Source: Verrucomicrobiia bacterium (GTDB lineage Bacteria; Verrucomicrobiota; Verrucomicrobiia; Verrucomicrobiales; DEV007). From it: a stretch of 64,000 nucleotides of DNA. Both the position numbers and the translations under genes were made by a program. The DNA lies in assembly GCA_020439945.1 (NCBI GenBank), contig JAGRPB010000006.1:1-64000 (forward strand), read 5' to 3'. Positions 1-64,000 of this stretch are shown here, in pieces; positions within the stretch are counted from its first letter, which is position 1, and every line of letters begins with the position of its first letter. A model generated the notes under the pieces. The model saw only the letters and a program-made list of their open reading frames with translations, was not told the origin of the DNA and did not search any database.

Positions 1-414
1 CTGCGCGACGTCAAGACCACCCTGAGGATGGAACGCTTCGCGGTGAGGACTCCGGCGATGGCCCACAAGACGCTCTGGATGATGATGATCGGGTACAACC
101 TGATTCGTTGCCTGATGCAGCAGGCGGCCATCTCGACGAATCACCCCCTCGGAGAACTCAGCTTCAAAGGTATCCTCGATCACGCCACCGCCAGCCTGGG
201 CACCTTGCTCTCCTACCGGGGAAAGCCCAGGCAGCTCGATCGCTGCCGAGAGAGCATCATCGAGATCTGCGCCACCAAAACGCTGACAATCCGGCCTCTC
301 CGTCTCGAACCCCGAGCAGTCAAACAACGGCCAAAAAGCTATCAATACCTAACCAAACGCCGTCACGAATTTGAAGAAACTCCTCATCGCGGCCGCCCCA
401 CCACGGCTGCTTAA
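1..414 (+). CDS. IS4-family transposase, C-terminal fragment (5' end outside window)
   Basis: The reading frame is open from base 1, so the gene starts to the left of the window and only about 137 residues are visible. They show the end of an IS4-type DDE transposase: an LRDVKTT stretch that normally follows the YREK signature, a hydrophobic helix with WMMMIGYNLIR, and the family's typical basic tail, EPRAVKQRPKSYQYL. IS4 transposases cut and paste their element through terminal inverted repeats. The catalytic D, D and E cannot be checked because most of the protein lies outside the window. The tail ends in a normal TAA, so the visible part is not obviously broken. No passenger gene is seen. 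An intact element and a remnant are equally possible. Confidence 0.8.
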   Translation: MRDVKTTLRMERFAVRTPAMAHKTLWMMMIGYNLIRCLMQQAAISTNHPLGELSFKGILDHATASLGTLLSYRGKPRQLDRCRESIIEICATKTLTIRPLRLEPRAVKQRPKSYQYLTKRRHEFEETPHRGRPTTAA

Positions 415-451
415 CTACGTGCCATTCGGGTCAGGCGACAAAACCTGGCAC
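1..451 (+). mobile_element. Right end of an IS4-family insertion sequence
   Basis: The transposase stops at 414. The sequence that follows, GTGCCATTCGGG from 419, is of the kind found at the ends of IS4 elements just after the transposase, and GTGCCA at 419-424 is mirrored by TGGCAC at 446-451. The true end and the target duplication cannot be fixed without the left end, so 451 is only approximate. Confidence 0.4.
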
Positions 452-545
452 AATTCCTTTCCATACTCTGGTTTTTGGAGCGCCTACGCAGGTTTCTGTC
501 AGAAAATCTTGAAAAAGCGCCGGCCAAATCAGCCGATGCTTGGAT

Positions 546-2132
546 TCACTTCGCCGCCGACCCGGAACTGGTGTCCCGGCGAAAACTCAACTCGGTCAGC
601 GTTTTCTTGACCGGCTTGAGCTGCTTTTCGGGGAGTCGATCCACGTCCTTCGCCAGGCCAAACCACTCCGCCGACATCGATTCAACCCGGTCGGGAAAGA
701 GCTCGGAAAGATCGTTCGTCTCGGTGCGATCGGCATCGAGATCGTAGAGTTCCCAGCGCCCCTGTTTCGCCGACACCAGTTTCCACTTCCCCTGCCGCAG
801 ACCTCGATCCATCCCGAAATGGAAATAGAGCGTGTCGTGCGGCTTCCGGGTCTCGCCTTTCAGGATCGGCAGCAGCGATTCGCCCTGCAGCGGGTCGATC
901 TTCCGGTCGCCGATCTGTTCCGGATAGGTCGCGCCGGCCAGGTCGATGAAGGTCGCCATGAAATCGATGAGATGCCCTGGTTGCCGAGTCACCGAACCGG
1001 GCTCCGTTTTCAAACCGGCAGGCCAGTGAGCGATGAGCGGCGAGGAGATGCCACCCTCGTGCTGGTTCTGCTTGTAGAGACGAAAAGGCGTGTTGCCGGC
1101 GTTGGCCCAACTGGCGTCGTAGGTCCAATAGGATTCCGGATCCCAGGGTTGCTTGAACCGTCCCTTCGTCCGCTCGAAGGGACAGGCACCGTTGTCCGAA
1201 CAGAAAAGAAACAGGGTGTTGTCCCATTCCCCGTTCTCTTTCAAAAACTTCACCAACCGTCCGACGTTCTGATCGAGCACATCGACCATGGCCGCGAACA
1301 CCTCCATGCGATCGGACTCCCACTGGCGATCCTCCGCAGAAAGGCTGTCCCAGGCCGGAATGTGATCCGGACGAGCGCTCATCTGCCATTTCGTCGGCAG
1401 CAGGCCGCTCTCCAGTTGCCTGGCGAAACGCGTGGCCCGCAGGTTGTCCCAGCCACCGTCGTAGCGTCCCTCGTATTTCTCCACCGCCGTCTCAGGCGCC
1501 TGCAGCGGATAGTGGGGCGCGTTGAAAGCGGTATAGAGCAGGAAAGGCTGATCTTTCTTGGTCTCGAAATGCTCGCCCAGGAAATCCATCGCGAAATCCA
1601 CCACCGCGTTGGTGGTATAGAATGGCTTGCCGTTCAACGTCTCGGGCACCTGCCATTCCTCGCCGTTCAAGCGGAAGGTATCGTCCCCGACGAAGTAGTT
1701 GGTCGCGCCCGAGAGGTGCCCCCAGTAACGCTCGAAACCGAAGTCGGTGGGCTGCCTGCTGAGGTGCCACTTCCCCACCATGGCGGTGAAGTAGCCTGAA
1801 TCACGAAGGACTTCCGCGATGGTCGCGCCGCGTTTCAGCGATTCCGCCCCCGCTTCGTCGCAGTAGAGCCCGGTCAACAGGGAAACGCGCGAACTGTGAC
1901 ACTTGGCCGTGTTGTAGAACTGGGTGAAGCGGAGCCCCTCGGCCGCCAAGGCATCGAGATTCGGCGTTTCGATTTCCGAACCGTAGCACCCCATGTCGGC
2001 GAAACCGAGATCGTCCGCCATGATCAGGACGATATTGGGCCGCTCGTCGGCACGGACGCCCATCTGGCTGACGCCAACCGTAAGAACCAAACCAAGGATC
2101 GAGAGAATGCGAGGGGCTTTCATGGGAATCAT
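546..2132 (-). CDS. Secreted sulfatase (arylsulfatase family S1)
   Basis: This is a 528-residue protein with an N-terminal signal peptide followed by the sulfatase core: RPNIVLIMADDLG binds the metal and CHSSR (about residues 78-82) holds the cysteine that is converted to formylglycine. Sulfatases hydrolyse sulfate esters, here probably on polysaccharides in the periplasm or outside the cell. The usual proline or alanine at the third position of the modification motif (C-x-P/A-x-R) is a serine here. Downstream, a DNTLFLFCSDNGA stretch and other C-terminal sulfatase blocks are present. I chose ATG at 2132 because it gives a compact signal peptide; ATG at 2123 is equally possible, and a TTG further upstream would add 13 non-hydrophobic residues. 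Its minus-strand neighbour upstream is a small DUF2288 gene. No maturase is seen in the window. Confidence 0.9.
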   Translation of the reverse strand: MIPMKAPRILSILGLVLTVGVSQMGVRADERPNIVLIMADDLGFADMGCYGSEIETPNLDALAAEGLRFTQFYNTAKCHSSRVSLLTGLYCDEAGAESLKRGATIAEVLRDSGYFTAMVGKWHLSRQPTDFGFERYWGHLSGATNYFVGDDTFRLNGEEWQVPETLNGKPFYTTNAVVDFAMDFLGEHFETKKDQPFLLYTAFNAPHYPLQAPETAVEKYEGRYDGGWDNLRATRFARQLESGLLPTKWQMSARPDHIPAWDSLSAEDRQWESDRMEVFAAMVDVLDQNVGRLVKFLKENGEWDNTLFLFCSDNGACPFERTKGRFKQPWDPESYWTYDASWANAGNTPFRLYKQNQHEGGISSPLIAHWPAGLKTEPGSVTRQPGHLIDFMATFIDLAGATYPEQIGDRKIDPLQGESLLPILKGETRKPHDTLYFHFGMDRGLRQGKWKLVSAKQGRWELYDLDADRTETNDLSELFPDRVESMSAEWFGLAKDVDRLPEKQLKPVKKTLTELSFRRDTSSGSAAK

Positions 2133-2193
2133 CTTGCCGGCGATGTTGAGTGAATGGTGAGTCGCTGGCAAGCGACGAAACGCGGTTGAGGGT

Positions 2194-2553
2194 TCAGCTT
2201 TCGATCGGCTGAATCAGCACGAAGGGCGAAACCACCAGGGCGCGGAAGGTCGCGCCGCTCTCTTCCCAGTAGTCCGCGTGAGGCTGCGACGGGGAGACCA
2301 AATCCCCGCCCTGTCGCCATTCCGCCACCCGATCGGCATCGTCGTCGGCAAAAGCCTGACCGACTTCCGTCAGTTTCAGGGAAGGGTCGACATAGAGGAG
2401 GGCTCCGGCTTCAAAGTGGGAGCGCAGGTAGATCCAGCCAACTTCCCCGGTGTATTTCTCCAGCTTCTCTCCGGTGGTCGAGGTGTCTTCGCCCAACATG
2501 CCGTAGCGCATGGGTTCGTCGGAAGGGTCGGAGTCATGGGGGAGGTTCTTCAT
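2194..2553 (-). CDS. DUF2288 family protein
   Basis: A small soluble protein of 119 residues. The stretch around GALLYVDPSLKL, the acidic FADDDAD segment and the end RALVVSPFVLIQP match the DUF2288 family, whose function is unknown. No signal peptide or membrane helix is visible. ATG at 2553 was chosen because a purine-rich GAAAGAGAAAG lies just upstream; a longer reading from 2622 adds a non-conserved leader. The sulfatase follows 62 bp downstream on the same strand, so they may be co-transcribed, but nothing ties their functions together. Confidence 0.7.
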   Translation of the reverse strand: MKNLPHDSDPSDEPMRYGMLGEDTSTTGEKLEKYTGEVGWIYLRSHFEAGALLYVDPSLKLTEVGQAFADDDADRVAEWRQGGDLVSPSQPHADYWEESGATFRALVVSPFVLIQPIES

Positions 2554-2699
2554 GGCTTTCTCTTTCACCCAACCGGAACTTCCCGGGAAGGCAACGTCTT
2601 TCCCGTTTCCGGCGGAGCGCACCCTCCATCGATCCAGTCGATCGCCATCCCAGTATTTTCGATGCCCCTCTTCGCGGGAATCGGACTTAACTCTCGGTC

Positions 2700-3491
2700 A
2701 TGTCCGAGACCCTTCGGCACCATGAGTTTTCCAGGACGCGCCAAGGCGGCGTCGTTTCCGATCTCCACCTCTTTTCCCGCCGCTCCGATGGTGACTCTCT
2801 CTTCGGCGAATTCGAGATCGACGCCGCCAACCATGGCATCGACGCCCTGGTGTTGAACGGCGACACCTTTGATTTCCGCTGGAGTTGCCTGCCTTCCGAA
2901 TCTCACACGATCGCCGCGGCCATGGAATGGCTCGACGCCCTCCTGGAACGACGCCCTCACTGGACGGTCCACTTTCTCCTCGGCAATCACGATTGTCTCG
3001 ACGCTTTCCGGCCGGAACTGCAGGCGCTGGCCGCGCGACAGGCACGCTTCCACTGGCACGAACACCGGCTCCGGCTCGGCGACCGCCTCTTTCTCCATGG
3101 CGACTGCGCCAACTACCGGATGAGCGAACAATCCCTCGGGCGGTTTCGTGAAAAATGGCGCAACGACCGCCCACGCGGCTCAAGCGCAGCGCGCCTCTAT
3201 TCCGCCGCCGATGGGCTCGGCTTCAGCCACCTCGTCCACGGGCTCTGGTTCCCGCAATCGCTGACAATCTCGCGGATCGCTCATCACCTGGACCAGGTCG
3301 ACCCGGGTTGGGAAGCCAGGGCCAGCCACTGCTATTTCGGCCACACCCATCGCCCCTTTCACCATCGCCAACGAGGCGGGGTTCGTTTCTCGAACACCGG
3401 TTCGGCGATCCGCGGGATGGGATTTCGACCGCTGTTTTTTGAATGGCGGGAACCCGATTCGGACCCGTCACCCGGATTCGTTCCAACGTGA
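2700..3491 (+). CDS. Calcineurin-like metallophosphoesterase (LpxH/UDP-diacylglucosamine-hydrolase-like)
   Basis: All metal-binding blocks of the metallophosphoesterase fold are present in order: SDLHL (20-24), NGDTFDF (53-59), GNHD (95-98), HGD (133-135) and GHTH (214-217). The 263-residue length and the block order resemble LpxH-type hydrolases, which cleave UDP-2,3-diacylglucosamine in lipid A synthesis, but LpxH-specific residues cannot be confirmed by eye. There is no signal peptide, so it is cytoplasmic. A CDP-alcohol phosphotransferase starts 7 bp after its stop codon, which makes a two-gene operon very likely and hints that the substrate is a phospholipid or sugar-phosphate intermediate. 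Confidence 0.8.
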   Translation: MSETLRHHEFSRTRQGGVVSDLHLFSRRSDGDSLFGEFEIDAANHGIDALVLNGDTFDFRWSCLPSESHTIAAAMEWLDALLERRPHWTVHFLLGNHDCLDAFRPELQALAARQARFHWHEHRLRLGDRLFLHGDCANYRMSEQSLGRFREKWRNDRPRGSSAARLYSAADGLGFSHLVHGLWFPQSLTISRIAHHLDQVDPGWEARASHCYFGHTHRPFHHRQRGGVRFSNTGSAIRGMGFRPLFFEWREPDSDPSPGFVPT

Positions 3492-3498
3492 AAAAACG

Positions 3499-4101
3499 AT
3501 GAAATCAAAAGTCACCTGTTACTCCGGCGGCGAAAGTCGCTTCATGGACTGGTCGCAACGTTGGCGGGGAGCATTTCTCCGGCCCTTGCTCGATCGTTGT
3601 TCCGAGCTCGGCCTGCGGGCCAATCATCTCACCCTGCTCTCCCTGTTGTCCGGGCTCGGGTTCGTGCCCGCACTGCTCTGGGGATCTCCCACGCTCGCCC
3701 TGGCCTGCCTTGCGATTCACGTCATCCTCGACGGACTCGATGGCCCCCTCGCCCGCCACCGCGGCCAGGCCTCCAATCGCGGCTCTTTCACCGACACGAT
3801 GGCCGATCAGATCGTCGTCACCGCCACCACCCTGGCGATGATTCACACCGGTCACGCCTCCGCCTGGCCTGGCGGTCTCTATGTGTTTTTCTACGCGGTC
3901 GTGGTCGGCTTTGCCATGGTGCGCAACGCCCTCAATGCCCCCTATTCCTGGCTCTTTCGACCGCGATTCGTCGTTTTCGCGTGGTTTGTGGTGGAGCTTT
4001 ATTTCTGGCCCGGGAGGCTCGACGCGGTCCTGTGGATCGCTTCCTCCATTCTGGCCATCAAAGCGATCACCGGCTTCGTGAAAATACAACGACGACTCTG
4101 A
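3499..4101 (+). CDS. CDP-alcohol phosphatidyltransferase family membrane protein
   Basis: A 200-residue integral membrane protein with the complete family signature D-G-x2-A-R-x8-G-x3-D-x3-D at residues 81-103. The enzymes transfer a phosphoryl alcohol from a CDP-activated donor, usually CDP-diacylglycerol, to an alcohol acceptor (glycerol phosphate, serine, inositol or others). Several hydrophobic helices surround the motif. The acceptor is not evident. ATG at 3499 gives the normal short N-terminus; an upstream ATG would overlap the phosphoesterase gene. The tight spacing suggests the phosphoesterase dephosphorylates this enzyme's product or removes a by-product. The LRR gene converges 6 bp downstream. 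Confidence 0.85.
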   Translation: MKSKVTCYSGGESRFMDWSQRWRGAFLRPLLDRCSELGLRANHLTLLSLLSGLGFVPALLWGSPTLALACLAIHVILDGLDGPLARHRGQASNRGSFTDTMADQIVVTATTLAMIHTGHASAWPGGLYVFFYAVVVGFAMVRNALNAPYSWLFRPRFVVFAWFVVELYFWPGRLDAVLWIASSILAIKAITGFVKIQRRL

Positions 4102-4107
4102 TTCGCT

Positions 4108-4938
4108 TCACGCGCCCGGTTTCGCCTGGAACGTGATCTCCACTTCCGGACGCCTGGCTTTGAACTTCGCCAGGAGCGGCTCGAAGTCGAACTCGCCCTC
4201 GCGCGGCGGGTAGATATGGAGGTTTTCCAGCGTTTCGATTTCGGCGAGCGCGGCGAAATGCTCGGGAGTCAGACTCTCGGAATTTTCCACCGCGAATCGG
4301 GTCAGCTTGAGCTTGGCCAGGCCGCGCAAGCCCTCGGGAGAGATGCGGATTTCCTGACCGCGTGGCGCGGCAAAGTCGACGCGCAACTCGGTGAGATGGG
4401 GAAACTCCTTCACCAGGTGCGCCAGGTGGGAATCGTCCGGAGTCAGGGGCGAATGGTAGAGCGACAGTTTCTTGAGGTTCGGCATGCCGTGCAAGGTCAG
4501 CACCGCGTCCCGGAGTGCGTCGGGATCGTCCTTGTTGAGATCTCGCAACCCCATGCAACCGCCGATGAGAACGTCTTCGGCGGCGATACCGGCGAAGGAA
4601 TCGAGCTTCGCGAAATGATGCCCGTGCCAGATGCGAACCGTTTTCAGGTCCGGCAACTGCCTCATGAAATCCCAGTCGCCGTCACCGGCCTTGGCCGAAT
4701 TGAGAGCCAGTTCCTGGAGGTGGACCAACTTCCCGATGAGGGCGAGTTCCTCGACGGAGAACTCGGGTTTGCCGCTGTGAAACAGCTTGAGGCAATGGCC
4801 CTCGGCATCGCGCGTGACACGGGCGCCATGGGATTCGAACCAGGCGGCCGCACCCGCCTCGTCACTCGGCAAGGTGTCAGCCCCGCGGGCTGTCGCGGAG
4901 AACAGGATCATCGAGAGGATCAGGAGATTTCGTTTCAT
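4108..4938 (-). CDS. Secreted leucine-rich-repeat-like protein
   Basis: The 276-residue product begins with a clear signal peptide (MKRNLLILSMILFSATARG). Leucine-spaced segments such as LVHLQELALNSAK, LPDLKTVRIW, MPNLKKLSLYHSPL and FPHLTELRVDF read as irregular leucine-rich repeats, a fold used for protein binding. No enzymatic motif is visible. Similar short LRR proteins are common in Planctomycetota and Verrucomicrobiota, but their roles are not known. I used ATG at 4938; an upstream in-frame ATG at 4998 would put 20 polar residues before the signal peptide. It diverges from the sialate O-acetylesterase gene, and the intergenic space carries a 31-bp palindromic repeat. Confidence 0.75.
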   Translation of the reverse strand: MKRNLLILSMILFSATARGADTLPSDEAGAAAWFESHGARVTRDAEGHCLKLFHSGKPEFSVEELALIGKLVHLQELALNSAKAGDGDWDFMRQLPDLKTVRIWHGHHFAKLDSFAGIAAEDVLIGGCMGLRDLNKDDPDALRDAVLTLHGMPNLKKLSLYHSPLTPDDSHLAHLVKEFPHLTELRVDFAAPRGQEIRISPEGLRGLAKLKLTRFAVENSESLTPEHFAALAEIETLENLHIYPPREGEFDFEPLLAKFKARRPEVEITFQAKPGA

Positions 4939-4996
4939 CGTGGCCACATCTTGCGCCGAATTCCCGGGCGCTGCCAATCTCGAAATCAGTCGATTC

Positions 4997-5027
4997 AAGA
5001 GGGTTGTATCGGCGACTCAACCCTCTT
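4997..5027. repeat. 31-bp palindromic dispersed repeat, copy A
   Basis: AAGAGGGT and ACCCTCTT face each other across a 15-nt loop; counting flanking bases the perfect stem reaches 11 bp (CAAGAGGGTTG). It lies between two divergent genes, so it is not a simple terminator. It has the same length and core as copies at 39589-39619 and 60690-60720. Confidence 0.7.
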
Positions 5028-5083
5028 GGATCACCCACCTCTTTCCGCTTGCCGAATCCAACGGCGCCGAAGAATCTCACCCC

Positions 5084-7279
5084 ATGACAAGCTCCCGATT
5101 TTTCGCCGGCCTGCTCGCCGCTCTGACCGCGGGCGGAGTTTCCTCCGTTTCCGCCGACGTCAGGCTGCCGCAGTTCTACGCCGATCACATGGTCCTGCAA
5201 CGCCAGATGCCGATTCCGATCCGGGGCTGGGCCGACCCGGGCGAAGCGGTGACGGTTCAACTCGGTCCCGATGCTGCGACGGCGGAAAAAACGACCGCCG
5301 ACGACGAGGGACGCTGGCAGGTGAGTCTGCCCGCCCGGGAAGCCGATGGGGGCGCCCTGGAACTCACGGTCTCGGGCCCGAAGAACACGGTGACCCTCCG
5401 CGACATCCTCATCGGCGAGGTCTGGCTCTGCTCGGGTCAATCGAACATGGAGTGGACCGTCGGAGCGAGCCTGAACGCCGACGAAGAAGCCGCCGCCGCG
5501 AATTTCCCCGAGATCCGGCACATGAAAATCGAGCATCTCACCTCCGGCACGCCCCGGTCCGACGTGCCCGCGACCTGGCTGGTCTGTTCGCCGGAAACGG
5601 TCCGGGGATTCACCGCCGCGGGTTATTTCATGGGACGCGAACTCCACCGGGAACTTGGAGTGCCGATCGGCTTGCTGAACATTTCCTGGGGCGGCACCCG
5701 CATCGAACCGTGGACGCCGATCGAGGGTTTCGCGGATATCGAGGCGCTCGCGGACACCTACCAGCGGGTCTCCACGACCCTGCCCGGAAATCCGCTCTAC
5801 GAAGCCGGTCTGAAACACCACCTCGAGGCAACGGCGACCTGGCTGGAGGAAGCCAAAAAGGCACTGGGATCGAACCTCGCCGTCGCCCCGAGCCCGGCCT
5901 TTCCTCCGGAATTGCTCCCCCTGACCGGCAACACCGATCCGACCGCGATCTACAACGCGATGATGAGCCCGGTGGTCGGCTACGGCATGCGCGGCGCGAT
6001 CTGGTATCAGGGCGAGTCGAACCACGTGGAGGGAATGGCTTACTTTGACAAGAAAAAATCACTCCTGGCCGGGTGGCGGAAGCTGTGGGGCATCGGAGAA
6101 TTCCCCTTCTACTTCGTCCAGATCGCCCCTTACCAGTACGGGGATGAAGATCCGGCGATCCTGCCGCGATTCTGGGAAGCGCAGAGCGCGTGCCTGGAGA
6201 TTCCCGGCACCGGCATGGTGGTAACCAATGACATTGGCAACCCGACCGACATTCATCCGAAAAACAAGCAGGAGGTCGGTCACCGCCTGGCATTGCTGGC
6301 CCTGAAACACACCTATGGAAAGTCTGATCTCGTGGCATCGGGTCCGCGATTTGATTCCATGAAAGTCGAAGGTGATCGCGTGACCCTTCGTTTCGAAAAT
6401 GTCGCCGGAGGCCTGAAGACCCGCGATGGCCAGGCCCCCAGCCACTTCGAGATCATTGGCGAACAGGCGGCTTTCGTCCCGGCCCAGGCTACGATCGAAG
6501 GCGGTGACACCGTGGTGCTCAGTTCGCCGGAAGTGAAGGAGCCGGCCGCGATGCGGTTTGCCTGGGACAAGCTGGCGGAACCGAACCTGGTGAATGGCGC
6601 CGGATTGCCGACCTCGGCGTTTCGCGCCGGGGAAGTGCCGAACTACGACTTTTTCTCGCTGAAAGTCGACGAGGCAGGCGACTATGAACTGATCTACGAC
6701 CTGGATCTCAAGAAGCTGGGAGCGGAACTGAAATATGAGGTCGATCACGCCGCGCAACTCGATGCGGCGTTCGATCGAGTCGGCTATTTTCTCGAACTGA
6801 ATCGGGACGGCAAACTTCAATGGCTCTGGATCGCGATGGATCCCTTCACGGACGACGCCTCGAAACTCGGGATCCCGACCCCGGCTTCGGGCGCGGTTTT
6901 CCAGCAGGCGGTGAAAAACGTCCGCGTGTTGAGCAATGCCGAGGGCATCCCATCGGGCGACGGCCTGGCGGTCAATCTCGAGTTCTGGCCCCACAACTAC
7001 GGTCCCCTGAATGCCGCGAAAGTGCCGGGCGCCTCGGATCAGGCGTGGGACATCGGCGACGAACGGGTCGACCCGGTTGGCGGCTACGGCAGCATGCAGA
7101 TTCACCTGACGGCCGCAAAGCAGACCCTGATGGCGATCAATCACTGGAGCGCCGGTCCCGGAGCGGACATCGGCATCGGGAACAGCACGGGACAGACGCT
7201 GGACTGGACCTTTGCCGGCAACGCGGGCAGCTACGAAGCGGCGAGGCTGCGAGTGCTGGTGCGGAAATCGGCCAAATGA
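5084..7279 (+). CDS. Secreted sialate O-acetylesterase-type SGNH esterase
   Basis: A 731-residue exported protein of the SASA/DUF303 family, which removes O-acetyl groups from sialic acids or plant and algal polysaccharides. After a signal peptide comes a beta domain (residues about 26-108), then the nucleophile block CSGQSNMEW (Ser120), WGGTRIEPW and WYQGESN. The DIGNPTDIHPKNK segment carries the Asp/His expected at the end of the catalytic unit. The last 200 residues form an additional beta-sandwich-like region starting near NYDFFSLKV that I do not recognise. ATG at 5084 starts directly at the signal peptide. The gene stands alone; with the nearby sulfatases it fits deacetylation and desulfation of complex polysaccharide. 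Confidence 0.88.
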   Translation: MTSSRFFAGLLAALTAGGVSSVSADVRLPQFYADHMVLQRQMPIPIRGWADPGEAVTVQLGPDAATAEKTTADDEGRWQVSLPAREADGGALELTVSGPKNTVTLRDILIGEVWLCSGQSNMEWTVGASLNADEEAAAANFPEIRHMKIEHLTSGTPRSDVPATWLVCSPETVRGFTAAGYFMGRELHRELGVPIGLLNISWGGTRIEPWTPIEGFADIEALADTYQRVSTTLPGNPLYEAGLKHHLEATATWLEEAKKALGSNLAVAPSPAFPPELLPLTGNTDPTAIYNAMMSPVVGYGMRGAIWYQGESNHVEGMAYFDKKKSLLAGWRKLWGIGEFPFYFVQIAPYQYGDEDPAILPRFWEAQSACLEIPGTGMVVTNDIGNPTDIHPKNKQEVGHRLALLALKHTYGKSDLVASGPRFDSMKVEGDRVTLRFENVAGGLKTRDGQAPSHFEIIGEQAAFVPAQATIEGGDTVVLSSPEVKEPAAMRFAWDKLAEPNLVNGAGLPTSAFRAGEVPNYDFFSLKVDEAGDYELIYDLDLKKLGAELKYEVDHAAQLDAAFDRVGYFLELNRDGKLQWLWIAMDPFTDDASKLGIPTPASGAVFQQAVKNVRVLSNAEGIPSGDGLAVNLEFWPHNYGPLNAAKVPGASDQAWDIGDERVDPVGGYGSMQIHLTAAKQTLMAINHWSAGPGADIGIGNSTGQTLDWTFAGNAGSYEAARLRVLVRKSAK

Positions 7280-7362
7280 GAAGGCGTATCTCCCGGACCG
7301 ACGGCTGGATCTCGGAAAAAAGTCACCGAAAAACCACAAAAAATGATATTTTCACGTGATAA

Positions 7363-7403
7363 CTAGGGCCAGAAATGTTAATATTTATGAAATATCTGGT
7401 CTA
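7363..7403. promoter_or_regulatory. AT-rich inverted repeat abutting the 3D-domain gene
   Basis: CTAGGGCCAGA is mirrored by TCTGGTCTAG with one mismatch and one bulge around an AT-rich centre. It ends 4 bp before the ATG at 7408, where a ribosome-binding site would sit. It could be an operator or an RNA hairpin that masks the start. I see no clear Shine-Dalgarno sequence here. Confidence 0.4.
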
Positions 7404-7407
7404 GCGA

Positions 7408-8376
7408 ATGACTTTCTCCCGCGTCCCTTACTCGATCCTTATCATTGCCCTTTCGGCGACTTCCGCGCAGGCGGGGCTCTTTTCGAAAGAAAAAGCGATG
7501 CCGAAAGAACTGGCGGTGCGAACCACGGCCTACACGCACACCGAATCGGATCACATCGAATACGGAAAGAAAACGGCCGCCGGAACGAAGCTTCAATACG
7601 GAAAGAAATACAGTTCAGCCGCCGCCGACTGGTCGAAGTTTCCGCTGGGAACCAAGTTCAAGATCGACGGAATGGACACGACCTTCGTGGTCGACGACTA
7701 CGGCAGCGCGCTGGTGGGCACTGAGACCATCGACATCTACAAGCCTTCCCGTTCAGCCATGAACGACTGGGGCGTCCGCAACGTTGACATCAAGATCCTG
7801 GAATACGGCGACTTCGAAAAGAGCCGCGAGATTCTCGAGCAGCGGACCAAGTATTCGCACGTCCGCCAGATGCTGGCCGGCATCAGGAAAGATCCCGGGC
7901 CTGAGCTCCAAAAGAGCAGGAAGTCGCCTGTGTCCCAGCCCGAACCGTCGCGTCCTCCGGTGCTGGATTCAACGCCGGCGATGCAGCTGGCCTCCAGCAC
8001 ACCGAAACCCACCCTTCCCGCTCCGGCACCGAAACCAGCCCCTGCCCTGCCCTCACCCGCTCCCGTGGTCCAGAAGGCACCGCCTGCCACCGAACCCGCA
8101 CCCATGGTCGTGGCGGAGGCCGCACCTCCCGCACCCGCACCCGAACCCGCCAAAGAAGTGGTTCCATCGCCAAAACCGGCACCCACACCAGCCCCGGCCC
8201 CGGCCGAACGCAGTTTTCGCAAGGTGCAGCCTCTCCAACTCGCTCAGTTGAATGCCCCGGTCGAGGAAGCACCGCAACAACCCGAAGCGGCTCCCGATCA
8301 CTCCGAGCCAGCTCCCGTGGTGGCGAAATACCGGAAGCGCGAGTTTCGTCCGCTGACGCTCGCCGCCAACGGATGA
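7408..8376 (+). CDS. Secreted 3D-domain protein with long Pro/Ala-rich tail
   Basis: The 322-residue product has a signal peptide (cleavage near SAQAG), then a double-psi beta-barrel of the 3D/MltA-C type: VRTTAYTHTESDH, TAAGTKLQYG, FPLGTKFKIDG, FVVDDYGSALVG, TIDIYKPS. The conserved aspartates of the family appear in VVDDYG and TIDIY. In other bacteria this domain occurs in peptidoglycan-acting proteins. From about residue 170 the chain is almost entirely proline, alanine, glutamate and lysine, suggesting an extended spacer across the cell wall, and it ends with a short basic tail. No lytic residue can be assigned with confidence. The downstream bioF gene converges and ends 1 bp away. Confidence 0.72.
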   Translation: MTFSRVPYSILIIALSATSAQAGLFSKEKAMPKELAVRTTAYTHTESDHIEYGKKTAAGTKLQYGKKYSSAAADWSKFPLGTKFKIDGMDTTFVVDDYGSALVGTETIDIYKPSRSAMNDWGVRNVDIKILEYGDFEKSREILEQRTKYSHVRQMLAGIRKDPGPELQKSRKSPVSQPEPSRPPVLDSTPAMQLASSTPKPTLPAPAPKPAPALPSPAPVVQKAPPATEPAPMVVAEAAPPAPAPEPAKEVVPSPKPAPTPAPAPAERSFRKVQPLQLAQLNAPVEEAPQQPEAAPDHSEPAPVVAKYRKREFRPLTLAANG

Positions 8377-8377
8377 G

Positions 8378-9550
8378 TCAGCTCGCCGGACATCCAATTC
8401 CGGCGTCCCGCATCGCGGCGAGCAACGCGTCCACCTGAGCCTCCCGATGGGCGGAGGAGATCGTGACCCGCAGGCGGGCCTTTCCTCTCGGCACCGTGGG
8501 ATAGCGGATCGCGGGAATCAGGAACCCTGCTTCCTTCAACGTTTCGGCCGCGGCGAGGGCCGCCTCGTTTTCTCCGAGAATGACGGGAACGATGGCGCTG
8601 TCCGCTTCCATGGAAAGTCCCTCAGCGAAGTTCCCCACATTCCTCCAAAGCCGATCGCGAAGTTCCCTCCCCGCCTCTGAAGCGATCAAACGCACGGCCG
8701 CTTTCGCGGCGAAGACGATCGCCGGCGGTGGAGCGGTCGAGTAGATGAAACTCCGGGCCCGGTTGATCAACAGGTCGATCACCGCGCGCGACGCGCATAG
8801 GTAACCGCCCGACAATCCCGCCGCCTTGCTGAGCGTTCCCATCTGGAGATCCACCCGGCCATCCTCGATCCCACACGCTTCGGCCAGTCCGCGCCCGCTG
8901 TCGCCGAGAACCCCGAAGGCGTGGGCCTCGTCCAGCATCAACCAGGCGCCGTACCGTTCTTTCAGGGTCACGATTTCAACCAGCGGTGCACGATCGCCGT
9001 CCATGCTGAAAATCGATTCGGTCACCACCAGCACGCGACCGGTCGAGGGTTTCACTCGGGCCTGTGCCCACGCGAGATGGCTTTCCAGTTTATCCAGATC
9101 ATTGTGTGGAAAAATTCGCAAGGTCGCACCGCTCAGTCTCGCGCCGTCGATCAGCGAGGCGTGGCACCACTTGTCGAGGATGATCACATCTTCCTTCCCC
9201 GCCAGCGCCGCCAGCGTTCCCATCGCCGTCGCGTAGCCACTGGAGAAAGTCAGCCCCGCTTCGGTTCGCTTGAAAGCGGCAAGTTCCTCTTCGAGTTCCG
9301 CGTTAGGGCCCAGCGTCCCGCACACCAACCGCGAAGCACCGGCACCCGCGCCGAATCTTTCCACGCCCTCGATCAGGGCCGACTTGAGCCGGGTATCCGT
9401 TGCCAGACCGAGGTAATCGTTCGACGAAAAGTTCAGGTAGTCGCGATCCTCGATGGACACGACAGGCTGTTGGGGAGAATCGATCCGACGAAGGCGGCGG
9501 CGCAAATGCTTGGCCTCGAGATCGGCCAGTTCGTCTTCCGGAGTGCGCAT
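8378..9550 (-). CDS. bioF: 8-amino-7-oxononanoate synthase-type PLP enzyme (BioF/KBL family)
   Basis: A 390-residue alpha-oxoamine synthase of normal family length. Characteristic blocks are NFSSNDYLGL (41-50), GAGASRLVCG, KWCHASLIDG, LDEAHAFGVLG with Asp207 for the PLP ring nitrogen, and TLSKAAGLSGGY with the PLP lysine at about 242. BioF condenses pimeloyl-ACP/CoA with alanine in the first committed step of biotin synthesis; 2-amino-3-ketobutyrate ligase is a close relative and cannot be excluded. The SxxAxxS-like details favour BioF. It is the last gene of a minus-strand operon thiD - S41-like - bioF (12 bp gap). No other bio gene is in the window. Confidence 0.82.
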   Translation of the reverse strand: MRTPEDELADLEAKHLRRRLRRIDSPQQPVVSIEDRDYLNFSSNDYLGLATDTRLKSALIEGVERFGAGAGASRLVCGTLGPNAELEEELAAFKRTEAGLTFSSGYATAMGTLAALAGKEDVIILDKWCHASLIDGARLSGATLRIFPHNDLDKLESHLAWAQARVKPSTGRVLVVTESIFSMDGDRAPLVEIVTLKERYGAWLMLDEAHAFGVLGDSGRGLAEACGIEDGRVDLQMGTLSKAAGLSGGYLCASRAVIDLLINRARSFIYSTAPPPAIVFAAKAAVRLIASEAGRELRDRLWRNVGNFAEGLSMEADSAIVPVILGENEAALAAAETLKEAGFLIPAIRYPTVPRGKARLRVTISSAHREAQVDALLAAMRDAGIGCPAS

Positions 9551-9562
9551 CGATCGATCGGG

Positions 9563-10702
9563 TCACTCCGCCTCTTCGGAGGGCAGGAAACGGGAAATGG
9601 TCAGCAGATCGACCGCCTGGCGGAGCACCCGGTCGCGCAGAATGGGCTTATCCCAACTGGTCTGCTCGCCCCGGCTCCGCGCCACGTAGTAGTCAAGTTC
9701 AGGATCGGTGCCGGCCACCAGCGCGGCCTCGTTCATTCTCGGACGACCGTGATCGAAGACGAAACCGGCCAATGGCTCTTTTTCACTGGCCCGGAAAACC
9801 GCCTGCTTCACCTTGGTCGAGGATGGCGTCCGCACGTCGGGGATAACGCCCTGCTGGAAGAGCGATTCGCCCTCGGGAAGCACCACCTCCGCCACCGCGT
9901 AGCGCAGGATACGGTCGCCCCCGACGGGAACGTCGCGATACTCAACCGTCATGCCGACGGTTTTCTCGCCGATCACGAAGCAGTTCTTTTTCTGCCGCAG
10001 GACGGCGGCAATAATCTCTCCGACGTTGCCGGTTTCCCGGTCGATCAGCACGAGGATGTCGCGATTCCACCGCTTCGGCGCGTCGCGGGAGGTGAACAGG
10101 ATCGGCCGCTCCTCGCGCGGATGCCGGATCTTGAAAAGAATCTCGCCGACCTCCCGAAACCGACTGAGAATCGACGAGGCGATCTCGAAATCCGCCATCG
10201 CCTGGGGCGACCGCAGATCCACGATGAGCGTGCGCACCTCATCCCCCGCGCCAAACTCCGCCAGCGCCTCGTCCAATTCGTCGATCTCCGCCTTCTTGAA
10301 TTTGCCGAACCGAACGTAACCGATCGACGGGTTCAGTTTTTCGGCGTGAAACGAAAACGGCGAATCCTGCGCCTCGCGGCTGGCCTTGGTGAGCAGCATG
10401 GCGCCGAAATCGAGGCGCTCCAGCAAACCCTGCATCGCGGCGCGATTGAGTTCGAGGTAGCTGAGCGTCTCGTGCTTGATGTAGTCGCTTCGCAAGATCC
10501 GGAAGGCTTCCTGAAGGCTGGCCTGATCCATTTCGTCGACCAGTTGATCGAGCGCGGCATCGGCTCGGGAAGCGATCTCGGCCTCCGGCGGTTGATCCGT
10601 GGCTTCCGTTTTCGGCGCCGGTTCATCCGCCCACGACGCGGCCGATACCGACAAAGCCAGGGCGAGGAACGATCTGAAAACGTGACGGGCGCGGGATCTC
10701 AT
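9563..10702 (-). CDS. Exported S41 (C-terminal processing) protease-like protein, probably catalytically dead
   Basis: The 379-residue product has a signal peptide and the fold markers of the S41 tail-specific protease core: SIGYVRFGKF, LIVDLRSPQ, ILVLIDRETGNVGEI and CFVIGEKTVGMT. Active family members use a Ser-Lys dyad with the lysine 25 residues after the serine. Aligning the VLV-NxGSASASE block places Asn226 at the serine position, and the residue 25 further on is Met251 rather than lysine. Both catalytic residues therefore appear to be gone while the fold is kept. No PDZ domain is obvious. It sits between thiD (24 bp upstream) and bioF (12 bp downstream) in one operon, with no clear functional link to either. 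Confidence 0.7.
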   Translation of the reverse strand: MRSRARHVFRSFLALALSVSAASWADEPAPKTEATDQPPEAEIASRADAALDQLVDEMDQASLQEAFRILRSDYIKHETLSYLELNRAAMQGLLERLDFGAMLLTKASREAQDSPFSFHAEKLNPSIGYVRFGKFKKAEIDELDEALAEFGAGDEVRTLIVDLRSPQAMADFEIASSILSRFREVGEILFKIRHPREERPILFTSRDAPKRWNRDILVLIDRETGNVGEIIAAVLRQKKNCFVIGEKTVGMTVEYRDVPVGGDRILRYAVAEVVLPEGESLFQQGVIPDVRTPSSTKVKQAVFRASEKEPLAGFVFDHGRPRMNEAALVAGTDPELDYYVARSRGEQTSWDKPILRDRVLRQAVDLLTISRFLPSEEAE

Positions 10703-10726
10703 GAAGGACGGGAACCGGATGACCGC

Positions 10727-11554
10727 TCAGCCTACTTCCTTCGGGAAATGGTTCAACGCACGAATCGCGGCCGGTTTCGACCAGGTATGGGCCTCGATGA
10801 TCGCGGCGGTGATGTAGCGCTTTGCCCGGCGGATGGCTTCGATGACCGGATAGCCCAGGGAGAGGTTCGCGGCGATGGCGGCGGAAAGCGTGCAACCGGT
10901 TCCGTGGGTGTCGACATCGATGACGCGCGGGGCCGCAAAACGTTCCCATTCCCGGCCGTCCCACCACAGATCGACCGCTTCGGCGCCCGACTGCCAGTGA
11001 CCGCCTTTCACCAGGACGGGGCATCCGTAGCGATCGAAAAAATCCCGGGCCGCCGTCTCCATGTCCATCGCCACCACCTCGGCCACTTCGCGATTCAGGA
11101 GAACGGCGATCTCGGCGAGATTGGGCGTGGCGACGGCGGCGAGGGGCAACAATCGACGCCGGTAGCTGTCGATAGCCTCCGGCTCCAGCAGCACATCGCC
11201 GGAACTCGCCACCATCACCGGGTCCACCACCACCGGAAAGCGGCCGGTCCGCGCCTCGAGAAAGTCACTCACCGTCTCCACTCCGGCCGGCGTTGCCAGC
11301 ATGCCCGTTTTTGCCGCACCGATGGCGAATCCCTCGTCCACCACTTCCATCTGCCTGGCCAGCAGATCCGGCGAGACCGCCTCCCACGCCACCACCTTGC
11401 CGGGAATCTCCGCCACCACCGCCGTCACCGCCCCGAGCCCATAAACGTCATGGGCGGCAAAGGTCTTGAGATCGGCCTGAAGACCGGCGCCGGAGGAACT
11501 GTCCGATCCCGCCACCGTCAGAGCCACGGGCGTTTCCTGCTGAGGTATTTCCAT
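10727..11554 (-). CDS. thiD: Hydroxymethylpyrimidine/phosphomethylpyrimidine kinase
   Basis: A 275-residue ribokinase-fold enzyme that phosphorylates HMP and HMP-P to HMP-PP for thiamine synthesis. Key motifs are ALTVAGSDSSSGAGLQADLKTF near the start, AAKTGML, VVVDPVMVASSG, TPNLAEIAVLL, LVKGGH and the catalytic DTHGTGCTLSAAIAA anion hole. The length fits ThiD. ATG at 11554 is chosen because the extra upstream residues are not family-like. It heads a minus-strand operon with the S41-like gene and bioF. No thiE or thiC is nearby. It diverges from apaG. Confidence 0.92.
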   Translation of the reverse strand: MEIPQQETPVALTVAGSDSSSGAGLQADLKTFAAHDVYGLGAVTAVVAEIPGKVVAWEAVSPDLLARQMEVVDEGFAIGAAKTGMLATPAGVETVSDFLEARTGRFPVVVDPVMVASSGDVLLEPEAIDSYRRRLLPLAAVATPNLAEIAVLLNREVAEVVAMDMETAARDFFDRYGCPVLVKGGHWQSGAEAVDLWWDGREWERFAAPRVIDVDTHGTGCTLSAAIAANLSLGYPVIEAIRRAKRYITAAIIEAHTWSKPAAIRALNHFPKEVG

Positions 11555-11670
11555 GGGCCCGAGCAAAGCAGAGATCGGAACAATTGACACCTCGGAATCG
11601 ACCGACAACGCCGATCCGGAAATGCTTTTCTTGCTTTACCTTCGAAGCGAATTTTGGAATTCTCCCCCCT

Positions 11671-12066
11671 GTGACACGGGTGAAATCCATCTCCTGTCTG
11701 GCCGGGATTCATGTCAGCGTCGACGAGTTGCTTTACATGCCGGCTCTGGAGACGCCGCCGGACCGTCGTCATCCTTTCGCCTACTTCATCACCATCGAAA
11801 ACAGCACCGACCGGCCCCTGACGCTGATCGGCCGCAAGTGGGTGGTGCGTCAGGAAGAGGGCGGCACCCTTGTGGTCGAAGGCATCGGGGTGGTGGGAAA
11901 AACGCCCTATCTCCTGCCCGGCGAAACCTTTTCCTACAACAGCTATCACGCCGTGTGCGCCAACTCGGAAGTCTCCGGCGGATTTCTCCTTCAGGACGAT
12001 CACGGGCGCACCTTCGCCGCGCGCGTGCCCGACTACCATCTCGAGGTTCCGTTCTGGGCGGCTTGA
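11671..12066 (+). CDS. apaG: ApaG-domain protein
   Basis: The product, about 131 residues, matches the ApaG fold over its full length: FAYFITIENSTDRPLTLIGRKWVV, the GEGVVG-like GIGVVGKTP, LLPGETFSYNSY, and SGGFLLQDDHG. ApaG is a fibronectin-III-like domain once linked to cobalt/magnesium efflux; its molecular role is unsettled. No ATG fits: the best starts are GTG at 11671 or GTG at 11680. An in-frame TTG at 11584 would add residues that do not match the family. It sits between divergent thiD and convergent DUF423. Confidence 0.85.
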   Translation: MTRVKSISCLAGIHVSVDELLYMPALETPPDRRHPFAYFITIENSTDRPLTLIGRKWVVRQEEGGTLVVEGIGVVGKTPYLLPGETFSYNSYHAVCANSEVSGGFLLQDDHGRTFAARVPDYHLEVPFWAA

Positions 12067-12079
12067 AAAAGCGAAAACC

Positions 12080-12448
12080 CTACGCTTCGGCTTTCGGCGG
12101 GCGAATCGCCAGCGCCAGCCAACCCGCCATCATCGACAGGCCGCCGAGCGGAGTGACCGGTCCCAGCCAGCGGGCATTTTCCAGCAGGCAGAGCCCGTAG
12201 ATGCTGCCCGAAAACAGGATCACGCCGATCAACCACGCCCAGACGGCGAACTTCTGGCGGCGTCCACTCAGACCAAGGGCGGTCAACGCCACTCCGTGGA
12301 TCAGGTGATAGAAGACGCCGGTGTGCCAGGTGTCGACGTGGTCGCCGGCTTCCAGGACCTCTTTGAGCGCGTGAGCGCCAAACGCGCCGAGGGCGATTCC
12401 GACCAACGTGACAACGGCGCCGAGGCGAGTGATTTGAGTGGGGGGCAT
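12080..12448 (-). CDS. DUF423 family inner-membrane protein
   Basis: A small membrane protein of 122 residues with four predicted hydrophobic segments. The family marks LGAFGAHAL, WHTGVFYHLIHGVALTALG, LFSGSIYGLCL and TPLGGLSMMAGWLALA are all present. DUF423 (YgdD-like) has no known function. ATG at 12448 is preferred over a TTG at 12484 because the hydrophobic domain begins directly after it. It converges with apaG. Confidence 0.88.
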   Translation of the reverse strand: MPPTQITRLGAVVTLVGIALGAFGAHALKEVLEAGDHVDTWHTGVFYHLIHGVALTALGLSGRRQKFAVWAWLIGVILFSGSIYGLCLLENARWLGPVTPLGGLSMMAGWLALAIRPPKAEA

Positions 12449-12568
12449 GTTCGTGGGTTTGAAAATAAACGGCCCGGCATTCAAGCCTCGGCCAGTCCGC
12501 CGCGCAAGCGCGCATCCTCCAATCCGCCGCTTGCCCGGGGCGGTGTCTCTGACTTACGGTCGGAAACG

Positions 12569-13222
12569 ATAAAAACCCTCACCTCACTCCTCATTCTCGC
12601 GCTTGTCGCGGCGACGCCCGCCTTCGCGGCCACTCCCGCCGAAAAGGGCGAACTGGTTCTGGAAGAAAACTTCGATGGCGATTCGCTGGCCAAAGGTTGG
12701 GCCGTCCAGTTCGGCGACTGGAAACCCGTCGACGGCGTGCTCCAAGCCAAGCAGATCGCGGCCGACAATCACCCGGCCGCCGCTCGTCGCGCGTTACCGA
12801 TGCAGGATGGCATCTTCGAAATGCGATTCCGGCTTGCCGGAGAGGGAAAGGCTTTTCATTTCGGCTTCGATCCGGCTCCCAAGCAACTCGACAAGCGCGG
12901 ACATCTCTTTTCCGTCATTGTCACCCCCACGATGGCGAAGCTGATGAAGCACGTCGACAAGGACAAGCCCAAGGAAGATCCCAACGAAGATCTCGCCGTG
13001 GCCGAACACGCTTTCAAAGCCGGCGACTGGTATCGACTGACCGTTGAAAAAACTGGCAACGATGTGGTCGCCCGAATCTCAAGCGAAGAAGGTGCCACCA
13101 AGCTCGAACTGAAGGCCACGCATCCCACTTTCCACGTCACGACACCCACCCTGGTTTTCCGCTGTGTTGGCGACGGGATCGAAGTGGACGATCTCAAGGT
13201 CTGGAAAACGAAGGCCTCCTGA
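12569..13222 (+). CDS. Secreted concanavalin-A-like/DUF1080-type domain protein with apparent ATA start
   Basis: The reading frame encodes a clean signal peptide (KTLTSLLILALVAATPAFA) followed by a jelly-roll domain beginning ELVLEENFDGDSLAKGW and ending VFRCVGDGIEVDDLKVWKT, as in DUF1080 and other lectin-like laminarinase-fold proteins. About 217 residues. The domain probably binds or cleaves a sugar ligand outside the cytoplasm. The codon that should be the start, directly before the Lys-Thr of the signal peptide, reads ATA at 12569; no in-frame ATG, GTG or TTG lies within the preceding 100 bases. Either translation starts at AUA, the start was lost by mutation, or the sequence has an error here. 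Confidence 0.68.
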   Translation: MKTLTSLLILALVAATPAFAATPAEKGELVLEENFDGDSLAKGWAVQFGDWKPVDGVLQAKQIAADNHPAAARRALPMQDGIFEMRFRLAGEGKAFHFGFDPAPKQLDKRGHLFSVIVTPTMAKLMKHVDKDKPKEDPNEDLAVAEHAFKAGDWYRLTVEKTGNDVVARISSEEGATKLELKATHPTFHVTTPTLVFRCVGDGIEVDDLKVWKTKAS

Positions 13223-13270
13223 CCCAGCGTCGCTCTTGACGGCTGCGATGTCTCTTGTCTAGATGGCGCC

Positions 13271-14266
13271 ATGATTCGTCTCGCCCCCCTGTTTCGTCGC
13301 CCTCTTTTGATGGCGACCGCCTTATTGCTCGCTGCTTGCGGCAAAAAGAATGAAACTTCGGACACACCACCACCTGAACCCGAGTCACGCGGTCTGATCG
13401 CCGCGACCTGCCTGACTCTCACCAATCCGTTTTTCAAGACCATCCAGGAAGCGATGGAGGCCGAAGCCGCCGAGCACGGCTACGATGTGCTTTTCCTCAG
13501 CGGCGACTACGACGTCGCCAAGCAGCGGAACCAGGTGAAGGATTTCATCGTTCGCGGCGCCGACGCCATCGCCATCAATCCCTGCGACAGCAAGGCGATC
13601 GGGGCGGCCATCAAGGAAGCCAACGATGCGGGCATCCCGGTATTCACCTTCGACATCAAGTGCCAGGATCCCGGGGCGCAAGTCGTCTCCCACATTGGCA
13701 CCAACAATCACCAGGGCGGACAACTCGCGGGAGAAGCCATGCTCGAAGCGCTCGGCGAGAGTGGCGGAGAAATCATCATCCTCGATTTCAAGGCCGTCGA
13801 ATCCTGCCTCGAACGCGTCCGGGGATTCAAGGAAGTCATCGATCGTTTCAACAAGAGTCGTCCCGAAGGAGAAGCGAAAATCGAGATCGTGGCCGAGTTG
13901 CCTGGCGATGGGAACAAGGAGAAATCCCTCCGCGCCACCGAGGACGCGCTCCAGGCGCATCCCAACCTCATCGGCATCTTCGCGATCAATGATCCGAGTG
14001 GACTCGGTGCCGTCGCCGCCCTGGAAAAAGCCGGGAAACAGGATCAGGTGACCATCATCGCCTTCGATGGTCAGCCCGAGGGCAAACAGGCGATCAAGGA
14101 CGGCAAGATCTACGCGGACCCCATCCAGTTTCCCGAAAAGATCGGCCGCGAAACAGTGAAGTCCGTGGTCGCCTACCTTTCGGGCGAAGACGTTCCCTCC
14201 GATCAGCCCATCGACTCCGCGCTCTATCGGAAAGCGGACGCGGAGAGTGACGCCGACCTGGACTGA
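13271..14266 (+). CDS. Sugar-binding lipoprotein (ribose/RbsB-type ABC substrate-binding protein)
   Basis: A 331-residue periplasmic-binding-protein of family 1 with a lipoprotein signal (LLLAAC, Cys22 in the lipobox). Typical elements are LTNPFFKTIQEAMEAEA, a GADAIAINPCDS loop, IPVFTFDIKC, SHIGTNNHQGGQLAGEAM, CLERVRGFKEV, and GIFAINDPSGLGAVAALE; these shape a hinge-bent sugar site. It likely carries a pentose or other monosaccharide, or acts in sensing. No permease or ATPase gene is beside it, so it is an orphan in this window. A possible weak promoter (TTGACG near 13236) lies upstream. It converges with the cytochrome c gene. Confidence 0.85.
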   Translation: MIRLAPLFRRPLLMATALLLAACGKKNETSDTPPPEPESRGLIAATCLTLTNPFFKTIQEAMEAEAAEHGYDVLFLSGDYDVAKQRNQVKDFIVRGADAIAINPCDSKAIGAAIKEANDAGIPVFTFDIKCQDPGAQVVSHIGTNNHQGGQLAGEAMLEALGESGGEIIILDFKAVESCLERVRGFKEVIDRFNKSRPEGEAKIEIVAELPGDGNKEKSLRATEDALQAHPNLIGIFAINDPSGLGAVAALEKAGKQDQVTIIAFDGQPEGKQAIKDGKIYADPIQFPEKIGRETVKSVVAYLSGEDVPSDQPIDSALYRKADAESDADLD

Positions 14267-14279
14267 AGAAGCGGTTTCC

Positions 14280-15020
14280 TCAGCGCCGGCGCCGCGGGCG
14301 TTCGTCCTTGTAGCGCTCGGCCAGATCCGCGATGTGCGCGGCGAGATCGAGGAAGCTCTCCTCGGTCATCTTTTCAGTGACGCGGTGCATCTTGCCGCCC
14401 TCGAGATCGTCCTCCTTGTGCCCCCGGATCCCGTCTCGGAACTTCGTGAGCTGAGCCACGATGTACCAATCCTGAAGTCCGATCAGTTGACCGCTTCGGA
14501 ACGCCGATTCGCCGCGCCCATTGTAGCGATGGCATTCCATGCAGCGCTCCCGAAACAGTTCCGCCCCGCGTTCCGCATTGCCACCGTCGAGTGTGACCTG
14601 GGTCGGGACGATCTCCAGCGAACGAATGTATCCGGCCAGGTCCCGTACCGCCACCGGATCGAGCGATTGGGCGATGGCGTGCATCTGGATTCCCTGCACG
14701 TCCTCGGGCTTGGTACCGCGCCAGTGCCGCTGGAATTTTCCGATCTGGGCGGAGACATACCAGTCGGGCAGGTTCGCGATCGATGGCGTTTTCAGTTCCA
14801 CGTTCCCCTCGCCCCTGGCACCGTGACACTGAGCGCACACCTTGGCAAAATGCTCGGCGCCGGCGGCGAGATCGGGTTCGCCTTCCGCCGCCGCGCTGAT
14901 CACTTCCACGTCCACCACGCCGTTTTCGGTCGAAGTTTCCTCGGCTGAAATCGGGGAAAAAACAGCGACCGCACTCGACGCCGCCACGAGAAGAAAGAGG
15001 GTTTTCCTTGAACGCGCCAT
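14280..15020 (-). CDS. Secreted dihaem cytochrome c (cytochrome c4-like)
   Basis: After a signal peptide the 246-residue protein carries two class I cytochrome domains, each with one CxxCH haem site: CAQCH in the first and CMECH in the second. Both halves repeat the pattern of a leucine/aspartate-rich segment followed by WY(V/I)xAQ(I/L)xKF, with distal MHAI and MHRV methionines likely to be axial ligands. This is the two-domain layout of cytochrome c4, an electron carrier to terminal oxidases or reductases. ATG at 15020 starts the signal peptide. It diverges from the Rrf2 gene across 43 bp that hold an NsrR-like palindrome, so it is probably controlled by that regulator. Confidence 0.85.
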   Translation of the reverse strand: MARSRKTLFLLVAASSAVAVFSPISAEETSTENGVVDVEVISAAAEGEPDLAAGAEHFAKVCAQCHGARGEGNVELKTPSIANLPDWYVSAQIGKFQRHWRGTKPEDVQGIQMHAIAQSLDPVAVRDLAGYIRSLEIVPTQVTLDGGNAERGAELFRERCMECHRYNGRGESAFRSGQLIGLQDWYIVAQLTKFRDGIRGHKEDDLEGGKMHRVTEKMTEESFLDLAAHIADLAERYKDERPRRRR

Positions 15021-15029
15021 CTTGCTATT

Positions 15030-15048
15030 GTTGCATTTTAGGTACACC
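15030..15048. promoter_or_regulatory. NsrR-like operator between dihaem cytochrome c and Rrf2 regulator genes
   Basis: GTTGCATTTTAGGTACACC is an imperfect 19-bp palindrome resembling GATGYATTT-type NsrR sites. The near-identical element at 21133-21151 and the flanking bases ATT and TTT are shared. It lies 9 bp from one start codon and 15 bp from the other, so binding could block both divergent genes. Confidence 0.6.
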
Positions 15049-15063
15049 TTTCAACCGGGAAAT

Positions 15064-15537
15064 ATGCATCTCAGTACTTTCACCGACTACGCGCTCCGCG
15101 TCCTGATCTATGCCGCTGCTCGCGCTCCCGAGCAAGTCTCGTTGACGGAGTTGGCGGAAGCCTACGGCATTTCCAGAAATCACCTCATCCAGGTGGTCCG
15201 CAAGCTCGGGCATCTCGACTACCTCCACACCACCCGCGGACGCGGCGGTGGCATCCGGCTCGGAAAACCGGCAGAGTCGATCACCATCGCGGAGATCGTC
15301 AAAGCCACCGAACCCGGCTTCGAGATGGCGGAGTGTTTCAAGAAAACGGGCGGAAACCGCTGCCGACTCACCCCGGTCTGCACCCTGCGCGGCGTGCTCG
15401 CCGAGGCCACGGACGCTTTTCTCGATACCCTGGAGCAGACCACCCTTGCCGAGATCGTGGCCAACCGCCGCCGGGTCCTCACCGCCCTCGAAACGCCCGA
15501 TCTCGCCGAAATCGCCACCGCAAAAAATGCGGATTGA
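15064..15537 (+). CDS. nsrR: Rrf2-family transcriptional regulator, NsrR-like
   Basis: A 157-residue winged-helix regulator. The N-terminus MHLSTFTDYALRVLIYAA, the recognition helix ISRNHLIQVVRKLG and the wing TTRGRGGGIRLGKP are typical of NsrR. Three cysteines, Cys91, Cys100 and Cys106 (Cx8Cx5C), are placed like the Fe-S ligands of NsrR, which senses nitric oxide through a cluster. ATG at 15064 is the family start. The upstream palindrome suggests autoregulation together with the divergent cytochrome gene, and a matching site 6 kb downstream suggests a wider regulon. NO sensing is inferred; other Rrf2 members sense iron-sulfur status. Confidence 0.82.
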   Translation: MHLSTFTDYALRVLIYAAARAPEQVSLTELAEAYGISRNHLIQVVRKLGHLDYLHTTRGRGGGIRLGKPAESITIAEIVKATEPGFEMAECFKKTGGNRCRLTPVCTLRGVLAEATDAFLDTLEQTTLAEIVANRRRVLTALETPDLAEIATAKNAD

Positions 15538-15593
15538 TTCACCGTTCCGTCGTCGCCCAGCCCGCCTACCGCCCTCAGAATCAACCATCGACC

Positions 15594-15631
15594 GACTCGA
15601 CCCTGTGCCCTCGACGACTCAACCCTGTTTG
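15594..15631. repeat. Tandem half-copies of the dispersed repeat (22-bp spacing)
   Basis: GACTCGACCCTGTG at 15594 and GACTCAACCCTGTTT at 15616 are 22 bp apart and match the right arm of the 31-bp palindromic repeat family. They overlap the start and first codons of the monohaem gene. Confidence 0.55.
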
Positions 15632-16945
15632 CTCGCGCTCCTGACCCTGTTGACTGTCGCCCCGACAACCCGGGCGGAGGACGCTTTCGAACTGCCGCCG
15701 ATCAACTACTCGGCGACCACCCCGACCGACCGGATCGCCCGACTCGAGGAGGCCCTGAAAAGCGGCAAGGTTTCGCTCGATGCCGGACTCCCGGAGAAGA
15801 AATTTGTCGGCGAGTTGCTGAGGATCCTCGAGGTGCCCGCGGCTTCGCAGGTGCTGGTGTTTTCCAAATCGAGTCTCCAGAATCCGCACATCAATCCGAC
15901 TCAACCGCGGGCCCTCTATTTCAGTGACGATCTCTATTTCGGCTGGTCGCACGGCAGCGACAAATTCGAGATCATCTCCACCGATCCCAAGCTCGGCGCG
16001 GTTTTCTACCTGCTCGAACGCGATCCCGACGCCGGGAAAATCGAGGTCTTTCGCGAGTCGGCCGACTGCTTTTCCTGCCACGCGGCCGGTCGCACCGGCG
16101 GACGTCCCGGGATGGTGATTCGCTCTCTCTATGTGGAGAAAACCGGCCAGCCGATCTTCTCGGCCGGCAGTTTCAGCGTCGACGACGCCACCCCGATCGA
16201 AGACCGCTGGGGCGGTTGGTACGTGACCGGTTATCACGGCAAAGCCCGCCACCTCGGAAATGTCTTCTCGGAAGCTCTCGCCGATGGCCGAGCCAGTTTC
16301 GATCGCGAGCCGGGCGCGAATCTCGAATCGCTCGAATCTTTTTTCGACACCTCCAAATACCTCGTCCCCACCAGCGACATCGTCGCCCTGATGGTGATGG
16401 AGCACCAGGCCGCGATGCACAATCAACTGATCGAAGGCGACTACACGGTCCGCTCGGCGATGTATCGCAGCCGCCAACTGAATCGCGAACTCGGTCTTTC
16501 CGATCCCAACGGTCTTTCGGATTCGTGCCATCGCATCATCCATCACCAGGCCGAGCGCATTCTTTCCAAGCTACTGTTCGAGGACGAAGCCGCCATGCCC
16601 GAGGGCGGGATCGATTCGAAGGGCCCTTTCATGGCCGCCTTCTGCGAATCCGGATTCCCGAATCACGAAGGACGTTCGTTGCGCGACTTCCAGTTGCTCG
16701 ACCGGCTGTTCAAATACCGGTGCAGCTACATGATCTACTCCGAGGCTTTCCAGAACCTACCCGACGAGCTGCGCCACGAAGTGCTGACCCGGCTCGACGC
16801 GATCCTGCTCGGAAAAGACGAAGGCATCATCGGCAATCATCTCTCGGATTCGGAACGCGAACGCATTCGCGAGATCCTGGTCGATACCCTGCCCGGCTTC
16901 CCCGTGATCGATCCCGACCGACTGACGGCGGGCCTGGATGGCTGA
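15605..16945 (+). CDS. Secreted monohaem c-type cytochrome-like protein of unknown function
   Basis: The 446-residue product has a hydrophobic signal (LLALLTLLTV) and one CxxCH site, CFSCH near residue 158. I do not recognise the family as characterised. The middle region contains YFSDDLYFGWSHGSDKFEI, GGRPGMVIRSLYV and DRWGGWYVTGYHG; the C-terminal half has several His and Cys-containing helices (LMVMEHQAAMHNQ, CHRIIHHQAERIL) that could ligate a second metal. The best start is GTG at 15605, since no ATG precedes the signal peptide. It follows the Rrf2 gene on the same strand by 67 bp and leads the M19 and PQQ-propeller genes, so it probably works in the same periplasmic redox system. Confidence 0.72.
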   Translation: MPSTTQPCLLALLTLLTVAPTTRAEDAFELPPINYSATTPTDRIARLEEALKSGKVSLDAGLPEKKFVGELLRILEVPAASQVLVFSKSSLQNPHINPTQPRALYFSDDLYFGWSHGSDKFEIISTDPKLGAVFYLLERDPDAGKIEVFRESADCFSCHAAGRTGGRPGMVIRSLYVEKTGQPIFSAGSFSVDDATPIEDRWGGWYVTGYHGKARHLGNVFSEALADGRASFDREPGANLESLESFFDTSKYLVPTSDIVALMVMEHQAAMHNQLIEGDYTVRSAMYRSRQLNRELGLSDPNGLSDSCHRIIHHQAERILSKLLFEDEAAMPEGGIDSKGPFMAAFCESGFPNHEGRSLRDFQLLDRLFKYRCSYMIYSEAFQNLPDELRHEVLTRLDAILLGKDEGIIGNHLSDSERERIREILVDTLPGFPVIDPDRLTAGLDG

Positions 16946-17024
16946 TCGCGAGTGCGCCATGGCGCAAAGCGGGCCGACTTTGGTTTTGCCCGCCACTCTC
17001 CCATCGTGCTATCCCGGTCCGAAC

Positions 17025-18356
17025 ATGGAACGTCGGGACCTTCTCAAATCCGCCGCTGCCGCTGCCGCCCCGATCGCTTTGGCGGGAACCGCCGCCGCGG
17101 CAAAACCGGTCGACGCCCTGACCGACAAGCTCAACCCGGTCATCCAGGAGAAACGGGACGCCGCGCTGGCGGTGCTGCAACCCTCGCCAAAGGATCTCGA
17201 ACACGGGCTGGAACTCCACGCTGATTCGCTGGTCTTCGACGCCTACGGGTTTTCGCCGAGAGCGGCGGTCGATGGCGAGGCCCTGAAACAGGCTGCGATG
17301 GCGGGCGCGTCGGACATCGAACTGGAAGACCTGCGCGAGGAAATGAGCATGACCCGCTACGTCACCGACGCCGACGAACAGCGGGAATACCGGGAAGCCT
17401 GGCGCGCCTCGGGCGTCACCTGCATTTTCCAAAACGCCGGGCAGGAGGGACAGGATCCCATGCGGCTGATGAAGCGACTGGCCCGCTACACCTTCGCCAC
17501 CGACATGCTGGGCGATTTCGTCAGCAAGGCGGTCACGCCCAACGACATCCAGGCGACCAAAGCTGCCGGAAAGCATTGCCTCTACCTGACCGGGAACGGG
17601 GTTCCCCTCACCCAGCAGTGGGAATCGATTCCCGACGAACTACGCTATCTCCGCGTCTTCTACCAGCTCGGCATCCGCATGATGCACCTGACCTACCAGC
17701 GTCGAAACATGATCGGCGACGGCTGCGGCGAAAAAGCCAACGCCGGATTGAGCGATTTCGGTCGCGCGGTCATCGCGGAAATGAACCGCGTCGGCGTCAT
17801 TCCCGACTGCGCGCATTCCGGGTGGCAGACGAGCCTGGAGGCGGCCCAGATTTCGGAAAAACCGGTCGTGGCCAGTCACACCGTGGCGGCCTCGCTTTAC
17901 GAGCACATCCGCAGCAAGCCCGATGAGGTGATCAAGGCCATCGCCGACACCGGCGGACTGGTCGGCATTTGTTGCATCTCGCGCTTTCTCCGCGGCAAGG
18001 GTGACCTGAACGCCTTCCTCGATCACATCGACTACGTGGCGAAAAAGTTCGGCATCGATCACGTCGCGATCGGCACCGACATCGCCTACAGCTCCCGCAA
18101 CACCACCACGGAAAGCAAGAAGGCCGCCATCGCCGGGCTGCGCCGAAAGCGGGAACCGTTCCGATCTCTCTGGCCGAAGGATGATTTCATTCCCTCCGCC
18201 CAGGCCGCAGCCAGCCTGTCGTGGACCAACTGGCCGATGTTCACCGTCGGACTGGTGCAGCGAGGCTACTCCGACGACGAGATTCGCAAGATCCTTGGCG
18301 GAAACATCATGCGGGTCTGTCGCGATTCGATGGTGGACGCGGTCGCGAAAGTTTGA
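17025..18356 (+). CDS. Membrane dipeptidase-type hydrolase (peptidase family M19), Tat-exported
   Basis: A 443-residue amidohydrolase-fold enzyme. The N-terminus MERRDLLKSAAAAAAP is a twin-arginine-like signal with ERRDLLK. Renal-dipeptidase family marks follow: HADSLVFD for the first metal site, LTYQRRNMIGDGC, LSDFGRAVIAEMNRVGVIPDCAH, SHTVAASL and DHVAIGTDIAY. M19 enzymes cleave dipeptides or lactone-like bonds using two zinc ions. The first metal motif is HxD as expected. ATG at 17025 opens the signal. The protein lies between a haem protein and the PQQ propeller; its substrate is not evident from this. Confidence 0.85.
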   Translation: MERRDLLKSAAAAAAPIALAGTAAAAKPVDALTDKLNPVIQEKRDAALAVLQPSPKDLEHGLELHADSLVFDAYGFSPRAAVDGEALKQAAMAGASDIELEDLREEMSMTRYVTDADEQREYREAWRASGVTCIFQNAGQEGQDPMRLMKRLARYTFATDMLGDFVSKAVTPNDIQATKAAGKHCLYLTGNGVPLTQQWESIPDELRYLRVFYQLGIRMMHLTYQRRNMIGDGCGEKANAGLSDFGRAVIAEMNRVGVIPDCAHSGWQTSLEAAQISEKPVVASHTVAASLYEHIRSKPDEVIKAIADTGGLVGICCISRFLRGKGDLNAFLDHIDYVAKKFGIDHVAIGTDIAYSSRNTTTESKKAAIAGLRRKREPFRSLWPKDDFIPSAQAAASLSWTNWPMFTVGLVQRGYSDDEIRKILGGNIMRVCRDSMVDAVAKV

Positions 18357-18382
18357 GGCCGAAAACTGCAACTTCTCTGCCC

Positions 18383-21073
18383 ATGAATTCATTCACCCGT
18401 CGGCGCTCAGTTCTGACTCGTGGGAGTGCCTTCCTGGCCCCCATCGCGGCATGCCTTGCCTTCGCCAGTCTCGCTCTCGCCGAGGATTGGCCGCAGTATC
18501 AGTTCGATTCCCATCATTCCGGGAATGCCGCTGATCGAACGATCGACACCGCCACGCTCGGCCTCCAGGGAGCGGTGGCGCTTTCCGACGGCATCTACAC
18601 GGCGCCGGTGATCGCCGATGGTCGCATCCACGTGATTGATGGCTCCGGTGTCGCCTATGGCATCGATGCGGAAACGCTGAAGGTTCTCTGGAAAACGCCG
18701 ACTGACGGCGGTTCCGGCAACGTCAACAACGTCAGTTCGCCCGCGGTGGCCGGTCCCTACCTGCATTTCGGCACCACCGCCGGATTCTACTACGTGCTGA
18801 ATCGAGAGGACGGCGCCGTCGTGAAACAACTCGATCTCCGCGATCCCATTTTCTCAACGCCGGTGGTCAGCGGAGATCGCGTTTATTGCCTCACGCTCGG
18901 CGCCCAGGTGCTCGCGCTTTCGTTTTCCGGCGATGAAGCGTGGCGCTGGGATTTCGTCAAAGAAGTGATCGGCTTCGACGGAAACCGATGGAGCGGCGAG
19001 GAATGGTATGCCCACAAGAATGGTCGGGTCGACTGGCGCGACCATTTCTGTGCCTCGCGAAACCTCTCCATTCACAAAAAAACGCTCGTCGTGCCCGCCG
19101 GTGGCCGGGTCGTTTTTCTCCAGGATGAAGGCGACCAACCCCGCCTCCGCATCGTCGGCGAAATCCCCAAACTGCATGGCGGCGAGTATCCCGCCGCCTT
19201 CGGCCTGAGTCTCGGCGATGACGGCGCGGCTTACGTGCAATGGCACCGGCGAGACAACGCGGCTCGCACGGAGATTCTCCGGCTCAAAGACGACGACACG
19301 CTCGAGTTCGGCATGGTGCCCGGGACCGAGACCTACATCGACGCGCCCGGTCTGATGAGTTTCAGTTCGGTCAGCCTGAGGGGCGATGACATCTATCGCA
19401 CTCGACCGGAGCAGGGATTCGGCCTCTGCCATCACCGGCCCGATCAGGAAAATGCCACCCCACTCGATGCCTCCCCCGGTTTGGCAGCACCGGTCTTGAC
19501 CAAGGATCACGCCATTTTCGGCGGGCTCGATGGCGCGCTCCGCGTGGTTCCGATTTCAGGTGAAGGCGAAACGTGGAAATTCGAAACGCCTTTCGGCAGT
19601 CCCATCACCGCACCGGTGGCTGTGGCCGATGGCCGAATCGTTTTCGGGAGCGAGGATGGTTACCTTTACATTTTAAGCCCCGGAGGCAAAGCCGAACCGC
19701 CCCGAGCGCCGCTCGACATTCACAAAATCCGCACGCCGCTCTCCGGGAAATTCACGGACCCGAAATACGATTGGTACACCAACTACGGCAACATGGGTTC
19801 GACCAACTCGAATCGGCAGGGAATCGAACCGCCTCTTCGCATGCGCTGGATTCGCCGCAACGAGGGCACCGTGAAACACATTCCCGTCTGCGGCGGTGGC
19901 CGCATGTATGTCCACACCGCCGAAGGGCAGGTCATGGCGGTGGAACAGGAAACCGGTCGCCTGCTCTGGAGACGCTACCGACCCGGCGTGTTTCTTTCTT
20001 TCACGTCGCCGCTCTATCACGAGGAAAAACTGCTCGTGCCTCAGACCGGTCTCGAAGGCTCGGTGATGCAGTGTCTCGACGCCGCCACGGGAGCGACGCT
20101 TTGGGAAGCACCATTCACCGGCACCGCGAGTTGGAGTCGGCAATTTCCGCCCGTGTTGCACAACCATCTCGCTATCTACGCTTCCGGTTCCGGCAAGGTC
20201 GCGCCGGCCGGCAGCGAGAAAGCCTTCGCCTGGCGCGCGGTCGAGGAGCGTCCGGAAGGCGAGGAAGTAATGACGTTCATCTACAGCCACAACAATCCCT
20301 ACTACCCGAAGGACAGCAAACCGCGCCTCTGGGCCTGGGACATCAACACCGGCAAGCTGGTCTGGGAAAAGGATTTTTCCGAATACGGCTACGGCGGCAA
20401 CGACTGTGGCATCGCCCTGATGGATGGCGAACTCTACTACTCGACCTTCTTCGGCTATGAGGCGAAAAAGCGTCAACGGCGTGGCGAAGCCCCCGGCGTG
20501 AACGGGCTGACCGCCGCGATCAACCCCGAGAACGGCGAGGTTCGGTGGCTCACAACCGACTACTACGTCACCGCCGGCTGTACGGTCACGGCTCGCGACG
20601 GGCGTCTCTACCTCGGCGGCTTCAATCAGCCGAATGACGAAACCGAAGATCGCTTCATCCATTGCCTGAACGCGAAGGACGGCTCGTTGGTCTGGCGATC
20701 CGAACCCGTGAAATCGGCGATCAACGTAGTGTCCGCCGGCGAGGAATTCCTCTTCTCCAACGCCATCGGATCGCTCTGCAACGTGTTCGATCGCGAGACC
20801 GGGAAGATCGCCTACCAATTTGACCTAGACTACGCCTGCACCCGATTCACGCTGAGCGAACCGTTCCTGATGGGGGCCAACATGGACATGATCGATCTCC
20901 GCAACGGACACAAACTCGTCGCGACCGGGCCGGCGATCGATTCCCGGGAATGCCTCGGTTCCGCCGTTTCGAACGGCCGCATTTTCTACATCTCCCAGGC
21001 CAGCGGCCTGATCATGTCCGCCGTCTGCGGCGAGGACGCCAAACGTCTCGCACCCGCCTGGGAGACACGGTAG
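18383..21073 (+). CDS. Secreted PQQ-like beta-propeller protein
   Basis: The 896-residue product has a signal peptide ending near SLALAED and many PQQ-repeat blades: repeated phrases such as VYALDAxTGxxLW-type segments appear as IDAETLKVLWKT, VEQETGRLLWRR, LDAATGATLWEA, WDINTGKLVWEK and LNAKDGSLVWRS. Such proteins are periplasmic or outer-membrane propellers; a subset bind PQQ or serve as assembly scaffolds. Two propellers are likely, given the length and a linker around GGKAEPPRAPLD. There are no haem motifs. It starts 26 bp after the M19 gene and probably shares its transcript. Confidence 0.82.
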   Translation: MNSFTRRRSVLTRGSAFLAPIAACLAFASLALAEDWPQYQFDSHHSGNAADRTIDTATLGLQGAVALSDGIYTAPVIADGRIHVIDGSGVAYGIDAETLKVLWKTPTDGGSGNVNNVSSPAVAGPYLHFGTTAGFYYVLNREDGAVVKQLDLRDPIFSTPVVSGDRVYCLTLGAQVLALSFSGDEAWRWDFVKEVIGFDGNRWSGEEWYAHKNGRVDWRDHFCASRNLSIHKKTLVVPAGGRVVFLQDEGDQPRLRIVGEIPKLHGGEYPAAFGLSLGDDGAAYVQWHRRDNAARTEILRLKDDDTLEFGMVPGTETYIDAPGLMSFSSVSLRGDDIYRTRPEQGFGLCHHRPDQENATPLDASPGLAAPVLTKDHAIFGGLDGALRVVPISGEGETWKFETPFGSPITAPVAVADGRIVFGSEDGYLYILSPGGKAEPPRAPLDIHKIRTPLSGKFTDPKYDWYTNYGNMGSTNSNRQGIEPPLRMRWIRRNEGTVKHIPVCGGGRMYVHTAEGQVMAVEQETGRLLWRRYRPGVFLSFTSPLYHEEKLLVPQTGLEGSVMQCLDAATGATLWEAPFTGTASWSRQFPPVLHNHLAIYASGSGKVAPAGSEKAFAWRAVEERPEGEEVMTFIYSHNNPYYPKDSKPRLWAWDINTGKLVWEKDFSEYGYGGNDCGIALMDGELYYSTFFGYEAKKRQRRGEAPGVNGLTAAINPENGEVRWLTTDYYVTAGCTVTARDGRLYLGGFNQPNDETEDRFIHCLNAKDGSLVWRSEPVKSAINVVSAGEEFLFSNAIGSLCNVFDRETGKIAYQFDLDYACTRFTLSEPFLMGANMDMIDLRNGHKLVATGPAIDSRECLGSAVSNGRIFYISQASGLIMSAVCGEDAKRLAPAWETR

Positions 21074-21132
21074 CGGTCCGATTTCCGTAGCCGCAAATCC
21101 GCCACCCTACGGGAACGGTTTCGGCTTGAATT

Positions 21133-21151
21133 GTTGCATCAAAAATACAAC
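21133..21151. promoter_or_regulatory. NsrR-like operator upstream of the DUF3365 haem gene
   Basis: GTTGCATCAAAAATACAAC is a 19-bp palindrome (GTTG-AT mirrored by AT-CAAC) 8 bp before the ATG at 21160. Over 25 bp it matches the element at the Rrf2/cytochrome divergence at about 19 positions, including ATTGTTGCAT without a gap. Confidence 0.62.
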
Positions 21152-21159
21152 TTTTATTC

Positions 21160-21693
21160 ATGATTCGCTGGCCCCAGTTTGCTCTTCCCTTATTTCTCCT
21201 CTCAGGCATCACCCTGAATGCCGGGGAGAAAGAACCCGAAACCAAGAGTCGTGAACCTTTCGAATTTCCCACGTCCGCCGAGGAAGCTCGCGGTCGCGCC
21301 CGGATTCTCCATGAAACCATCCACGGCGCTCTCCAGGTCATGCATCGCGATTTCTTCGGCGACGACGAGGAACTGAATCTGCCTTCTCAATCGCTGGAGG
21401 ACGTGTTCAAGGAACTCACCCGGAGCTTCGGCGTTGAAATTCGCTGGCTCGGCATCAACGCCACCAAGGACATCGACCACAAGCCGCAGGATGATTTCGA
21501 AAAGCGAGCCGCCGAGGCTATCCTCCAAGGGGCGCCCGAATACTCCGCCGTCGAGCGCGGGAAGTATCGCCACGTCGGCATGATCAAGATCCAGAACGAA
21601 TGCCTCAAGTGCCACGTCCCGCATCGCACCACGCTGGAGGATCGCTATGCCGGGCTGGCGATCACGATTCCGCTTCAGAAACCGGAGTCCTGA
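21160..21693 (+). CDS. Secreted DUF3365 (Tll0287-like) monohaem sensor-domain protein
   Basis: A 177-residue exported protein. After the signal peptide (cleavage near LNAGEK) the DUF3365 domain is seen in FGVEIRWLGINATKD, EYSAVERGKYRHVGMIKIQNECLKCH, with haem attachment at CLKCH (near residue 147). This fold belongs to the PAS-like redox or gas sensors and is often fused to kinases; here it stands alone, so it may be an electron carrier or haem sensor. A strong copy of the presumed NsrR operator lies directly upstream, linking it to the regulator at 15064. It is followed by convergent genes. Confidence 0.8.
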   Translation: MIRWPQFALPLFLLSGITLNAGEKEPETKSREPFEFPTSAEEARGRARILHETIHGALQVMHRDFFGDDEELNLPSQSLEDVFKELTRSFGVEIRWLGINATKDIDHKPQDDFEKRAAEAILQGAPEYSAVERGKYRHVGMIKIQNECLKCHVPHRTTLEDRYAGLAITIPLQKPES

Positions 21694-21699
21694 GTTCGC

Positions 21700-21736
21700 G
21701 ACCTTACCCTCTCAGGTCCGCGACTCTACCCTCTTG
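21700..21736. repeat. Tandem half-copies of the dispersed repeat (22-bp spacing)
   Basis: GACCTTACCCTCTC at 21700 and GACTCTACCCTCTTG at 21722 are exactly 22 bp apart, like the pair at 15594-15631. They fill the short gap between two convergent genes and reach the end of the aldo-keto reductase gene. Confidence 0.5.
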
Positions 21737-22664
21737 AGTCGACCTCACTCAGGCGATTTAGCTCTGCCAGCAGCCCCTGAGACAGCGGTTCCCGCATGGC
21801 GGCCAACGCCTGGTCGATGTGCCCGGTCTTCCTCGCTCCGACCAGCATGGAGGTGACCCCCGGGCGGCTCAGCACCCAACCGAGCGCCAGCGCCACGGGG
21901 CTCCGTCCCTCTCGTTCCGCGATCGCAGCGAGGCCTTCTGAAATCCCCCAACCCCGCTCGGTGAAATAGATGGGCTGGTGTCCGGGGATGACGTCAAAAC
22001 GCGTTCCCGATGGTACCACTCCATCGCGACGGTATTTGCCGGTGAGGAAACCGGCAGCCAGGGGACTGTAGGTCAGCACACCGACTTTTTCCCGCTCGCA
22101 GAGTGGCAGCGTTTCGGTCTCGATCTCGCGCTGCACCAGATTGTAGGGAGGCTGGATCGAATTGATTTTCGCCAAGGCTGAATCGTTCGCCGACAACTCC
22201 CGAGCCCGGGCCAGTTGGACGGCGGTCCAGTTGCTGCATCCGGCTTGGCGAATCTTCCCTTCCCCGATCAGTTCTCCGAGCGCGGTCAGCGTTTCCTCCA
22301 CCGGCGTGGCATCGTCCCAGGCGTGGCACTGGAACAGGTCGATCGCGTCCACTCTCAAACGCCCCCGGCTTTCCTCGACGGATTGCCGGAGTGCATCGCG
22401 GGTCAGCGGCAGGTGGGCCTTGGTGGCGATGAAGAATTCGTCCTGACACCCGCGCTCCGCGAGCCACTCTCCGATGACGCGCTCGGAGGCACCGGCGTGA
22501 TAGGCGGCGGCGGTGTCGAGCAGGTTGATCCCCGACGCCCTGGCATGATCGAGAATACCGAACGACGTAAGCGCGTCAATCTCGCGACCGAAGGTCACGC
22601 ATCCGAGACCGATCGAACTGACTTCGAAACCGGTATCGCCCAGCGGTCGTCTTTCCACCTTCAT
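21726..22664 (-). CDS. Aldo/keto reductase
   Basis: A 312-residue NADPH-dependent oxidoreductase of the AKR superfamily. The catalytic tetrad is present: Asp50 and Tyr55 in LLDTAAAYHAG, Lys82 in IATKAH and His114 in FQCHAWD. The barrel ends with the cofactor loop SRPGVTSMLVGARKTGHIDQAL. These enzymes reduce aldehydes or keto-sugars. Its ATG overlaps the stop of the upstream ROK gene (ATGA), so translation is coupled; a role in a sugar pathway with the kinase is a reasonable inference. Confidence 0.9.
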   Translation of the reverse strand: MKVERRPLGDTGFEVSSIGLGCVTFGREIDALTSFGILDHARASGINLLDTAAAYHAGASERVIGEWLAERGCQDEFFIATKAHLPLTRDALRQSVEESRGRLRVDAIDLFQCHAWDDATPVEETLTALGELIGEGKIRQAGCSNWTAVQLARARELSANDSALAKINSIQPPYNLVQREIETETLPLCEREKVGVLTYSPLAAGFLTGKYRRDGVVPSGTRFDVIPGHQPIYFTERGWGISEGLAAIAEREGRSPVALALGWVLSRPGVTSMLVGARKTGHIDQALAAMREPLSQGLLAELNRLSEVDSRG

Positions 22665-24064
22665 CCGGCCTCCGGCAAACTGGCGGCGGCGATGGCCTGA
22701 CCGTGGCGCTTTTCCTTTTCCCCTGGCTGACGGAACTGGATTCGCTCGGCGAGGTCGGGAAACTCGACCGCGAGCACCGATTGTGCCTCCCGAAGCAGCA
22801 AATCGCCGCCCGCTCCCGAAGTGACCCGCCCCAGCGCGAGGATCTGGCGGATATCGTAGGTATCAGCGTAGTGAGCCACGGCGTAGCCGAAGTAGCGACC
22901 GATGGTTTCGAATATTTGTGCCGCTCCTGTCTCGCCCTTTTCCATCGCTTCCTGGACCGCGATGAGCCTTTCCGGCAGCGGCATTTCCTTCGGAAAATGG
23001 TAACCCGCCTTCGGTGCCAACCGACCCACGGCCTGTTGCGACAGATATTGCGCGCCGACACCGAGCCCGCCGGACCATTCGTCGGCGGGAGCGTTTTCCT
23101 GGTAATCGATCGGGGCAAAGGCCAGTTCATTCAGCCAGGTGGTGATGTGTCCTTCGGGGTTCACAAAACCCACTGCTTCGCTGGTCCCCATCGCCACGCC
23201 GAGCACGCCGGTGTCTCCGGTGGCCATCGAACCCGCCAACGCGGTGACATCGCCATCGTTGACGATCACGAAGGGCACGCCGTTCCACTCCGCCTGAAGG
23301 TCGAGAAACATCCGGCGAACTTTTTCCTCGAACACATCGTCGGGCACGCCACGAAACAGCGACGCCACCCGGACTTCGTTGTTCACGTAAACCCCGGCCG
23401 CGCTGCCTCCGATGGCATCGACGCGCGGCAGGTGCTCGGCGGCGCGATTCAGACTGTGGCGAATGCCGTTGAGATGGTAGGTCGGATCGCTCTGAAAATA
23501 GGGATCCCAGGGAACCTCTTCCGAAAAAACCACTTCGCCATCGATGACGGCGGCACACTTGCGATCGCTACCGCCGAGATCGAAGCCAATGCGACAACCA
23601 TCGAGGTGACCACCGAGCTCGACCGCCGCTTCGTTGGGCGTCGGCAACTCGTCGAATCGCACTCCCAGAATCTCGAGCGGACGCCGATAGGCCTTTTCAC
23701 CCATGAAATGAAAATCGAATTCTCGCGTCCCTCCGGGAGCGTAGAGAGCGGCGATTCGCGAGGCGAGTTCATGGTCTCCGCCCAGGTAGATCCGGTAACC
23801 ACCGCGTTGCCACAGGAGGAACTTCACCAATCTCTCGATGGTCCGGAAGTTCAGGGCTTCGGCATGGGGATCGGTGGTGGGCAGAATCTTGGTTTGATAG
23901 ACCGAAACCGTGCCGTCCGGCTGTTCCAGAGCGATCCCGAAAGGTTTTCCACCGTCGGCCGCGGACACCCGTTCGCGAAACGCGCGATTCCAGAGCGCCG
24001 CCGGGACGAAATCGGGTTCCAGTGGCGGCGGGCACTTGAGTGAGAAAGAAAGAGAAACGTTCAT
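22661..24064 (-). CDS. ROK-family sugar kinase-like protein with extra N-terminal region
   Basis: A 467-residue protein, longer than the usual 300-residue ROK kinase. The ASKHA ATPase core begins near residue 150: [21 protein letters not shown] (phosphate 1), [13 protein letters not shown] (Asn-Asp with the catalytic Asp) and [16 protein letters not shown] (adenosine/phosphate 2). The usual ROK zinc-binding HxCxCxxxGC cluster is not visible. The first 150 residues are not family-like and contain [15 protein letters not shown]. It likely phosphorylates a sugar but the substrate is unknown. ATG at 24064 is chosen over an upstream start. It is coupled to the aldo-keto reductase. Confidence 0.75.
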
Positions 24065-24286
24065 GAGGGCAGGCCGATCATACCGAGCCCCGGAGACTGT
24101 GACAGGCACTTAATGCCGTCCCTTAAACGATCGAGCCATTCGCGAAAACATCGTTCGCGCTTTCTGAAATCGGGTGGACAGTGCCCGTCCCCCGCTCCCC
24201 TCCCTTCCGGCGCAGCTCTGCGTCCGGTGGCAGCGACACGCTGCCTCTCTCGCTTCGCCTCTCAGCACTCAATTCTTCTTTGTCTC

Positions 24287-25957
<1,671 letters not shown>

Positions 25958-26001
25958 TCCCGCCATTGCTTCGCGGGAATCGAATGTGCTAGCGTCCGGG
26001 C

Positions 26002-27474
26002 ATGATTCGATTCCCCCTGCTCTCTTCGCTGTTCCTTGCGGCCGCCGCGGCCTGGCTCAGTACCTCGCCGACCGCCGCCGCCGCCGACAAACCGGTCAAC
26101 GTCCTTTTCCTGATCTGTGACGATCTGAACTGTGATCTCGCCTGCTACGGGCATCCACAGGTGAAGTCGCCCAACATCGATCGCCTCGCCGCGAGAGGCG
26201 TGCGTTTCGATCGCGCCTACTGCCAGTATCCGCTCTGTGGTCCGAGCCGGGCGTCATTCCTCTGTGGGATGTATCCGGACCAGACCCTGATCCATCGCAA
26301 TGCCATCTACGTGCGCGAGCATGTGCCGAACGTGAAAACGCTGCCCCAGATGTTTCGTGACGCGGGCTATTTCGCCACCCGGATCGGCAAGCTTTATCAC
26401 TACAACGTGCCCAACCACATCGGCACCAGTGGCCACGACGATCCCGATTCCTGGAACTACACCATCAATCCGCGCGGTCGCGACAAGGATGATGAATCGG
26501 ACATCTTCACGCTCGTTCCCGGCACCTTCGGCGGCACGCTGAGTTGGCTGGCGGCGGAAGGAACCGATGAAGAACAGACCGACGGCATCGCCGCCGAGGA
26601 AGCCGCCGAGCAGCTGGAGAAGTATGCGAAAAAAGGCACACCCTTCTTCCTCGCCGTCGGCCTCTACCGCCCCCACACCCCCTACGTGTCACCGAAAAAG
26701 TACTTCGATCTCTACCCCACCGAATCGATCAAGGTGCCGACTGAACCCGAAGGCTATCTCGACACCCTGCCGAATCCGGCGAAGCAGTCTATCCGTCGCA
26801 AGAAAGACCAGATCGACCTGCCCGAGAAACTGGCCAAGGAAGCGATCCAGGCCTACCACGCTTCCATCACCTTTGCCGACGCCCAACTCGGGAAGATTCT
26901 CGATTCCCTGGAGAAAAACGGACTCGCCGACAACACGGTGATCCTTTTCACCTCGGATCACGGCTATCACATGGGTGAACACGGTCACTGGCAGAAGACG
27001 ACCCTGTTTGAAAATGCCACCCGCGTTCCGCTGATCATCTCGGGAGCTGGCATCGAGAATGCCGGAGCCGTGGTGAAAACGCCTGTCGAGATGGTCGACT
27101 TCTACCCCACCCTGGCGGAACTCTGCGGACTCAAGGCCCCGCCTTCAGCCGCCGGGGTGAGCCTGGTTCCGGCACTCAAGGATCCCTCCGTCGCTCCCCG
27201 CGAAGCCGCCCTGTCTCAATACAATCAGGGATACAGCCTGCGCACGCCCCGCTGGCGTTACACCGAATGGGGTGAGAACGGAGAGGAAGGCAAGGAACTC
27301 TACGATCATGAGAGCGACCCTGAAGAAATGGTGAACCTGGCCGGGAAAACCGAACAGGCAGAAACCATTTCAAAGCTCGCCGAACAACTTCATGCCCGGA
27401 TCGAAGAGGCGAATCGGGAACCGAAGGGCGTGAAACAGATTCGCTTCGAAAACAATCGAAAGGTTCCTCGCTGA
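26002..27474 (+). CDS. Secreted sulfatase, iduronate-2-sulfatase-like
   Basis: This 490-residue exported sulfatase has the canonical modification motif CGPSR at residues 79-83, the metal motif NVLFLICDDLN and a second metal-binding TSDHGYHMGEHGHWQK. The DHGYHMGEHGxWxK block is a mark of iduronate-2-sulfatase-type S1 enzymes. It probably removes sulfate from uronic-acid-containing polysaccharide outside the cytoplasm. It follows the helicase by 44 bp but need not share a role. Its 3' end converges with a DUF1593 gene. Confidence 0.9.
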   Translation: MIRFPLLSSLFLAAAAAWLSTSPTAAAADKPVNVLFLICDDLNCDLACYGHPQVKSPNIDRLAARGVRFDRAYCQYPLCGPSRASFLCGMYPDQTLIHRNAIYVREHVPNVKTLPQMFRDAGYFATRIGKLYHYNVPNHIGTSGHDDPDSWNYTINPRGRDKDDESDIFTLVPGTFGGTLSWLAAEGTDEEQTDGIAAEEAAEQLEKYAKKGTPFFLAVGLYRPHTPYVSPKKYFDLYPTESIKVPTEPEGYLDTLPNPAKQSIRRKKDQIDLPEKLAKEAIQAYHASITFADAQLGKILDSLEKNGLADNTVILFTSDHGYHMGEHGHWQKTTLFENATRVPLIISGAGIENAGAVVKTPVEMVDFYPTLAELCGLKAPPSAAGVSLVPALKDPSVAPREAALSQYNQGYSLRTPRWRYTEWGENGEEGKELYDHESDPEEMVNLAGKTEQAETISKLAEQLHARIEEANREPKGVKQIRFENNRKVPR

Positions 27475-27485
27475 TCGGCGAAAAA

Positions 27486-28490
27486 TCACTTGGCCGGCAG
27501 GCATCGATCCATCCGCTGCTGCCAGTCCCGCAGGAAAGCCTCGCGCCATCGATTCACGGTGCGAGCGCCTTTCTTGCTTCCTTGGGCAAGATCGGATTCG
27601 GGGCGATCGACAAACCAGTTCGGACGTCCCTCCCGACGCTGAAATTGCCCGCCCCAACTCGGCGAGGTGGGATCGTTGGCATCTCCGCGCAGCAGGTAGG
27701 CCACCGAAGGCGTGTCCCCCATCTTGATTGAGCCAGCCGAAACCCCGGCGGCCTTCAGCCCCGCAAAGTAGTCGCCCAGGGCGCCGTGTCCGCGGAGGTG
27801 GGTTTCCACGAAGCTTCGATTATCGAGATCTCCCTCCTGATCGCCTCCCTGATACCAGCCGCGAAAGGTTGTCTCGCACTGAATCATCCAGAGATCGGGA
27901 TGCTTCGTGTCGAGATAGCGAAACGCATTCGGGTCCTGTTCGCGGTTCCACGAAGCGATGTCGTAGATCCGGATTCGATCCTTGATCTCCGGAGCGTCGT
28001 GAACCGCCTGGGCGACATCGGTGATCGATCCCCACACCAGTATCCACAGTGGCCTCTCGTCGCTTGCCTTGGCTCGCTCGATGATCCAGCGGGAGCCCTC
28101 GGTTGGCTCCGAATGCCCCGTCTTCGGAGACGGTTCAGTCGCGCCTTGTTTCACCAGCTTGAGCAGACTTTCGGGTTCGGGATAGGTATCGCCGTATCGC
28201 CGAAGTGCCGGGTAATCCTTGGCGTAGATCGAGATGACCTTCGCGATGTCTGCCGCTCGGCCCTGGGATGGCGGCGAGGAAATCAGACCCTCCGTGTCGA
28301 AAAGATCCGCATAGACCAGGTAGTGAACGAGTGATTGCAGGTCGTCCTCATCACTTCCACCGGCGTCGGTGGAGATGACAACACGGAAACGCTCTCCACT
28401 GAGAGCGCCACCTTCCGGAAGCGGCTCAGCGGAAATGGCGCCCGCGATGGCCACGCCAAGCGAAGCCCAGACTTGCAAACACAGTCGCAT
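27486..28490 (-). CDS. Secreted DUF1593 nucleoside-hydrolase-like protein
   Basis: The 334-residue product has a signal peptide (MRLCLQVWASLGVAIAG) and the DUF1593 domain: FRVVISTDAGGSDEDDLQSLVHYLVYAD resembles the Asp-rich metal site of inosine-uridine hydrolases, followed by DIASWNREQDPNAFRYL and GDTPSVAYLL. Members of this group are proposed to cleave glycosidic bonds and often occur with polysaccharide utilisation genes. The GTG at 28493 directly precedes ATG 28490; both sit behind a G-rich run. It follows the SGNH gene with only a few bases between, so they form an operon. Confidence 0.8.
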   Translation of the reverse strand: MRLCLQVWASLGVAIAGAISAEPLPEGGALSGERFRVVISTDAGGSDEDDLQSLVHYLVYADLFDTEGLISSPPSQGRAADIAKVISIYAKDYPALRRYGDTYPEPESLLKLVKQGATEPSPKTGHSEPTEGSRWIIERAKASDERPLWILVWGSITDVAQAVHDAPEIKDRIRIYDIASWNREQDPNAFRYLDTKHPDLWMIQCETTFRGWYQGGDQEGDLDNRSFVETHLRGHGALGDYFAGLKAAGVSAGSIKMGDTPSVAYLLRGDANDPTSPSWGGQFQRREGRPNWFVDRPESDLAQGSKKGARTVNRWREAFLRDWQQRMDRCLPAK

Positions 28491-28496
28491 CACCCC

Positions 28497-29840
28497 CTAT
28501 TTCACCAAATCTCCAATCAGCATGATCGATCCGACGTGCCAGACGTTGGCGGCGTATTTCTCCGGATTCTTCTCCAGGTCGGGAACGTTGTGCTCGAACA
28601 GGACTTTCGCCTTGTCGGGCGCCTCGGAATCCAGCACCGCGCTGACGGTGTGAACCACCTCGGGATCCAGATCGCTGCCGACCTGGAGTTTACTCAGGCG
28701 ATGATAGGTGCAGTAGCCGTCGATGCGTTTCATGGCCTTCGCCTCGCCGTCGTCGAGCTTCACTTTCAACTGTCCGCCATCCGGACCGACCAGGTCGTAA
28801 AAACCGACCACGCTTCCACGGAAGGAGAAATTCAGCGCCGCTCCGGGTTCCGAGGCCAGCCACATCTCGGGCATCAGGCGGGCGAAGCGCTTCGCGAGGG
28901 TATCGCCGTTCTCTCCGCTATCGAGTTTTTCCCAACCGCCGCTCAACATCGACTGCGCGATGGGCACCAGCTTGGCATCCTGCCAGTTGTCTTCGCGCAA
29001 CGGGGCGCCCAGTTCATGCGGCGCGCCTTTCTCCGCCCAGGCTACCTCCAGCTTGTCCCAGCAGCGTTCGATCGCTTGCAGATAGAGTTCGTGTCCCGTT
29101 TCGACCAGGGGATGCACGCCATCGGTCGAAAACAGCATCGGCGCTCCGGGCTCGGGCTTCGCGTCCTTTGCCGGTTTCTCTCCCTTGAAGATGAGGGTTC
29201 CCTCCTTCTCCCGCTTCGCCACTTCCATTGCGAGATGGATCGAGGGAATGCCGTAGTGATCCGCGACTTCTTCCATCGCGCTGGCGGATCGCGAAAATTT
29301 CCCGGCCTGCAAGTCCTCGAGGAAAGGTTGGCTGAGTGTGTAGACGAAAATGATGTCGGTCTCCGGATTCGCCTTCCAGGTCTGGCGCACGATACCTTCC
29401 ATCGCCTGTTGAATCCGCTCCGGCGGAGCGCCGCCGTCATTGACCGCGAACTCGACGAACATCAGGTCAGGTTTGTGGCGCAAGACATCCTGCTCCAAGC
29501 GGAACACGCCGAGATCCGAACCGGTGCCACCGATGGCCGCATTGATCTCCACCGGCTTTGCGTTGGTGTAGTGATCCTGCAACCACGCCAGCGATTTCAC
29601 GCGCCAGCCGGGAGCCGCTGTGATGCTGCCGCCGAGATAGGCGATCCGAACTTCGCTGCCATCCGCTTCATTGAGCTTTTTCAGAGCGTTGGGAATACCG
29701 CCTCGAAGGTGGAATTCTTCAGCCTTGCGCCGGGGATAATCATCTTCGGCCGACGTCACGGAAACGAACGTGGAAAGGCCCAGCGACACGACGCCAGCAA
29801 GAGCCAGCCACCGGGGAAATGGAAATGGGAGGGAACTCAT
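28497..29840 (-). CDS. Secreted SGNH/GDSL-type esterase
   Basis: The 447-residue protein starts with a signal peptide and carries the four SGNH blocks: YLGGSITA (Ser72), GGTGSD (glycine block), FAVNDGG (asparagine block) and STDGVHPL (Asp and His). A C-terminal beta-rich region of about 150 residues follows. It is probably a carbohydrate deacetylase acting outside the cytoplasm. An AGGA sequence about 8 bases upstream is a fair ribosome-binding site. It is the first gene of a minus-strand pair with DUF1593, and diverges from a sulfatase; together these three look like a small polysaccharide-degradation unit. Confidence 0.83.
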   Translation of the reverse strand: MSSLPFPFPRWLALAGVVSLGLSTFVSVTSAEDDYPRRKAEEFHLRGGIPNALKKLNEADGSEVRIAYLGGSITAAPGWRVKSLAWLQDHYTNAKPVEINAAIGGTGSDLGVFRLEQDVLRHKPDLMFVEFAVNDGGAPPERIQQAMEGIVRQTWKANPETDIIFVYTLSQPFLEDLQAGKFSRSASAMEEVADHYGIPSIHLAMEVAKREKEGTLIFKGEKPAKDAKPEPGAPMLFSTDGVHPLVETGHELYLQAIERCWDKLEVAWAEKGAPHELGAPLREDNWQDAKLVPIAQSMLSGGWEKLDSGENGDTLAKRFARLMPEMWLASEPGAALNFSFRGSVVGFYDLVGPDGGQLKVKLDDGEAKAMKRIDGYCTYHRLSKLQVGSDLDPEVVHTVSAVLDSEAPDKAKVLFEHNVPDLEKNPEKYAANVWHVGSIMLIGDLVK

Positions 29841-29910
29841 ATTTCAGATCCTAGCCGTCTTTCGGCCCTTGTCGATGACCACAAAGATGGCACATCATGA
29901 GAGACCCTAC

Positions 29911-31416
29911 ATGAAGCGCTTTCTTTCCAGTTTCACGGTCATCTTCTCATTGTTGTGCGCCTCCCCGATCTCGCTGCGGGCGGCGGATGAAAACTTGAAG
30001 CGTCCCAACATCGTTTTCCTTCTCGCCGATGATCAGGCGACCTATTCGCTCGGCTGCTATGGCAACCCGGATGTGAAAACGCCGAACCTCGATGCGCTCG
30101 CCGCCGACGGCATCGTGTTCGATCATCACTACGACACCACCGCGATCTGCATGGCCAGCCGGGCCAGCATTCTCACCGGCAAGCTGGAATACAAGACCGG
30201 CTGCAACTTCGAGCACGGTCCCCTGATCCGCGATTCCTGGGAAAAGAGCTATCCGGTTTTGCTTCGGGAAGCCGGATACCGAACCGCTTTCGCCGGAAAA
30301 ATCGGCATCGAAGTGGCCGAAGCTCCCGAAGGGAAGAGCGAGCTGCCCAAATCGGACTTTGACGCCTGGGGCGCCGGCCCGGGACAGACCAACTACCAGA
30401 CAGCGAAGAATCCCTCGATCGCGAAATACGCCGAAGAATTCCCCCATTCCTCCCGGGCCTACGGCGCCTTCGGCCGCGATTTCATTCTCGAATCCGCCGG
30501 GAAGGCAGCGCCCTTCTGCCTCTCAATCAGTTTCAAGGCACCGCACATGCCCGACACTCCCGATCCCGCGTTCGATGAGATCTATGCGGGAATGACGTTC
30601 GCCAAACCGGCCAATTTCGGACGCGAGCACGGCAATCATTTTTCCCAACAGAGTCGGCAGGGCCGACAATACGAACGCTTTTTCAGCTGGGGCTATGCGG
30701 ATCGCTACGATGAGGTGATGGCCCGTTATCATCAGCTCGTCTATGGCATCGACGTGGCCGTGGGCATGATCCGCGACGCGATCGAAGAGGCCGGAATCGC
30801 CGACAACACCGTCATCCTCTACACCTCCGACAATGGCTTCCTCTGCGGATCCCACGGCTACGGTTCAAAGGTGCTGCCCTACGAGGAAAGCTCGCGGGTT
30901 CCGCTGGTCGTTTTCGATCCCCGACACGAAAACATGGGCAAAGGACTGCGGTGCCAGGCGCTCACCGGGAATATCGATTTCACGCCCACCCTTCTGGACT
31001 TCGCCGACGTTTCTGTCCCGGAGGGATTGGACGGCAAGAGTCTCCTGCCGCTCCTCGACGATCCGGAAAACGGAGCCATTCATGACGCCTTGCCCCTGAT
31101 CAACGTATGGGGACCAAAAGAGGTTCACAGTTTTGGCGTCGTGACCAAAGATTGGAAATACGTCTACTGGCCCTGGTCAGGTGGAGATTTCGAACCGGCC
31201 GAGGAACTGTATCATCTCGGTGAAGACCCACTCGAACTGGTCAACTACGTCGCCGACACCTCGAAGCAGGAAGTGCTCGTTCGCCTGAGAAAAACCTACG
31301 ACGAAGCGGTAAAACACTGGCAGTCAGAAGCGGTCGACTTTCACGACTACCGACGATTCGGCACCCTGTTCGATCGCACGTTGTCGTGGAAAGAAAAGAA
31401 GGATGCCGTGAAGTGA
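29911..31416 (+). CDS. Secreted sulfatase (CMASR type)
   Basis: A 501-residue sulfatase with signal peptide, metal motif RPNIVFLLADDQ and the formylglycine site CMASR at residues 80-84, where alanine takes the place of the common proline. The second metal block reads TSDNGFLCGSHGYGSK. ATG at 29911 is supported by GAGAGA about 8 bases upstream; an earlier in-frame ATG would extend into the divergent esterase gene. It probably desulfates a polysaccharide also attacked by the adjacent SGNH and DUF1593 enzymes. Its end converges with the DUF1501 gene. Confidence 0.9.
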   Translation: MKRFLSSFTVIFSLLCASPISLRAADENLKRPNIVFLLADDQATYSLGCYGNPDVKTPNLDALAADGIVFDHHYDTTAICMASRASILTGKLEYKTGCNFEHGPLIRDSWEKSYPVLLREAGYRTAFAGKIGIEVAEAPEGKSELPKSDFDAWGAGPGQTNYQTAKNPSIAKYAEEFPHSSRAYGAFGRDFILESAGKAAPFCLSISFKAPHMPDTPDPAFDEIYAGMTFAKPANFGREHGNHFSQQSRQGRQYERFFSWGYADRYDEVMARYHQLVYGIDVAVGMIRDAIEEAGIADNTVILYTSDNGFLCGSHGYGSKVLPYEESSRVPLVVFDPRHENMGKGLRCQALTGNIDFTPTLLDFADVSVPEGLDGKSLLPLLDDPENGAIHDALPLINVWGPKEVHSFGVVTKDWKYVYWPWSGGDFEPAEELYHLGEDPLELVNYVADTSKQEVLVRLRKTYDEAVKHWQSEAVDFHDYRRFGTLFDRTLSWKEKKDAVK

Positions 31417-31428
31417 TCGCTTCAGGCT

Positions 31429-32952
31429 CTAGGCCAGGATTCCTTCCACCACCTTGCCCTCCGTATCGGTGAGCCGGAAATCACGGCCCTGGTAGCGGTA
31501 GGTCAGGCGTTCGTGATCGATCCCGAGCAGGTGGAGCATCGTCGCGTGCAGATCGTGAACGTGGACGCCATCCGCAGCCACATCGTAGCCGAGATCGCAG
31601 GATTCACCCCAGGTGACTCCCGGCTTGATGCCGCCACCGGCCATCCACAGGCTGAAGCAACGATGATGATGGTCGCGCCCAAAGGTGCGATTCGACTCGC
31701 TGTTGCTGCGGCCCTGGGAATACGGGGTCCGGCCAAATTCGCCGCTCCAGATGACGAGGGTGTCCTTGAGCATGTCGCGCTGTTTCAGATCCTGGATCAG
31801 GGCAGCGCAGGGCTGATCGATCTCCAGGGCGATCTCGGGAAAGCGATCCCGAATGCTGGCGTGGTGATCCCACCCCGGGTGAAAGAGCTGGATGAACCGA
31901 ACGCCGCGCTCCGCCAGACGTCGCGCCTGGATACAGTTGGAGGCGAAGCTCCCCGGTTTTCGCGCATCGGGTCCGTAGAGATCGAAAATGTGGTCCGGCT
32001 CGGCACTCAGGTCCGTGGCTTCCGGCACCGAACGCTGCATGCGGAATGCCATTTCATACTGAGCCAGATGAGAGTCCACCCGTGCCGCCAGCGGATCGGC
32101 GTCGGAAGTCGGCCTGACACCATGGAGACGACTGAGCAGATCGACCGTCCGCCGGTCGGCCTCCCGATTGATTCCGGGCGGCGACTTCAGATAGAGCACC
32201 GGTTCATCCGAGGGACGAAACTGCGTTCCCTGAAACTGCGCCGGCAGGAAACCGTTCCCCCAAAGCTTCGCGCTGAGTGGTTGATCGACCCCCCGCTTCG
32301 ACACCATCACGATGAAAGCCGGGAGATCATCGTTGGCGCGGCCGAGTCCGTATTCGATCCAGGCGCCGGCACTGGGACGTCCGGCCAAGCCCGATCCCGT
32401 TTGCATCATGGTGATGGCCGGATCGTGATTCACCGAATCCGTGTAAGCGGAACGAATCACGCAGAGATCGTCGGCGACTTTCGACAGATTCGGCAGGATA
32501 TCGCTCATCCAGATGCCGCTGTTTCCCCGTTGTTGGAAGGGATAGAGCGATTCCTTCAACTGGCAGACCGCCTGCGTGCCCGCCATGCCGGGAAGCCGAC
32601 CGTTCTTGCGATAGGAGTCGGGCAGTTCCTCACCGGAATGCTTGGCCAGGTAGGGTTTGAAATCGAAGGTGTCGAGGTGCGACGGCCCGCCGCTCATGAA
32701 CAGGTGGATGATCCGCTTGGCTTTGGGGGCAAAATGCGGGAGTCCCGGGAGCCCACCCACGCCCGCCGGAGAAATCGGCATTCCGCTCGCTTCTGTCGCA
32801 GCCTTTGCCGATTCCGCCCGCAGCAATTGTCCCAAGGCAATGCCTCCGAGCCCTTGGGCGAGGCCGGAAACGATCTGACGCCGGGACAATGGACGACCGA
32901 ACCTGTCAAATCGCGCGGGACCGGCGCATGGTGAAAACGGTGAGAAATTCAT
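31429..32952 (-). CDS. DUF1501 protein, Tat-exported
   Basis: The 507-residue product belongs to DUF1501, an alkaline-phosphatase/sulfatase-fold family abundant in Planctomycetota and Verrucomicrobiota. An N-terminal LSRRQIVSGLAQG looks like a twin-arginine signal. Diagnostic stretches are IIHLFMSGGPSHLDTFDFKP, VNHDPAITMMQTGSG, HPGWDHHASI, VIWSGEFGRTPYSQGR and GRDHHHRCFSLWMAGGGIKPG. The biochemical function is unknown. It is 15 bp downstream of the DUF1553 gene; the two families nearly always travel together, so they probably act as one secreted system. Confidence 0.9.
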   Translation of the reverse strand: MNFSPFSPCAGPARFDRFGRPLSRRQIVSGLAQGLGGIALGQLLRAESAKAATEASGMPISPAGVGGLPGLPHFAPKAKRIIHLFMSGGPSHLDTFDFKPYLAKHSGEELPDSYRKNGRLPGMAGTQAVCQLKESLYPFQQRGNSGIWMSDILPNLSKVADDLCVIRSAYTDSVNHDPAITMMQTGSGLAGRPSAGAWIEYGLGRANDDLPAFIVMVSKRGVDQPLSAKLWGNGFLPAQFQGTQFRPSDEPVLYLKSPPGINREADRRTVDLLSRLHGVRPTSDADPLAARVDSHLAQYEMAFRMQRSVPEATDLSAEPDHIFDLYGPDARKPGSFASNCIQARRLAERGVRFIQLFHPGWDHHASIRDRFPEIALEIDQPCAALIQDLKQRDMLKDTLVIWSGEFGRTPYSQGRSNSESNRTFGRDHHHRCFSLWMAGGGIKPGVTWGESCDLGYDVAADGVHVHDLHATMLHLLGIDHERLTYRYQGRDFRLTDTEGKVVEGILA

Positions 32953-32967
32953 CGCAAGGAGTGGCGG

Positions 32968-35900
32968 TCAGTGATTGGTCAGAAACTCGGTATGGCTCAT
33001 CAGGGTGCGTGCCATCATGGCCAAGGCGGTCACTTCGTCGGGTTGTCTTCCCGCCATCGGAGGCGCTTCACCGGCATGCACGACGAATTCCCGGGCTTCG
33101 TCCCGGTGATCGCGAAAATAGGACAGTTCACCACGGTAGGCCTGGTCGAGCACCTCCAGTTCCGCCGCGCTCGGCGACCGGCCGATCAACCGATGAAAGA
33201 GCGCGACCATGCGGTCGGAATCCGAGCCGGTGATTTCACCCAACAAGTGCTCGGCCGCGACTCGCTGCGCTTCGGTGAATTGCGGATCATTCAGCAACAC
33301 CAGCGCCTGAGTCGGCGTCGCGGTTGACTCGCGCCGGGCGAGGCAGACGTCCCGCGATGGCGCGTCGAAGGCCTGAAGATTCGGCGGCGGCAGCGTTCGT
33401 CTCCAGAAGGTGTAAAGACTGCGGCGATAGAGTTTGTCGCCATGATCCTGATGATAGAGCTGCTGCAAGGCCGAGTCCTTGTAGTAGCGATCGGGAATAT
33501 AGGGCCGCACACTCGGGCCGCCGATCTCGCGCACCAGCAAGCCACTGACCGCGAGCGCGGAATCGCGAATCTCTTCCGCCGTCAATCGCCGGGCCGGACC
33601 ACGCGCAAGCAGGCGATTGTCCGGATCGGATTCCAGCAATTTCGAATCGGCCGGTTGGGAACTCTGCCGATAGACCGACGAAAGCGCGATCATCCGGCAC
33701 AGGGCCTTCACGTCCCAGCCGCTCTCCCGAAATTCGACTGCCAGCCAATCCAGCAACGCCGGGTACTCGGGCAATTCGCCGCGCGTCCCAAAGTCTTCCG
33801 GCGTGCCGACCAATCCTCGCTCGAAAAACAGCTGCCAGAGTCGATTCACCGCCACCCGGGAAGTGAGCGGATTTTCCGGATGGACGAGCCATTGGGCGAA
33901 ACCCAGACGGTTTCTCGGTAAATCTTCGGGAAACGGCAGAATGCTCTCCGGCGTTCCCGGATGGACTTCGTCGCCTCGCTCGCGAAAATCGCCCCGAATC
34001 CGGACAAAGGTCGGCCGGGGTTTTGGCAGGTCCGCCATCACCATCACCTCATGCACCTCGCCCGCGATCTCCGTTTCGAGACGCCGCAATCGGGTCAACT
34101 CGGCCAAGCCTGTCCGATAGGTTTCGCTTTGAGTTGCCAGCCACCAGTCGAACCACTCTTCCGGCTTCGGCTCGACCTCGCCGCCCATCACCGTCCGCAC
34201 TTCCGCCGCGGAGAGCGCGCGATCAAAAATCCAGAAGTCGTCCACCGCCGCGTTCACCATACCCAGATCCCTCAGCCGGGCACCCATGCGAAGCTGAATC
34301 TCTTTTTCCTCAAGAATATCACCCCATTCGGGCCGGTGGATGATGTCCTGCCTCAGCCCGTCATCCAACACTTCCACTTCCGCCGGTTCGCCGTTCAAAA
34401 AGATCCGCATTCCGGCGGCGTGGGCGCTGCCATCGTAGGTCACCGCCACATGAGTCCAGTCGCCGACCGGGATCGACGCGATCGTCTGAATCCGGGCCGC
34501 GTTCTCCATGTGCAGGTGGCAGAGCGCGAACTGAATGCGGCCGTCCTGCCAAATGATCTCGTAGCCGCGACCGTCGTCGGTGCCGCCGCCGCTTCGATGG
34601 AGGACCACGCTTCGCGCCTTTTCTTCGTGAGGATCCATCCACAGCGCAAAACTGAAGGGTTGCCAGCGATGAAAAATCCCCTGCCCCTCGAACTCGGCCC
34701 GGTCTTCGCCTTCGAACATCATCCCTTTTCCGTGCGGCGCCTTGACCCGAACGACGTTCGAGCGCTTCACCCCCGTCACCTCCGGGTCGACCTCGTTGAC
34801 GATTTTCCGATCGTCAAATTCATCGAACGGGAAATGGGAAATGGCCTTTGGTTCCCAAACCGGTCTCGGATCCTCCTCGGCCCAGCCCAGCCAGCGAGCG
34901 ATCGCGTTCGGTTGCTTTCGCCAGAATGGTCCCGGCGCACCGTTTTTCTCCAGCCATTCATGAAAATCCGGCCGGAGCGATTCTCTGAGGTTCTTCAGTT
35001 CAATCTCCTGTTTTGCGATCGATTCCCGTGCCTGGAGATGACGCTGCTCCTGATCATTCTGATAGAAGGGCATCGCCGGAGCCGGGGCGGCTTCGGGAGC
35101 ATAGCGTGAGTAGATCCCCACCTCCTGGACATTGTCGAAAAACGAGGCCAGTTCCCAGTATTCCTTCTGACTGATGGGGTCGAATTTGTGGTCGTGGCAC
35201 TTCGCGCAGTTCAGCGTGAGGCCCAGAAAGGCTTGCCCGTTGGTCATCACCCGGTCAGATACCTGGTCGAGCCGGAATTCCTCTTCGTCGCTGCCGCTCT
35301 CATTCGACTGCTGCGCCATGCGATTGAAAATCGTCGCCACCCGCTGTTCCCGGGTCGGATTCGGCAGAAGGTCCCCGGCACTTTGCTCGATGATGAATTG
35401 ATCGTAGGGCAGGTTCTCGTTGATCGAGCGAATCACCCAATCCCGATACGGCCACACCTCCATGTCCGAATCCTCGTGCCGTCCCATGCTGTCGGCGTAG
35501 CGCACCGCGTCCAGCCAGACCCGGCCGAGTTGTTCGCCGAAGGCCTGCGAATCGAGAAGGCGGTCCACCGCCTGGGCGCACGCGATCTCTGAAGGATCGG
35601 ACTCGAAAGCCGCCAGTTCCGCCTCCGTTGGAGGCAGTCCCGTGAGATCGTAGGTCACCCTGCGCAACCATTCCGCGGGAGTGGCCTCGACCGCGAATCC
35701 GATTCCTTTTTCAACCAGCCCTGCTGACACGAAGTGATCGATCGCCGAGCGGGGTTTCAACCCTTCAGTTTTGCCCTGAGCGAGTTCCGGAATTTCCGGC
35801 CGTTGTGGCGGGACAAATGACCAGTGTTTCGTGTAGATCGCTCCCTGTTCCACCCACTTTCCCAGAACCGCTTTTTCAGCCTCAGTCAGCTGGGTTTTCG

Positions 35901-36267
35901 CGTCGGGCGGCGGCATCACTTCGTCGGGGTCGTCCGAGTAGATTCGCGCGATCAACTCGCTCTCGTCGGGATTGCCGGGCACCACCGCCTCTTTCTCCAG
36001 CGCCGACTCCCGCACATCCAGTCGAAGCTTCCCCTTCCGTGCCTCCTCGTCGGGACCATGGCATTGCAGGCAGTGCTCCGAAAAAATCGGGCGCACCGAG
36101 AAATCGAAATCCACCCGCCGCACTTCTTCCTCCGCCGACGACAACGATCCCGATCCGATCGTCAACGCAATCGTTGCGACCAGACTAGCCAAGGGCAAAA
36201 ACCTCGCCGTCAAAGCACTGCGAAAGACGCGCGAAATCCCCCCAAAATTGACGCCTGAATTCTTCAT
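32968..36267 (-). CDS. PSCyt1-DUF1549-LamG-DUF1553 secreted haem protein
   Basis: A 1099-residue multi-domain protein. After a signal peptide comes the planctomycete-type cytochrome C domain with haem site CLQCH (66-70) and a [11 protein letters not shown] loop. DUF1549 follows ([44 protein letters not shown]), and it contains a second CxxCH, CAKCH. The middle (about residues 480-720) is a LamG/concanavalin-type domain ([39 protein letters not shown]). The rest is DUF1553 ([45 protein letters not shown]). The architecture suggests polysaccharide binding coupled to redox chemistry, but no reaction is proven. ATG is preceded by GGAAGG, one of the clearest ribosome-binding sites here. Confidence 0.9.
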   Translation of the reverse strand: [1099 protein letters not shown]

Positions 36268-36494
36268 GAGAGCCTTCCGGGAAAAGGCCGCGGCACGCTA
36301 GGACGGGCGCGATTTTGCGTCAAGAAACCCCATTCAAAATTTGACGAAAATGTTATTCACATCGTATTGACCTTCTGAAAATTCTGCTTTCGACAGCTGT
36401 AAGAGCCTTCTGCCCTCACCGGTGCCGATCGCGATTTCCGTTGCGACATTTTCCGGGCGGCAATAGTCGTGAAATCGACACACCCACGAAACTG

Positions 36495-37322
36495 ATGCAG
36501 CTCTCACTTCATGGAAAATCCGCCGTCATCGTCGGAGCCGCTCGCGGCATCGGACGCGCCATCGCCGAGGCTTTCGCCATGGAAGGTGCCAATGTGGCCC
36601 TGATCGATCGCGACCCGGAGGTGGAATCCACCGCCGCCGAAATTGGCACGGGCTACGCTGGCAAGAACGCCTGGGCCGTGGCCGATGTGGCTTCGGAAAC
36701 CTCCCTGCGTGAAGCGGTTGATAGGGTGACCGCATCGATGAATTCCGTTGATCACGTTGTCTTTGCCGCCGGCATCGGATCGGGAAAATTCGGATTTCCT
36801 TTCACCAACCTGGAACCCGGCGATTGGAGGAAAGTGCTCGATGTGAATCTCATGGGCGCGGTCCACACCGCCCACGCCTTCGCGCCGCGCCTGATCCAAT
36901 CAGCCACGGCCGATCCCTTACACGGCGCCACCTTCCAGATTCTCGTCTCCGTTGCGGGACAAATCGGTTCCCAGACCGACCCGCCCTACAGCGCCGCCAA
37001 GGCCGCCCAGATCAACTTCATGCAATGCCTCGCCAAGGACCTGGCGCCCCACGGCGTCCGCGCGAACGCGATTTCGCCCGGCATGGTGAAAACGGCGCTG
37101 AACGAGTCGGTCTGGGCGGCGGGACAGGCGTCTCTACCCGAATCCGAACAACAAAGCTACGAAGATTGGGCGACGGAGAAAATCCGCAAAATATCGCCCC
37201 TCGGACGCTGGCAGGAACCGGCGGAATTCGGAGCCGTCTCCGTTTTCCTGGCCTCGCCTCATGCCCGAAACATCACCGGCCAGGTGATCAATGTGGACGG
37301 CGGACAAGTGATGCATTCGTAG
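36495..37322 (+). CDS. Short-chain dehydrogenase/reductase
   Basis: A 275-residue Rossmann-fold oxidoreductase. The cofactor motif reads GAARGIG (Gly in the usual Thr position), the catalytic residues lie in PYSAAKAAQ (Tyr-x3-Lys), and the NAG-like motif is altered to AAGIG. The C-terminus GQVINVDGGQ is typical for classical SDRs. No signal peptide. The substrate cannot be told. Its 226-bp upstream region is AT-rich relative to its surroundings and should contain its promoter and that of the divergent DUF1553 gene. Confidence 0.87.
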   Translation: MQLSLHGKSAVIVGAARGIGRAIAEAFAMEGANVALIDRDPEVESTAAEIGTGYAGKNAWAVADVASETSLREAVDRVTASMNSVDHVVFAAGIGSGKFGFPFTNLEPGDWRKVLDVNLMGAVHTAHAFAPRLIQSATADPLHGATFQILVSVAGQIGSQTDPPYSAAKAAQINFMQCLAKDLAPHGVRANAISPGMVKTALNESVWAAGQASLPESEQQSYEDWATEKIRKISPLGRWQEPAEFGAVSVFLASPHARNITGQVINVDGGQVMHS

Positions 37323-37352
37323 GCGATCGTTGATCTTCTACCAAATCCAAAG

Positions 37353-37505
37353 TAGAACGGGTCTCCAGGCCCGTTCCAGTCGTCAGACAACCTTGAAAAG
37401 AATCGTTGCGGATCTCGGACCAGATGATCTCGAGTCGTTAAGAACAATCCTGCCAGTCCGCCGAAAATACCCGGCGATCTGAACGGGCCAGGAGACCCGT
37501 TCTAC
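37353..37505. repeat. Pair of inverted REP-like hairpins
   Basis: Two 25-bp units (37353-37377 and 37481-37505) are reverse complements with one mismatch, separated by about 103 bp. Each is itself a hairpin: GAACGGG and CCCGTTC around an 8-nt loop. The layout matches the paired REP (BIME-type) elements of other bacteria. It fills the gap between the convergent SDR and permease genes. Confidence 0.65.
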
Positions 37506-37517
37506 GAACAGAGATTC

Positions 37518-38867
37518 TCAAACCTGATTCCCCGTCAGATCGCCTTTCGGCTTTTTCGTCTCGACTGGGACCTCTGCTGGCGTGCTCAGTCCTCCGCCAA
37601 CCGCTTCCGTTGCGAGTTGCCTTCGTCCTCGCCGTTTCTTGGGACCATCCAATCCGCCTTTGCTTAGCATCACGGAAATCCAACGAAGATCGGCACTGTT
37701 GTCCAGCATCACCTTCACCACCATTGTCAGCGGCACCGCCAGGAACATTCCGACCGGCCCCCAGATGAATCCCCAGAACAGGACCGAGAGAATCACCACG
37801 ACAGTGGAGATCCCGAAGCGATCGCCCAACAGCATTGGCTCAAGGAAATTTCCGATCGCGATGTTGATCGCCAGGTAGCAGGCCAGCACGCCCGCCGCCG
37901 GCCAGAAACCACCCTTGATCAGCGCGAGAATGATGGGCGGTATCGCCGCCACGATCGAACCGATCGCCGGCACATAGTTGAAAAGAAACGCGACCAGACC
38001 CCAGAGGATCGGGAAATCGATCTTCAGCGCCAGGCACACCACCCACGCGAGTATCCCGGTCAAGGCACTGACCACCGTCTTGATGCCGAGGTATTTCTGA
38101 ATGTCGCGCGAGGAATTCTGGAGTCGCCGCAAATCCGGGCCCTGCACGCGAATCACCTCGACGACCTTTTTTGCGTAGCGATTCGATTCCGCGAGGACGA
38201 AGACCATGATGATCAGCACGAAAAACGATTTCGAAGCCAGTGAGGTCAGCCGCCCCACCGCGTCGGTCGCGCCGATCCAATCGAGAATCAGCTTCGGCAG
38301 TTTGTTGGCCTCGAACCACTCGCTCAAGGTCGGGATGTGGGTTCCCGCGATGTCCTCCTCGGATATGGCCACGCCCGGGTCCACCTTTTCCGCGTCGGTT
38401 TCCCCGGTCACGGAGGGCGTCACGATCGCTTCCGTGCCACTCGAGCTTGATCCCGAAGGTCCCGTGTCACTCAGAAATCCGCGGAAACTGTTGAGCCGGT
38501 CATCGATGGCGGTGGAAATGCTCGCGATGCGCTCCTGCAGCACCGTCGCGTAGTTCTTCTGCTTCTCCTTGAACTCGGTCTGGAATTCCGAAGTGGCCGC
38601 CGTGGCGATGAAAATGACCAGGAACAGCACCAGCAGGTTCAACCCGACGGTTAGAAAGATCGCCAGGGCCCTCGGCACCCGCTTTCGGACCAGCCAGTTC
38701 AGGACCGGTAGTGACAACACCGCCAGGAACAACCCCAGCAAAACAGGCAGAAACAATTCACCGGCCGCCCTCAGTCCCGTCACCACGATCACGAAACAGG
38801 CCAGTGCCAGCAGCACCTTCAGACCACTGTGGTGCTCTCCGTCGTTTGAAGTCAATCCAAGGGGCAT
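37518..38867 (-). CDS. AI-2E family transporter-type permease
   Basis: The 449-residue membrane protein shows the PF01594 pattern: two N-terminal helices (LLALACFVIVVTGLRAAGELFLPVLLGLFLAVL), a long soluble loop with a Ser/Gly-rich part, then a C-terminal helical bundle with FLFNYVPAIGSIVAAIPPIILALI and GFIWGPVGMFLAVPLTM. Members include TqsA and PerM; substrates vary (signals, sodium/proton antiport) and cannot be predicted. The hydrophilic insert GPSGSSSSGTEAIV and a basic tail KKRRGRRQ are notable. ATG at 38867 is chosen because residues from the earlier start are non-hydrophobic and not family-like. Confidence 0.85.
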   Translation of the reverse strand: MPLGLTSNDGEHHSGLKVLLALACFVIVVTGLRAAGELFLPVLLGLFLAVLSLPVLNWLVRKRVPRALAIFLTVGLNLLVLFLVIFIATAATSEFQTEFKEKQKNYATVLQERIASISTAIDDRLNSFRGFLSDTGPSGSSSSGTEAIVTPSVTGETDAEKVDPGVAISEEDIAGTHIPTLSEWFEANKLPKLILDWIGATDAVGRLTSLASKSFFVLIIMVFVLAESNRYAKKVVEVIRVQGPDLRRLQNSSRDIQKYLGIKTVVSALTGILAWVVCLALKIDFPILWGLVAFLFNYVPAIGSIVAAIPPIILALIKGGFWPAAGVLACYLAINIAIGNFLEPMLLGDRFGISTVVVILSVLFWGFIWGPVGMFLAVPLTMVVKVMLDNSADLRWISVMLSKGGLDGPKKRRGRRQLATEAVGGGLSTPAEVPVETKKPKGDLTGNQV

Positions 38868-38925
38868 TTTCGCTGACAAATGTCCGTTCAAAGCCCCTCT
38901 CCCACAACTGAAAAAGGAACGGACC

Positions 38926-40815
38926 TCAGGTGCGCCGGCCGAATTTTCGCTCCAGCTCGGCATAACTGATCTGAATCAGCGTCGGACGACCGTGAGGACA
39001 GCAGTAGGGCATCTCGCAGACGAGCAGATCCCGTAGCAGTTTATCCAGCTCCGCCGAATGGAGCGGGTCGTTGGCTTTCACCGCGTGACGACAAACCGTG
39101 GTGGCCACCATGTCCTCGCCCAACCGCATCTTGGAAGTCTGGCGACTCGCCCCGCGCAATTCATCGATGACCTGGTGAATGAAGCGTTCTGGATCGTCGC
39201 TTTTCAGGAAAGTCGGCAGCGCGTCGATCTTCAGCGTGTTGCCGCCGAAGGGTTCCGCCGACACCCCGAGCTTCGCCAAAGTCTCCAGATTCTGCGAGAC
39301 CAGGTCAAAGTCCCGCGGCGCCAGTTCCACCGTCAAAGGCACCAACAGCGCCTGGGTCGGCACGCCCTCGGTTTCCATCCTACGTCGCATTTCCTCGAAC
39401 AGGACCCGTTCGTGGGCCGCATGCTGATCCATCAGCACCAGCCCTTCTTTCCCTTCCAACAGCACGTAAAGTTTTCCCAACACGCCGAGCAGGCGGAAGT
39501 CCTCCGCCTTCGGCGCGGTCTCGATGTCGGGTTCCGCCCTTTCCTCAATTTCTTCAACCGGCGCCTTTTCCGTCGTCTCCGGCGATTCAACAGGGTCAGG
39601 TCGCGGACTCAACCCTCTTTCCTCGGAAACGCTGGAGCTGCTGGAACCCACTTCAATGCCGGGCAGCGAAGGGCGCGGAACGGACGCCAAGTCGCTCCAG
39701 TCTTTTCTCAAGCTCCGTTGCTCGCTCTCAGGAATCAGTTCGTGCTGCTCGGCGCGAGCGGGAACCGGGACTGGCATCGGTTTCTCCGCTCCCGTCAGCC
39801 CCACCCCACTGACCGGGCGTCGCATCTGGCGGGTCAGGGTATCGGACACGGCGGTGATGACCGCGTCGCGGACCGAGTTGCCATCGTGAAATCGCACCTC
39901 GCGCTTGGCCGGGTGAACGTTCACATCGACCGCTCCGGGATCGGTTTCGAGAAAGAGAAAGGTCACCGGATACTGCCCCTTCATCAGCGCGGTGTGATAT
40001 CCCTCGCGGAGGGCATAGGTGAGCATCGCCGCCTCGACCGGCCGACCGTTGAGGAATGTCAGCATCTGCTTGCGATCGGATCGCCCCATGCCCGGCGGCC
40101 CGATGAATCCGCTCACGGTCACGCCATGATGCGTCTGCTTCGGCACCTCGAGCAAACGACCCGCCAGATCGGCGCCGGCCAGGCCGCGAATGCGATCGCG
40201 CCCGTCCTTGGTCGCCGGCAGCTGGAAGACGAGCCGGTCATTGCGCACCAGGGCAAAGCGGACCTCCGGATGCGCCAGCGCCTGCACGCGCACGGTCTGC
40301 TCCAGGTGACTGAACTCCGTGTTCTCGGTGCGAAGGAATTTCCGCCGCGCCGGAATGTTGAAAAACAGCGAGCGCACCTCGATCTGCGTTCCCGGAGGTT
40401 CGCCGCAGTCTTTTACCGCCGCCATCTTCCCGCCGTTGATGAGAACCTCCGTTCCCGTGAGCGCTCCCGGTTCACGGGTGGCGAGACGGAATTTCGACAC
40501 GCTGGCGATGCTGGGCAGCGCTTCGCCGCGAAACCCGAGCGTCCCGATGGCGGCGAGATCGTCCTTGGTTCGGATCTTTGAGGTCGCGTGGCGCTCCACG
40601 CACATGAGCGCATCGTCACGATTCATCCCGCTGCCGTCGTCGACCACGCGGATCAAGGCGATCCCTCCCCGTTGCACCGCGATCTCGATGGTGGAGGCGC
40701 CCGCGTCGAGCGAGTTTTCCACCAATTCCTTCACCACGGAAGCCGGGCGCTCCACGACCTCACCCGCCGCCACTTGGCTGGCGAGCGCGTCGGAGAGAAG
40801 CCGGATTTTGCCCAT
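38926..40815 (-). CDS. mutL: DNA mismatch repair protein MutL, endonuclease type
   Basis: A 629-residue MutL. The N-terminal GHKL ATPase shows ELVENSLDAGAS, DDGSGM and GFRGEALPSIASVS. After a variable linker of about 100 residues the C-terminal dimerisation domain carries DQHAAHERVLFEE, a complete DQHAx2Ex4E metal-binding nuclease motif, plus CRHAVKAND and CPHGRPTLIQ. This MutL nicks DNA itself, so no MutH is needed. The linker includes an in-frame copy of the 31-bp palindromic repeat (39589-39619). ATG at 40815 is the normal start (a TTG lies 9 bases upstream). No mutS is in the window. Confidence 0.96.
   Translation of the reverse strand: MGKIRLLSDALASQVAAGEVVERPASVVKELVENSLDAGASTIEIAVQRGGIALIRVVDDGSGMNRDDALMCVERHATSKIRTKDDLAAIGTLGFRGEALPSIASVSKFRLATREPGALTGTEVLINGGKMAAVKDCGEPPGTQIEVRSLFFNIPARRKFLRTENTEFSHLEQTVRVQALAHPEVRFALVRNDRLVFQLPATKDGRDRIRGLAGADLAGRLLEVPKQTHHGVTVSGFIGPPGMGRSDRKQMLTFLNGRPVEAAMLTYALREGYHTALMKGQYPVTFLFLETDPGAVDVNVHPAKREVRFHDGNSVRDAVITAVSDTLTRQMRRPVSGVGLTGAEKPMPVPVPARAEQHELIPESEQRSLRKDWSDLASVPRPSLPGIEVGSSSSSVSEERGLSPRPDPVESPETTEKAPVEEIEERAEPDIETAPKAEDFRLLGVLGKLYVLLEGKEGLVLMDQHAAHERVLFEEMRRRMETEGVPTQALLVPLTVELAPRDFDLVSQNLETLAKLGVSAEPFGGNTLKIDALPTFLKSDDPERFIHQVIDELRGASRQTSKMRLGEDMVATTVCRHAVKANDPLHSAELDKLLRDLLVCEMPYCCPHGRPTLIQISYAELERKFGRRT
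39589..39619. repeat. 31-bp palindromic dispersed repeat, copy C (inside mutL linker)
   Basis: AACAGGGT and ACCCTCTT flank a 15-nt loop CAGGTCGCGGACTCA. It is in frame and encodes ERGLSPRPDPVE in the disordered MutL linker, where extra residues are tolerated. Confidence 0.65.
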
Positions 40816-40893
40816 GAGAGGCAAGTAACAAGGGGGTGAGGGAAAAGTAAAAAGTATTTCCGGCGGCAGACTCTTCTGCCAGAATACTTTTCC

Positions 40894-41613
40894 ATGTCGA
40901 GGCGTTTCCTACCAGCCACCCTTCTATGCCTAGCCTGGAGTAGCTTTGCGGCAAAAAACGCAACGGCAAACCAGGACACCTTGGAAACGGTTGCGCGAAG
41001 GATAGTTCTCCCGAAGATCGAACTGAACGAGGTCCCGCTTCGGAAGGCGCTTCAACAAATTCGTTCCCTCTCGATCCAAGAAGACGACCAACCGGATCCC
41101 TCAATCCGAGGCATCGACATCGTGCTTCTGGCAAGGGCTCCTGAAGAAAACGCCACGAAAGTTTCTCTTCACAGGTTGGGCATCTCAGTGGACCAAGCAG
41201 TGAAGTTGGTTGCTGCGCAAGCAGGGCATCAGTCCTACTACGAGTGGAACGCGGTCGTTGTGGCCACACCCAAGCGATACGCGGCACTAACCCGACATCG
41301 AGATCAGCGTTCGGCGAAAGCCGACTTTAGGATGGAGCGACAGTTAAAAATGATCATTTTCCCGAAATTCTCGGCGAATGGACGCTCGCTGACGGCTGTT
41401 CTCGGCGAAATCGAGGAGTCTTCCAAGCAACTCGCCTCGGTTCCTGAGCCAGCCGTGCGCTTTGATTGGAATTTGCCGAAAGGAAAGCTCGATCAGACTA
41501 TTGAACTCGACTGTGCCGCCATGCCCCTTTGGTCTCTTATCGACTACGTGGCGGCAATCTCGGATATCGACTTCGAGATCAGACCCGGGGAAATCATGTT
41601 CCATCCGAATTGA
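40894..41613 (+). CDS. Secreted protein with two STN/secretin-N-like subdomains
   Basis: The 239-residue product starts with a signal peptide (SRRFLPATLLCLAWSSFAA). Two repeats fit the STN/secretin short-domain pattern, in which a hydrophobic strand precedes VPLRKALQQI or GISVDQAVKLVAAQAGHQSYYEWNAVVVATP; the second half again has PKGKLDQTIELDCAAMPLWSLIDYVAAIS. Such domains occur at the N-terminus of secretins and TonB receptors, but no barrel follows, so the protein is free-standing. Its base composition is a little lower in GC than the surrounding genes. Function unknown; it diverges from mutL by 78 bp. Confidence 0.62.
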   Translation: MSRRFLPATLLCLAWSSFAAKNATANQDTLETVARRIVLPKIELNEVPLRKALQQIRSLSIQEDDQPDPSIRGIDIVLLARAPEENATKVSLHRLGISVDQAVKLVAAQAGHQSYYEWNAVVVATPKRYAALTRHRDQRSAKADFRMERQLKMIIFPKFSANGRSLTAVLGEIEESSKQLASVPEPAVRFDWNLPKGKLDQTIELDCAAMPLWSLIDYVAAISDIDFEIRPGEIMFHPN

Positions 41614-41681
41614 AGAAAACGGAGCGCCATTCAAACGCCTCCTCCCCTTGAGCATCGGCGTGCATCGCTTACATTTCCGGC

Positions 41682-42077
41682 ATGTCCCTCACTCTGACCG
41701 AAAATGCCGCGGAACATCTCCGCGAACTGCTCGCAGCCAAGAATGCCTCGCCCGATGAGCAGGGGCTGCGCCTTTACATCGAGAAAGGTGGCTGTGCCGG
41801 GATGAATTACGCCATGAAAATCGATGCGCCGGCCGACTCGGACGAGATCGTCGAGAAGAATGGCGTTCGCGTTTTCGTCGATGCCGACAGTCTCCCTTAC
41901 CTGCAAGGCGCGGAGGTCGACTACGTCGATGCGCTCAACGATGCCGGCTTTAAGATCCAGAATCCGAACGCCGCTCGCAGTTGCGGCTGCGGCACCAGTT
42001 TCGAGCCCGCCAACAAAAGTGGTGACGAACCGGCCTACGATCCGGAAACGATGGACGGCACCGCCTGCAAGGACTGA
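41682..42077 (+). CDS. A-type iron-sulfur carrier (IscA/ErpA/SufA family)
   Basis: A 131-residue HesB-type protein with the three conserved cysteines: GGCAGM (one) and SCGCGTSF (two). The start SLTLTENAAEHLRELL and DADSLPYLQGAEVDYVDALNDAGFKIQNPNA match the family closely. A-type carriers deliver Fe-S clusters to target proteins. The C-terminus is extended by about 25 residues (NKSGDEPAYDPETMDG) ending CKD. It precedes a NosR-like Fe-S/FMN membrane protein, a plausible client. Confidence 0.93.
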   Translation: MSLTLTENAAEHLRELLAAKNASPDEQGLRLYIEKGGCAGMNYAMKIDAPADSDEIVEKNGVRVFVDADSLPYLQGAEVDYVDALNDAGFKIQNPNAARSCGCGTSFEPANKSGDEPAYDPETMDGTACKD

Positions 42078-42137
42078 GTTCTCCCCTCCCCGGCTCTCTC
42101 CATCGCTTTCCCCACTGATCACTCATCACTCGACCAC

Positions 42138-43010
42138 ATGGAATTCGTCTCCGAACACAGCATCTTTTCCCGCGAAGCTCGGGAGGAACGCGAGGAAAAC
42201 ATTGGCAGCCTGTTTCTCTGGTCCGTCGTGATCGTGGTCCTGCTCGGTCTCAACGCCTTCTCGTGGATCTTCTGCATGTATGTGTTCGGGAACCCGGAAG
42301 TTCCCTTCAACTACAAGCTGCTGACCAAGCTGGAAAAACTCGACCCAATCACGAGCTTCGATCCGGTCACCGCGCCACGCGGCAAATTCAACAACGCCAA
42401 GACTCTCTACCTCGAATATTACGACTTCGACGCCGGCAAGCGGAACGCTTTCAATGGAATCCTGAAACGGTTCTACCTGAAGAACTATCTCGAGCGTGAC
42501 GACGTGACCTTCATCAGCGGCTCATTCAAGGTCGAGAGCGCGCGCGAATTGCAGCCCGACGACGTGTTCCCCCACGGCGTCGCGGTGCGGCTGCAGGCCG
42601 AGGACTTTCCCGCCGCACATGTCGACTTCGTGCTCCCCTCTCCGAGCGATTTCGTGATTCCCGAAGAACATTTCCGCGTCGGCGACATCGTGCAGATTCA
42701 GGAATCGGCGACCTGCGCGGCGGTGATCCACGTGCAGCGCATGGACGAGGACAACATCTGTTTCACCGCAGTCCCACTGGTCGCGCGGGAGTTCGAAACC
42801 CCCGCCGGACCGAAGCTGAACGTCGAGCCGCCCGAGCGTCTCAATCTCGACACAGGGCACTGGCCTCTCAGTAACGATGGCGGCCTCGTGGCCACTCCGC
42901 TCGACGGAGAAAACTCGGATGAATCCACCACGGAAGCGCCCACAGACGATGCTCCGCAAAGCGGCGACGCCAAGAAGACCGAAGAGAAAAAAGACGACAA
43001 GGAGTCGTGA
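42138..43010 (+). CDS. Single-helix membrane protein with periplasmic beta-rich domain, unknown function
   Basis: The 290-residue product begins with a charged segment (REAREEREENIG) and one hydrophobic helix (LFLWSVVIVVLLGLNAFSWIFCMYVF); the rest is soluble and ends with a Ser/Thr/Asp/Lys-rich tail after about residue 245. The domain from LYLEYYDFDAGKRNAFNGIL to ENICFTAVPLVAREFETPAGP is not one I recognise. The charged N-terminus is probably cytoplasmic and the domain periplasmic. It precedes the NosR-like gene by 55 bp and follows the Fe-S carrier by 60 bp; a shared transcript is likely. Confidence 0.7.
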   Translation: MEFVSEHSIFSREAREEREENIGSLFLWSVVIVVLLGLNAFSWIFCMYVFGNPEVPFNYKLLTKLEKLDPITSFDPVTAPRGKFNNAKTLYLEYYDFDAGKRNAFNGILKRFYLKNYLERDDVTFISGSFKVESARELQPDDVFPHGVAVRLQAEDFPAAHVDFVLPSPSDFVIPEEHFRVGDIVQIQESATCAAVIHVQRMDEDNICFTAVPLVAREFETPAGPKLNVEPPERLNLDTGHWPLSNDGGLVATPLDGENSDESTTEAPTDDAPQSGDAKKTEEKKDDKES

Positions 43011-43065
43011 CATCGCGTCCCTCCTTTGAGGCGGAAATTTCCCGGTTTACGGCTAAGATCACGCC

Positions 43066-44334
43066 ATCGTTTCCTCCCTGCTCCAGATTTACCGCATCGG
43101 TGTCCTGATCGCCATTGTCTGGCTGATCCGCGAACATCACGTCCGCCTGATGGTGCAGGGCGATCGACCGATCACGGTCAGCGAAGTGAAAGCGTTCCTC
43201 CCGGAGGCCCATCGGCTGGTGCCTGATCCCTCGCCCAAGGCGGGACTGTTTGTCCGGAACCAGTCTGGTGACACGATCGGCTACGCCGCGCGAACCATGC
43301 CGCGGTCGCGCGAGATCACCGGTTACTCGGGACCGACGGACGCCCTCATCGTCTTCGGTCCCGAGGAGAAATTGCTCGGTGTCGCCATCCGGCACAGCTA
43401 CGACACGCCGAGCCATGTCGAGGACGTGAAATTCGATCTCCTTTTCATGGAAAACTGGAACGGCCGAAGCTGGGACGAGATCGCCGCCATCGAGGACCTG
43501 AATGAAGCGGGCATCTACGCCGTCTCCGGAGCCAGCCGAACCAGCGAAGCTCTCGCCGAGAGCATCGGGCACCGGCTTCGCGCGGGAATGCCGGACCAGA
43601 ACGCGGCGGCGGGCCCCAGATTTCGCGTTCGCTGGCAGGATGACACGCTCGTCGGAATCGTCATTCTCGGCTCGCTCTTCGCGTTCTGGAAACAACCGGA
43701 ATTTCAGCGGCTTCGCCCGTGGTTCCATGTTGCGGTGTTCCTCGTGTTAGGCTTCGTGCTGGGCGATCTGCTGGCGCAAAGTCTCTTCCTTGGCTGGGCC
43801 GAAACCGGCATCCCGTGGCGCACCACGCCCGGCTTGGTGCTACTGGCTGCGGCCGCCTTTGTCGTCCCGTGGATCACGCGGGTGCCGCTCTACTGCACCT
43901 GGATCTGTCCGCACGGCCACGCCCAGCGATGGCTGATGAAGGTCGTACCCGCCCGATGGACTCTCAAACTCGACGATGCCGCCAAACCGCTGCTTAAAGC
44001 GATCCCCGTTCTCCTGCTGATCATCGTCCTTCTGGTTTCTTTTCTACAACTGCCTTTCGATCTCGCGGGAATCGAGCCCTTCGACGCCTACCTCATCAAA
44101 TCGGCCGGAAAGGCCACCATCGGCGTTGCCTTCGCCGGGCTGGCGCTGTCCCTGATCATTCCCATGGCCTACTGCAAGTATGGTTGCCCCACAGGACTGT
44201 TGCTCGCCTTCGTTCGCCGTCACGCCAGCGAAAATCGTCCCGGCCTTCGTGACGGAATCGCCCTGGGATTCCTCGCCCTCGCTTTCTGCCTGTATCATTT
44301 CCACGAGCCCATTACCCAATGGTTGATGGGTTGA
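43066..44334 (+). CDS. NosR/RnfG-like FMN-binding, CxxxCP Fe-S membrane protein with doubtful start codon
   Basis: The protein has an N-terminal membrane helix (LLQIYRIGVLIAIVWLI), a periplasmic FMN-binding domain with attachment-like SGASRTSEAL, then further helices with two cysteine motifs, YCTWICPHG and YCKYGCPTG (Cx3CP), like the 4Fe-4S loops of NosR/NirI. The assembly passes electrons across the membrane to a periplasmic reductase. The only in-frame ATG, at 43150, would cut off the first helix; upstream codons back to a stop at 43054 are GAT, CAC, GCC, ATC, GTT, so initiation at ATC 43066 or CTG 43078 is implied. Length is then about 422 residues. No partner reductase is adjacent. Confidence 0.7.
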   Translation: MVSSLLQIYRIGVLIAIVWLIREHHVRLMVQGDRPITVSEVKAFLPEAHRLVPDPSPKAGLFVRNQSGDTIGYAARTMPRSREITGYSGPTDALIVFGPEEKLLGVAIRHSYDTPSHVEDVKFDLLFMENWNGRSWDEIAAIEDLNEAGIYAVSGASRTSEALAESIGHRLRAGMPDQNAAAGPRFRVRWQDDTLVGIVILGSLFAFWKQPEFQRLRPWFHVAVFLVLGFVLGDLLAQSLFLGWAETGIPWRTTPGLVLLAAAAFVVPWITRVPLYCTWICPHGHAQRWLMKVVPARWTLKLDDAAKPLLKAIPVLLLIIVLLVSFLQLPFDLAGIEPFDAYLIKSAGKATIGVAFAGLALSLIIPMAYCKYGCPTGLLLAFVRRHASENRPGLRDGIALGFLALAFCLYHFHEPITQWLMG

Positions 44335-44362
44335 TCTGACATCTGAAATCCATTTTATCGCG

Positions 44363-44809
44363 ATGGCTACTCCGATTCGCCGGTCCCGATGGCTAACCCT
44401 GGCCCTGCCGATCCTGCTCCTGATGGTCGCAGTGATCGTCATGACCATTCCGCTTCGAAACGCCATCGAGACGCGCCGTTTCGAGATCCAAAGCAAAGAC
44501 ACCATACTCGAAATTCAGCGCGCCCTGCAGGACTATCACGTCGAGGAGGAAATCTATCCGCGTCGCACGCCCATGACCGGCGCCCAGTTGATCCAGTTTC
44601 TCATCGACGCCGGCCATCTTAAGAATCCCCCCCTCAATCCCTGGACCCGCGAGCCCTACCGAATCGAAGACTCGACCCAACCCGACGGCATCACCTACCA
44701 CACCGACGAACTCGCCGAGACCTACGCCCTCGAATCACGCGGCCAGGATCCCGCATCCGACTCCCTCACCTGGCAACTCGACAGCACCGAGCATCATTCG
44801 CTGGAGTAG
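44363..44809 (+). CDS. Pseudopilin GspG-like membrane protein
   Basis: The 148-residue product has one N-terminal helix (WLTLALPILLLMVAVIVMTI) and a C-terminal domain close to type II secretion GspG: ILEIQRALQDYHVEEEIYPR, NPPLNPWTREPYRIED and a YALES segment. However, the classical prepilin-peptidase site (G followed by FTLxE) is not visible before the helix; the N-terminus is basic (TPIRRSR). No other secretion gene is nearby, so it is either an orphan minor pseudopilin or a domain reused for another purpose. Confidence 0.62.
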   Translation: MATPIRRSRWLTLALPILLLMVAVIVMTIPLRNAIETRRFEIQSKDTILEIQRALQDYHVEEEIYPRRTPMTGAQLIQFLIDAGHLKNPPLNPWTREPYRIEDSTQPDGITYHTDELAETYALESRGQDPASDSLTWQLDSTEHHSLE

Positions 44810-44813
44810 AGGT

Positions 44814-44834
44814 GCTGTTAGCTGTTAGCTGTTG
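44814..44834. repeat. Three 7-bp tandem repeats
   Basis: GCTGTTA, GCTGTTA and GCTGTTG follow one another directly in the short gap between the pseudopilin-like and CBM9-like genes. Confidence 0.6.
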
Positions 44835-44876
44835 GCTTGAAAGCGCCCCATCTTCGATCTTCCAACTCCCATCTTC

Positions 44877-44894
44877 GCGGGCGCACGCGCCCGC
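44877..44894 (+). promoter_or_regulatory. GC-rich hairpin just upstream of the CBM9-like gene
   Basis: GCGGGCGC and GCGCCCGC form an 8-bp perfect stem with a 2-nt loop (AC), ending 9 bp before the ATG at 44904. There is no U-run, so a terminator is unlikely; the stem would hide the ribosome-binding region. Confidence 0.5.
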
Positions 44895-44903
44895 TATCTC
44901 CCC

Positions 44904-45524
44904 ATGAAACGCTACCTCGTACACCGCGCCTCGGACTCCACGCCTGAACTCGACTGGAGCGTTGCTGAGACTCTCACCGATTTCACCTTTCCCTGGGAAG
45001 ACCGCGAGCCATCGCCAACGGAGTTTCGGGCTCTGTGGACGGAAAAGGCGCTGCACTTTCGCTTCGATTGCGTCGATGACGATCTCGTCCTCGCCGAGGG
45101 AAAAGACGACGCCGAGAAAGTCATCGGTTCCGACCGGGTCGAGCTCTTCCTCGCCCCGGATTTGGACCTGAAGCCCTACCATGGCCTCGAGATGGACCCC
45201 CGCGGCGCCGTGCTCGATTACGCCGCCCGCTATCATCGCGAATTCGACTGGGACTGGCAATGCGACGGTCTTTCCCTCCAGACCGGGATCGATGGTGATC
45301 GCTACCACGTAATCGGTTCGATTCCCCTCTCGACACTCTTGTCGCTCGGGGTCCTCAGACCCGACTCCAGGGAATTCTTCGCCGGCGTCTACCGAGCCGA
45401 GTTCTCGCACCGCCCCGACGGCGAAATCCACCAAGGCTGGATGGCCTGGATCGACCCAAAAACCGAGAAGCCCGACTTCCACGTTCCCGCGTCATTCGGA
45501 GTGTTTGAAATGGCTGGTTTTTAA
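44904..45524 (+). CDS. CBM9-like carbohydrate-binding protein
   Basis: A 206-residue protein without signal peptide. The pattern WTEKALHFRFDCVDDDL, GSDRVELFLAPDLDLKPYHGLEMDPRGAVLDY and GSIPLSTLLSLG followed by WMAWIDPKTEKPDFHVPASFG matches the DOMON-like CBM9 fold that binds sugar chain ends. As it is cytoplasmic by prediction, its ligand would be an internal sugar, or export is by another route. Remarkably, a degenerate copy of its last third occurs at 56690-56815, beyond the giant gene. Confidence 0.72.
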   Translation: MKRYLVHRASDSTPELDWSVAETLTDFTFPWEDREPSPTEFRALWTEKALHFRFDCVDDDLVLAEGKDDAEKVIGSDRVELFLAPDLDLKPYHGLEMDPRGAVLDYAARYHREFDWDWQCDGLSLQTGIDGDRYHVIGSIPLSTLLSLGVLRPDSREFFAGVYRAEFSHRPDGEIHQGWMAWIDPKTEKPDFHVPASFGVFEMAGF

Positions 45525-45721
45525 CCAACTTGCGGGCATTTTGCATCAATACTGATTAAGTTAAATTTTGAGTGGACACGACCTGCTCGATCGGTCAGCC
45601 TGTTCTGCAAATACCCGCAAAACCGTCATTCCGGATTCCGTGGGAGAAATGGCGGAAATGACCGACCGACAAAATCACCTTGGCTCGACGAGACAGTTTG
45701 TTGCCGAAGAAAACCCTTTCC

Positions 45722-48700
45722 ATGTTTTTGCCTCCCACTCCGGCAATCCAGCGTGCTGGAAAGCCCCCATTTGCAGGCCGGTGGGTGCCTTTGATGATGG
45801 CAACCATGGCTTTGGCCGGCGGCGCCCGCATTTCCGATGCGACCGAGTTCGAGGCGACGTTTTCCACAAAATCTGATATCCCCATCACCTCCGCCGGTTT
45901 CGATGGCACCGGCCACATGGTTGATCTGGCCCTCGGTTTCGCCCCTGCCCCGGGCACCACGCTGACGGTGGTCAAGAACACGGAGCTGGGATTCATCCAG
46001 GGAGAATTCGACAATCTCGCCAACGGTCAGCCGGTCGATCTGGATTTCGACGGACGGATCTATCAATTCGTGGCGTGGTACTACGGAGGCAGCGGCAACG
46101 ATCTGGTGCTGGCTCCGCGCTACACCGGGCTCGCCGCCTGGGGACACAACAACTGGGGGCAACTCGGGGACAATACCACGACAGGCAGATTGGCGCCCGT
46201 TTCGGTGGATCAAAGCGGCGTCCTCGACGGTCTGTCACTTGTCGCCATCTCCACCGGGGAGCTCCACAGCCTCGGTCTCTGCTCCGATGGCTCCATCGTT
46301 GCTTGGGGATACAACGACTACGGCCAGCTCGGCGACAACTCCACAACGCACCGACATGTCCCGGTGCTCACAGACCAGAGCGGTGTCCTCGCCGGGAAGA
46401 CCGTGGTGGCGATCTCCGCCGGAAATGACCACAACCTCGCCCTCTGCTCGGATGGAACCCTCGTGGCCTGGGGACAAAACGACTACGGCCAACTCGGAGA
46501 CGGTTCCACGACGGACCGACTCGCCCCCGTGCTCGTGGACCAAAACGGCGCGCTCGCCGGGAAATCCATCATCGCCATCGAGGCCTGCCTCTATCACAGC
46601 GTCGTTCTGTGTTCCGATGGCACCCTCGTGGCCTGGGGCAGGAATGATGATGGCCAACTCGGGGACAACTCCAACACGGACCGCATCGTTCCAGGGCTCG
46701 TCGATCAGAGCGGCGTGCTGGCTGGCAGATCAGTCGTCGCCCTGAGCTCAGGCAATAGCCACAATCTCGTTCTCTGTTCCGACGGCACCATCGCCGGATG
46801 GGGGGGCAACTCTCGCGGCCATCTCGGCGACGACAGTACCATAGACCGCACCTCCCCTGTCCTCGTCGATCAAAGCGGCGTCCTGCTGGGCAAAAACGTG
46901 GTTTCCATCTCCACCGCTTCCTATACTTCGTTCGCCCTATGCGCCGACGGCACCCTCGCCGCCTGGGGATCCAATCACTTTGGTGTCCTGGGATACGGCT
47001 ACCTTTCGGAACAACATGTTCCGGTGCTGGTCGATCGGAGTGGAGTCCTGGCCGGAAAGACGGTCATATCCGTGGAAGGTGGGGGATTTCACAGCCTGGC
47101 TCTCTGTGCCGACGGCACTCTCGCTGCTTGGGGATACAACTTCTTCGGACAAGTCGGCGACAATTCCGGCATCGACCGCTACGTCCCCGTTCTCGTCGAT
47201 CGAGGCGGCATTCTCTCCGGCAAGACGGTGATCGGACTCTCCGGGGAATACGTTCATTCCTTGGCGCTCTTCGCGGCAGTTCCGGACATCGCGGTGGAGC
47301 ACCCGGTCGGCATCGAACTCACCGGCGGTAACGACTTCCTCGATTTCGACACCGACGTCCTGGTCGGCTCCACGGTGGAAAAGACCGTGACGATCCGGAA
47401 CATCGGCGGAGCGCCTCTCCGTGATGTGGCGATCCACATCGACGGCGTCGATGCCGCGGATTTCGGTATCGCCGTCAGCCCACCGACGGAGATCGCACCC
47501 CGGCGAACGGCTGGCTTCACGGTGACCTTCACCCCTTCGTCAACCGGGGCGAAGACGGCAGCGCTCCACCTCACGAGCAACGATGACGACGAGAACCCAT
47601 TCGATATCGACCTCACAGGCGCGGGCGATCTCCCGGAGATCGGCGTGGAGCACCCCGCTAACTTCGATCTCACCGACGGTAGCGCCTCCATCGACTTCGG
47701 GGAGGTCACCGTGGATGGGGTCGCCATCGAGAGGATTTTCTCCGTGCGAAATTCGGGCGGCGCCAAACTCATCGACCTGGCGCTCTCCATCGATGGCACC
47801 GACGCGGGAGATTTCCACGTCCTCAGTCCCTCGGATGCCGAGGTGGCGCCCGGTGCCTCGACCACCTTTGCGGTGGCCTTCTCGCCCACCTCTCCCGGGG
47901 CAAAGACGGCCACCCTCCATCTCGCGAACAACGACCCCGACGAGGCCCCTTTCGACATAGACCTCCTCGGCAGTCGGGCGATCGGCAATGTCCTCTCGGC
48001 CACTTACCAGACCGGTTCTGAAGCACCACTCACGACGGCCGGTTTCACCGCGACCGGCAATACCGCGGAACTCACGATAAATTTCGCCCCTCCACCCGGA
48101 ACGACCCTGACATTGGTAAATAACACGAAGCCGGGATTCATCGAGGGAGAGTTCGCCAATCTCGCCAATGGTCAACCGGTCGATCTCGACTTCGGCGGCG
48201 TCTCCTACCCGTTTGTCGCCTGGTATTACGGCGGTGACGGAAACGATCTGGAACTTCGCTGGCGCCTCACCGGACTGGCGGCCTGGGGAAGCAACGACCG
48301 AGGTCAACTCGGTGACGGGACGAGAACCAATCGGCGTTCCCCCAACAACGTCGATCTCTCGGGGGTCCTGGCGGGAAAAACCGTCGTCCAGGTCTCGGCG
48401 GGAAGGGAACACACCCTCGCGCTGTGCTCCGACGGGTCCGTCGTCTCCTGGGGAAGCAACGGCGCCCGTCAGTTGGGAGACTATTCGACTTCGGACCGAT
48501 GGACCCCAGTTCTTGTGAACACCGAAGACGGCGTCAGCGCCTTGCACGGCAAAACGGTCGTCCAGATCGCGGCGGGAAACCTTTTCAGTCTCGCGCTCTG
48601 CTCGGATGGTTCGATCGCTGCCTGGGGACACAACAATTCAGGTCAGCTCGGCACGGGTACCGAGCTCTATGCCCTTGTACCAGCGCCCTTGGCCGTCGAT

Positions 48701-51700
48701 CAATCAGGAGTTCTGCTGGGGAAAAGAGTGGTTCGAATCGAAGCGGGTTCCTCCCATTCTCTCGCTCTCTGCGACGATGGAACGGTCGCCGCCTGGGGCA
48801 GTAACACGAGTGGTCAACTCGGAGATAATCTCGCAACCTACACTAAAAGTCCGCTTCCTGTGCTGGTCGATACCGCCGAAGGTTCCAGTGCCCTCCACGG
48901 AAAACTCGTAGTTTCCATAGCCAGCGGAGGAGGATCGACCCTGGCCTTGTGCGCGGACGGCACCGTCGCGGCATGGGGTACCAACTACTATGGGCAGTTG
49001 GGAACTGGAACCGTCACCAACGAGCCTTCGCCTGTGCTGGTGGACATGGCGAGCGAAGCCAGTGCCCTCCGGGGCAAGAAGGTCGTGTCACTCTCGATGT
49101 CGGGGAGCCACGGTCTCGCCCTTTGCTCGGATGACACCCTCTCGGCCTGGGGCAGGAACGACTACGGACAGCTCGGCGACAACCAGATCGGCACTTCCAA
49201 CATCCTCTTTCCCATTCCTGTCCTGCAGACCCCACCCAGCTCCCTTGCCGGAAAGTCGGTCACCACGGTTTCGAGTGGCTCTCTGGCCAGTTTCGCCCTC
49301 TGTGCGGATGGGTCCGTTTCTTCATGGGGACACAATTTGTCCGGGGTCCTGGGCCAGGCTGGAAACGGGGACTCGAACATCTTCCGGTTCCCCTCCGCCA
49401 TTGACGATCTCCAGGGAAGAAGCGCCCTGGCGGGAGTCCGGGTGATCGAGATCGGGCGAACCAACGAGTCCAATGACCACACCATCGTCATCTATGCCGG
49501 AGCCCCGGATATCACCGTCAAGGACTCTGGAGACGACTATCTTCTCACCGGGAATTCCACCCTGACTTTCGGGCAACAGGTCCCCGTGGGAGATCACGAT
49601 GACCTGTCGATCACCGTGCGGAATGAAGGAATCGTCGACCTGACCGATCTCGACATTGCCTTCATCGGGAACCACCCCGGCGATTTCTCCATCGTCGACC
49701 CGCTTCCTTCCACCCTGGCTCCAGGCGATAGCGCCCAAGTAACGATACGATTCTCTCCCAACTGGGACGGAACCCGGACAGCAACCCTTTCCATTCACTC
49801 GAACGACTTCGATACCCCGGAGTTTGTCATCGATCTGGAGGGAGGCGGCACCCTTCCCAGGATCGAAGTCCTGGACGATAGCGGCACCGCGATGGCGGAC
49901 GGCCAGCCCCTCGATTTTGGATCACCAGCCCTCGCGGGAGCCCGATCGGAACAAGTGCTGACAATTCGCAATGCCGGAGAATCCGATCTCCTGATTTCCC
50001 AGTTCTCGATCGAAGGAGCGGACGCCACTTCCTTCAGCGTCCTCGACTCGTGGGCGGTCCCGATTCCTCCCAGCGGCAGTCGAATGATCGCTCTCCAATT
50101 TTCCCCAACCGGAGGTGACCCGAAAACCGCAACGCTTCGGATCGGCAGCAATGCCAAGAACGACGCCCTTTTCGAAATCGGACTGGCAGGGACCGGGGCA
50201 TTGGAAACCCAACTCGAAGCCCGACTGCTGGCATCGGGCTCTCCCCCGCTCTCTTCGCCGGGGTTCGACGCCTCGGGAAAGACGGTGAATCTGACTCTCG
50301 AATTCGAACCGCCGCCCGGCTCGAGGATCCCGATCATCGAGAACACCGGCATCGGACCGATCCAGGGCAGTTTCTCCAACCTGACAAACGGCCAGCCGGT
50401 CGATCTGGCGTTTGGAGGGAGGACCTACTCGTTCATCGCCTGGTATCATGGGGGTGACGGTAACGACCTCGTCCTCCTCTGGCGGGAGTCCGGACTGGCC
50501 GTCTGGGGCAGCAACAACCAAGGTCAACTCGGCCTCGGAAACCCCGGGAACCGGAAGACCCCTGATCTGGTCGAAGACGACGGCTTGCTGGCGGGAAAAA
50601 CGATCGTCCAGGCGGCTACCGGATACGCGCACAGCCTGATCCTCTGCTCGGATGGAACTGTCTTGGCGTTCGGTGACAACAATTACGGACAATTGGGCGA
50701 CGGAACCAACTCCGACCGCGACGTGCCTGTCATGGTTGACTTCGGAAGCGAATTCGCCGGCAAACAGGCCATCGCCGTCACCGCCGGCGGTTACCACAGC
50801 CTCGCCCTCTTTTCCGATGGCAGCCTCGCCGCATGGGGATTGAACGGTTCGGGACAACTCGGAATCGGAACGACGGAGAACAGCGTCGTTCCGGTTCTCA
50901 TCGATCCCGCCCTCGGCGCACTTGCCGGCCACCATGTCATCCTGGTGGACGCGGGTTTCAATCATACCATGGCGCTGTGCGAGGATGGATCGGTGAAGGG
51001 TTGGGGGTCCAACTTCGTGGGAACCCTTGGCGATGGCACCTTCGATTACCGGAGTGTTCCGATCTCGATCGATGGGGGCGACCTGGCCGGCCGACGAATC
51101 AAAAGGCTCGTGACCGGGAACGATCATGCGCTCGCCCTCGACACGAACGGTCTTCTCGTCGCCTGGGGGCGGAATCACCATGGCCAGTTGGGAAGCGGAG
51201 ACACCAACTCCCCTGGTTACGTCCCGATGACCGTCGATGCGAGCGGTGTCTTGGCCGGAAAAGAAATCGCGACCATCTCCGCCGGGAACGCATGCAATCT
51301 GGTCACCACCGGGGACGGCGGGATGGTCTCGTGGGGAGACAATGCTCAAGGAAAACTCGGTGATGGCACCGAGCTTGATCGATACTCACCGGTTGAGATC
51401 GCCGCCAACGGCATTCTCGCCGGGAAGATCGCCGTTGCTCCCAGTATCGGAAACACCGCCAGCATGGCCATCTGCTCCGATGGATCCGTCGCGACCTGGG
51501 GTACCAGCTTCGCCGGCGCACTGGGTGCCGGCGACGTGACCCAGAGAACTCTGCCGGGCCCGCTGCTGGATCCCGTCCACCTGCTCGACAACGCATTTCC
51601 AAAATACTCGGAACCCACCCCCAAGGGTGATCATCGGCTCATGGTCATCCCGCTTGTCGCCCAACTGGAAATCCGGGATCAAAACGGCGATCTCCTGACC

Positions 51701-54700
51701 AGCGGAGAATCCACGATCGATTACGGTTCCATGGCTCTGTCGGGAACGGCGAAAACTTTGAACCTGTCGATTCGCAACACGGGCACAAGAAGCCTGTCCG
51801 GTATTCAGCTCGCGATCACGGGCCCGGATGCGGCCGAGTTCCAGGTAAATACTCCTCCAGCCACGACCCTCGGAGTAGGTGAAAGTTCGTCCATGACGGT
51901 TCGGTTCTCCCCCAGCGACGGTGAGGCCAAGTCCGCGGTGTTGCGCCTCGATTCCAATGAGATGTCCCTGGATCCGGTCGAAATCGCAATCATCGGGAAC
52001 GGCTCCCATTCCCAGCTGCTCACCGCGACCTATCCCGATGAACATGCGATTCCCCTGTCTACCGAGAATCTCACGCTCACCAGTCAGACGGTGGATCTCA
52101 GCCTGAACTACGCTCCGTCAGCGGGAACCATTCTCACGGTGGTTGAAAACTCTGGCACGCAATTCATCCAGGGAGAATTCGCCAACCTCGCCAATGGTCA
52201 ATCGGTCGATCTCGAGTTCGAGGGCCTTTCCTACCCGTTTGTGGCCTGGTACTACGGAGGTGATGGCAACGACCTGGTCCTGTGGTGGCGCGACACGGTG
52301 GTGGGTGCGTTTGGGATCAACTACGATGGAGAATTCGGGAACAATGAGATCGAGGATCGTTTTGGACACGCGCCTCCCACTGTCCCGAGACCCACCGATC
52401 CGTCTCCCCCGCCTCCCAAACAGTTCCTCGTCAATCAGGACGCCGGACTCAGTGCCCTGCACGGGAAAACGGTGATCGCGGTGGAGAACAGCACGTCCTT
52501 CAGTCTGGCACTCTCTTCCGATGGCTCGTTGGCGGCCTGGGGAAAGAATGATGTCGGCCAGCTTGGTGACGGCTCTCTCGAATCCCGGCTCGTTCCTGTG
52601 GCGGTCGAAACCGGTGGCGTCCTGGCGGGAAAAACGGTCGTTTCGGTCGTGACCGGAAACCGGCATTGCCTGGCGCTCTGCTCGGACGGAACCCTGGCAG
52701 CGTGGGGAAGCAATGAATTCGGCCAACTCGGAAATGGAACCGGCGTGTCCAGCAGTGTGCCGGTGCAAGTCGATCAGAGCGGTGTCCTTGCGGGAAAAAG
52801 CGTCGTCGCCATCGCCGCAGCATCGCTCCACAACCTGGTCCTGTGCTCGGATGGCACCTTGGTGGCCTGGGGCGGAAATTACTATGGCCAATTGGGCAAT
52901 GGGAATCTCGACGATCAATCGCTTCCCGTGGCGGTGGATCAAACCGGCGTGCTGGCGGGAAAAACGATCGCCAGGATCGCCGTCGGCGGAGGCAACCAGT
53001 TCACCTTCTGGAGGAGTGGCTTTTCTTTCGCTCTCTGCACGGACGGCAGTATCGCCAGTTGGGGAGCGAACTGCGAGGGGCAACTCGGAATCAACAGTGC
53101 CGATGGAAGGCAGGTGTCATTGATTGCCCGGGCTACCCCGACACTGGTCAATCGGGACGAGGGAGTGAGCGCCCTCTTCGACAAAACCCCAATCGAGATT
53201 ACCGCTGGTGCGGCTCACGCTCTGGCCCTTTGCAGCGACGGAACTCTGGTAGCCTGGGGAGACAACGAAGGGTGGCAAATGGGCGACGGTTCGCTCACGA
53301 CTATCCCTCCCTACGGCAAATTGGCTCCAGCCCGGGTGAGTCGTGACGCCGGAGTCAGCTACCTCTTCGACCACGAAGTGTCCAAAATCGGAGCGGGATT
53401 CGTCTCCGGGCGGGTCCTATGCACGGATGGCACATTTGCTTCCTGGGGAGGCGAAGTCCTGGGAAAAGAAGAAGAAACCTACGTTCCCGCCCCGCTTTCC
53501 GACAACGGAGCCGTCGCCGGGCACTATGTCATGGGCATCGATGCCAACGGATCGGACGCATCGCACGCTCTCACGATCGTCGCGGCGGCACCAGAAATTG
53601 ATGTGGCGACTCAGGAGGGAACCCGACTTACCAACGGTACGGGAACGATCCAATTCGAAGATATCGTCATCCAAGGAGCCATCGACGATCAGAACCTCTT
53701 GATTGGAAACACCGGCTACCAGGCTCTTACCCAATTCGCCATCGAGTTCGCTGGCCCGAATGCTTCTGATTTCAGCATCGTGACTGATCTGCCCACCGCG
53801 ATGAATTTCGGAGACATTGCCACCTTGGGAATTCGATTCGATCCCGTCCCGGGAGAACTGGGTCTCCGGGAAGCAATCCTGCGAATCTTCAGCAGCGATC
53901 TGGATGACCGCCCCTTTGAAGTAGCACTCAACGGCATGGCCAAGTCAGGGGCGCACGCTGAATTGGGAGCGGCCGTCGAAATCGATTTGAGCTCAATCGC
54001 CCTCGGCCCCGGTGAACAGCTTCGAGTCGTAGGGCTGCCGCCAGGGCTAACGTTTGAAGCAGATCCCATTCCCCGAGTGGTGGGCACCGCCTTCGGCCCT
54101 GAACGCGTTGGCGGGGTCCGTATCCTGATCATTTCCGAAGGAAAAGTAATTCGATCGATCCCCCTGGAACTGTCCGTTTCCCCGCATCGCCTCTCGAATT
54201 CCTACGAAGTCCTGCTCGAGGACGCCGGACTGCCGGTCGGAAAACTCAAACTTCGAATCAACCCTCCTAATCCACGCAGACCGTCACCGATATACACCGC
54301 CGTCCTCCAACTGGCGGATGCGCCGCGCCGCGTGAGCCGAGGCATGCTCGATGTCCTGGATGGGGAATCCCAGACGCTCTCGATCCCCTTTCCCGCCATG
54401 GGTAACGCCTTTCCCGAATTCGCGATCGACCTGCTGCTGGACCCCGATTCCGATCTGGTCTCCGGAGCAGCCACCAGTCCGGATTCAGAGATCACGGCCC
54501 GCGGATTCCGCTTGCTCGAACCAGGGCGATGCCCAAGATCAGCTCCCCGATTTACCTTGGGATTATCGCCCGAATCAAACGGCGACCGCGTATCGGTCCC
54601 TGCCGGCTTTGGCTACGCACGCGGTAGCATCAATGCCCGCGCCTTGGTGCGCTTGGCTGGGCGTCTTGGCGATTTTCAACCCATTCAGACTGCCCTGTGC

Positions 54701-56644
54701 CTGTCGGCGACCAACCAGGCTGTAATATTCGAGACCCCCTACCGCGACCGCCAATCCGTGGTTGGGGGAATCATCGACTTCAGTGAAATGGAGTTCCTTG
54801 GCAGAGAAGAAGTCACCGAAGTTGCCGATTCGGGTCTCCAATGGACCAAGCAACCTGATTTCCGCGAAAGAGCCTACCCCAATGGATTCGGGCCGATTCC
54901 GCTGACACCCGAAGTCAACGGCTGGATTCCGGAATTCGCACAGGAAGGTCTCTCAAACGCACTGGGTCTCACGTTCGCCTCCATTGAGTCCGCTTTCGTT
55001 GCTCCGCCTCAGGGTAATTTCCCGGATCTCCTGCGAATGGAAACCGACTTCCGAGTTTTGTCCGTTTCTCCGGAGGATTCCATTCCCCTGACCGCCCGTC
55101 TTTCTCCCGCGAATGGCGAATTCCGGGGGCTCATGCGCCTTCCTTCCCCGGGCAGCCAATACCGGGTTCATGGCATTGTGATCCAGGGTGGACTGGACGA
55201 TCCCCTGATCGGGCAGGGACTCGTGAGAATCCCGATCGTCGGGGACAAACCCGGAGCTTTCGAAACTGCTGGCATACAGTTGGCTGCGACCGCCGATCCG
55301 GGTGGCCACTTGTATCGAGTTGGCGACTCCGTCAATATCGACCTTGGCGCCTTCACTCCCGGACCCGGGCAAACCCTGAAAGTACTGGGATTGCCCGTGG
55401 GGTTGGAATTGCAGGACGGCCCGCCTCCAAGGATCACGGGAACCGTGCTGGGTCCGGTGAGCAAAGGCGGAGTCATCATCCAGATCCGCGAGGGAACCCA
55501 CCTGGTCCAGAGAACGCCGCTTAAAATGGTCGTCGAGCCCTACCCGTTCGCTGGAAACTACGAGTTGCAGTTCTCCGGGAACCCTCCGTCTCGGATTCGG
55601 CTTAGTATCCATCCACCGACGACGGCTTCACCCGAAGCGTCCTATACCGCGGTGCTGAACCAGATCGGCAGAGAGAGCCGCAGGATTCGAGGAACGCTAA
55701 ACAATCCAGCTTCGCTTTACCTGACCTTCCCAGCGGAGGGCGATATCCCATCGAATGCCTACTACCTGAATCTCTCGGGAGAAGAGACCGGATTGATCTA
55801 CTGGGCTCTGAACGTTCAACCCAATCCACCCACGGTGGTTGGCTACCGACTCGCTGAGAACGGACACACTCCCTGGGGTAGTCCCACGTTAACGATGGCC
55901 TTTCCTCCCGAGGCTCCAGGCGATCAGACTACAATTCCCGCCGGGATCGGCTTTGCCCGAGGTCGAATGAATGGCCAAGGACGCATCCCGATTCTGGGTC
56001 GGTTTGGGGACGCCCAGCGCTTCAGCTCCGTCCTTTCGCTGTCGCCAACCCATCAAGCCTTTTTCTGGTCGACTCCCTACGAATCCAACCAAGCCTCTTA
56101 TTGCATCGGAACGGTTCAGTTCCCCGATCTGCCGACCGCTGACCAGGTACGGACCGACAACCTGCTTTCGGTGGGTTTGAAATGGTATCGAGAAGCGGAC
56201 TCCGAGGCGCTCTCCTATCCCGATGGATTCGGTCCGCTGAATCTGCAGCCATCCTCGAGTTTCTGGATCCCTACCCACAACGCCCAGTCGCTGGCGGAGT
56301 CACTTGGTTTGAACCATCGTGACATCTTTGTCCGAGCCCCAGAGACGATTCATGATAAGCAGAAATTCCCGAGCCTACTCAGCCTGCGAAACAACCACCG
56401 AATGATTCCTCTGATGCCCGAGGATGCCGCGCCATTCTGGGCTCGCGCCAACCGGGCATGGGGCACCTTCTCGGGAAGGTTTCTGCCTCCCGCTGATCAC
56501 CCGTGGAGCCATTTTGAAGGGGTATTTCTCCAGGACGCGGCCTTCGGTTCTTTGATCGGTCAGGGATTGATCAAGGTCCCTGTCGAGTCGTCCGAAAGGC
56601 CATTGGGTTCGTTTGAGACCACCGCTATCGAACTGGAAAACTGA
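45722..56644 (+). CDS. Giant secreted protein: four seven-repeat RCC1 propellers, ASH domains and two C-terminal modules
   Basis: About 3640 residues. A signal-peptide-like stretch (WVPLMMATMALAGG) leads four similar cassettes starting near 45846, 47986, 50199 and 52007. Each has a header (QGEFxNLxNGQxVDLxFxG, FxAWYYGGDGNDLVL), then seven RCC1 repeats of about 53 residues (AWGxNxxGQLGDG..., VLAGKTVV, HSLALCSDGT) and one or two ASH/choice-of-anchor D beta-sandwiches (NIGG, PxxTxFxVTFxPSSTGxKTAxLHLxSND). That makes 28 RCC1 repeats, exactly seven per cassette, which is one full propeller each. The C-terminal 900 residues hold two copies of a module (PGxQLxVxGLPxGL, GFARGxxxxxG) starting near 53980 and 55290. 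No membrane anchor or sorting signal is seen at the C-terminus (TTAIELEN). ATG at 45722 is chosen; a TTG lies 14 codons upstream. Probably an adhesin-like or matrix protein; ligand unknown. Confidence 0.88.
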   Translation: MFLPPTPAIQRAGKPPFAGRWVPLMMATMALAGGARISDATEFEATFSTKSDIPITSAGFDGTGHMVDLALGFAPAPGTTLTVVKNTELGFIQGEFDNLANGQPVDLDFDGRIYQFVAWYYGGSGNDLVLAPRYTGLAAWGHNNWGQLGDNTTTGRLAPVSVDQSGVLDGLSLVAISTGELHSLGLCSDGSIVAWGYNDYGQLGDNSTTHRHVPVLTDQSGVLAGKTVVAISAGNDHNLALCSDGTLVAWGQNDYGQLGDGSTTDRLAPVLVDQNGALAGKSIIAIEACLYHSVVLCSDGTLVAWGRNDDGQLGDNSNTDRIVPGLVDQSGVLAGRSVVALSSGNSHNLVLCSDGTIAGWGGNSRGHLGDDSTIDRTSPVLVDQSGVLLGKNVVSISTASYTSFALCADGTLAAWGSNHFGVLGYGYLSEQHVPVLVDRSGVLAGKTVISVEGGGFHSLALCADGTLAAWGYNFFGQVGDNSGIDRYVPVLVDRGGILSGKTVIGLSGEYVHSLALFAAVPDIAVEHPVGIELTGGNDFLDFDTDVLVGSTVEKTVTIRNIGGAPLRDVAIHIDGVDAADFGIAVSPPTEIAPRRTAGFTVTFTPSSTGAKTAALHLTSNDDDENPFDIDLTGAGDLPEIGVEHPANFDLTDGSASIDFGEVTVDGVAIERIFSVRNSGGAKLIDLALSIDGTDAGDFHVLSPSDAEVAPGASTTFAVAFSPTSPGAKTATLHLANNDPDEAPFDIDLLGSRAIGNVLSATYQTGSEAPLTTAGFTATGNTAELTINFAPPPGTTLTLVNNTKPGFIEGEFANLANGQPVDLDFGGVSYPFVAWYYGGDGNDLELRWRLTGLAAWGSNDRGQLGDGTRTNRRSPNNVDLSGVLAGKTVVQVSAGREHTLALCSDGSVVSWGSNGARQLGDYSTSDRWTPVLVNTEDGVSALHGKTVVQIAAGNLFSLALCSDGSIAAWGHNNSGQLGTGTELYALVPAPLAVDQSGVLLGKRVVRIEAGSSHSLALCDDGTVAAWGSNTSGQLGDNLATYTKSPLPVLVDTAEGSSALHGKLVVSIASGGGSTLALCADGTVAAWGTNYYGQLGTGTVTNEPSPVLVDMASEASALRGKKVVSLSMSGSHGLALCSDDTLSAWGRNDYGQLGDNQIGTSNILFPIPVLQTPPSSLAGKSVTTVSSGSLASFALCADGSVSSWGHNLSGVLGQAGNGDSNIFRFPSAIDDLQGRSALAGVRVIEIGRTNESNDHTIVIYAGAPDITVKDSGDDYLLTGNSTLTFGQQVPVGDHDDLSITVRNEGIVDLTDLDIAFIGNHPGDFSIVDPLPSTLAPGDSAQVTIRFSPNWDGTRTATLSIHSNDFDTPEFVIDLEGGGTLPRIEVLDDSGTAMADGQPLDFGSPALAGARSEQVLTIRNAGESDLLISQFSIEGADATSFSVLDSWAVPIPPSGSRMIALQFSPTGGDPKTATLRIGSNAKNDALFEIGLAGTGALETQLEARLLASGSPPLSSPGFDASGKTVNLTLEFEPPPGSRIPIIENTGIGPIQGSFSNLTNGQPVDLAFGGRTYSFIAWYHGGDGNDLVLLWRESGLAVWGSNNQGQLGLGNPGNRKTPDLVEDDGLLAGKTIVQAATGYAHSLILCSDGTVLAFGDNNYGQLGDGTNSDRDVPVMVDFGSEFAGKQAIAVTAGGYHSLALFSDGSLAAWGLNGSGQLGIGTTENSVVPVLIDPALGALAGHHVILVDAGFNHTMALCEDGSVKGWGSNFVGTLGDGTFDYRSVPISIDGGDLAGRRIKRLVTGNDHALALDTNGLLVAWGRNHHGQLGSGDTNSPGYVPMTVDASGVLAGKEIATISAGNACNLVTTGDGGMVSWGDNAQGKLGDGTELDRYSPVEIAANGILAGKIAVAPSIGNTASMAICSDGSVATWGTSFAGALGAGDVTQRTLPGPLLDPVHLLDNAFPKYSEPTPKGDHRLMVIPLVAQLEIRDQNGDLLTSGESTIDYGSMALSGTAKTLNLSIRNTGTRSLSGIQLAITGPDAAEFQVNTPPATTLGVGESSSMTVRFSPSDGEAKSAVLRLDSNEMSLDPVEIAIIGNGSHSQLLTATYPDEHAIPLSTENLTLTSQTVDLSLNYAPSAGTILTVVENSGTQFIQGEFANLANGQSVDLEFEGLSYPFVAWYYGGDGNDLVLWWRDTVVGAFGINYDGEFGNNEIEDRFGHAPPTVPRPTDPSPPPPKQFLVNQDAGLSALHGKTVIAVENSTSFSLALSSDGSLAAWGKNDVGQLGDGSLESRLVPVAVETGGVLAGKTVVSVVTGNRHCLALCSDGTLAAWGSNEFGQLGNGTGVSSSVPVQVDQSGVLAGKSVVAIAAASLHNLVLCSDGTLVAWGGNYYGQLGNGNLDDQSLPVAVDQTGVLAGKTIARIAVGGGNQFTFWRSGFSFALCTDGSIASWGANCEGQLGINSADGRQVSLIARATPTLVNRDEGVSALFDKTPIEITAGAAHALALCSDGTLVAWGDNEGWQMGDGSLTTIPPYGKLAPARVSRDAGVSYLFDHEVSKIGAGFVSGRVLCTDGTFASWGGEVLGKEEETYVPAPLSDNGAVAGHYVMGIDANGSDASHALTIVAAAPEIDVATQEGTRLTNGTGTIQFEDIVIQGAIDDQNLLIGNTGYQALTQFAIEFAGPNASDFSIVTDLPTAMNFGDIATLGIRFDPVPGELGLREAILRIFSSDLDDRPFEVALNGMAKSGAHAELGAAVEIDLSSIALGPGEQLRVVGLPPGLTFEADPIPRVVGTAFGPERVGGVRILIISEGKVIRSIPLELSVSPHRLSNSYEVLLEDAGLPVGKLKLRINPPNPRRPSPIYTAVLQLADAPRRVSRGMLDVLDGESQTLSIPFPAMGNAFPEFAIDLLLDPDSDLVSGAATSPDSEITARGFRLLEPGRCPRSAPRFTLGLSPESNGDRVSVPAGFGYARGSINARALVRLAGRLGDFQPIQTALCLSATNQAVIFETPYRDRQSVVGGIIDFSEMEFLGREEVTEVADSGLQWTKQPDFRERAYPNGFGPIPLTPEVNGWIPEFAQEGLSNALGLTFASIESAFVAPPQGNFPDLLRMETDFRVLSVSPEDSIPLTARLSPANGEFRGLMRLPSPGSQYRVHGIVIQGGLDDPLIGQGLVRIPIVGDKPGAFETAGIQLAATADPGGHLYRVGDSVNIDLGAFTPGPGQTLKVLGLPVGLELQDGPPPRITGTVLGPVSKGGVIIQIREGTHLVQRTPLKMVVEPYPFAGNYELQFSGNPPSRIRLSIHPPTTASPEASYTAVLNQIGRESRRIRGTLNNPASLYLTFPAEGDIPSNAYYLNLSGEETGLIYWALNVQPNPPTVVGYRLAENGHTPWGSPTLTMAFPPEAPGDQTTIPAGIGFARGRMNGQGRIPILGRFGDAQRFSSVLSLSPTHQAFFWSTPYESNQASYCIGTVQFPDLPTADQVRTDNLLSVGLKWYREADSEALSYPDGFGPLNLQPSSSFWIPTHNAQSLAESLGLNHRDIFVRAPETIHDKQKFPSLLSLRNNHRMIPLMPEDAAPFWARANRAWGTFSGRFLPPADHPWSHFEGVFLQDAAFGSLIGQGLIKVPVESSERPLGSFETTAIELEN

Positions 56645-56689
56645 AAAAACGCCGAGCCGAGGCGAACCTGAAGAATGGTTCACCGAACC

Positions 56690-56815
56690 CTTCCGCATCG
56701 AGTTTTCCCAACGTCCGACCGGTGAAATCCACCAAGACTTGGATCGCTTGAGTCGATCCACGAACCGAGAAACCCGGTTTCCACGTGTCAACTTAGTACG
56801 GTGTGTTTGAGTTGA
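56690..56815 (+). pseudogene. Degenerate 3'-end remnant of the CBM9-like gene
   Basis: This 126-bp segment aligns with the last part of the gene at 44904-45524. Shared features are GAAATCCACCAAG, CGAGAA-CCCG and TTTCCACGT; the peptide RIEFSQRPTGEIHQ mirrors RAEFSHRPDGEIHQ. The frame breaks after that, so it is a dead copy. It lies on the other side of the giant gene, in the same orientation. Confidence 0.7.
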
Positions 56816-56852
56816 GCTAAAAAACGCACCCAAAAGGCTAGTCAATCCACTG

Positions 56853-57153
56853 TCACCAAAGTGAGTCAATGGACGCGCGGCCTTCTTCAGAGAGGAGTAG
56901 GTAGCCTCCCCACATCAATAGAAGACCGGCCGCGAACAACGAAACTGGTTTCCAAGCGATAGGAAAACGGACAATCAGAAAGACCAGCACCCCCTATCGG
57001 TGGAATCAGAAGACTAAGGACAAAGAGAAATTTCGAGTCCTTGAACAGAGCGATGAGGACTCCAAGCTCACCGATGAAGGCGCCGATCGAACCGATGAGA
57101 ATCAGGACGTAGCCGAGCCAATTCACCGATTCCACTCTTTTTAGGCTCACCAT
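56853..57153 (-). pseudogene. Small three-helix membrane protein interrupted by a +1 frameshift
   Basis: Reading from ATG at 57153 gives MVSLKRVESVNWLGYVLILIG and further hydrophobic residues up to LSLLIPPIG, where the frame meets a run of five C bases on the plus strand (56990-56994). In the current frame the rest is not hydrophobic. Removing one base restores VLVFLIVRFPIAWKPVS and LFAAGLLLMWGGYLLL, ending at a stop at 56853, for a protein of about 99 residues. The start overlaps the PagL-like stop by a few bases, so it was the last gene of that operon. A sequencing error in the homopolymer is possible. Confidence 0.65.
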
Positions 57154-57794
57154 TCCCAAGCCAGCCCCACCATCGGACCAAGCGCATTCAACCCGGGGTT
57201 CCGCTCGTTGAGACCGCGGTTCGAAGTGTGCTGGAAGTAGGCGCCATATTGCAGATACAGCCCTTCGCGGAGTTGGTGGCGCAGGGCGAGGTGCATGAAC
57301 CAGGTGAAATTGAAATCCTGGCCGTGACCGCCCTCGACTTCGGTGCTGTCGAGGAATCCGCAACCACCGCCGATGCTGAACATCAGCGCCAGGTCGCGAT
57401 CGGCGTTCCACCACTCGAACGAAGGGCTGCCGTGAAAGCCGAAGAAATAGGTCTCGGGACCTTCGGCGAAATACTCGCCGAGAAAACTCACCCGGGACCG
57501 CATCACGATCGTGCTGCCGTCCTCGCGATCCCACTTGTGGAGGTAGGGCGTCCGAAACGTGAGCATCTGGGGCAGGACCACGTAGTTGAGCGGCGTGGAA
57601 TCGGTGATCTTCATGATCGCCCCCGTCTCGAAGGTCACGTCGATCTGTTCCCAGGGTTCCAGCGGCTTCGGCTCCATCATCTGGGAGAGATCGATGCGCT
57701 TACCGGATTCCCCGGCCTTGGCGGAGGGAACACCAGAAATCAGGGACATAGCCGCCGACATCATCAGCGGCAAAAAGATCGATACGCGAAACAT
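57147..57794 (-). CDS. PagL-like lipid A deacylase (acyloxyacyl hydrolase family)
   Basis: The 215-residue product has a signal peptide (MFRVSIFLPLMMSAAM) and a beta-barrel-like body. The catalytic motif of PagL appears as FQHTSNRGLNERNPGLN: His189 and Ser191 are in place, while the position of the third PagL residue (Glu, 14 after His) is Asn203. Many outer-membrane relatives share NPGLN, so activity remains possible. PagL removes the 3-O-acyl chain of lipid A in the outer membrane. It follows the flavoprotein gene by 32 bp in a lipid-making cluster, which suggests remodelling of an outer-membrane lipid. Confidence 0.78.
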   Translation of the reverse strand: MFRVSIFLPLMMSAAMSLISGVPSAKAGESGKRIDLSQMMEPKPLEPWEQIDVTFETGAIMKITDSTPLNYVVLPQMLTFRTPYLHKWDREDGSTIVMRSRVSFLGEYFAEGPETYFFGFHGSPSFEWWNADRDLALMFSIGGGCGFLDSTEVEGGHGQDFNFTWFMHLALRHQLREGLYLQYGAYFQHTSNRGLNERNPGLNALGPMVGLAWEW

Positions 57795-57826
57795 GGGCAG
57801 GACAGCGGAACGGAACGCTGCGCAAC

Positions 57827-59113
57827 TTACTCGATCTTGAAGCGGTCCACCACCGGAAAGCGTGCCTGCACTTTCACGAGGAAAAAGAAAAACTTCAGCC
57901 GCCACCAGACGGACCATCCGCCCTCCAGTTGACCCGCCAGCAGGGCCACCACGGCATCGGCCAGTTTCAGCCTGGTGTCGGGTTGCACGAGCAGTTCGAA
58001 GAAGGGCTGGCGATAGAAATTCTCGATCATCTCGAAATACGACCGCATGTAGCGCCAGGTCCGTTTTTCGTAGTCCTTCAGCGCGGGGGTCATGGTGACA
58101 CCGTCATCGATGGCTTCGGCAATGCCTTCCGCGGCCATTTTTCCGGTGGTCATCGCGAGGAAAACTCCCGACGAAAAAATCGGATCGAGAAAACCCGCCG
58201 CATCGCCGATCCGCACGAGACGTTCGCTCACCAGCCTCCGGTTCCGGTAGGAAAAATCCGCGATGTTCCGCAGCGGCGAAACTCGCTCGGCATTGACCAT
58301 GCGCTCTGCCAGGATCGGGCACCGAGCGACGGTGGTATCGAACAGCTCCTCCGGCGAAAGCCCTGACGCCTTGAACTGATCCTTGTCGACCACCAAACCG
58401 AGGCTGGCGCGCTCGTCGCTGATGGGAATGAACCAGAACCACGCGTCTTCCAACCGGTAAATGAGAATGTCGCCGCGGGTGCGATCCTCCGGCAACGGCA
58501 CACCGGAAAAGTGCCCATAGATCGCCACCTTGCGATGATGTTCGTAGATCTCCTTGAGGCCCTCGCGATTGCCGGTCAGGTTCGCCGTCCCGCTGGCGTC
58601 GATGAGAAACCTGGCCCGCAATTCCTCGGGCGGCCCACCATTCTGTACCGTCACCGAGACGCCCTTCGCTTCCTCGATGCGGTAGTCCTTCACCGCGGTC
58701 TCTTCCCGCACCGTTGCGCCGGCGGACTCCGCATGACGCAGCAGGACCTCGTCGAACCTGGCGCGATCCACCTGGTAGGACATGCCCTCCTTGGCGAAGC
58801 GTCCCGCACCGAAGGCGAACTGCGCTTTGCGATCGCCGCTCGGCAGCAGAAACTGGGCGCCATATTTCTCCATGAATCCCGCTGCTTTCAGCTTCGGCAC
58901 CAGATCCATCTCCCGAAAGAGCGGCATGTTGTAGGGCAACAACGATTCACCGACGTGAAAGCGAGGAAATTTTTCCTTCTCAATGACCACGACCCGCTTA
59001 CCTGCCTTCGCCAGATAGAAGGCGGCGGTCGCGCCACCCGGTCCCCCGCCGATGATGACGGCGTCCCAGATTTCCGGCTCGGCGGCCACCGGATCTGAAA
59101 TCGTTTCTGGCAT
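57827..59113 (-). CDS. FAD-dependent halogenase-like oxidoreductase
   Basis: The 428-residue protein has an N-terminal FAD fold (GGGPGG at 22-27), the RFHVGESLLPYN block and the halogenase family motif WFWFIP (225-230, W-x-W-x-I-P), then GDAAGFLDPIFSSGVFLAM. Such enzymes halogenate or oxidise aromatic or polyene substrates carried on an ACP, and relatives lacking halogenation act as dehydrogenases. ATG at 59113 follows TTGGAG. It lies 10 bp downstream of the ACP gene, so it is expected to act on an ACP-bound substrate in the cluster. Confidence 0.82.
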   Translation of the reverse strand: MPETISDPVAAEPEIWDAVIIGGGPGGATAAFYLAKAGKRVVVIEKEKFPRFHVGESLLPYNMPLFREMDLVPKLKAAGFMEKYGAQFLLPSGDRKAQFAFGAGRFAKEGMSYQVDRARFDEVLLRHAESAGATVREETAVKDYRIEEAKGVSVTVQNGGPPEELRARFLIDASGTANLTGNREGLKEIYEHHRKVAIYGHFSGVPLPEDRTRGDILIYRLEDAWFWFIPISDERASLGLVVDKDQFKASGLSPEELFDTTVARCPILAERMVNAERVSPLRNIADFSYRNRRLVSERLVRIGDAAGFLDPIFSSGVFLAMTTGKMAAEGIAEAIDDGVTMTPALKDYEKRTWRYMRSYFEMIENFYRQPFFELLVQPDTRLKLADAVVALLAGQLEGGWSVWWRLKFFFFLVKVQARFPVVDRFKIE

Positions 59114-59123
59114 CTCCAACTAT

Positions 59124-59393
59124 CTATCTTCCGGAACGTTCAATCGCCTCGGCAATGGTGTTTACGTTTGTCAGCACGCCTTTGGCGGCCTCGGCGTCGG
59201 GAATTTTCAGGCTAAAGTTTTTCTCCAGCGCCACGACCAGTTGCAGCGCGTCCACTGAATCCAAACCGAGGCCTTCCGGACCGAACAACGGCTCGTCATC
59301 GGCGATCTCCTCGGGCGTTTCCTGGAGCATCAATTCATCGATCATCACACTCTTGATCCGGTGCTGGAGGGAATCGGGATTTTCTTCTGACAT
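59124..59393 (-). CDS. Acyl carrier protein
   Basis: An 89-residue acidic four-helix carrier. The phosphopantetheine serine is Ser46 in LGLDSVDALQL, where DSVD differs from the DSLD of the main AcpP, as is common in specialised carriers. It has an ordinary ACP length. ATG at 59393 is chosen. It belongs to the KS-FabG-ACP-flavoprotein operon and should carry the growing chain there. Confidence 0.92.
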   Translation of the reverse strand: MSEENPDSLQHRIKSVMIDELMLQETPEEIADDEPLFGPEGLGLDSVDALQLVVALEKNFSLKIPDAEAAKGVLTNVNTIAEAIERSGR

Positions 59394-59422
59394 TGAGTTG
59401 GGAGTAGGGATGGGATTGCAAA

Positions 59423-59442
59423 CATTCAACCACGTTTGAATG
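59423..59442. promoter_or_regulatory. Palindrome upstream of the ACP gene
   Basis: CATTCAA and TTGAATG form a perfect 7-bp inverted repeat around a 6-nt loop, 30 bp upstream of the ACP start within the operon gap. It may be an operator for an internal promoter or a processing hairpin. Confidence 0.35.
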
Positions 59443-59541
59443 ACGAGTTCACCGCCTTTTTTGTTCCGGCTTCAGCGCAATCCGAGCGCGCACGCCATTC
59501 TTCGCCAACCGCAAAAAGCCAATTACCAAAAGCTTCTCTCA

Positions 59542-60264
59542 TCACATGATCCCCCCATCAATCTTCAGCACCGCGCCGGTCACATAGCTCGCCTCCGGAC
59601 TCGCGAGAAAACGGATCGCCGCCGCGATTTCTTCCGGCCGTCCAAAGCGTCGCATCGGGATGGTTCTCACGAGTGCTTTCTTCCGATCCGGATCGATCTC
59701 GCTGAGGCCGTCTGTATCGATGAAGCCGGGACAAACCGCGTTCACCGTGATCCCCGACCGGGCCGTCTCCTTCGCCAGCGATTGCGTGAGCGCGACCACC
59801 CCCGCCTTCGCGGCAGCGTAGTTCGTCTGTCCCATCGGCGCGAGCAACGCGCTGAGACTGGCGACGTTTACAATTCGCCCGTAGCGCTGACTCATCATTG
59901 GTTTCACCACCGCCTGGCAACCATGAAACACCGCGTCGAGATTGGCTTGCCTGACCGACTCCCAGTCCGAGACCGAAAGATTTGCCAGCAATCCGTCACG
60001 ATGAAAACCGGCGTTGTTGACCAACACATCGAGTCGACCGTGCCGCTCCACAATTCCAGAAACGACCTCGGCCCACGCTTCCGGATCGGTCACGTCGAGA
60101 TTCACCACCTCAGCGCGCTCGCCGAACTCGCTCGCCAACGCGTCGGCCGCTTCCCGATTCGATCGCACTCCGAGAACGACACAGCATTCCGGATCGTCGG
60201 CCAGAAAGGCGCGTGCCACCGCCTGTCCGAGTCCGCCGTTTGCTCCAGTGATGAGGACAGTCAT
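59542..60264 (-). CDS. 3-oxoacyl-ACP reductase (FabG-like)
   Basis: A 240-residue classical SDR. The cofactor loop is TGANGGLG, the catalytic triad lies in VASLSA and NYAAAKAG (Ser-Tyr-Lys), and the end TGAVLKIDGG is standard. It reduces the beta-keto group of ACP-bound chains. The middle position between the KS-fusion and ACP genes supports a specialised fatty-acid or polyketide path. 148 bp separate it from the ACP gene. Confidence 0.9.
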   Translation of the reverse strand: MTVLITGANGGLGQAVARAFLADDPECCVVLGVRSNREAADALASEFGERAEVVNLDVTDPEAWAEVVSGIVERHGRLDVLVNNAGFHRDGLLANLSVSDWESVRQANLDAVFHGCQAVVKPMMSQRYGRIVNVASLSALLAPMGQTNYAAAKAGVVALTQSLAKETARSGITVNAVCPGFIDTDGLSEIDPDRKKALVRTIPMRRFGRPEEIAAAIRFLASPEASYVTGAVLKIDGGIM

Positions 60265-60327
60265 GAGGAAAAGTCTTCAGAATTCAGTTTTCAGTTTTCA
60301 GAGATCTCGTCCGCAGACCAATGAAAA

Positions 60328-60417
60328 ATTCGTGTCGATTCCTTTCATTCGTGAAAATTCGTGTTCCAAGGAATCAGAGAACACGAATGGTCACGAATGG
60401 AAAGAATTGTCACGAAT
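60328..60417. repeat. Long imperfect hairpin of ATTCGTG repeats
   Basis: Left arm 60328-60366 and right arm 60379-60417 (39 nt each) are reverse complements with few mismatches around a 12-nt loop. Each arm holds three ATTCGTG/CACGAAT words. It fills most of the gap between the FabG and KS genes. Confidence 0.7.
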
Positions 60418-60449
60418 GACTCAGACTATTCGGTCTATGGCCCAACAAA

Positions 60450-60479
60450 ATTCGCATTCATTCGCGTCCATTCGCGGTC
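60450..60479. repeat. 10-bp periodic ATTCGC repeat overlapping the KS gene end
   Basis: ATTCGCATTC, ATTCGCGTCC and ATTCGCGGTC follow each other at 10-bp spacing. The stop codon and last codons of the KS gene (reading ANGRE) fall inside this repeat. Confidence 0.6.
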
Positions 60480-62794
60480 AGAATCACTACCCCGGCCTGC
60501 TCATTTTCACCGACGGCACTGACGACTGCGGGCTTCCCGCTCCGATCCACCAGGTCAGCCGCCGCGGCGCACTGCCAGGCGATGGCCGCGCCCATGCCTT
60601 CGCCGAGCAAGCGTCCGAGGTTCACTCGCTTTCCTTTAAAATCCGCCCAGGCGGCCTCTTCGTCGGCATCGTCGCGACTGGCGCGAGTGAACAGGGTTGA
60701 GTCGGCGACCTTACCCTGTTGAGTCTCGGCTTTTTCAGCGACTCGGCGGATCAAATCGCCTCGCGGATGGGCGTTGGTATAAAGCTCGGGACCGATCAGC
60801 GAATCCAGCGAAACACCTGCCTCACCGCCCCGCTCCAGATAGAGCGCGGCAGCGCCCTCGGCGTAGACGGTTTCGGAACCGAAGAGTTGGTAGGCCTCGG
60901 CGCAGAGCCAGTCGAATTCCTCGCCTCCGACGACGATGACACCGTCGCAGCGATTTTCCTCCAGCCAGCGTGCGGCAATTTCCATTGCGCTGAGAAACTG
61001 GGAAGAGTCGCCGACGATGGTGTAGTTGATCGCGTGACAACCGAGCAGCGAGCTGAGATGACTGGCGGGCGCGTTGTAGACCGTTTCGGGAAACAGGATG
61101 GGACTGGCCAGCGCGGGATCCCGCAAGGCCTCGCCGTAGAAACGGGAGCTGTAATTCACGCAACCGTTCACGTAGGCATAGACGACGCCCAGCCGTATCT
61201 CGCCGGATTTCACTGCTTCGAGCCTCGCCTCGCCGATCGCTTCCAAGGCGGCACCGACGCTGAATCGCGCGATGGGACTGGCGCGGCGGAGGCGGGGGTC
61301 GCGGAGAAAGGGCAACTTTTCCGTCGGTCTGGGCACGCGCCTCACAAGGAGCGGTCGAGACTCGCGTCCTTCGCGGGTGAAAATCTCGGGTTCGGCCAGA
61401 GATTCGGGAGATTCGATCGCTTCCACCAGCGACGCCATCCCCCAGCCCGCCGGAGTCACCGCACCCCAGCCGCTGATACGGATTTTTCCGATCGCCGTCT
61501 TCGTATCCTCGAAAGGGATCGTGACAGCTCGCGTTTCCTCGAACTCGGAGAAAATCAGCGTGGCATTGGCGCCGCCAAAGCCGAAGGAATTGGTCAGGAC
61601 ATTGCGAACCTCGGCATCGCGCGGTTCGCGAACGAGATCAAAGGTGCAGACCTCATCGGGTGTTTCGACGGTGGTTGTCGGAGGCAGAAAATTCTCCCGC
61701 AGCGCCATCAGGGCAATCACGGCCTCGACTGCGCCAGCGCCGCCGAGCAGGTGCCCGATGCTGGCCTTGGTGCTGCTGACTCGGATTTTTTCGACATCGG
61801 TCCCCGCCCAGCGCTGGATCGCTCGACCTTCGGCGACATCATTGAGCGGCGTGCCGGTTCCGTGGGAATTCAGGTAGTCGATCTGGTCGGGCCGCAGTCC
61901 GGCCCCGCGACAGGCCTCCGACATCGCGCGGAGAGCGGCATCGCCCTCGGGATGCGGCTGAGTGAGATGATGCGAATCGGTCGATGCGCCGTAGCCGACC
62001 ACTTCGGCGAGAATCTCCGCGCCACGCGCCCGGGCGGACTCGAGCGATTCCAGCGCCAGCATGGCCGCGCCTTCACCGAGCGCGAGTCCGTCGCGATGCG
62101 CATCGAACGGGCGCGGTGGAACATGGGGCGTCAGCGCCTGGAGTGAATCGAATCCCGCAAACACCAGCTTGGCGAGGGCATCGTAGCCGCCGGCAAAAGC
62201 GCGTTGGTTTTCACCGCGACGGATCAGCGAGGTGGCGTGACCGATGGCGTTGGCGCCGCTGGCACAGGCGTTGGCGATGATGGTGACCGGCCCGGTGAAA
62301 TCGAGCGCGTTGGCGAGATGGATGGCCTGGCGATGGGTCTGGTAGTTCACCGCCCGCACCGCCTGACCGTGCCGGGTTTCCGGGTGCTGGCTGGCTTGGC
62401 GAAAATAGGACTCGCCCAGTTCCATGGCACCGGCGGAGGTGCCGAGACAAAGCGGGATGGGCTCGGCGCGCTCGCGGTCGCTCCACCCAGCGTCGGCCCA
62501 CGCTTCGGTGCCGGCATGAATCAGCATGCGCGTGGCCCGATCAAGACGGGAAATCTGACGAGCCGTCAGCGCATTTTCCGGTAACCCGATCGGCAAGGTC
62601 AGTTCGCCGGCCTGACTGACGCGTTGTCCACTGGTATCGAAAAGCGTCACCGGCCGGAACGCCAATCGCCCGGCGCGGAATCCGTCCACGTTTTCCCGCC
62701 AGCCCAACCCCATGGACGTGATGATCCCGGCTCCGGTGATGACAACGCGGCGGGATTCGGGGTAGTTTGAAGTGACGGCAAACGGATACGGCAT
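60458..62794 (-). CDS. Fused tandem beta-ketoacyl synthase (KS plus degenerate KS/chain-length-factor-like)
   Basis: A 778-residue two-domain condensing enzyme. The N-terminal half is a complete FabF-type KS: nucleophile Cys177 in NACASGANAIG, His311 in NSHGTGTPLND and Lys343/His348 in TKASIGHLLGG. The second half (from about residue 435, RISGWGAVTPAG) has a KS-like fold, but the Cys position reads GDSSQFLSAM, so the cysteine is replaced by Ser and neighbours are changed; this resembles a chain-length factor. The two are normally separate genes. It leads a minus-strand operon with FabG, ACP and flavoprotein. An in-frame 31-bp repeat lies near the C-terminus (60690-60720). ATG at 62794 is the start. 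Confidence 0.88.
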   Translation of the reverse strand: MPYPFAVTSNYPESRRVVITGAGIITSMGLGWRENVDGFRAGRLAFRPVTLFDTSGQRVSQAGELTLPIGLPENALTARQISRLDRATRMLIHAGTEAWADAGWSDRERAEPIPLCLGTSAGAMELGESYFRQASQHPETRHGQAVRAVNYQTHRQAIHLANALDFTGPVTIIANACASGANAIGHATSLIRRGENQRAFAGGYDALAKLVFAGFDSLQALTPHVPPRPFDAHRDGLALGEGAAMLALESLESARARGAEILAEVVGYGASTDSHHLTQPHPEGDAALRAMSEACRGAGLRPDQIDYLNSHGTGTPLNDVAEGRAIQRWAGTDVEKIRVSSTKASIGHLLGGAGAVEAVIALMALRENFLPPTTTVETPDEVCTFDLVREPRDAEVRNVLTNSFGFGGANATLIFSEFEETRAVTIPFEDTKTAIGKIRISGWGAVTPAGWGMASLVEAIESPESLAEPEIFTREGRESRPLLVRRVPRPTEKLPFLRDPRLRRASPIARFSVGAALEAIGEARLEAVKSGEIRLGVVYAYVNGCVNYSSRFYGEALRDPALASPILFPETVYNAPASHLSSLLGCHAINYTIVGDSSQFLSAMEIAARWLEENRCDGVIVVGGEEFDWLCAEAYQLFGSETVYAEGAAALYLERGGEAGVSLDSLIGPELYTNAHPRGDLIRRVAEKAETQQGKVADSTLFTRASRDDADEEAAWADFKGKRVNLGRLLGEGMGAAIAWQCAAAADLVDRSGKPAVVSAVGENEQAGVVILTANGRE
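60690..60720. repeat. 31-bp palindromic dispersed repeat, copy D (inside KS gene)
   Basis: AACAGGGT and ACCCTGTT flank a 15-nt loop. It is in frame in the second KS domain and encodes the stretch QQGKVADSTLF. Confidence 0.65.
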
Positions 62795-62834
62795 GAACGG
62801 AACGGAAGCGCAGTTTTCGGCACGAAGCCTTTCG

Positions 62835-63632
62835 GTGTCAACTGCCCGGGCAGATGACTATGACAAACGATACGATGCGGGAAGGCGTTTCTGGTTCATT
62901 TTCGCGGTATGTCCTTTGCTGGTGAGTTGCGGCGCCAAAAACGAGATGAGCAAATCGACCAACGTTACGAGTTCCGAGGCGGAGGATCCTTACGAGGAGC
63001 GGCGTCATCAATTGGTGGATTCGTTCACCACGGGTCGACGGCCCGAGGTGTCCGACGAACGCGTTATCGCCGCGATGCGGAATACGCCGCGTCACGCCTT
63101 CGTTCCCGAAAACCTGCGCCACCAGGCCTATCTCGACAAGCCGCTGCCCGTCGGCCACGGCCAGACCATCTCCCAGCCTTCCTTGGTCGCGAAAATGACG
63201 GAAAAGCTCGATCCGCAATCGGGAGAAAGAATTCTCGAGATCGGTACGGTCTCTGTTTACCAGGCCGCGATCCTGTCCGAGCTTGTCGCTGAGTTTTTCA
63301 CGATCTAAATCGTTGCTCCCCTCGGCGAGCGAGCCCGGGAAACGTTCGAGAGGCTCGGTTACAAAAACATTCACTGCCGGATCGGCAACGGCTACCTCGG
63401 CTGGCCGGAAGCGGCGCCATTCGATGCCATCATCGTGACCTGTGCACCCGATGACATTCCGCCGGCTCTGGTGGAACAGTTGTCCGAAGGCGGTCGAATG
63501 GTAATCCCGGTAGGGCCGCAGGATGAGGTGCAGGAATTGTATCTGCTGGAGAAACGCGGAGTTCACGTCGAAAAGCGAGCCATCTTGCCGGTTCGGTTTG
63601 TTCCTATGACGGGTGAGAAAGCGGGCGATTAG
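62835..63632 (+). pseudogene. pcm: Secreted protein-L-isoaspartate O-methyltransferase (pcm), inactivated by an in-frame stop
   Basis: The frame encodes a lipoprotein signal (FAVCPLLVSCGAKN) and then a PCMT: HAFVP, GHGQTISQP, ILEIG... and, after the stop, RARETFERLGYKNIHC, GYLGWPEAAPFDAIIVT, GGRMVIPVGP and LPVRFVPMTG. Two faults are seen. The SAM-binding GxGxG reads EIGTVSVYQAA, with two Gly to Val changes. A TAA at 63306-63308 stands where the family has Glu (TIEIV). Both parts stay in one frame, so a single base change would restore the length. The start is unclear; GTG at 62835 is the best guess. It diverges from the KS gene by 40 bp. Confidence 0.8.
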
Positions 63633-63669
63633 GATTTCCCCACCTCGACCAATCCAAAAACTTCTCCTC

Positions 63670-63709
63670 CTTGTCCTCCCGAGCGAGGAACGAGCCGAGG
63701 GATGACAAG
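63670..63709. terminator. Hairpin after the pcm remnant
   Basis: CTTGTCCTCCC and GGGATGACAAG pair (10 of 11 positions) across an 18-nt loop, about 40 bp after the pcm stop. No U-run follows, so factor-independent termination is uncertain. Confidence 0.45.
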
Positions 63710-63753
63710 GGGGGATGATGGACGGCGCGCCATTTCGCACCACTCGCGACATT

Positions 63754-63799
63754 TTGGCGCGCTACTTGGCTCATTTCGCGCCAATGTGGCTCATTTTGC
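63754..63799. promoter_or_regulatory. Putative enhancer-binding sites upstream of the sigma-54 promoter
   Basis: TTGGCGCG (63754-63761) is mirrored by CGCGCCAA (63777-63784). TGGCTCATTTCGC (63767) and TGGCTCATTTTGC (63787) repeat at exactly 20 bp. A related CCATTTCGC lies at 63730. The cluster is 80-130 bp upstream of the -24/-12 element, a usual position for activator sites. Confidence 0.5.
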
Positions 63800-63880
63800 C
63801 AATCCCCTCCGGTGAAATCTCATCCCCCAAATTTCTTTAACTCATTGTTGATTAACCTATTAAGAAAACAAAACCTCATC

Positions 63881-63895
63881 TGGCACGCGCATTGC
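63881..63895 (+). promoter_or_regulatory. Sigma-54 (-24/-12) promoter
   Basis: TGGCACGCGCATTGC matches the sigma-54 consensus TGGCACG-N4-TTGC at every position, with GG and GC separated by 10 bp. An AT-rich stretch (63830-63875) lies between it and the repeat cluster, suitable for bending. Transcription would run rightwards out of the window. Confidence 0.72.
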
Positions 63896-64000
63896 GCTTC
63901 TTGAGCGCAGAAATGTTCCAGCGAGCCGCTGAATCATCATACGCCGCAAGGCACCATACATAAACAACCTCCCAACCTCTCAGCGCGCTCGCCCCGGAAA

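Follow-up and report, generated by a model that had tools for sequence, protein, structure and literature searches.

A giant Verrucomicrobiia protein with four predicted seven-bladed RCC1 propellers belongs to a family in which the number of propellers varies

Introduction

Does the very long gene that follows a CBM9-like gene in this Verrucomicrobiia bacterium encode a chain of complete RCC1 propellers and, if so, how might such a chain have arisen and what could it do? A first-pass annotation, made by eye, had counted seven copies of the repeat AWGxNxxGQLG in each of four cassettes, 28 in all, and had proposed growth by duplication of whole propeller units and a role in multivalent binding at the cell surface. 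It also called bacterial RCC1 proteins of this size little studied. The remark is fair for the Verrucomicrobia clade: our literature search yielded nothing on proteins of the [header-RCC1x7-ASH]n type, and none of the papers searched describes a header-RCC1-ASH family.

Results

The gene and its product

The gene is a single intact open frame of 3654 codons (45680-56644, + strand) within the 64,000-nucleotide stretch of DNA analysed here, referred to as the window. The frame opens with a TTG, upstream of the interval 45722-56644 originally assigned to the gene; position 45722 is an in-frame ATG ahead of a plausible Sec signal peptide and is the likely start. To judge by its sequence, the encoded protein (predicted mass 381 kDa, pI 4.6) is probably secreted. 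No other RCC1 gene was found in the source genome. The size of this four-propeller protein is not exceptional, since related RCC1 frames run to 4213 residues in one case and at least 6742 in another. Its modules are listed in Table 1.

Table 1. Modules of the RCC1 gene and flanks of the insertion (window coordinates)
Feature	Coordinates	Strand	Evidence
3' end of upstream CBM9-like gene, left flank of the insertion	45314..45513	+	
Probable Sec signal peptide (MFLPPTPAIQRAGKPPFAGRWVPLMMATMALAGGARISDA)	45722..45841	+	Read by eye from translation
Header module 1, ~95 aa	45848..46132	+	Four-header alignment; no Pfam/NCBIfam/PDB match
Propeller 1, seven RCC1 blades of ~55 aa	46124..47287	+	HMM count; Pfam RCC1
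Two ASH / choice-of-anchor D sandwiches	47285..47971	+	Pfam ASH, NCBIfam NF012200, own HMM
Header module 2	47993..48277	+	Four-header alignment
Propeller 2, seven RCC1 blades	48269..49483	+	HMM count; Pfam
Two ASH sandwiches	49508..50191	+	Pfam, NCBIfam, own HMM
Header module 3	50213..50494	+	Four-header alignment
Propeller 3, seven RCC1 blades	50489..51655	+	HMM; AlphaFold2 model, 28 strands in 7 blades; Foldseek to UVR8/RCC1
One ASH sandwich	51665..51997	+	NCBIfam, own HMM, model
Header module 4	52016..52300	+	Four-header alignment
Propeller 4, seven blades, first with proline-rich insertion, last degenerate	52295..53602	+	HMM (weakest E 7e-12); model
One ASH sandwich	53594..53935	+	NCBIfam, own HMM, model
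C-terminal module copy 1	53948..55285	+	Copy alignment; relatives at C-termini of other ORFs
C-terminal module copy 2, extreme C-terminus	55286..56641	+	35% identity to copy 1; relatives in other ORFs; low-confidence model
Diverged partial copy of CBM9-gene 3' end, right flank of the insertion	56673..56850	+	

Each cassette carries seven blades

A motif scan of the protein found 28 blade cores, whose starts fall into four groups of seven (residues 154-484, 869-1216, 1609-1940 and 2211-2589). A 55-residue HMM built from these cores re-found 28 domains (E 6e-31 to 7e-12), the best score among 20 shuffled copies of the protein being 3.5 bits; as a means of counting, this HMM is circular, being made from the cores that it counts. 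Pfam, which is independent of the window protein, reports 23 RCC1, 21 RCC1_2 and 7 WD40_RLD stretches, with PF00415 scoring 598 bits (cut-off 21.7) and PF25390 917.7 bits (cut-off 150). Motif scan, HMM and Pfam all support the initial tally of four times seven, and the repeat-detection check set beforehand, in which unequal numbers would have counted against the proposal, returned seven blades in every cassette. Mean blade identity within cassettes 1 to 4 is 54.7, 44.1, 34.0 and 34.8%. Tandem Repeats Finder reported no tandem array, the repeats being too diverged. The most degenerate blades lie in cassettes 3 and 4, and the last blade of cassette 4, the most degenerate of all, is missed by a family-wide HMM and visible in the structure model.

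Separate structure prediction of the cassettes had been suggested as a check. Our AlphaFold2 model (21 aligned rows; mean pLDDT 82.7) begins with propeller 3 and ends with the last ASH domain, 1155 residues in all; its pTM of 0.57 is low, so that the relative placement of the beads is not predicted. According to the strand list, read by eye, propeller 3 has seven four-stranded blades; propeller 4 also has seven, including the degenerate last one, with a few strands short or weak. The best Foldseek match in the PDB is UVR8 (TM 0.88 by target length), followed by HERC2, HERC1, RPGR and RCC1 (0.84). On this model, propellers 3 and 4 are predicted to close into rings of seven blades that resemble UVR8 and RCC1. 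The blades of propellers 1 and 2 score by sequence as well as or better than those of the two modelled propellers. The proposal of four complete propellers is borne out by the blade count for all four and by the model for two of them.

Headers, sandwiches and C-terminal modules

As first proposed, the same header (about 95 amino acids) precedes each propeller: in an alignment of the four copies, headers 2-4 share 53-65% amino-acid identity with header 1. Neither Pfam nor NCBIfam has a match for the header, and the best hit among PDB sequences reached only E 0.7. ASH-type sandwiches follow each propeller, again as proposed, in uneven numbers (2, 2, 1, 1; six in all); the choice-of-anchor D / ASH family NF012200 scores 255 bits against a cut-off of 45, over six stretches.

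The C-terminal module announced by the first-pass annotation is indeed present twice (about 440-450 residues each), the two copies being just 35% identical. Searches of Pfam and NCBIfam with these modules gave zero matches, and the structure model of the module is of low confidence (pLDDT 45). By sequence search the module occurs in 15 of 96 related genomes and, where hits in other ORFs are near full length, it ends 0-7 residues from the stop. Seven of the nine module-bearing ORFs that were scanned carry choice-of-anchor I, one carries choice-of-anchor Q with Chlam_PMP repeats and one has nothing recognizable; lamin-tail, 5'-nucleotidase and InlB-like repeats are also represented among the nine. 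More broadly, the ~440-residue module closes many large Verrucomicrobia ORFs (L113-L127) with differing N-terminal domains. In the window gene it comes after choice-of-anchor D domains. The NCBI name of the choice-of-anchor families implies a position beside differing anchors; given these partners and the naming, we read the module as an exported or anchoring part.

Known C-terminal sorting devices were sought in the protein. The PEP-CTERM end (PEP motif, hydrophobic stretch, basic end) is absent, the chain ending in ...GSFETTAIELEN, yet the source genome encodes an exosortase. Pfam and NCBIfam scans showed no autotransporter (type V) C-terminal β-barrel, and NCBIfam reported no type IX C-terminal domain. 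A search of the source genome for SprA gave no match, and the same search matched in no control genome either.

A Verrucomicrobia family with a variable number of cassettes

Scanning species genomes with the header alignment yielded 17 loci, every one of them in Verrucomicrobia; members include Brevifollis gellanilyticus, a Prosthecobacter MAG and Chthoniobacteraceae MAGs. RCC1 matches as such occur in 24 of 96 related genomes, and those in phage records are distant only (best about 34% identity). Read with the same HMMs, the loci encode proteins with one to at least six headers: L016 and L061 have four cassettes each, L064 has five, L056 at least five and L071 six, and one locus (L039) has a header without following blades. 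The L071 frame (2-20227) is open over no fewer than 6742 codons and contains RCC1 blades beyond those of its six cassettes with headers; as it extends past the retrieved 20-kb stretch on either side, its size is a lower bound. Cassette number, ASH number and the C-terminal module differ among members, some of which have a different tail. In cassettes that no contig or frame end truncates, seven blades were detected 47 times, six blades nine times and more than seven never. In each of the nine with six, a stretch of 50 residues or more is unassigned, which leaves room for a degenerate blade like the one in cassette 4 of the window gene. By this sequence count, cassette number varies in the family and the blades per ring are held at seven. 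The window gene shares with its relatives both the cassette type and the strong preference for seven blades. The count of four propellers is real, and a widespread family ranging from one to at least six cassettes shows that the design is not unique.

A cysteine occupies the 'ALCSDG' position in 228 of 315 readable blades of the header family, whereas Lys or Arg prevails at this position in RCC1 proteins that lack the header and come from related genomes. In propeller 1 the cysteines fall at residues 201, 256, 311, 366, 421 and 476 (46280-47107), the same position being used in the other propellers; a ring of the header family has about six, regularly spaced.

An accessory gene at a variable site

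The RCC1 gene sits between the CBM9-like gene (44904-45524) and a further gene run, among whose products are a halogenase-type flavoprotein and a ketoacyl synthase. In three genomes of the same genus the flanks of the insertion lie about 0.9, 2.5 and 4.1 kb apart, with other content and no RCC1 match between them. This spacing indicates that the site is variable and that the RCC1 gene is an accessory insertion. Elsewhere in the window, two short segments at about 39583-39619 and 60690-60725 have dozens of matches in the congeners G001 and G002 and represent a small dispersed repeat.

In one congener a contig (L057, 5.3 kb, both ends open) carries a homologue with 90% identity to residues 1174-2949 and modules in collinear order over 1774 amino acids. 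Compared with window positions 49197-54525, identity along L057 (1-5324) is a mosaic of about 70 to 100%: it peaks at 100% in parts of propeller 3 and is lowest, at about 70%, in a block that takes in the last ASH domain and the beginning of the C-terminal module. Between the same two genomes, flanking genes share 74-83% identity. Such a mosaic fits segment exchange between species; the coverage of L057 is 0.68, which makes a misbinned or chimeric contig possible. The pair gives a dN/dS of 0.19, a value that rests on one short, low-coverage contig of mosaic identity. Within propellers 3 and 4 (50489-53602), 14 of 20 amino-acid changes between the homologues fall at blade positions 17-27, the loop after GQLGD, counting over the first 30 blade positions; the numbers are small and come from one mosaic pair.

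How the cassettes arose

In header and propeller trees the cassettes mostly cluster by gene lineage, which indicates that they are related as units by common descent. Those of the window gene are interspersed with cassettes from two other Verrucomicrobiales genomes, a pattern that supports duplications partly older than the splits from these lineages. The suggested duplication of whole propellers is not demonstrated. Matching blades by position across cassettes gave an overall excess of 1.4 points (permutation p 0.03), which was gone for interior blades 2-6 (44.4% identity between equivalent blades vs 44.8% between non-equivalent ones). Family-wide, cassette pairs within a protein show a positional excess of about 1 point, as against 19 to 54 points for the closest orthologous pairs. 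The data are equally compatible with old copying of whole propellers and later erasure of the register, with copying at a time when the blades were still alike, and with amplification at the level of blades, the general propeller route according to Pereira and Lupas (PMC9218822).

Dating the duplications by synonymous divergence, as had been suggested, proved unworkable because synonymous sites approach saturation: pS is 0.53-0.71 for header pairs and 0.65-0.71 for propeller pairs. Where residues are identical, their codons mostly agree at close to the rate that codon usage predicts (0.38). A recent gene conversion within cassette 1 was considered and set aside, its codon identity (0.465) being only slightly in excess of that expectation.

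Discussion

The protein described here shares with RCC1, UVR8 and BLIP-II the repeat motif and seven blades per ring, and its predicted rings match those of UVR8 and RCC1; it differs in having four rings in one secreted-looking chain, with header and ASH modules between them. A parallel for several rings in a chain is WRAP, a highly repetitive β-propeller whose 14 blades form two seven-bladed rings (PMC9218822). There, too, the blade count is a multiple of seven; the window protein belongs to another propeller lineage, however, and has other domains between its rings. Highly repetitive propellers are defined by a median blade identity above 60% (PMC9218822), and the within-cassette values found here, which are means and not medians, do not exceed about 55%. 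With the choice-of-anchor D proteins of NF012200 the window protein has its six ASH domains in common; unlike them, it has no PEP-CTERM or other recognized sorting motif and ends in a ~450-residue module without a family name. What is new is the combination, and the modules that lack a family name, rather than the fold.

What might such a protein do? We favor, with some reserve, the view that it is a secreted bead-string binder, its rings acting as multivalent attachers and its C-terminus holding it to the surface. The signal peptide would direct passage across the inner membrane, after which each cassette would fold into a closed ring of seven RCC1 blades with a header in front and one or two ASH sandwiches behind, the latter perhaps serving as spacers. 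Four divergent rings could offer four related but different binding faces and so allow multivalent or multi-specific attachment to extracellular proteins or glycans. The C-terminal module, common to other large secreted-looking proteins of the order, would be the export or surface-holding part. The gene is one accessory member of a Verrucomicrobia family with varying cassette number. Multivalent binding at the surface, the role first proposed for this gene, is thus plausible from the signal peptide, the domain types and the shared C-terminal module. A secreted location would also argue against the role of RCC1 proper, that of a Ran exchange factor engaged in nucleotide exchange.

Other readings deserve consideration. 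The well-known bacterial member of the RCC1/BLIP-II group is a secreted binder (PMC9218822), and the window protein has no recognized anchor at its C-terminus; one could picture a soluble inhibitor or scavenger that is released like BLIP-II, each propeller blocking a target protein. We regard this as rather unlikely, as attachment accords better with the size of the chain, with its ASH spacers and with a C-terminal module that choice-of-anchor proteins also carry. Less likely still is a structural filler or matrix protein, whose propellers would give bulk and length and bind no specific ligand. The freedom of cassette number to vary from one to at least six, and the lack of the gene at this site in three congeners, are what such a protein might lead one to expect; the retention of seven blades per ring speaks against it, as does the constraint on amino-acid change relative to synonymous change in the comparison with the single mosaic, low-coverage contig L057. 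Finally, a repetitive gene in a draft genome of 474 contigs raises the suspicion that repeats were collapsed or multiplied during metagenome assembly. This we consider very improbable: at about 60-80% identity and without a tandem array, the DNA repeats are too diverged to confuse an assembler, the frame is intact, the same-genus contig keeps an identical module order, and the four-cassette relatives L016 and L061 come from independent genomes.

The more unusual part of the protein, compared with the propeller design, is its C-terminal module, which is reused and lacks a family name. One might tentatively imagine it to be an undescribed Verrucomicrobia signal for secretion or surface anchoring, a single tail for many unrelated passengers, among them RCC1 propellers, choice-of-anchor D, I and Q proteins, 5'-nucleotidase and lamin-tail proteins. 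It would then play the part taken elsewhere by the type IX C-terminal domain or by PEP-CTERM, a possibility that we think less likely than not. The module may reveal the means by which giant proteins are placed on the verrucomicrobial surface. The propellers, for their part, show plainly that ring number per chain can change in evolution while blade number per ring is held, making the seven-blade closure rule measurable across a bacterial phylum.
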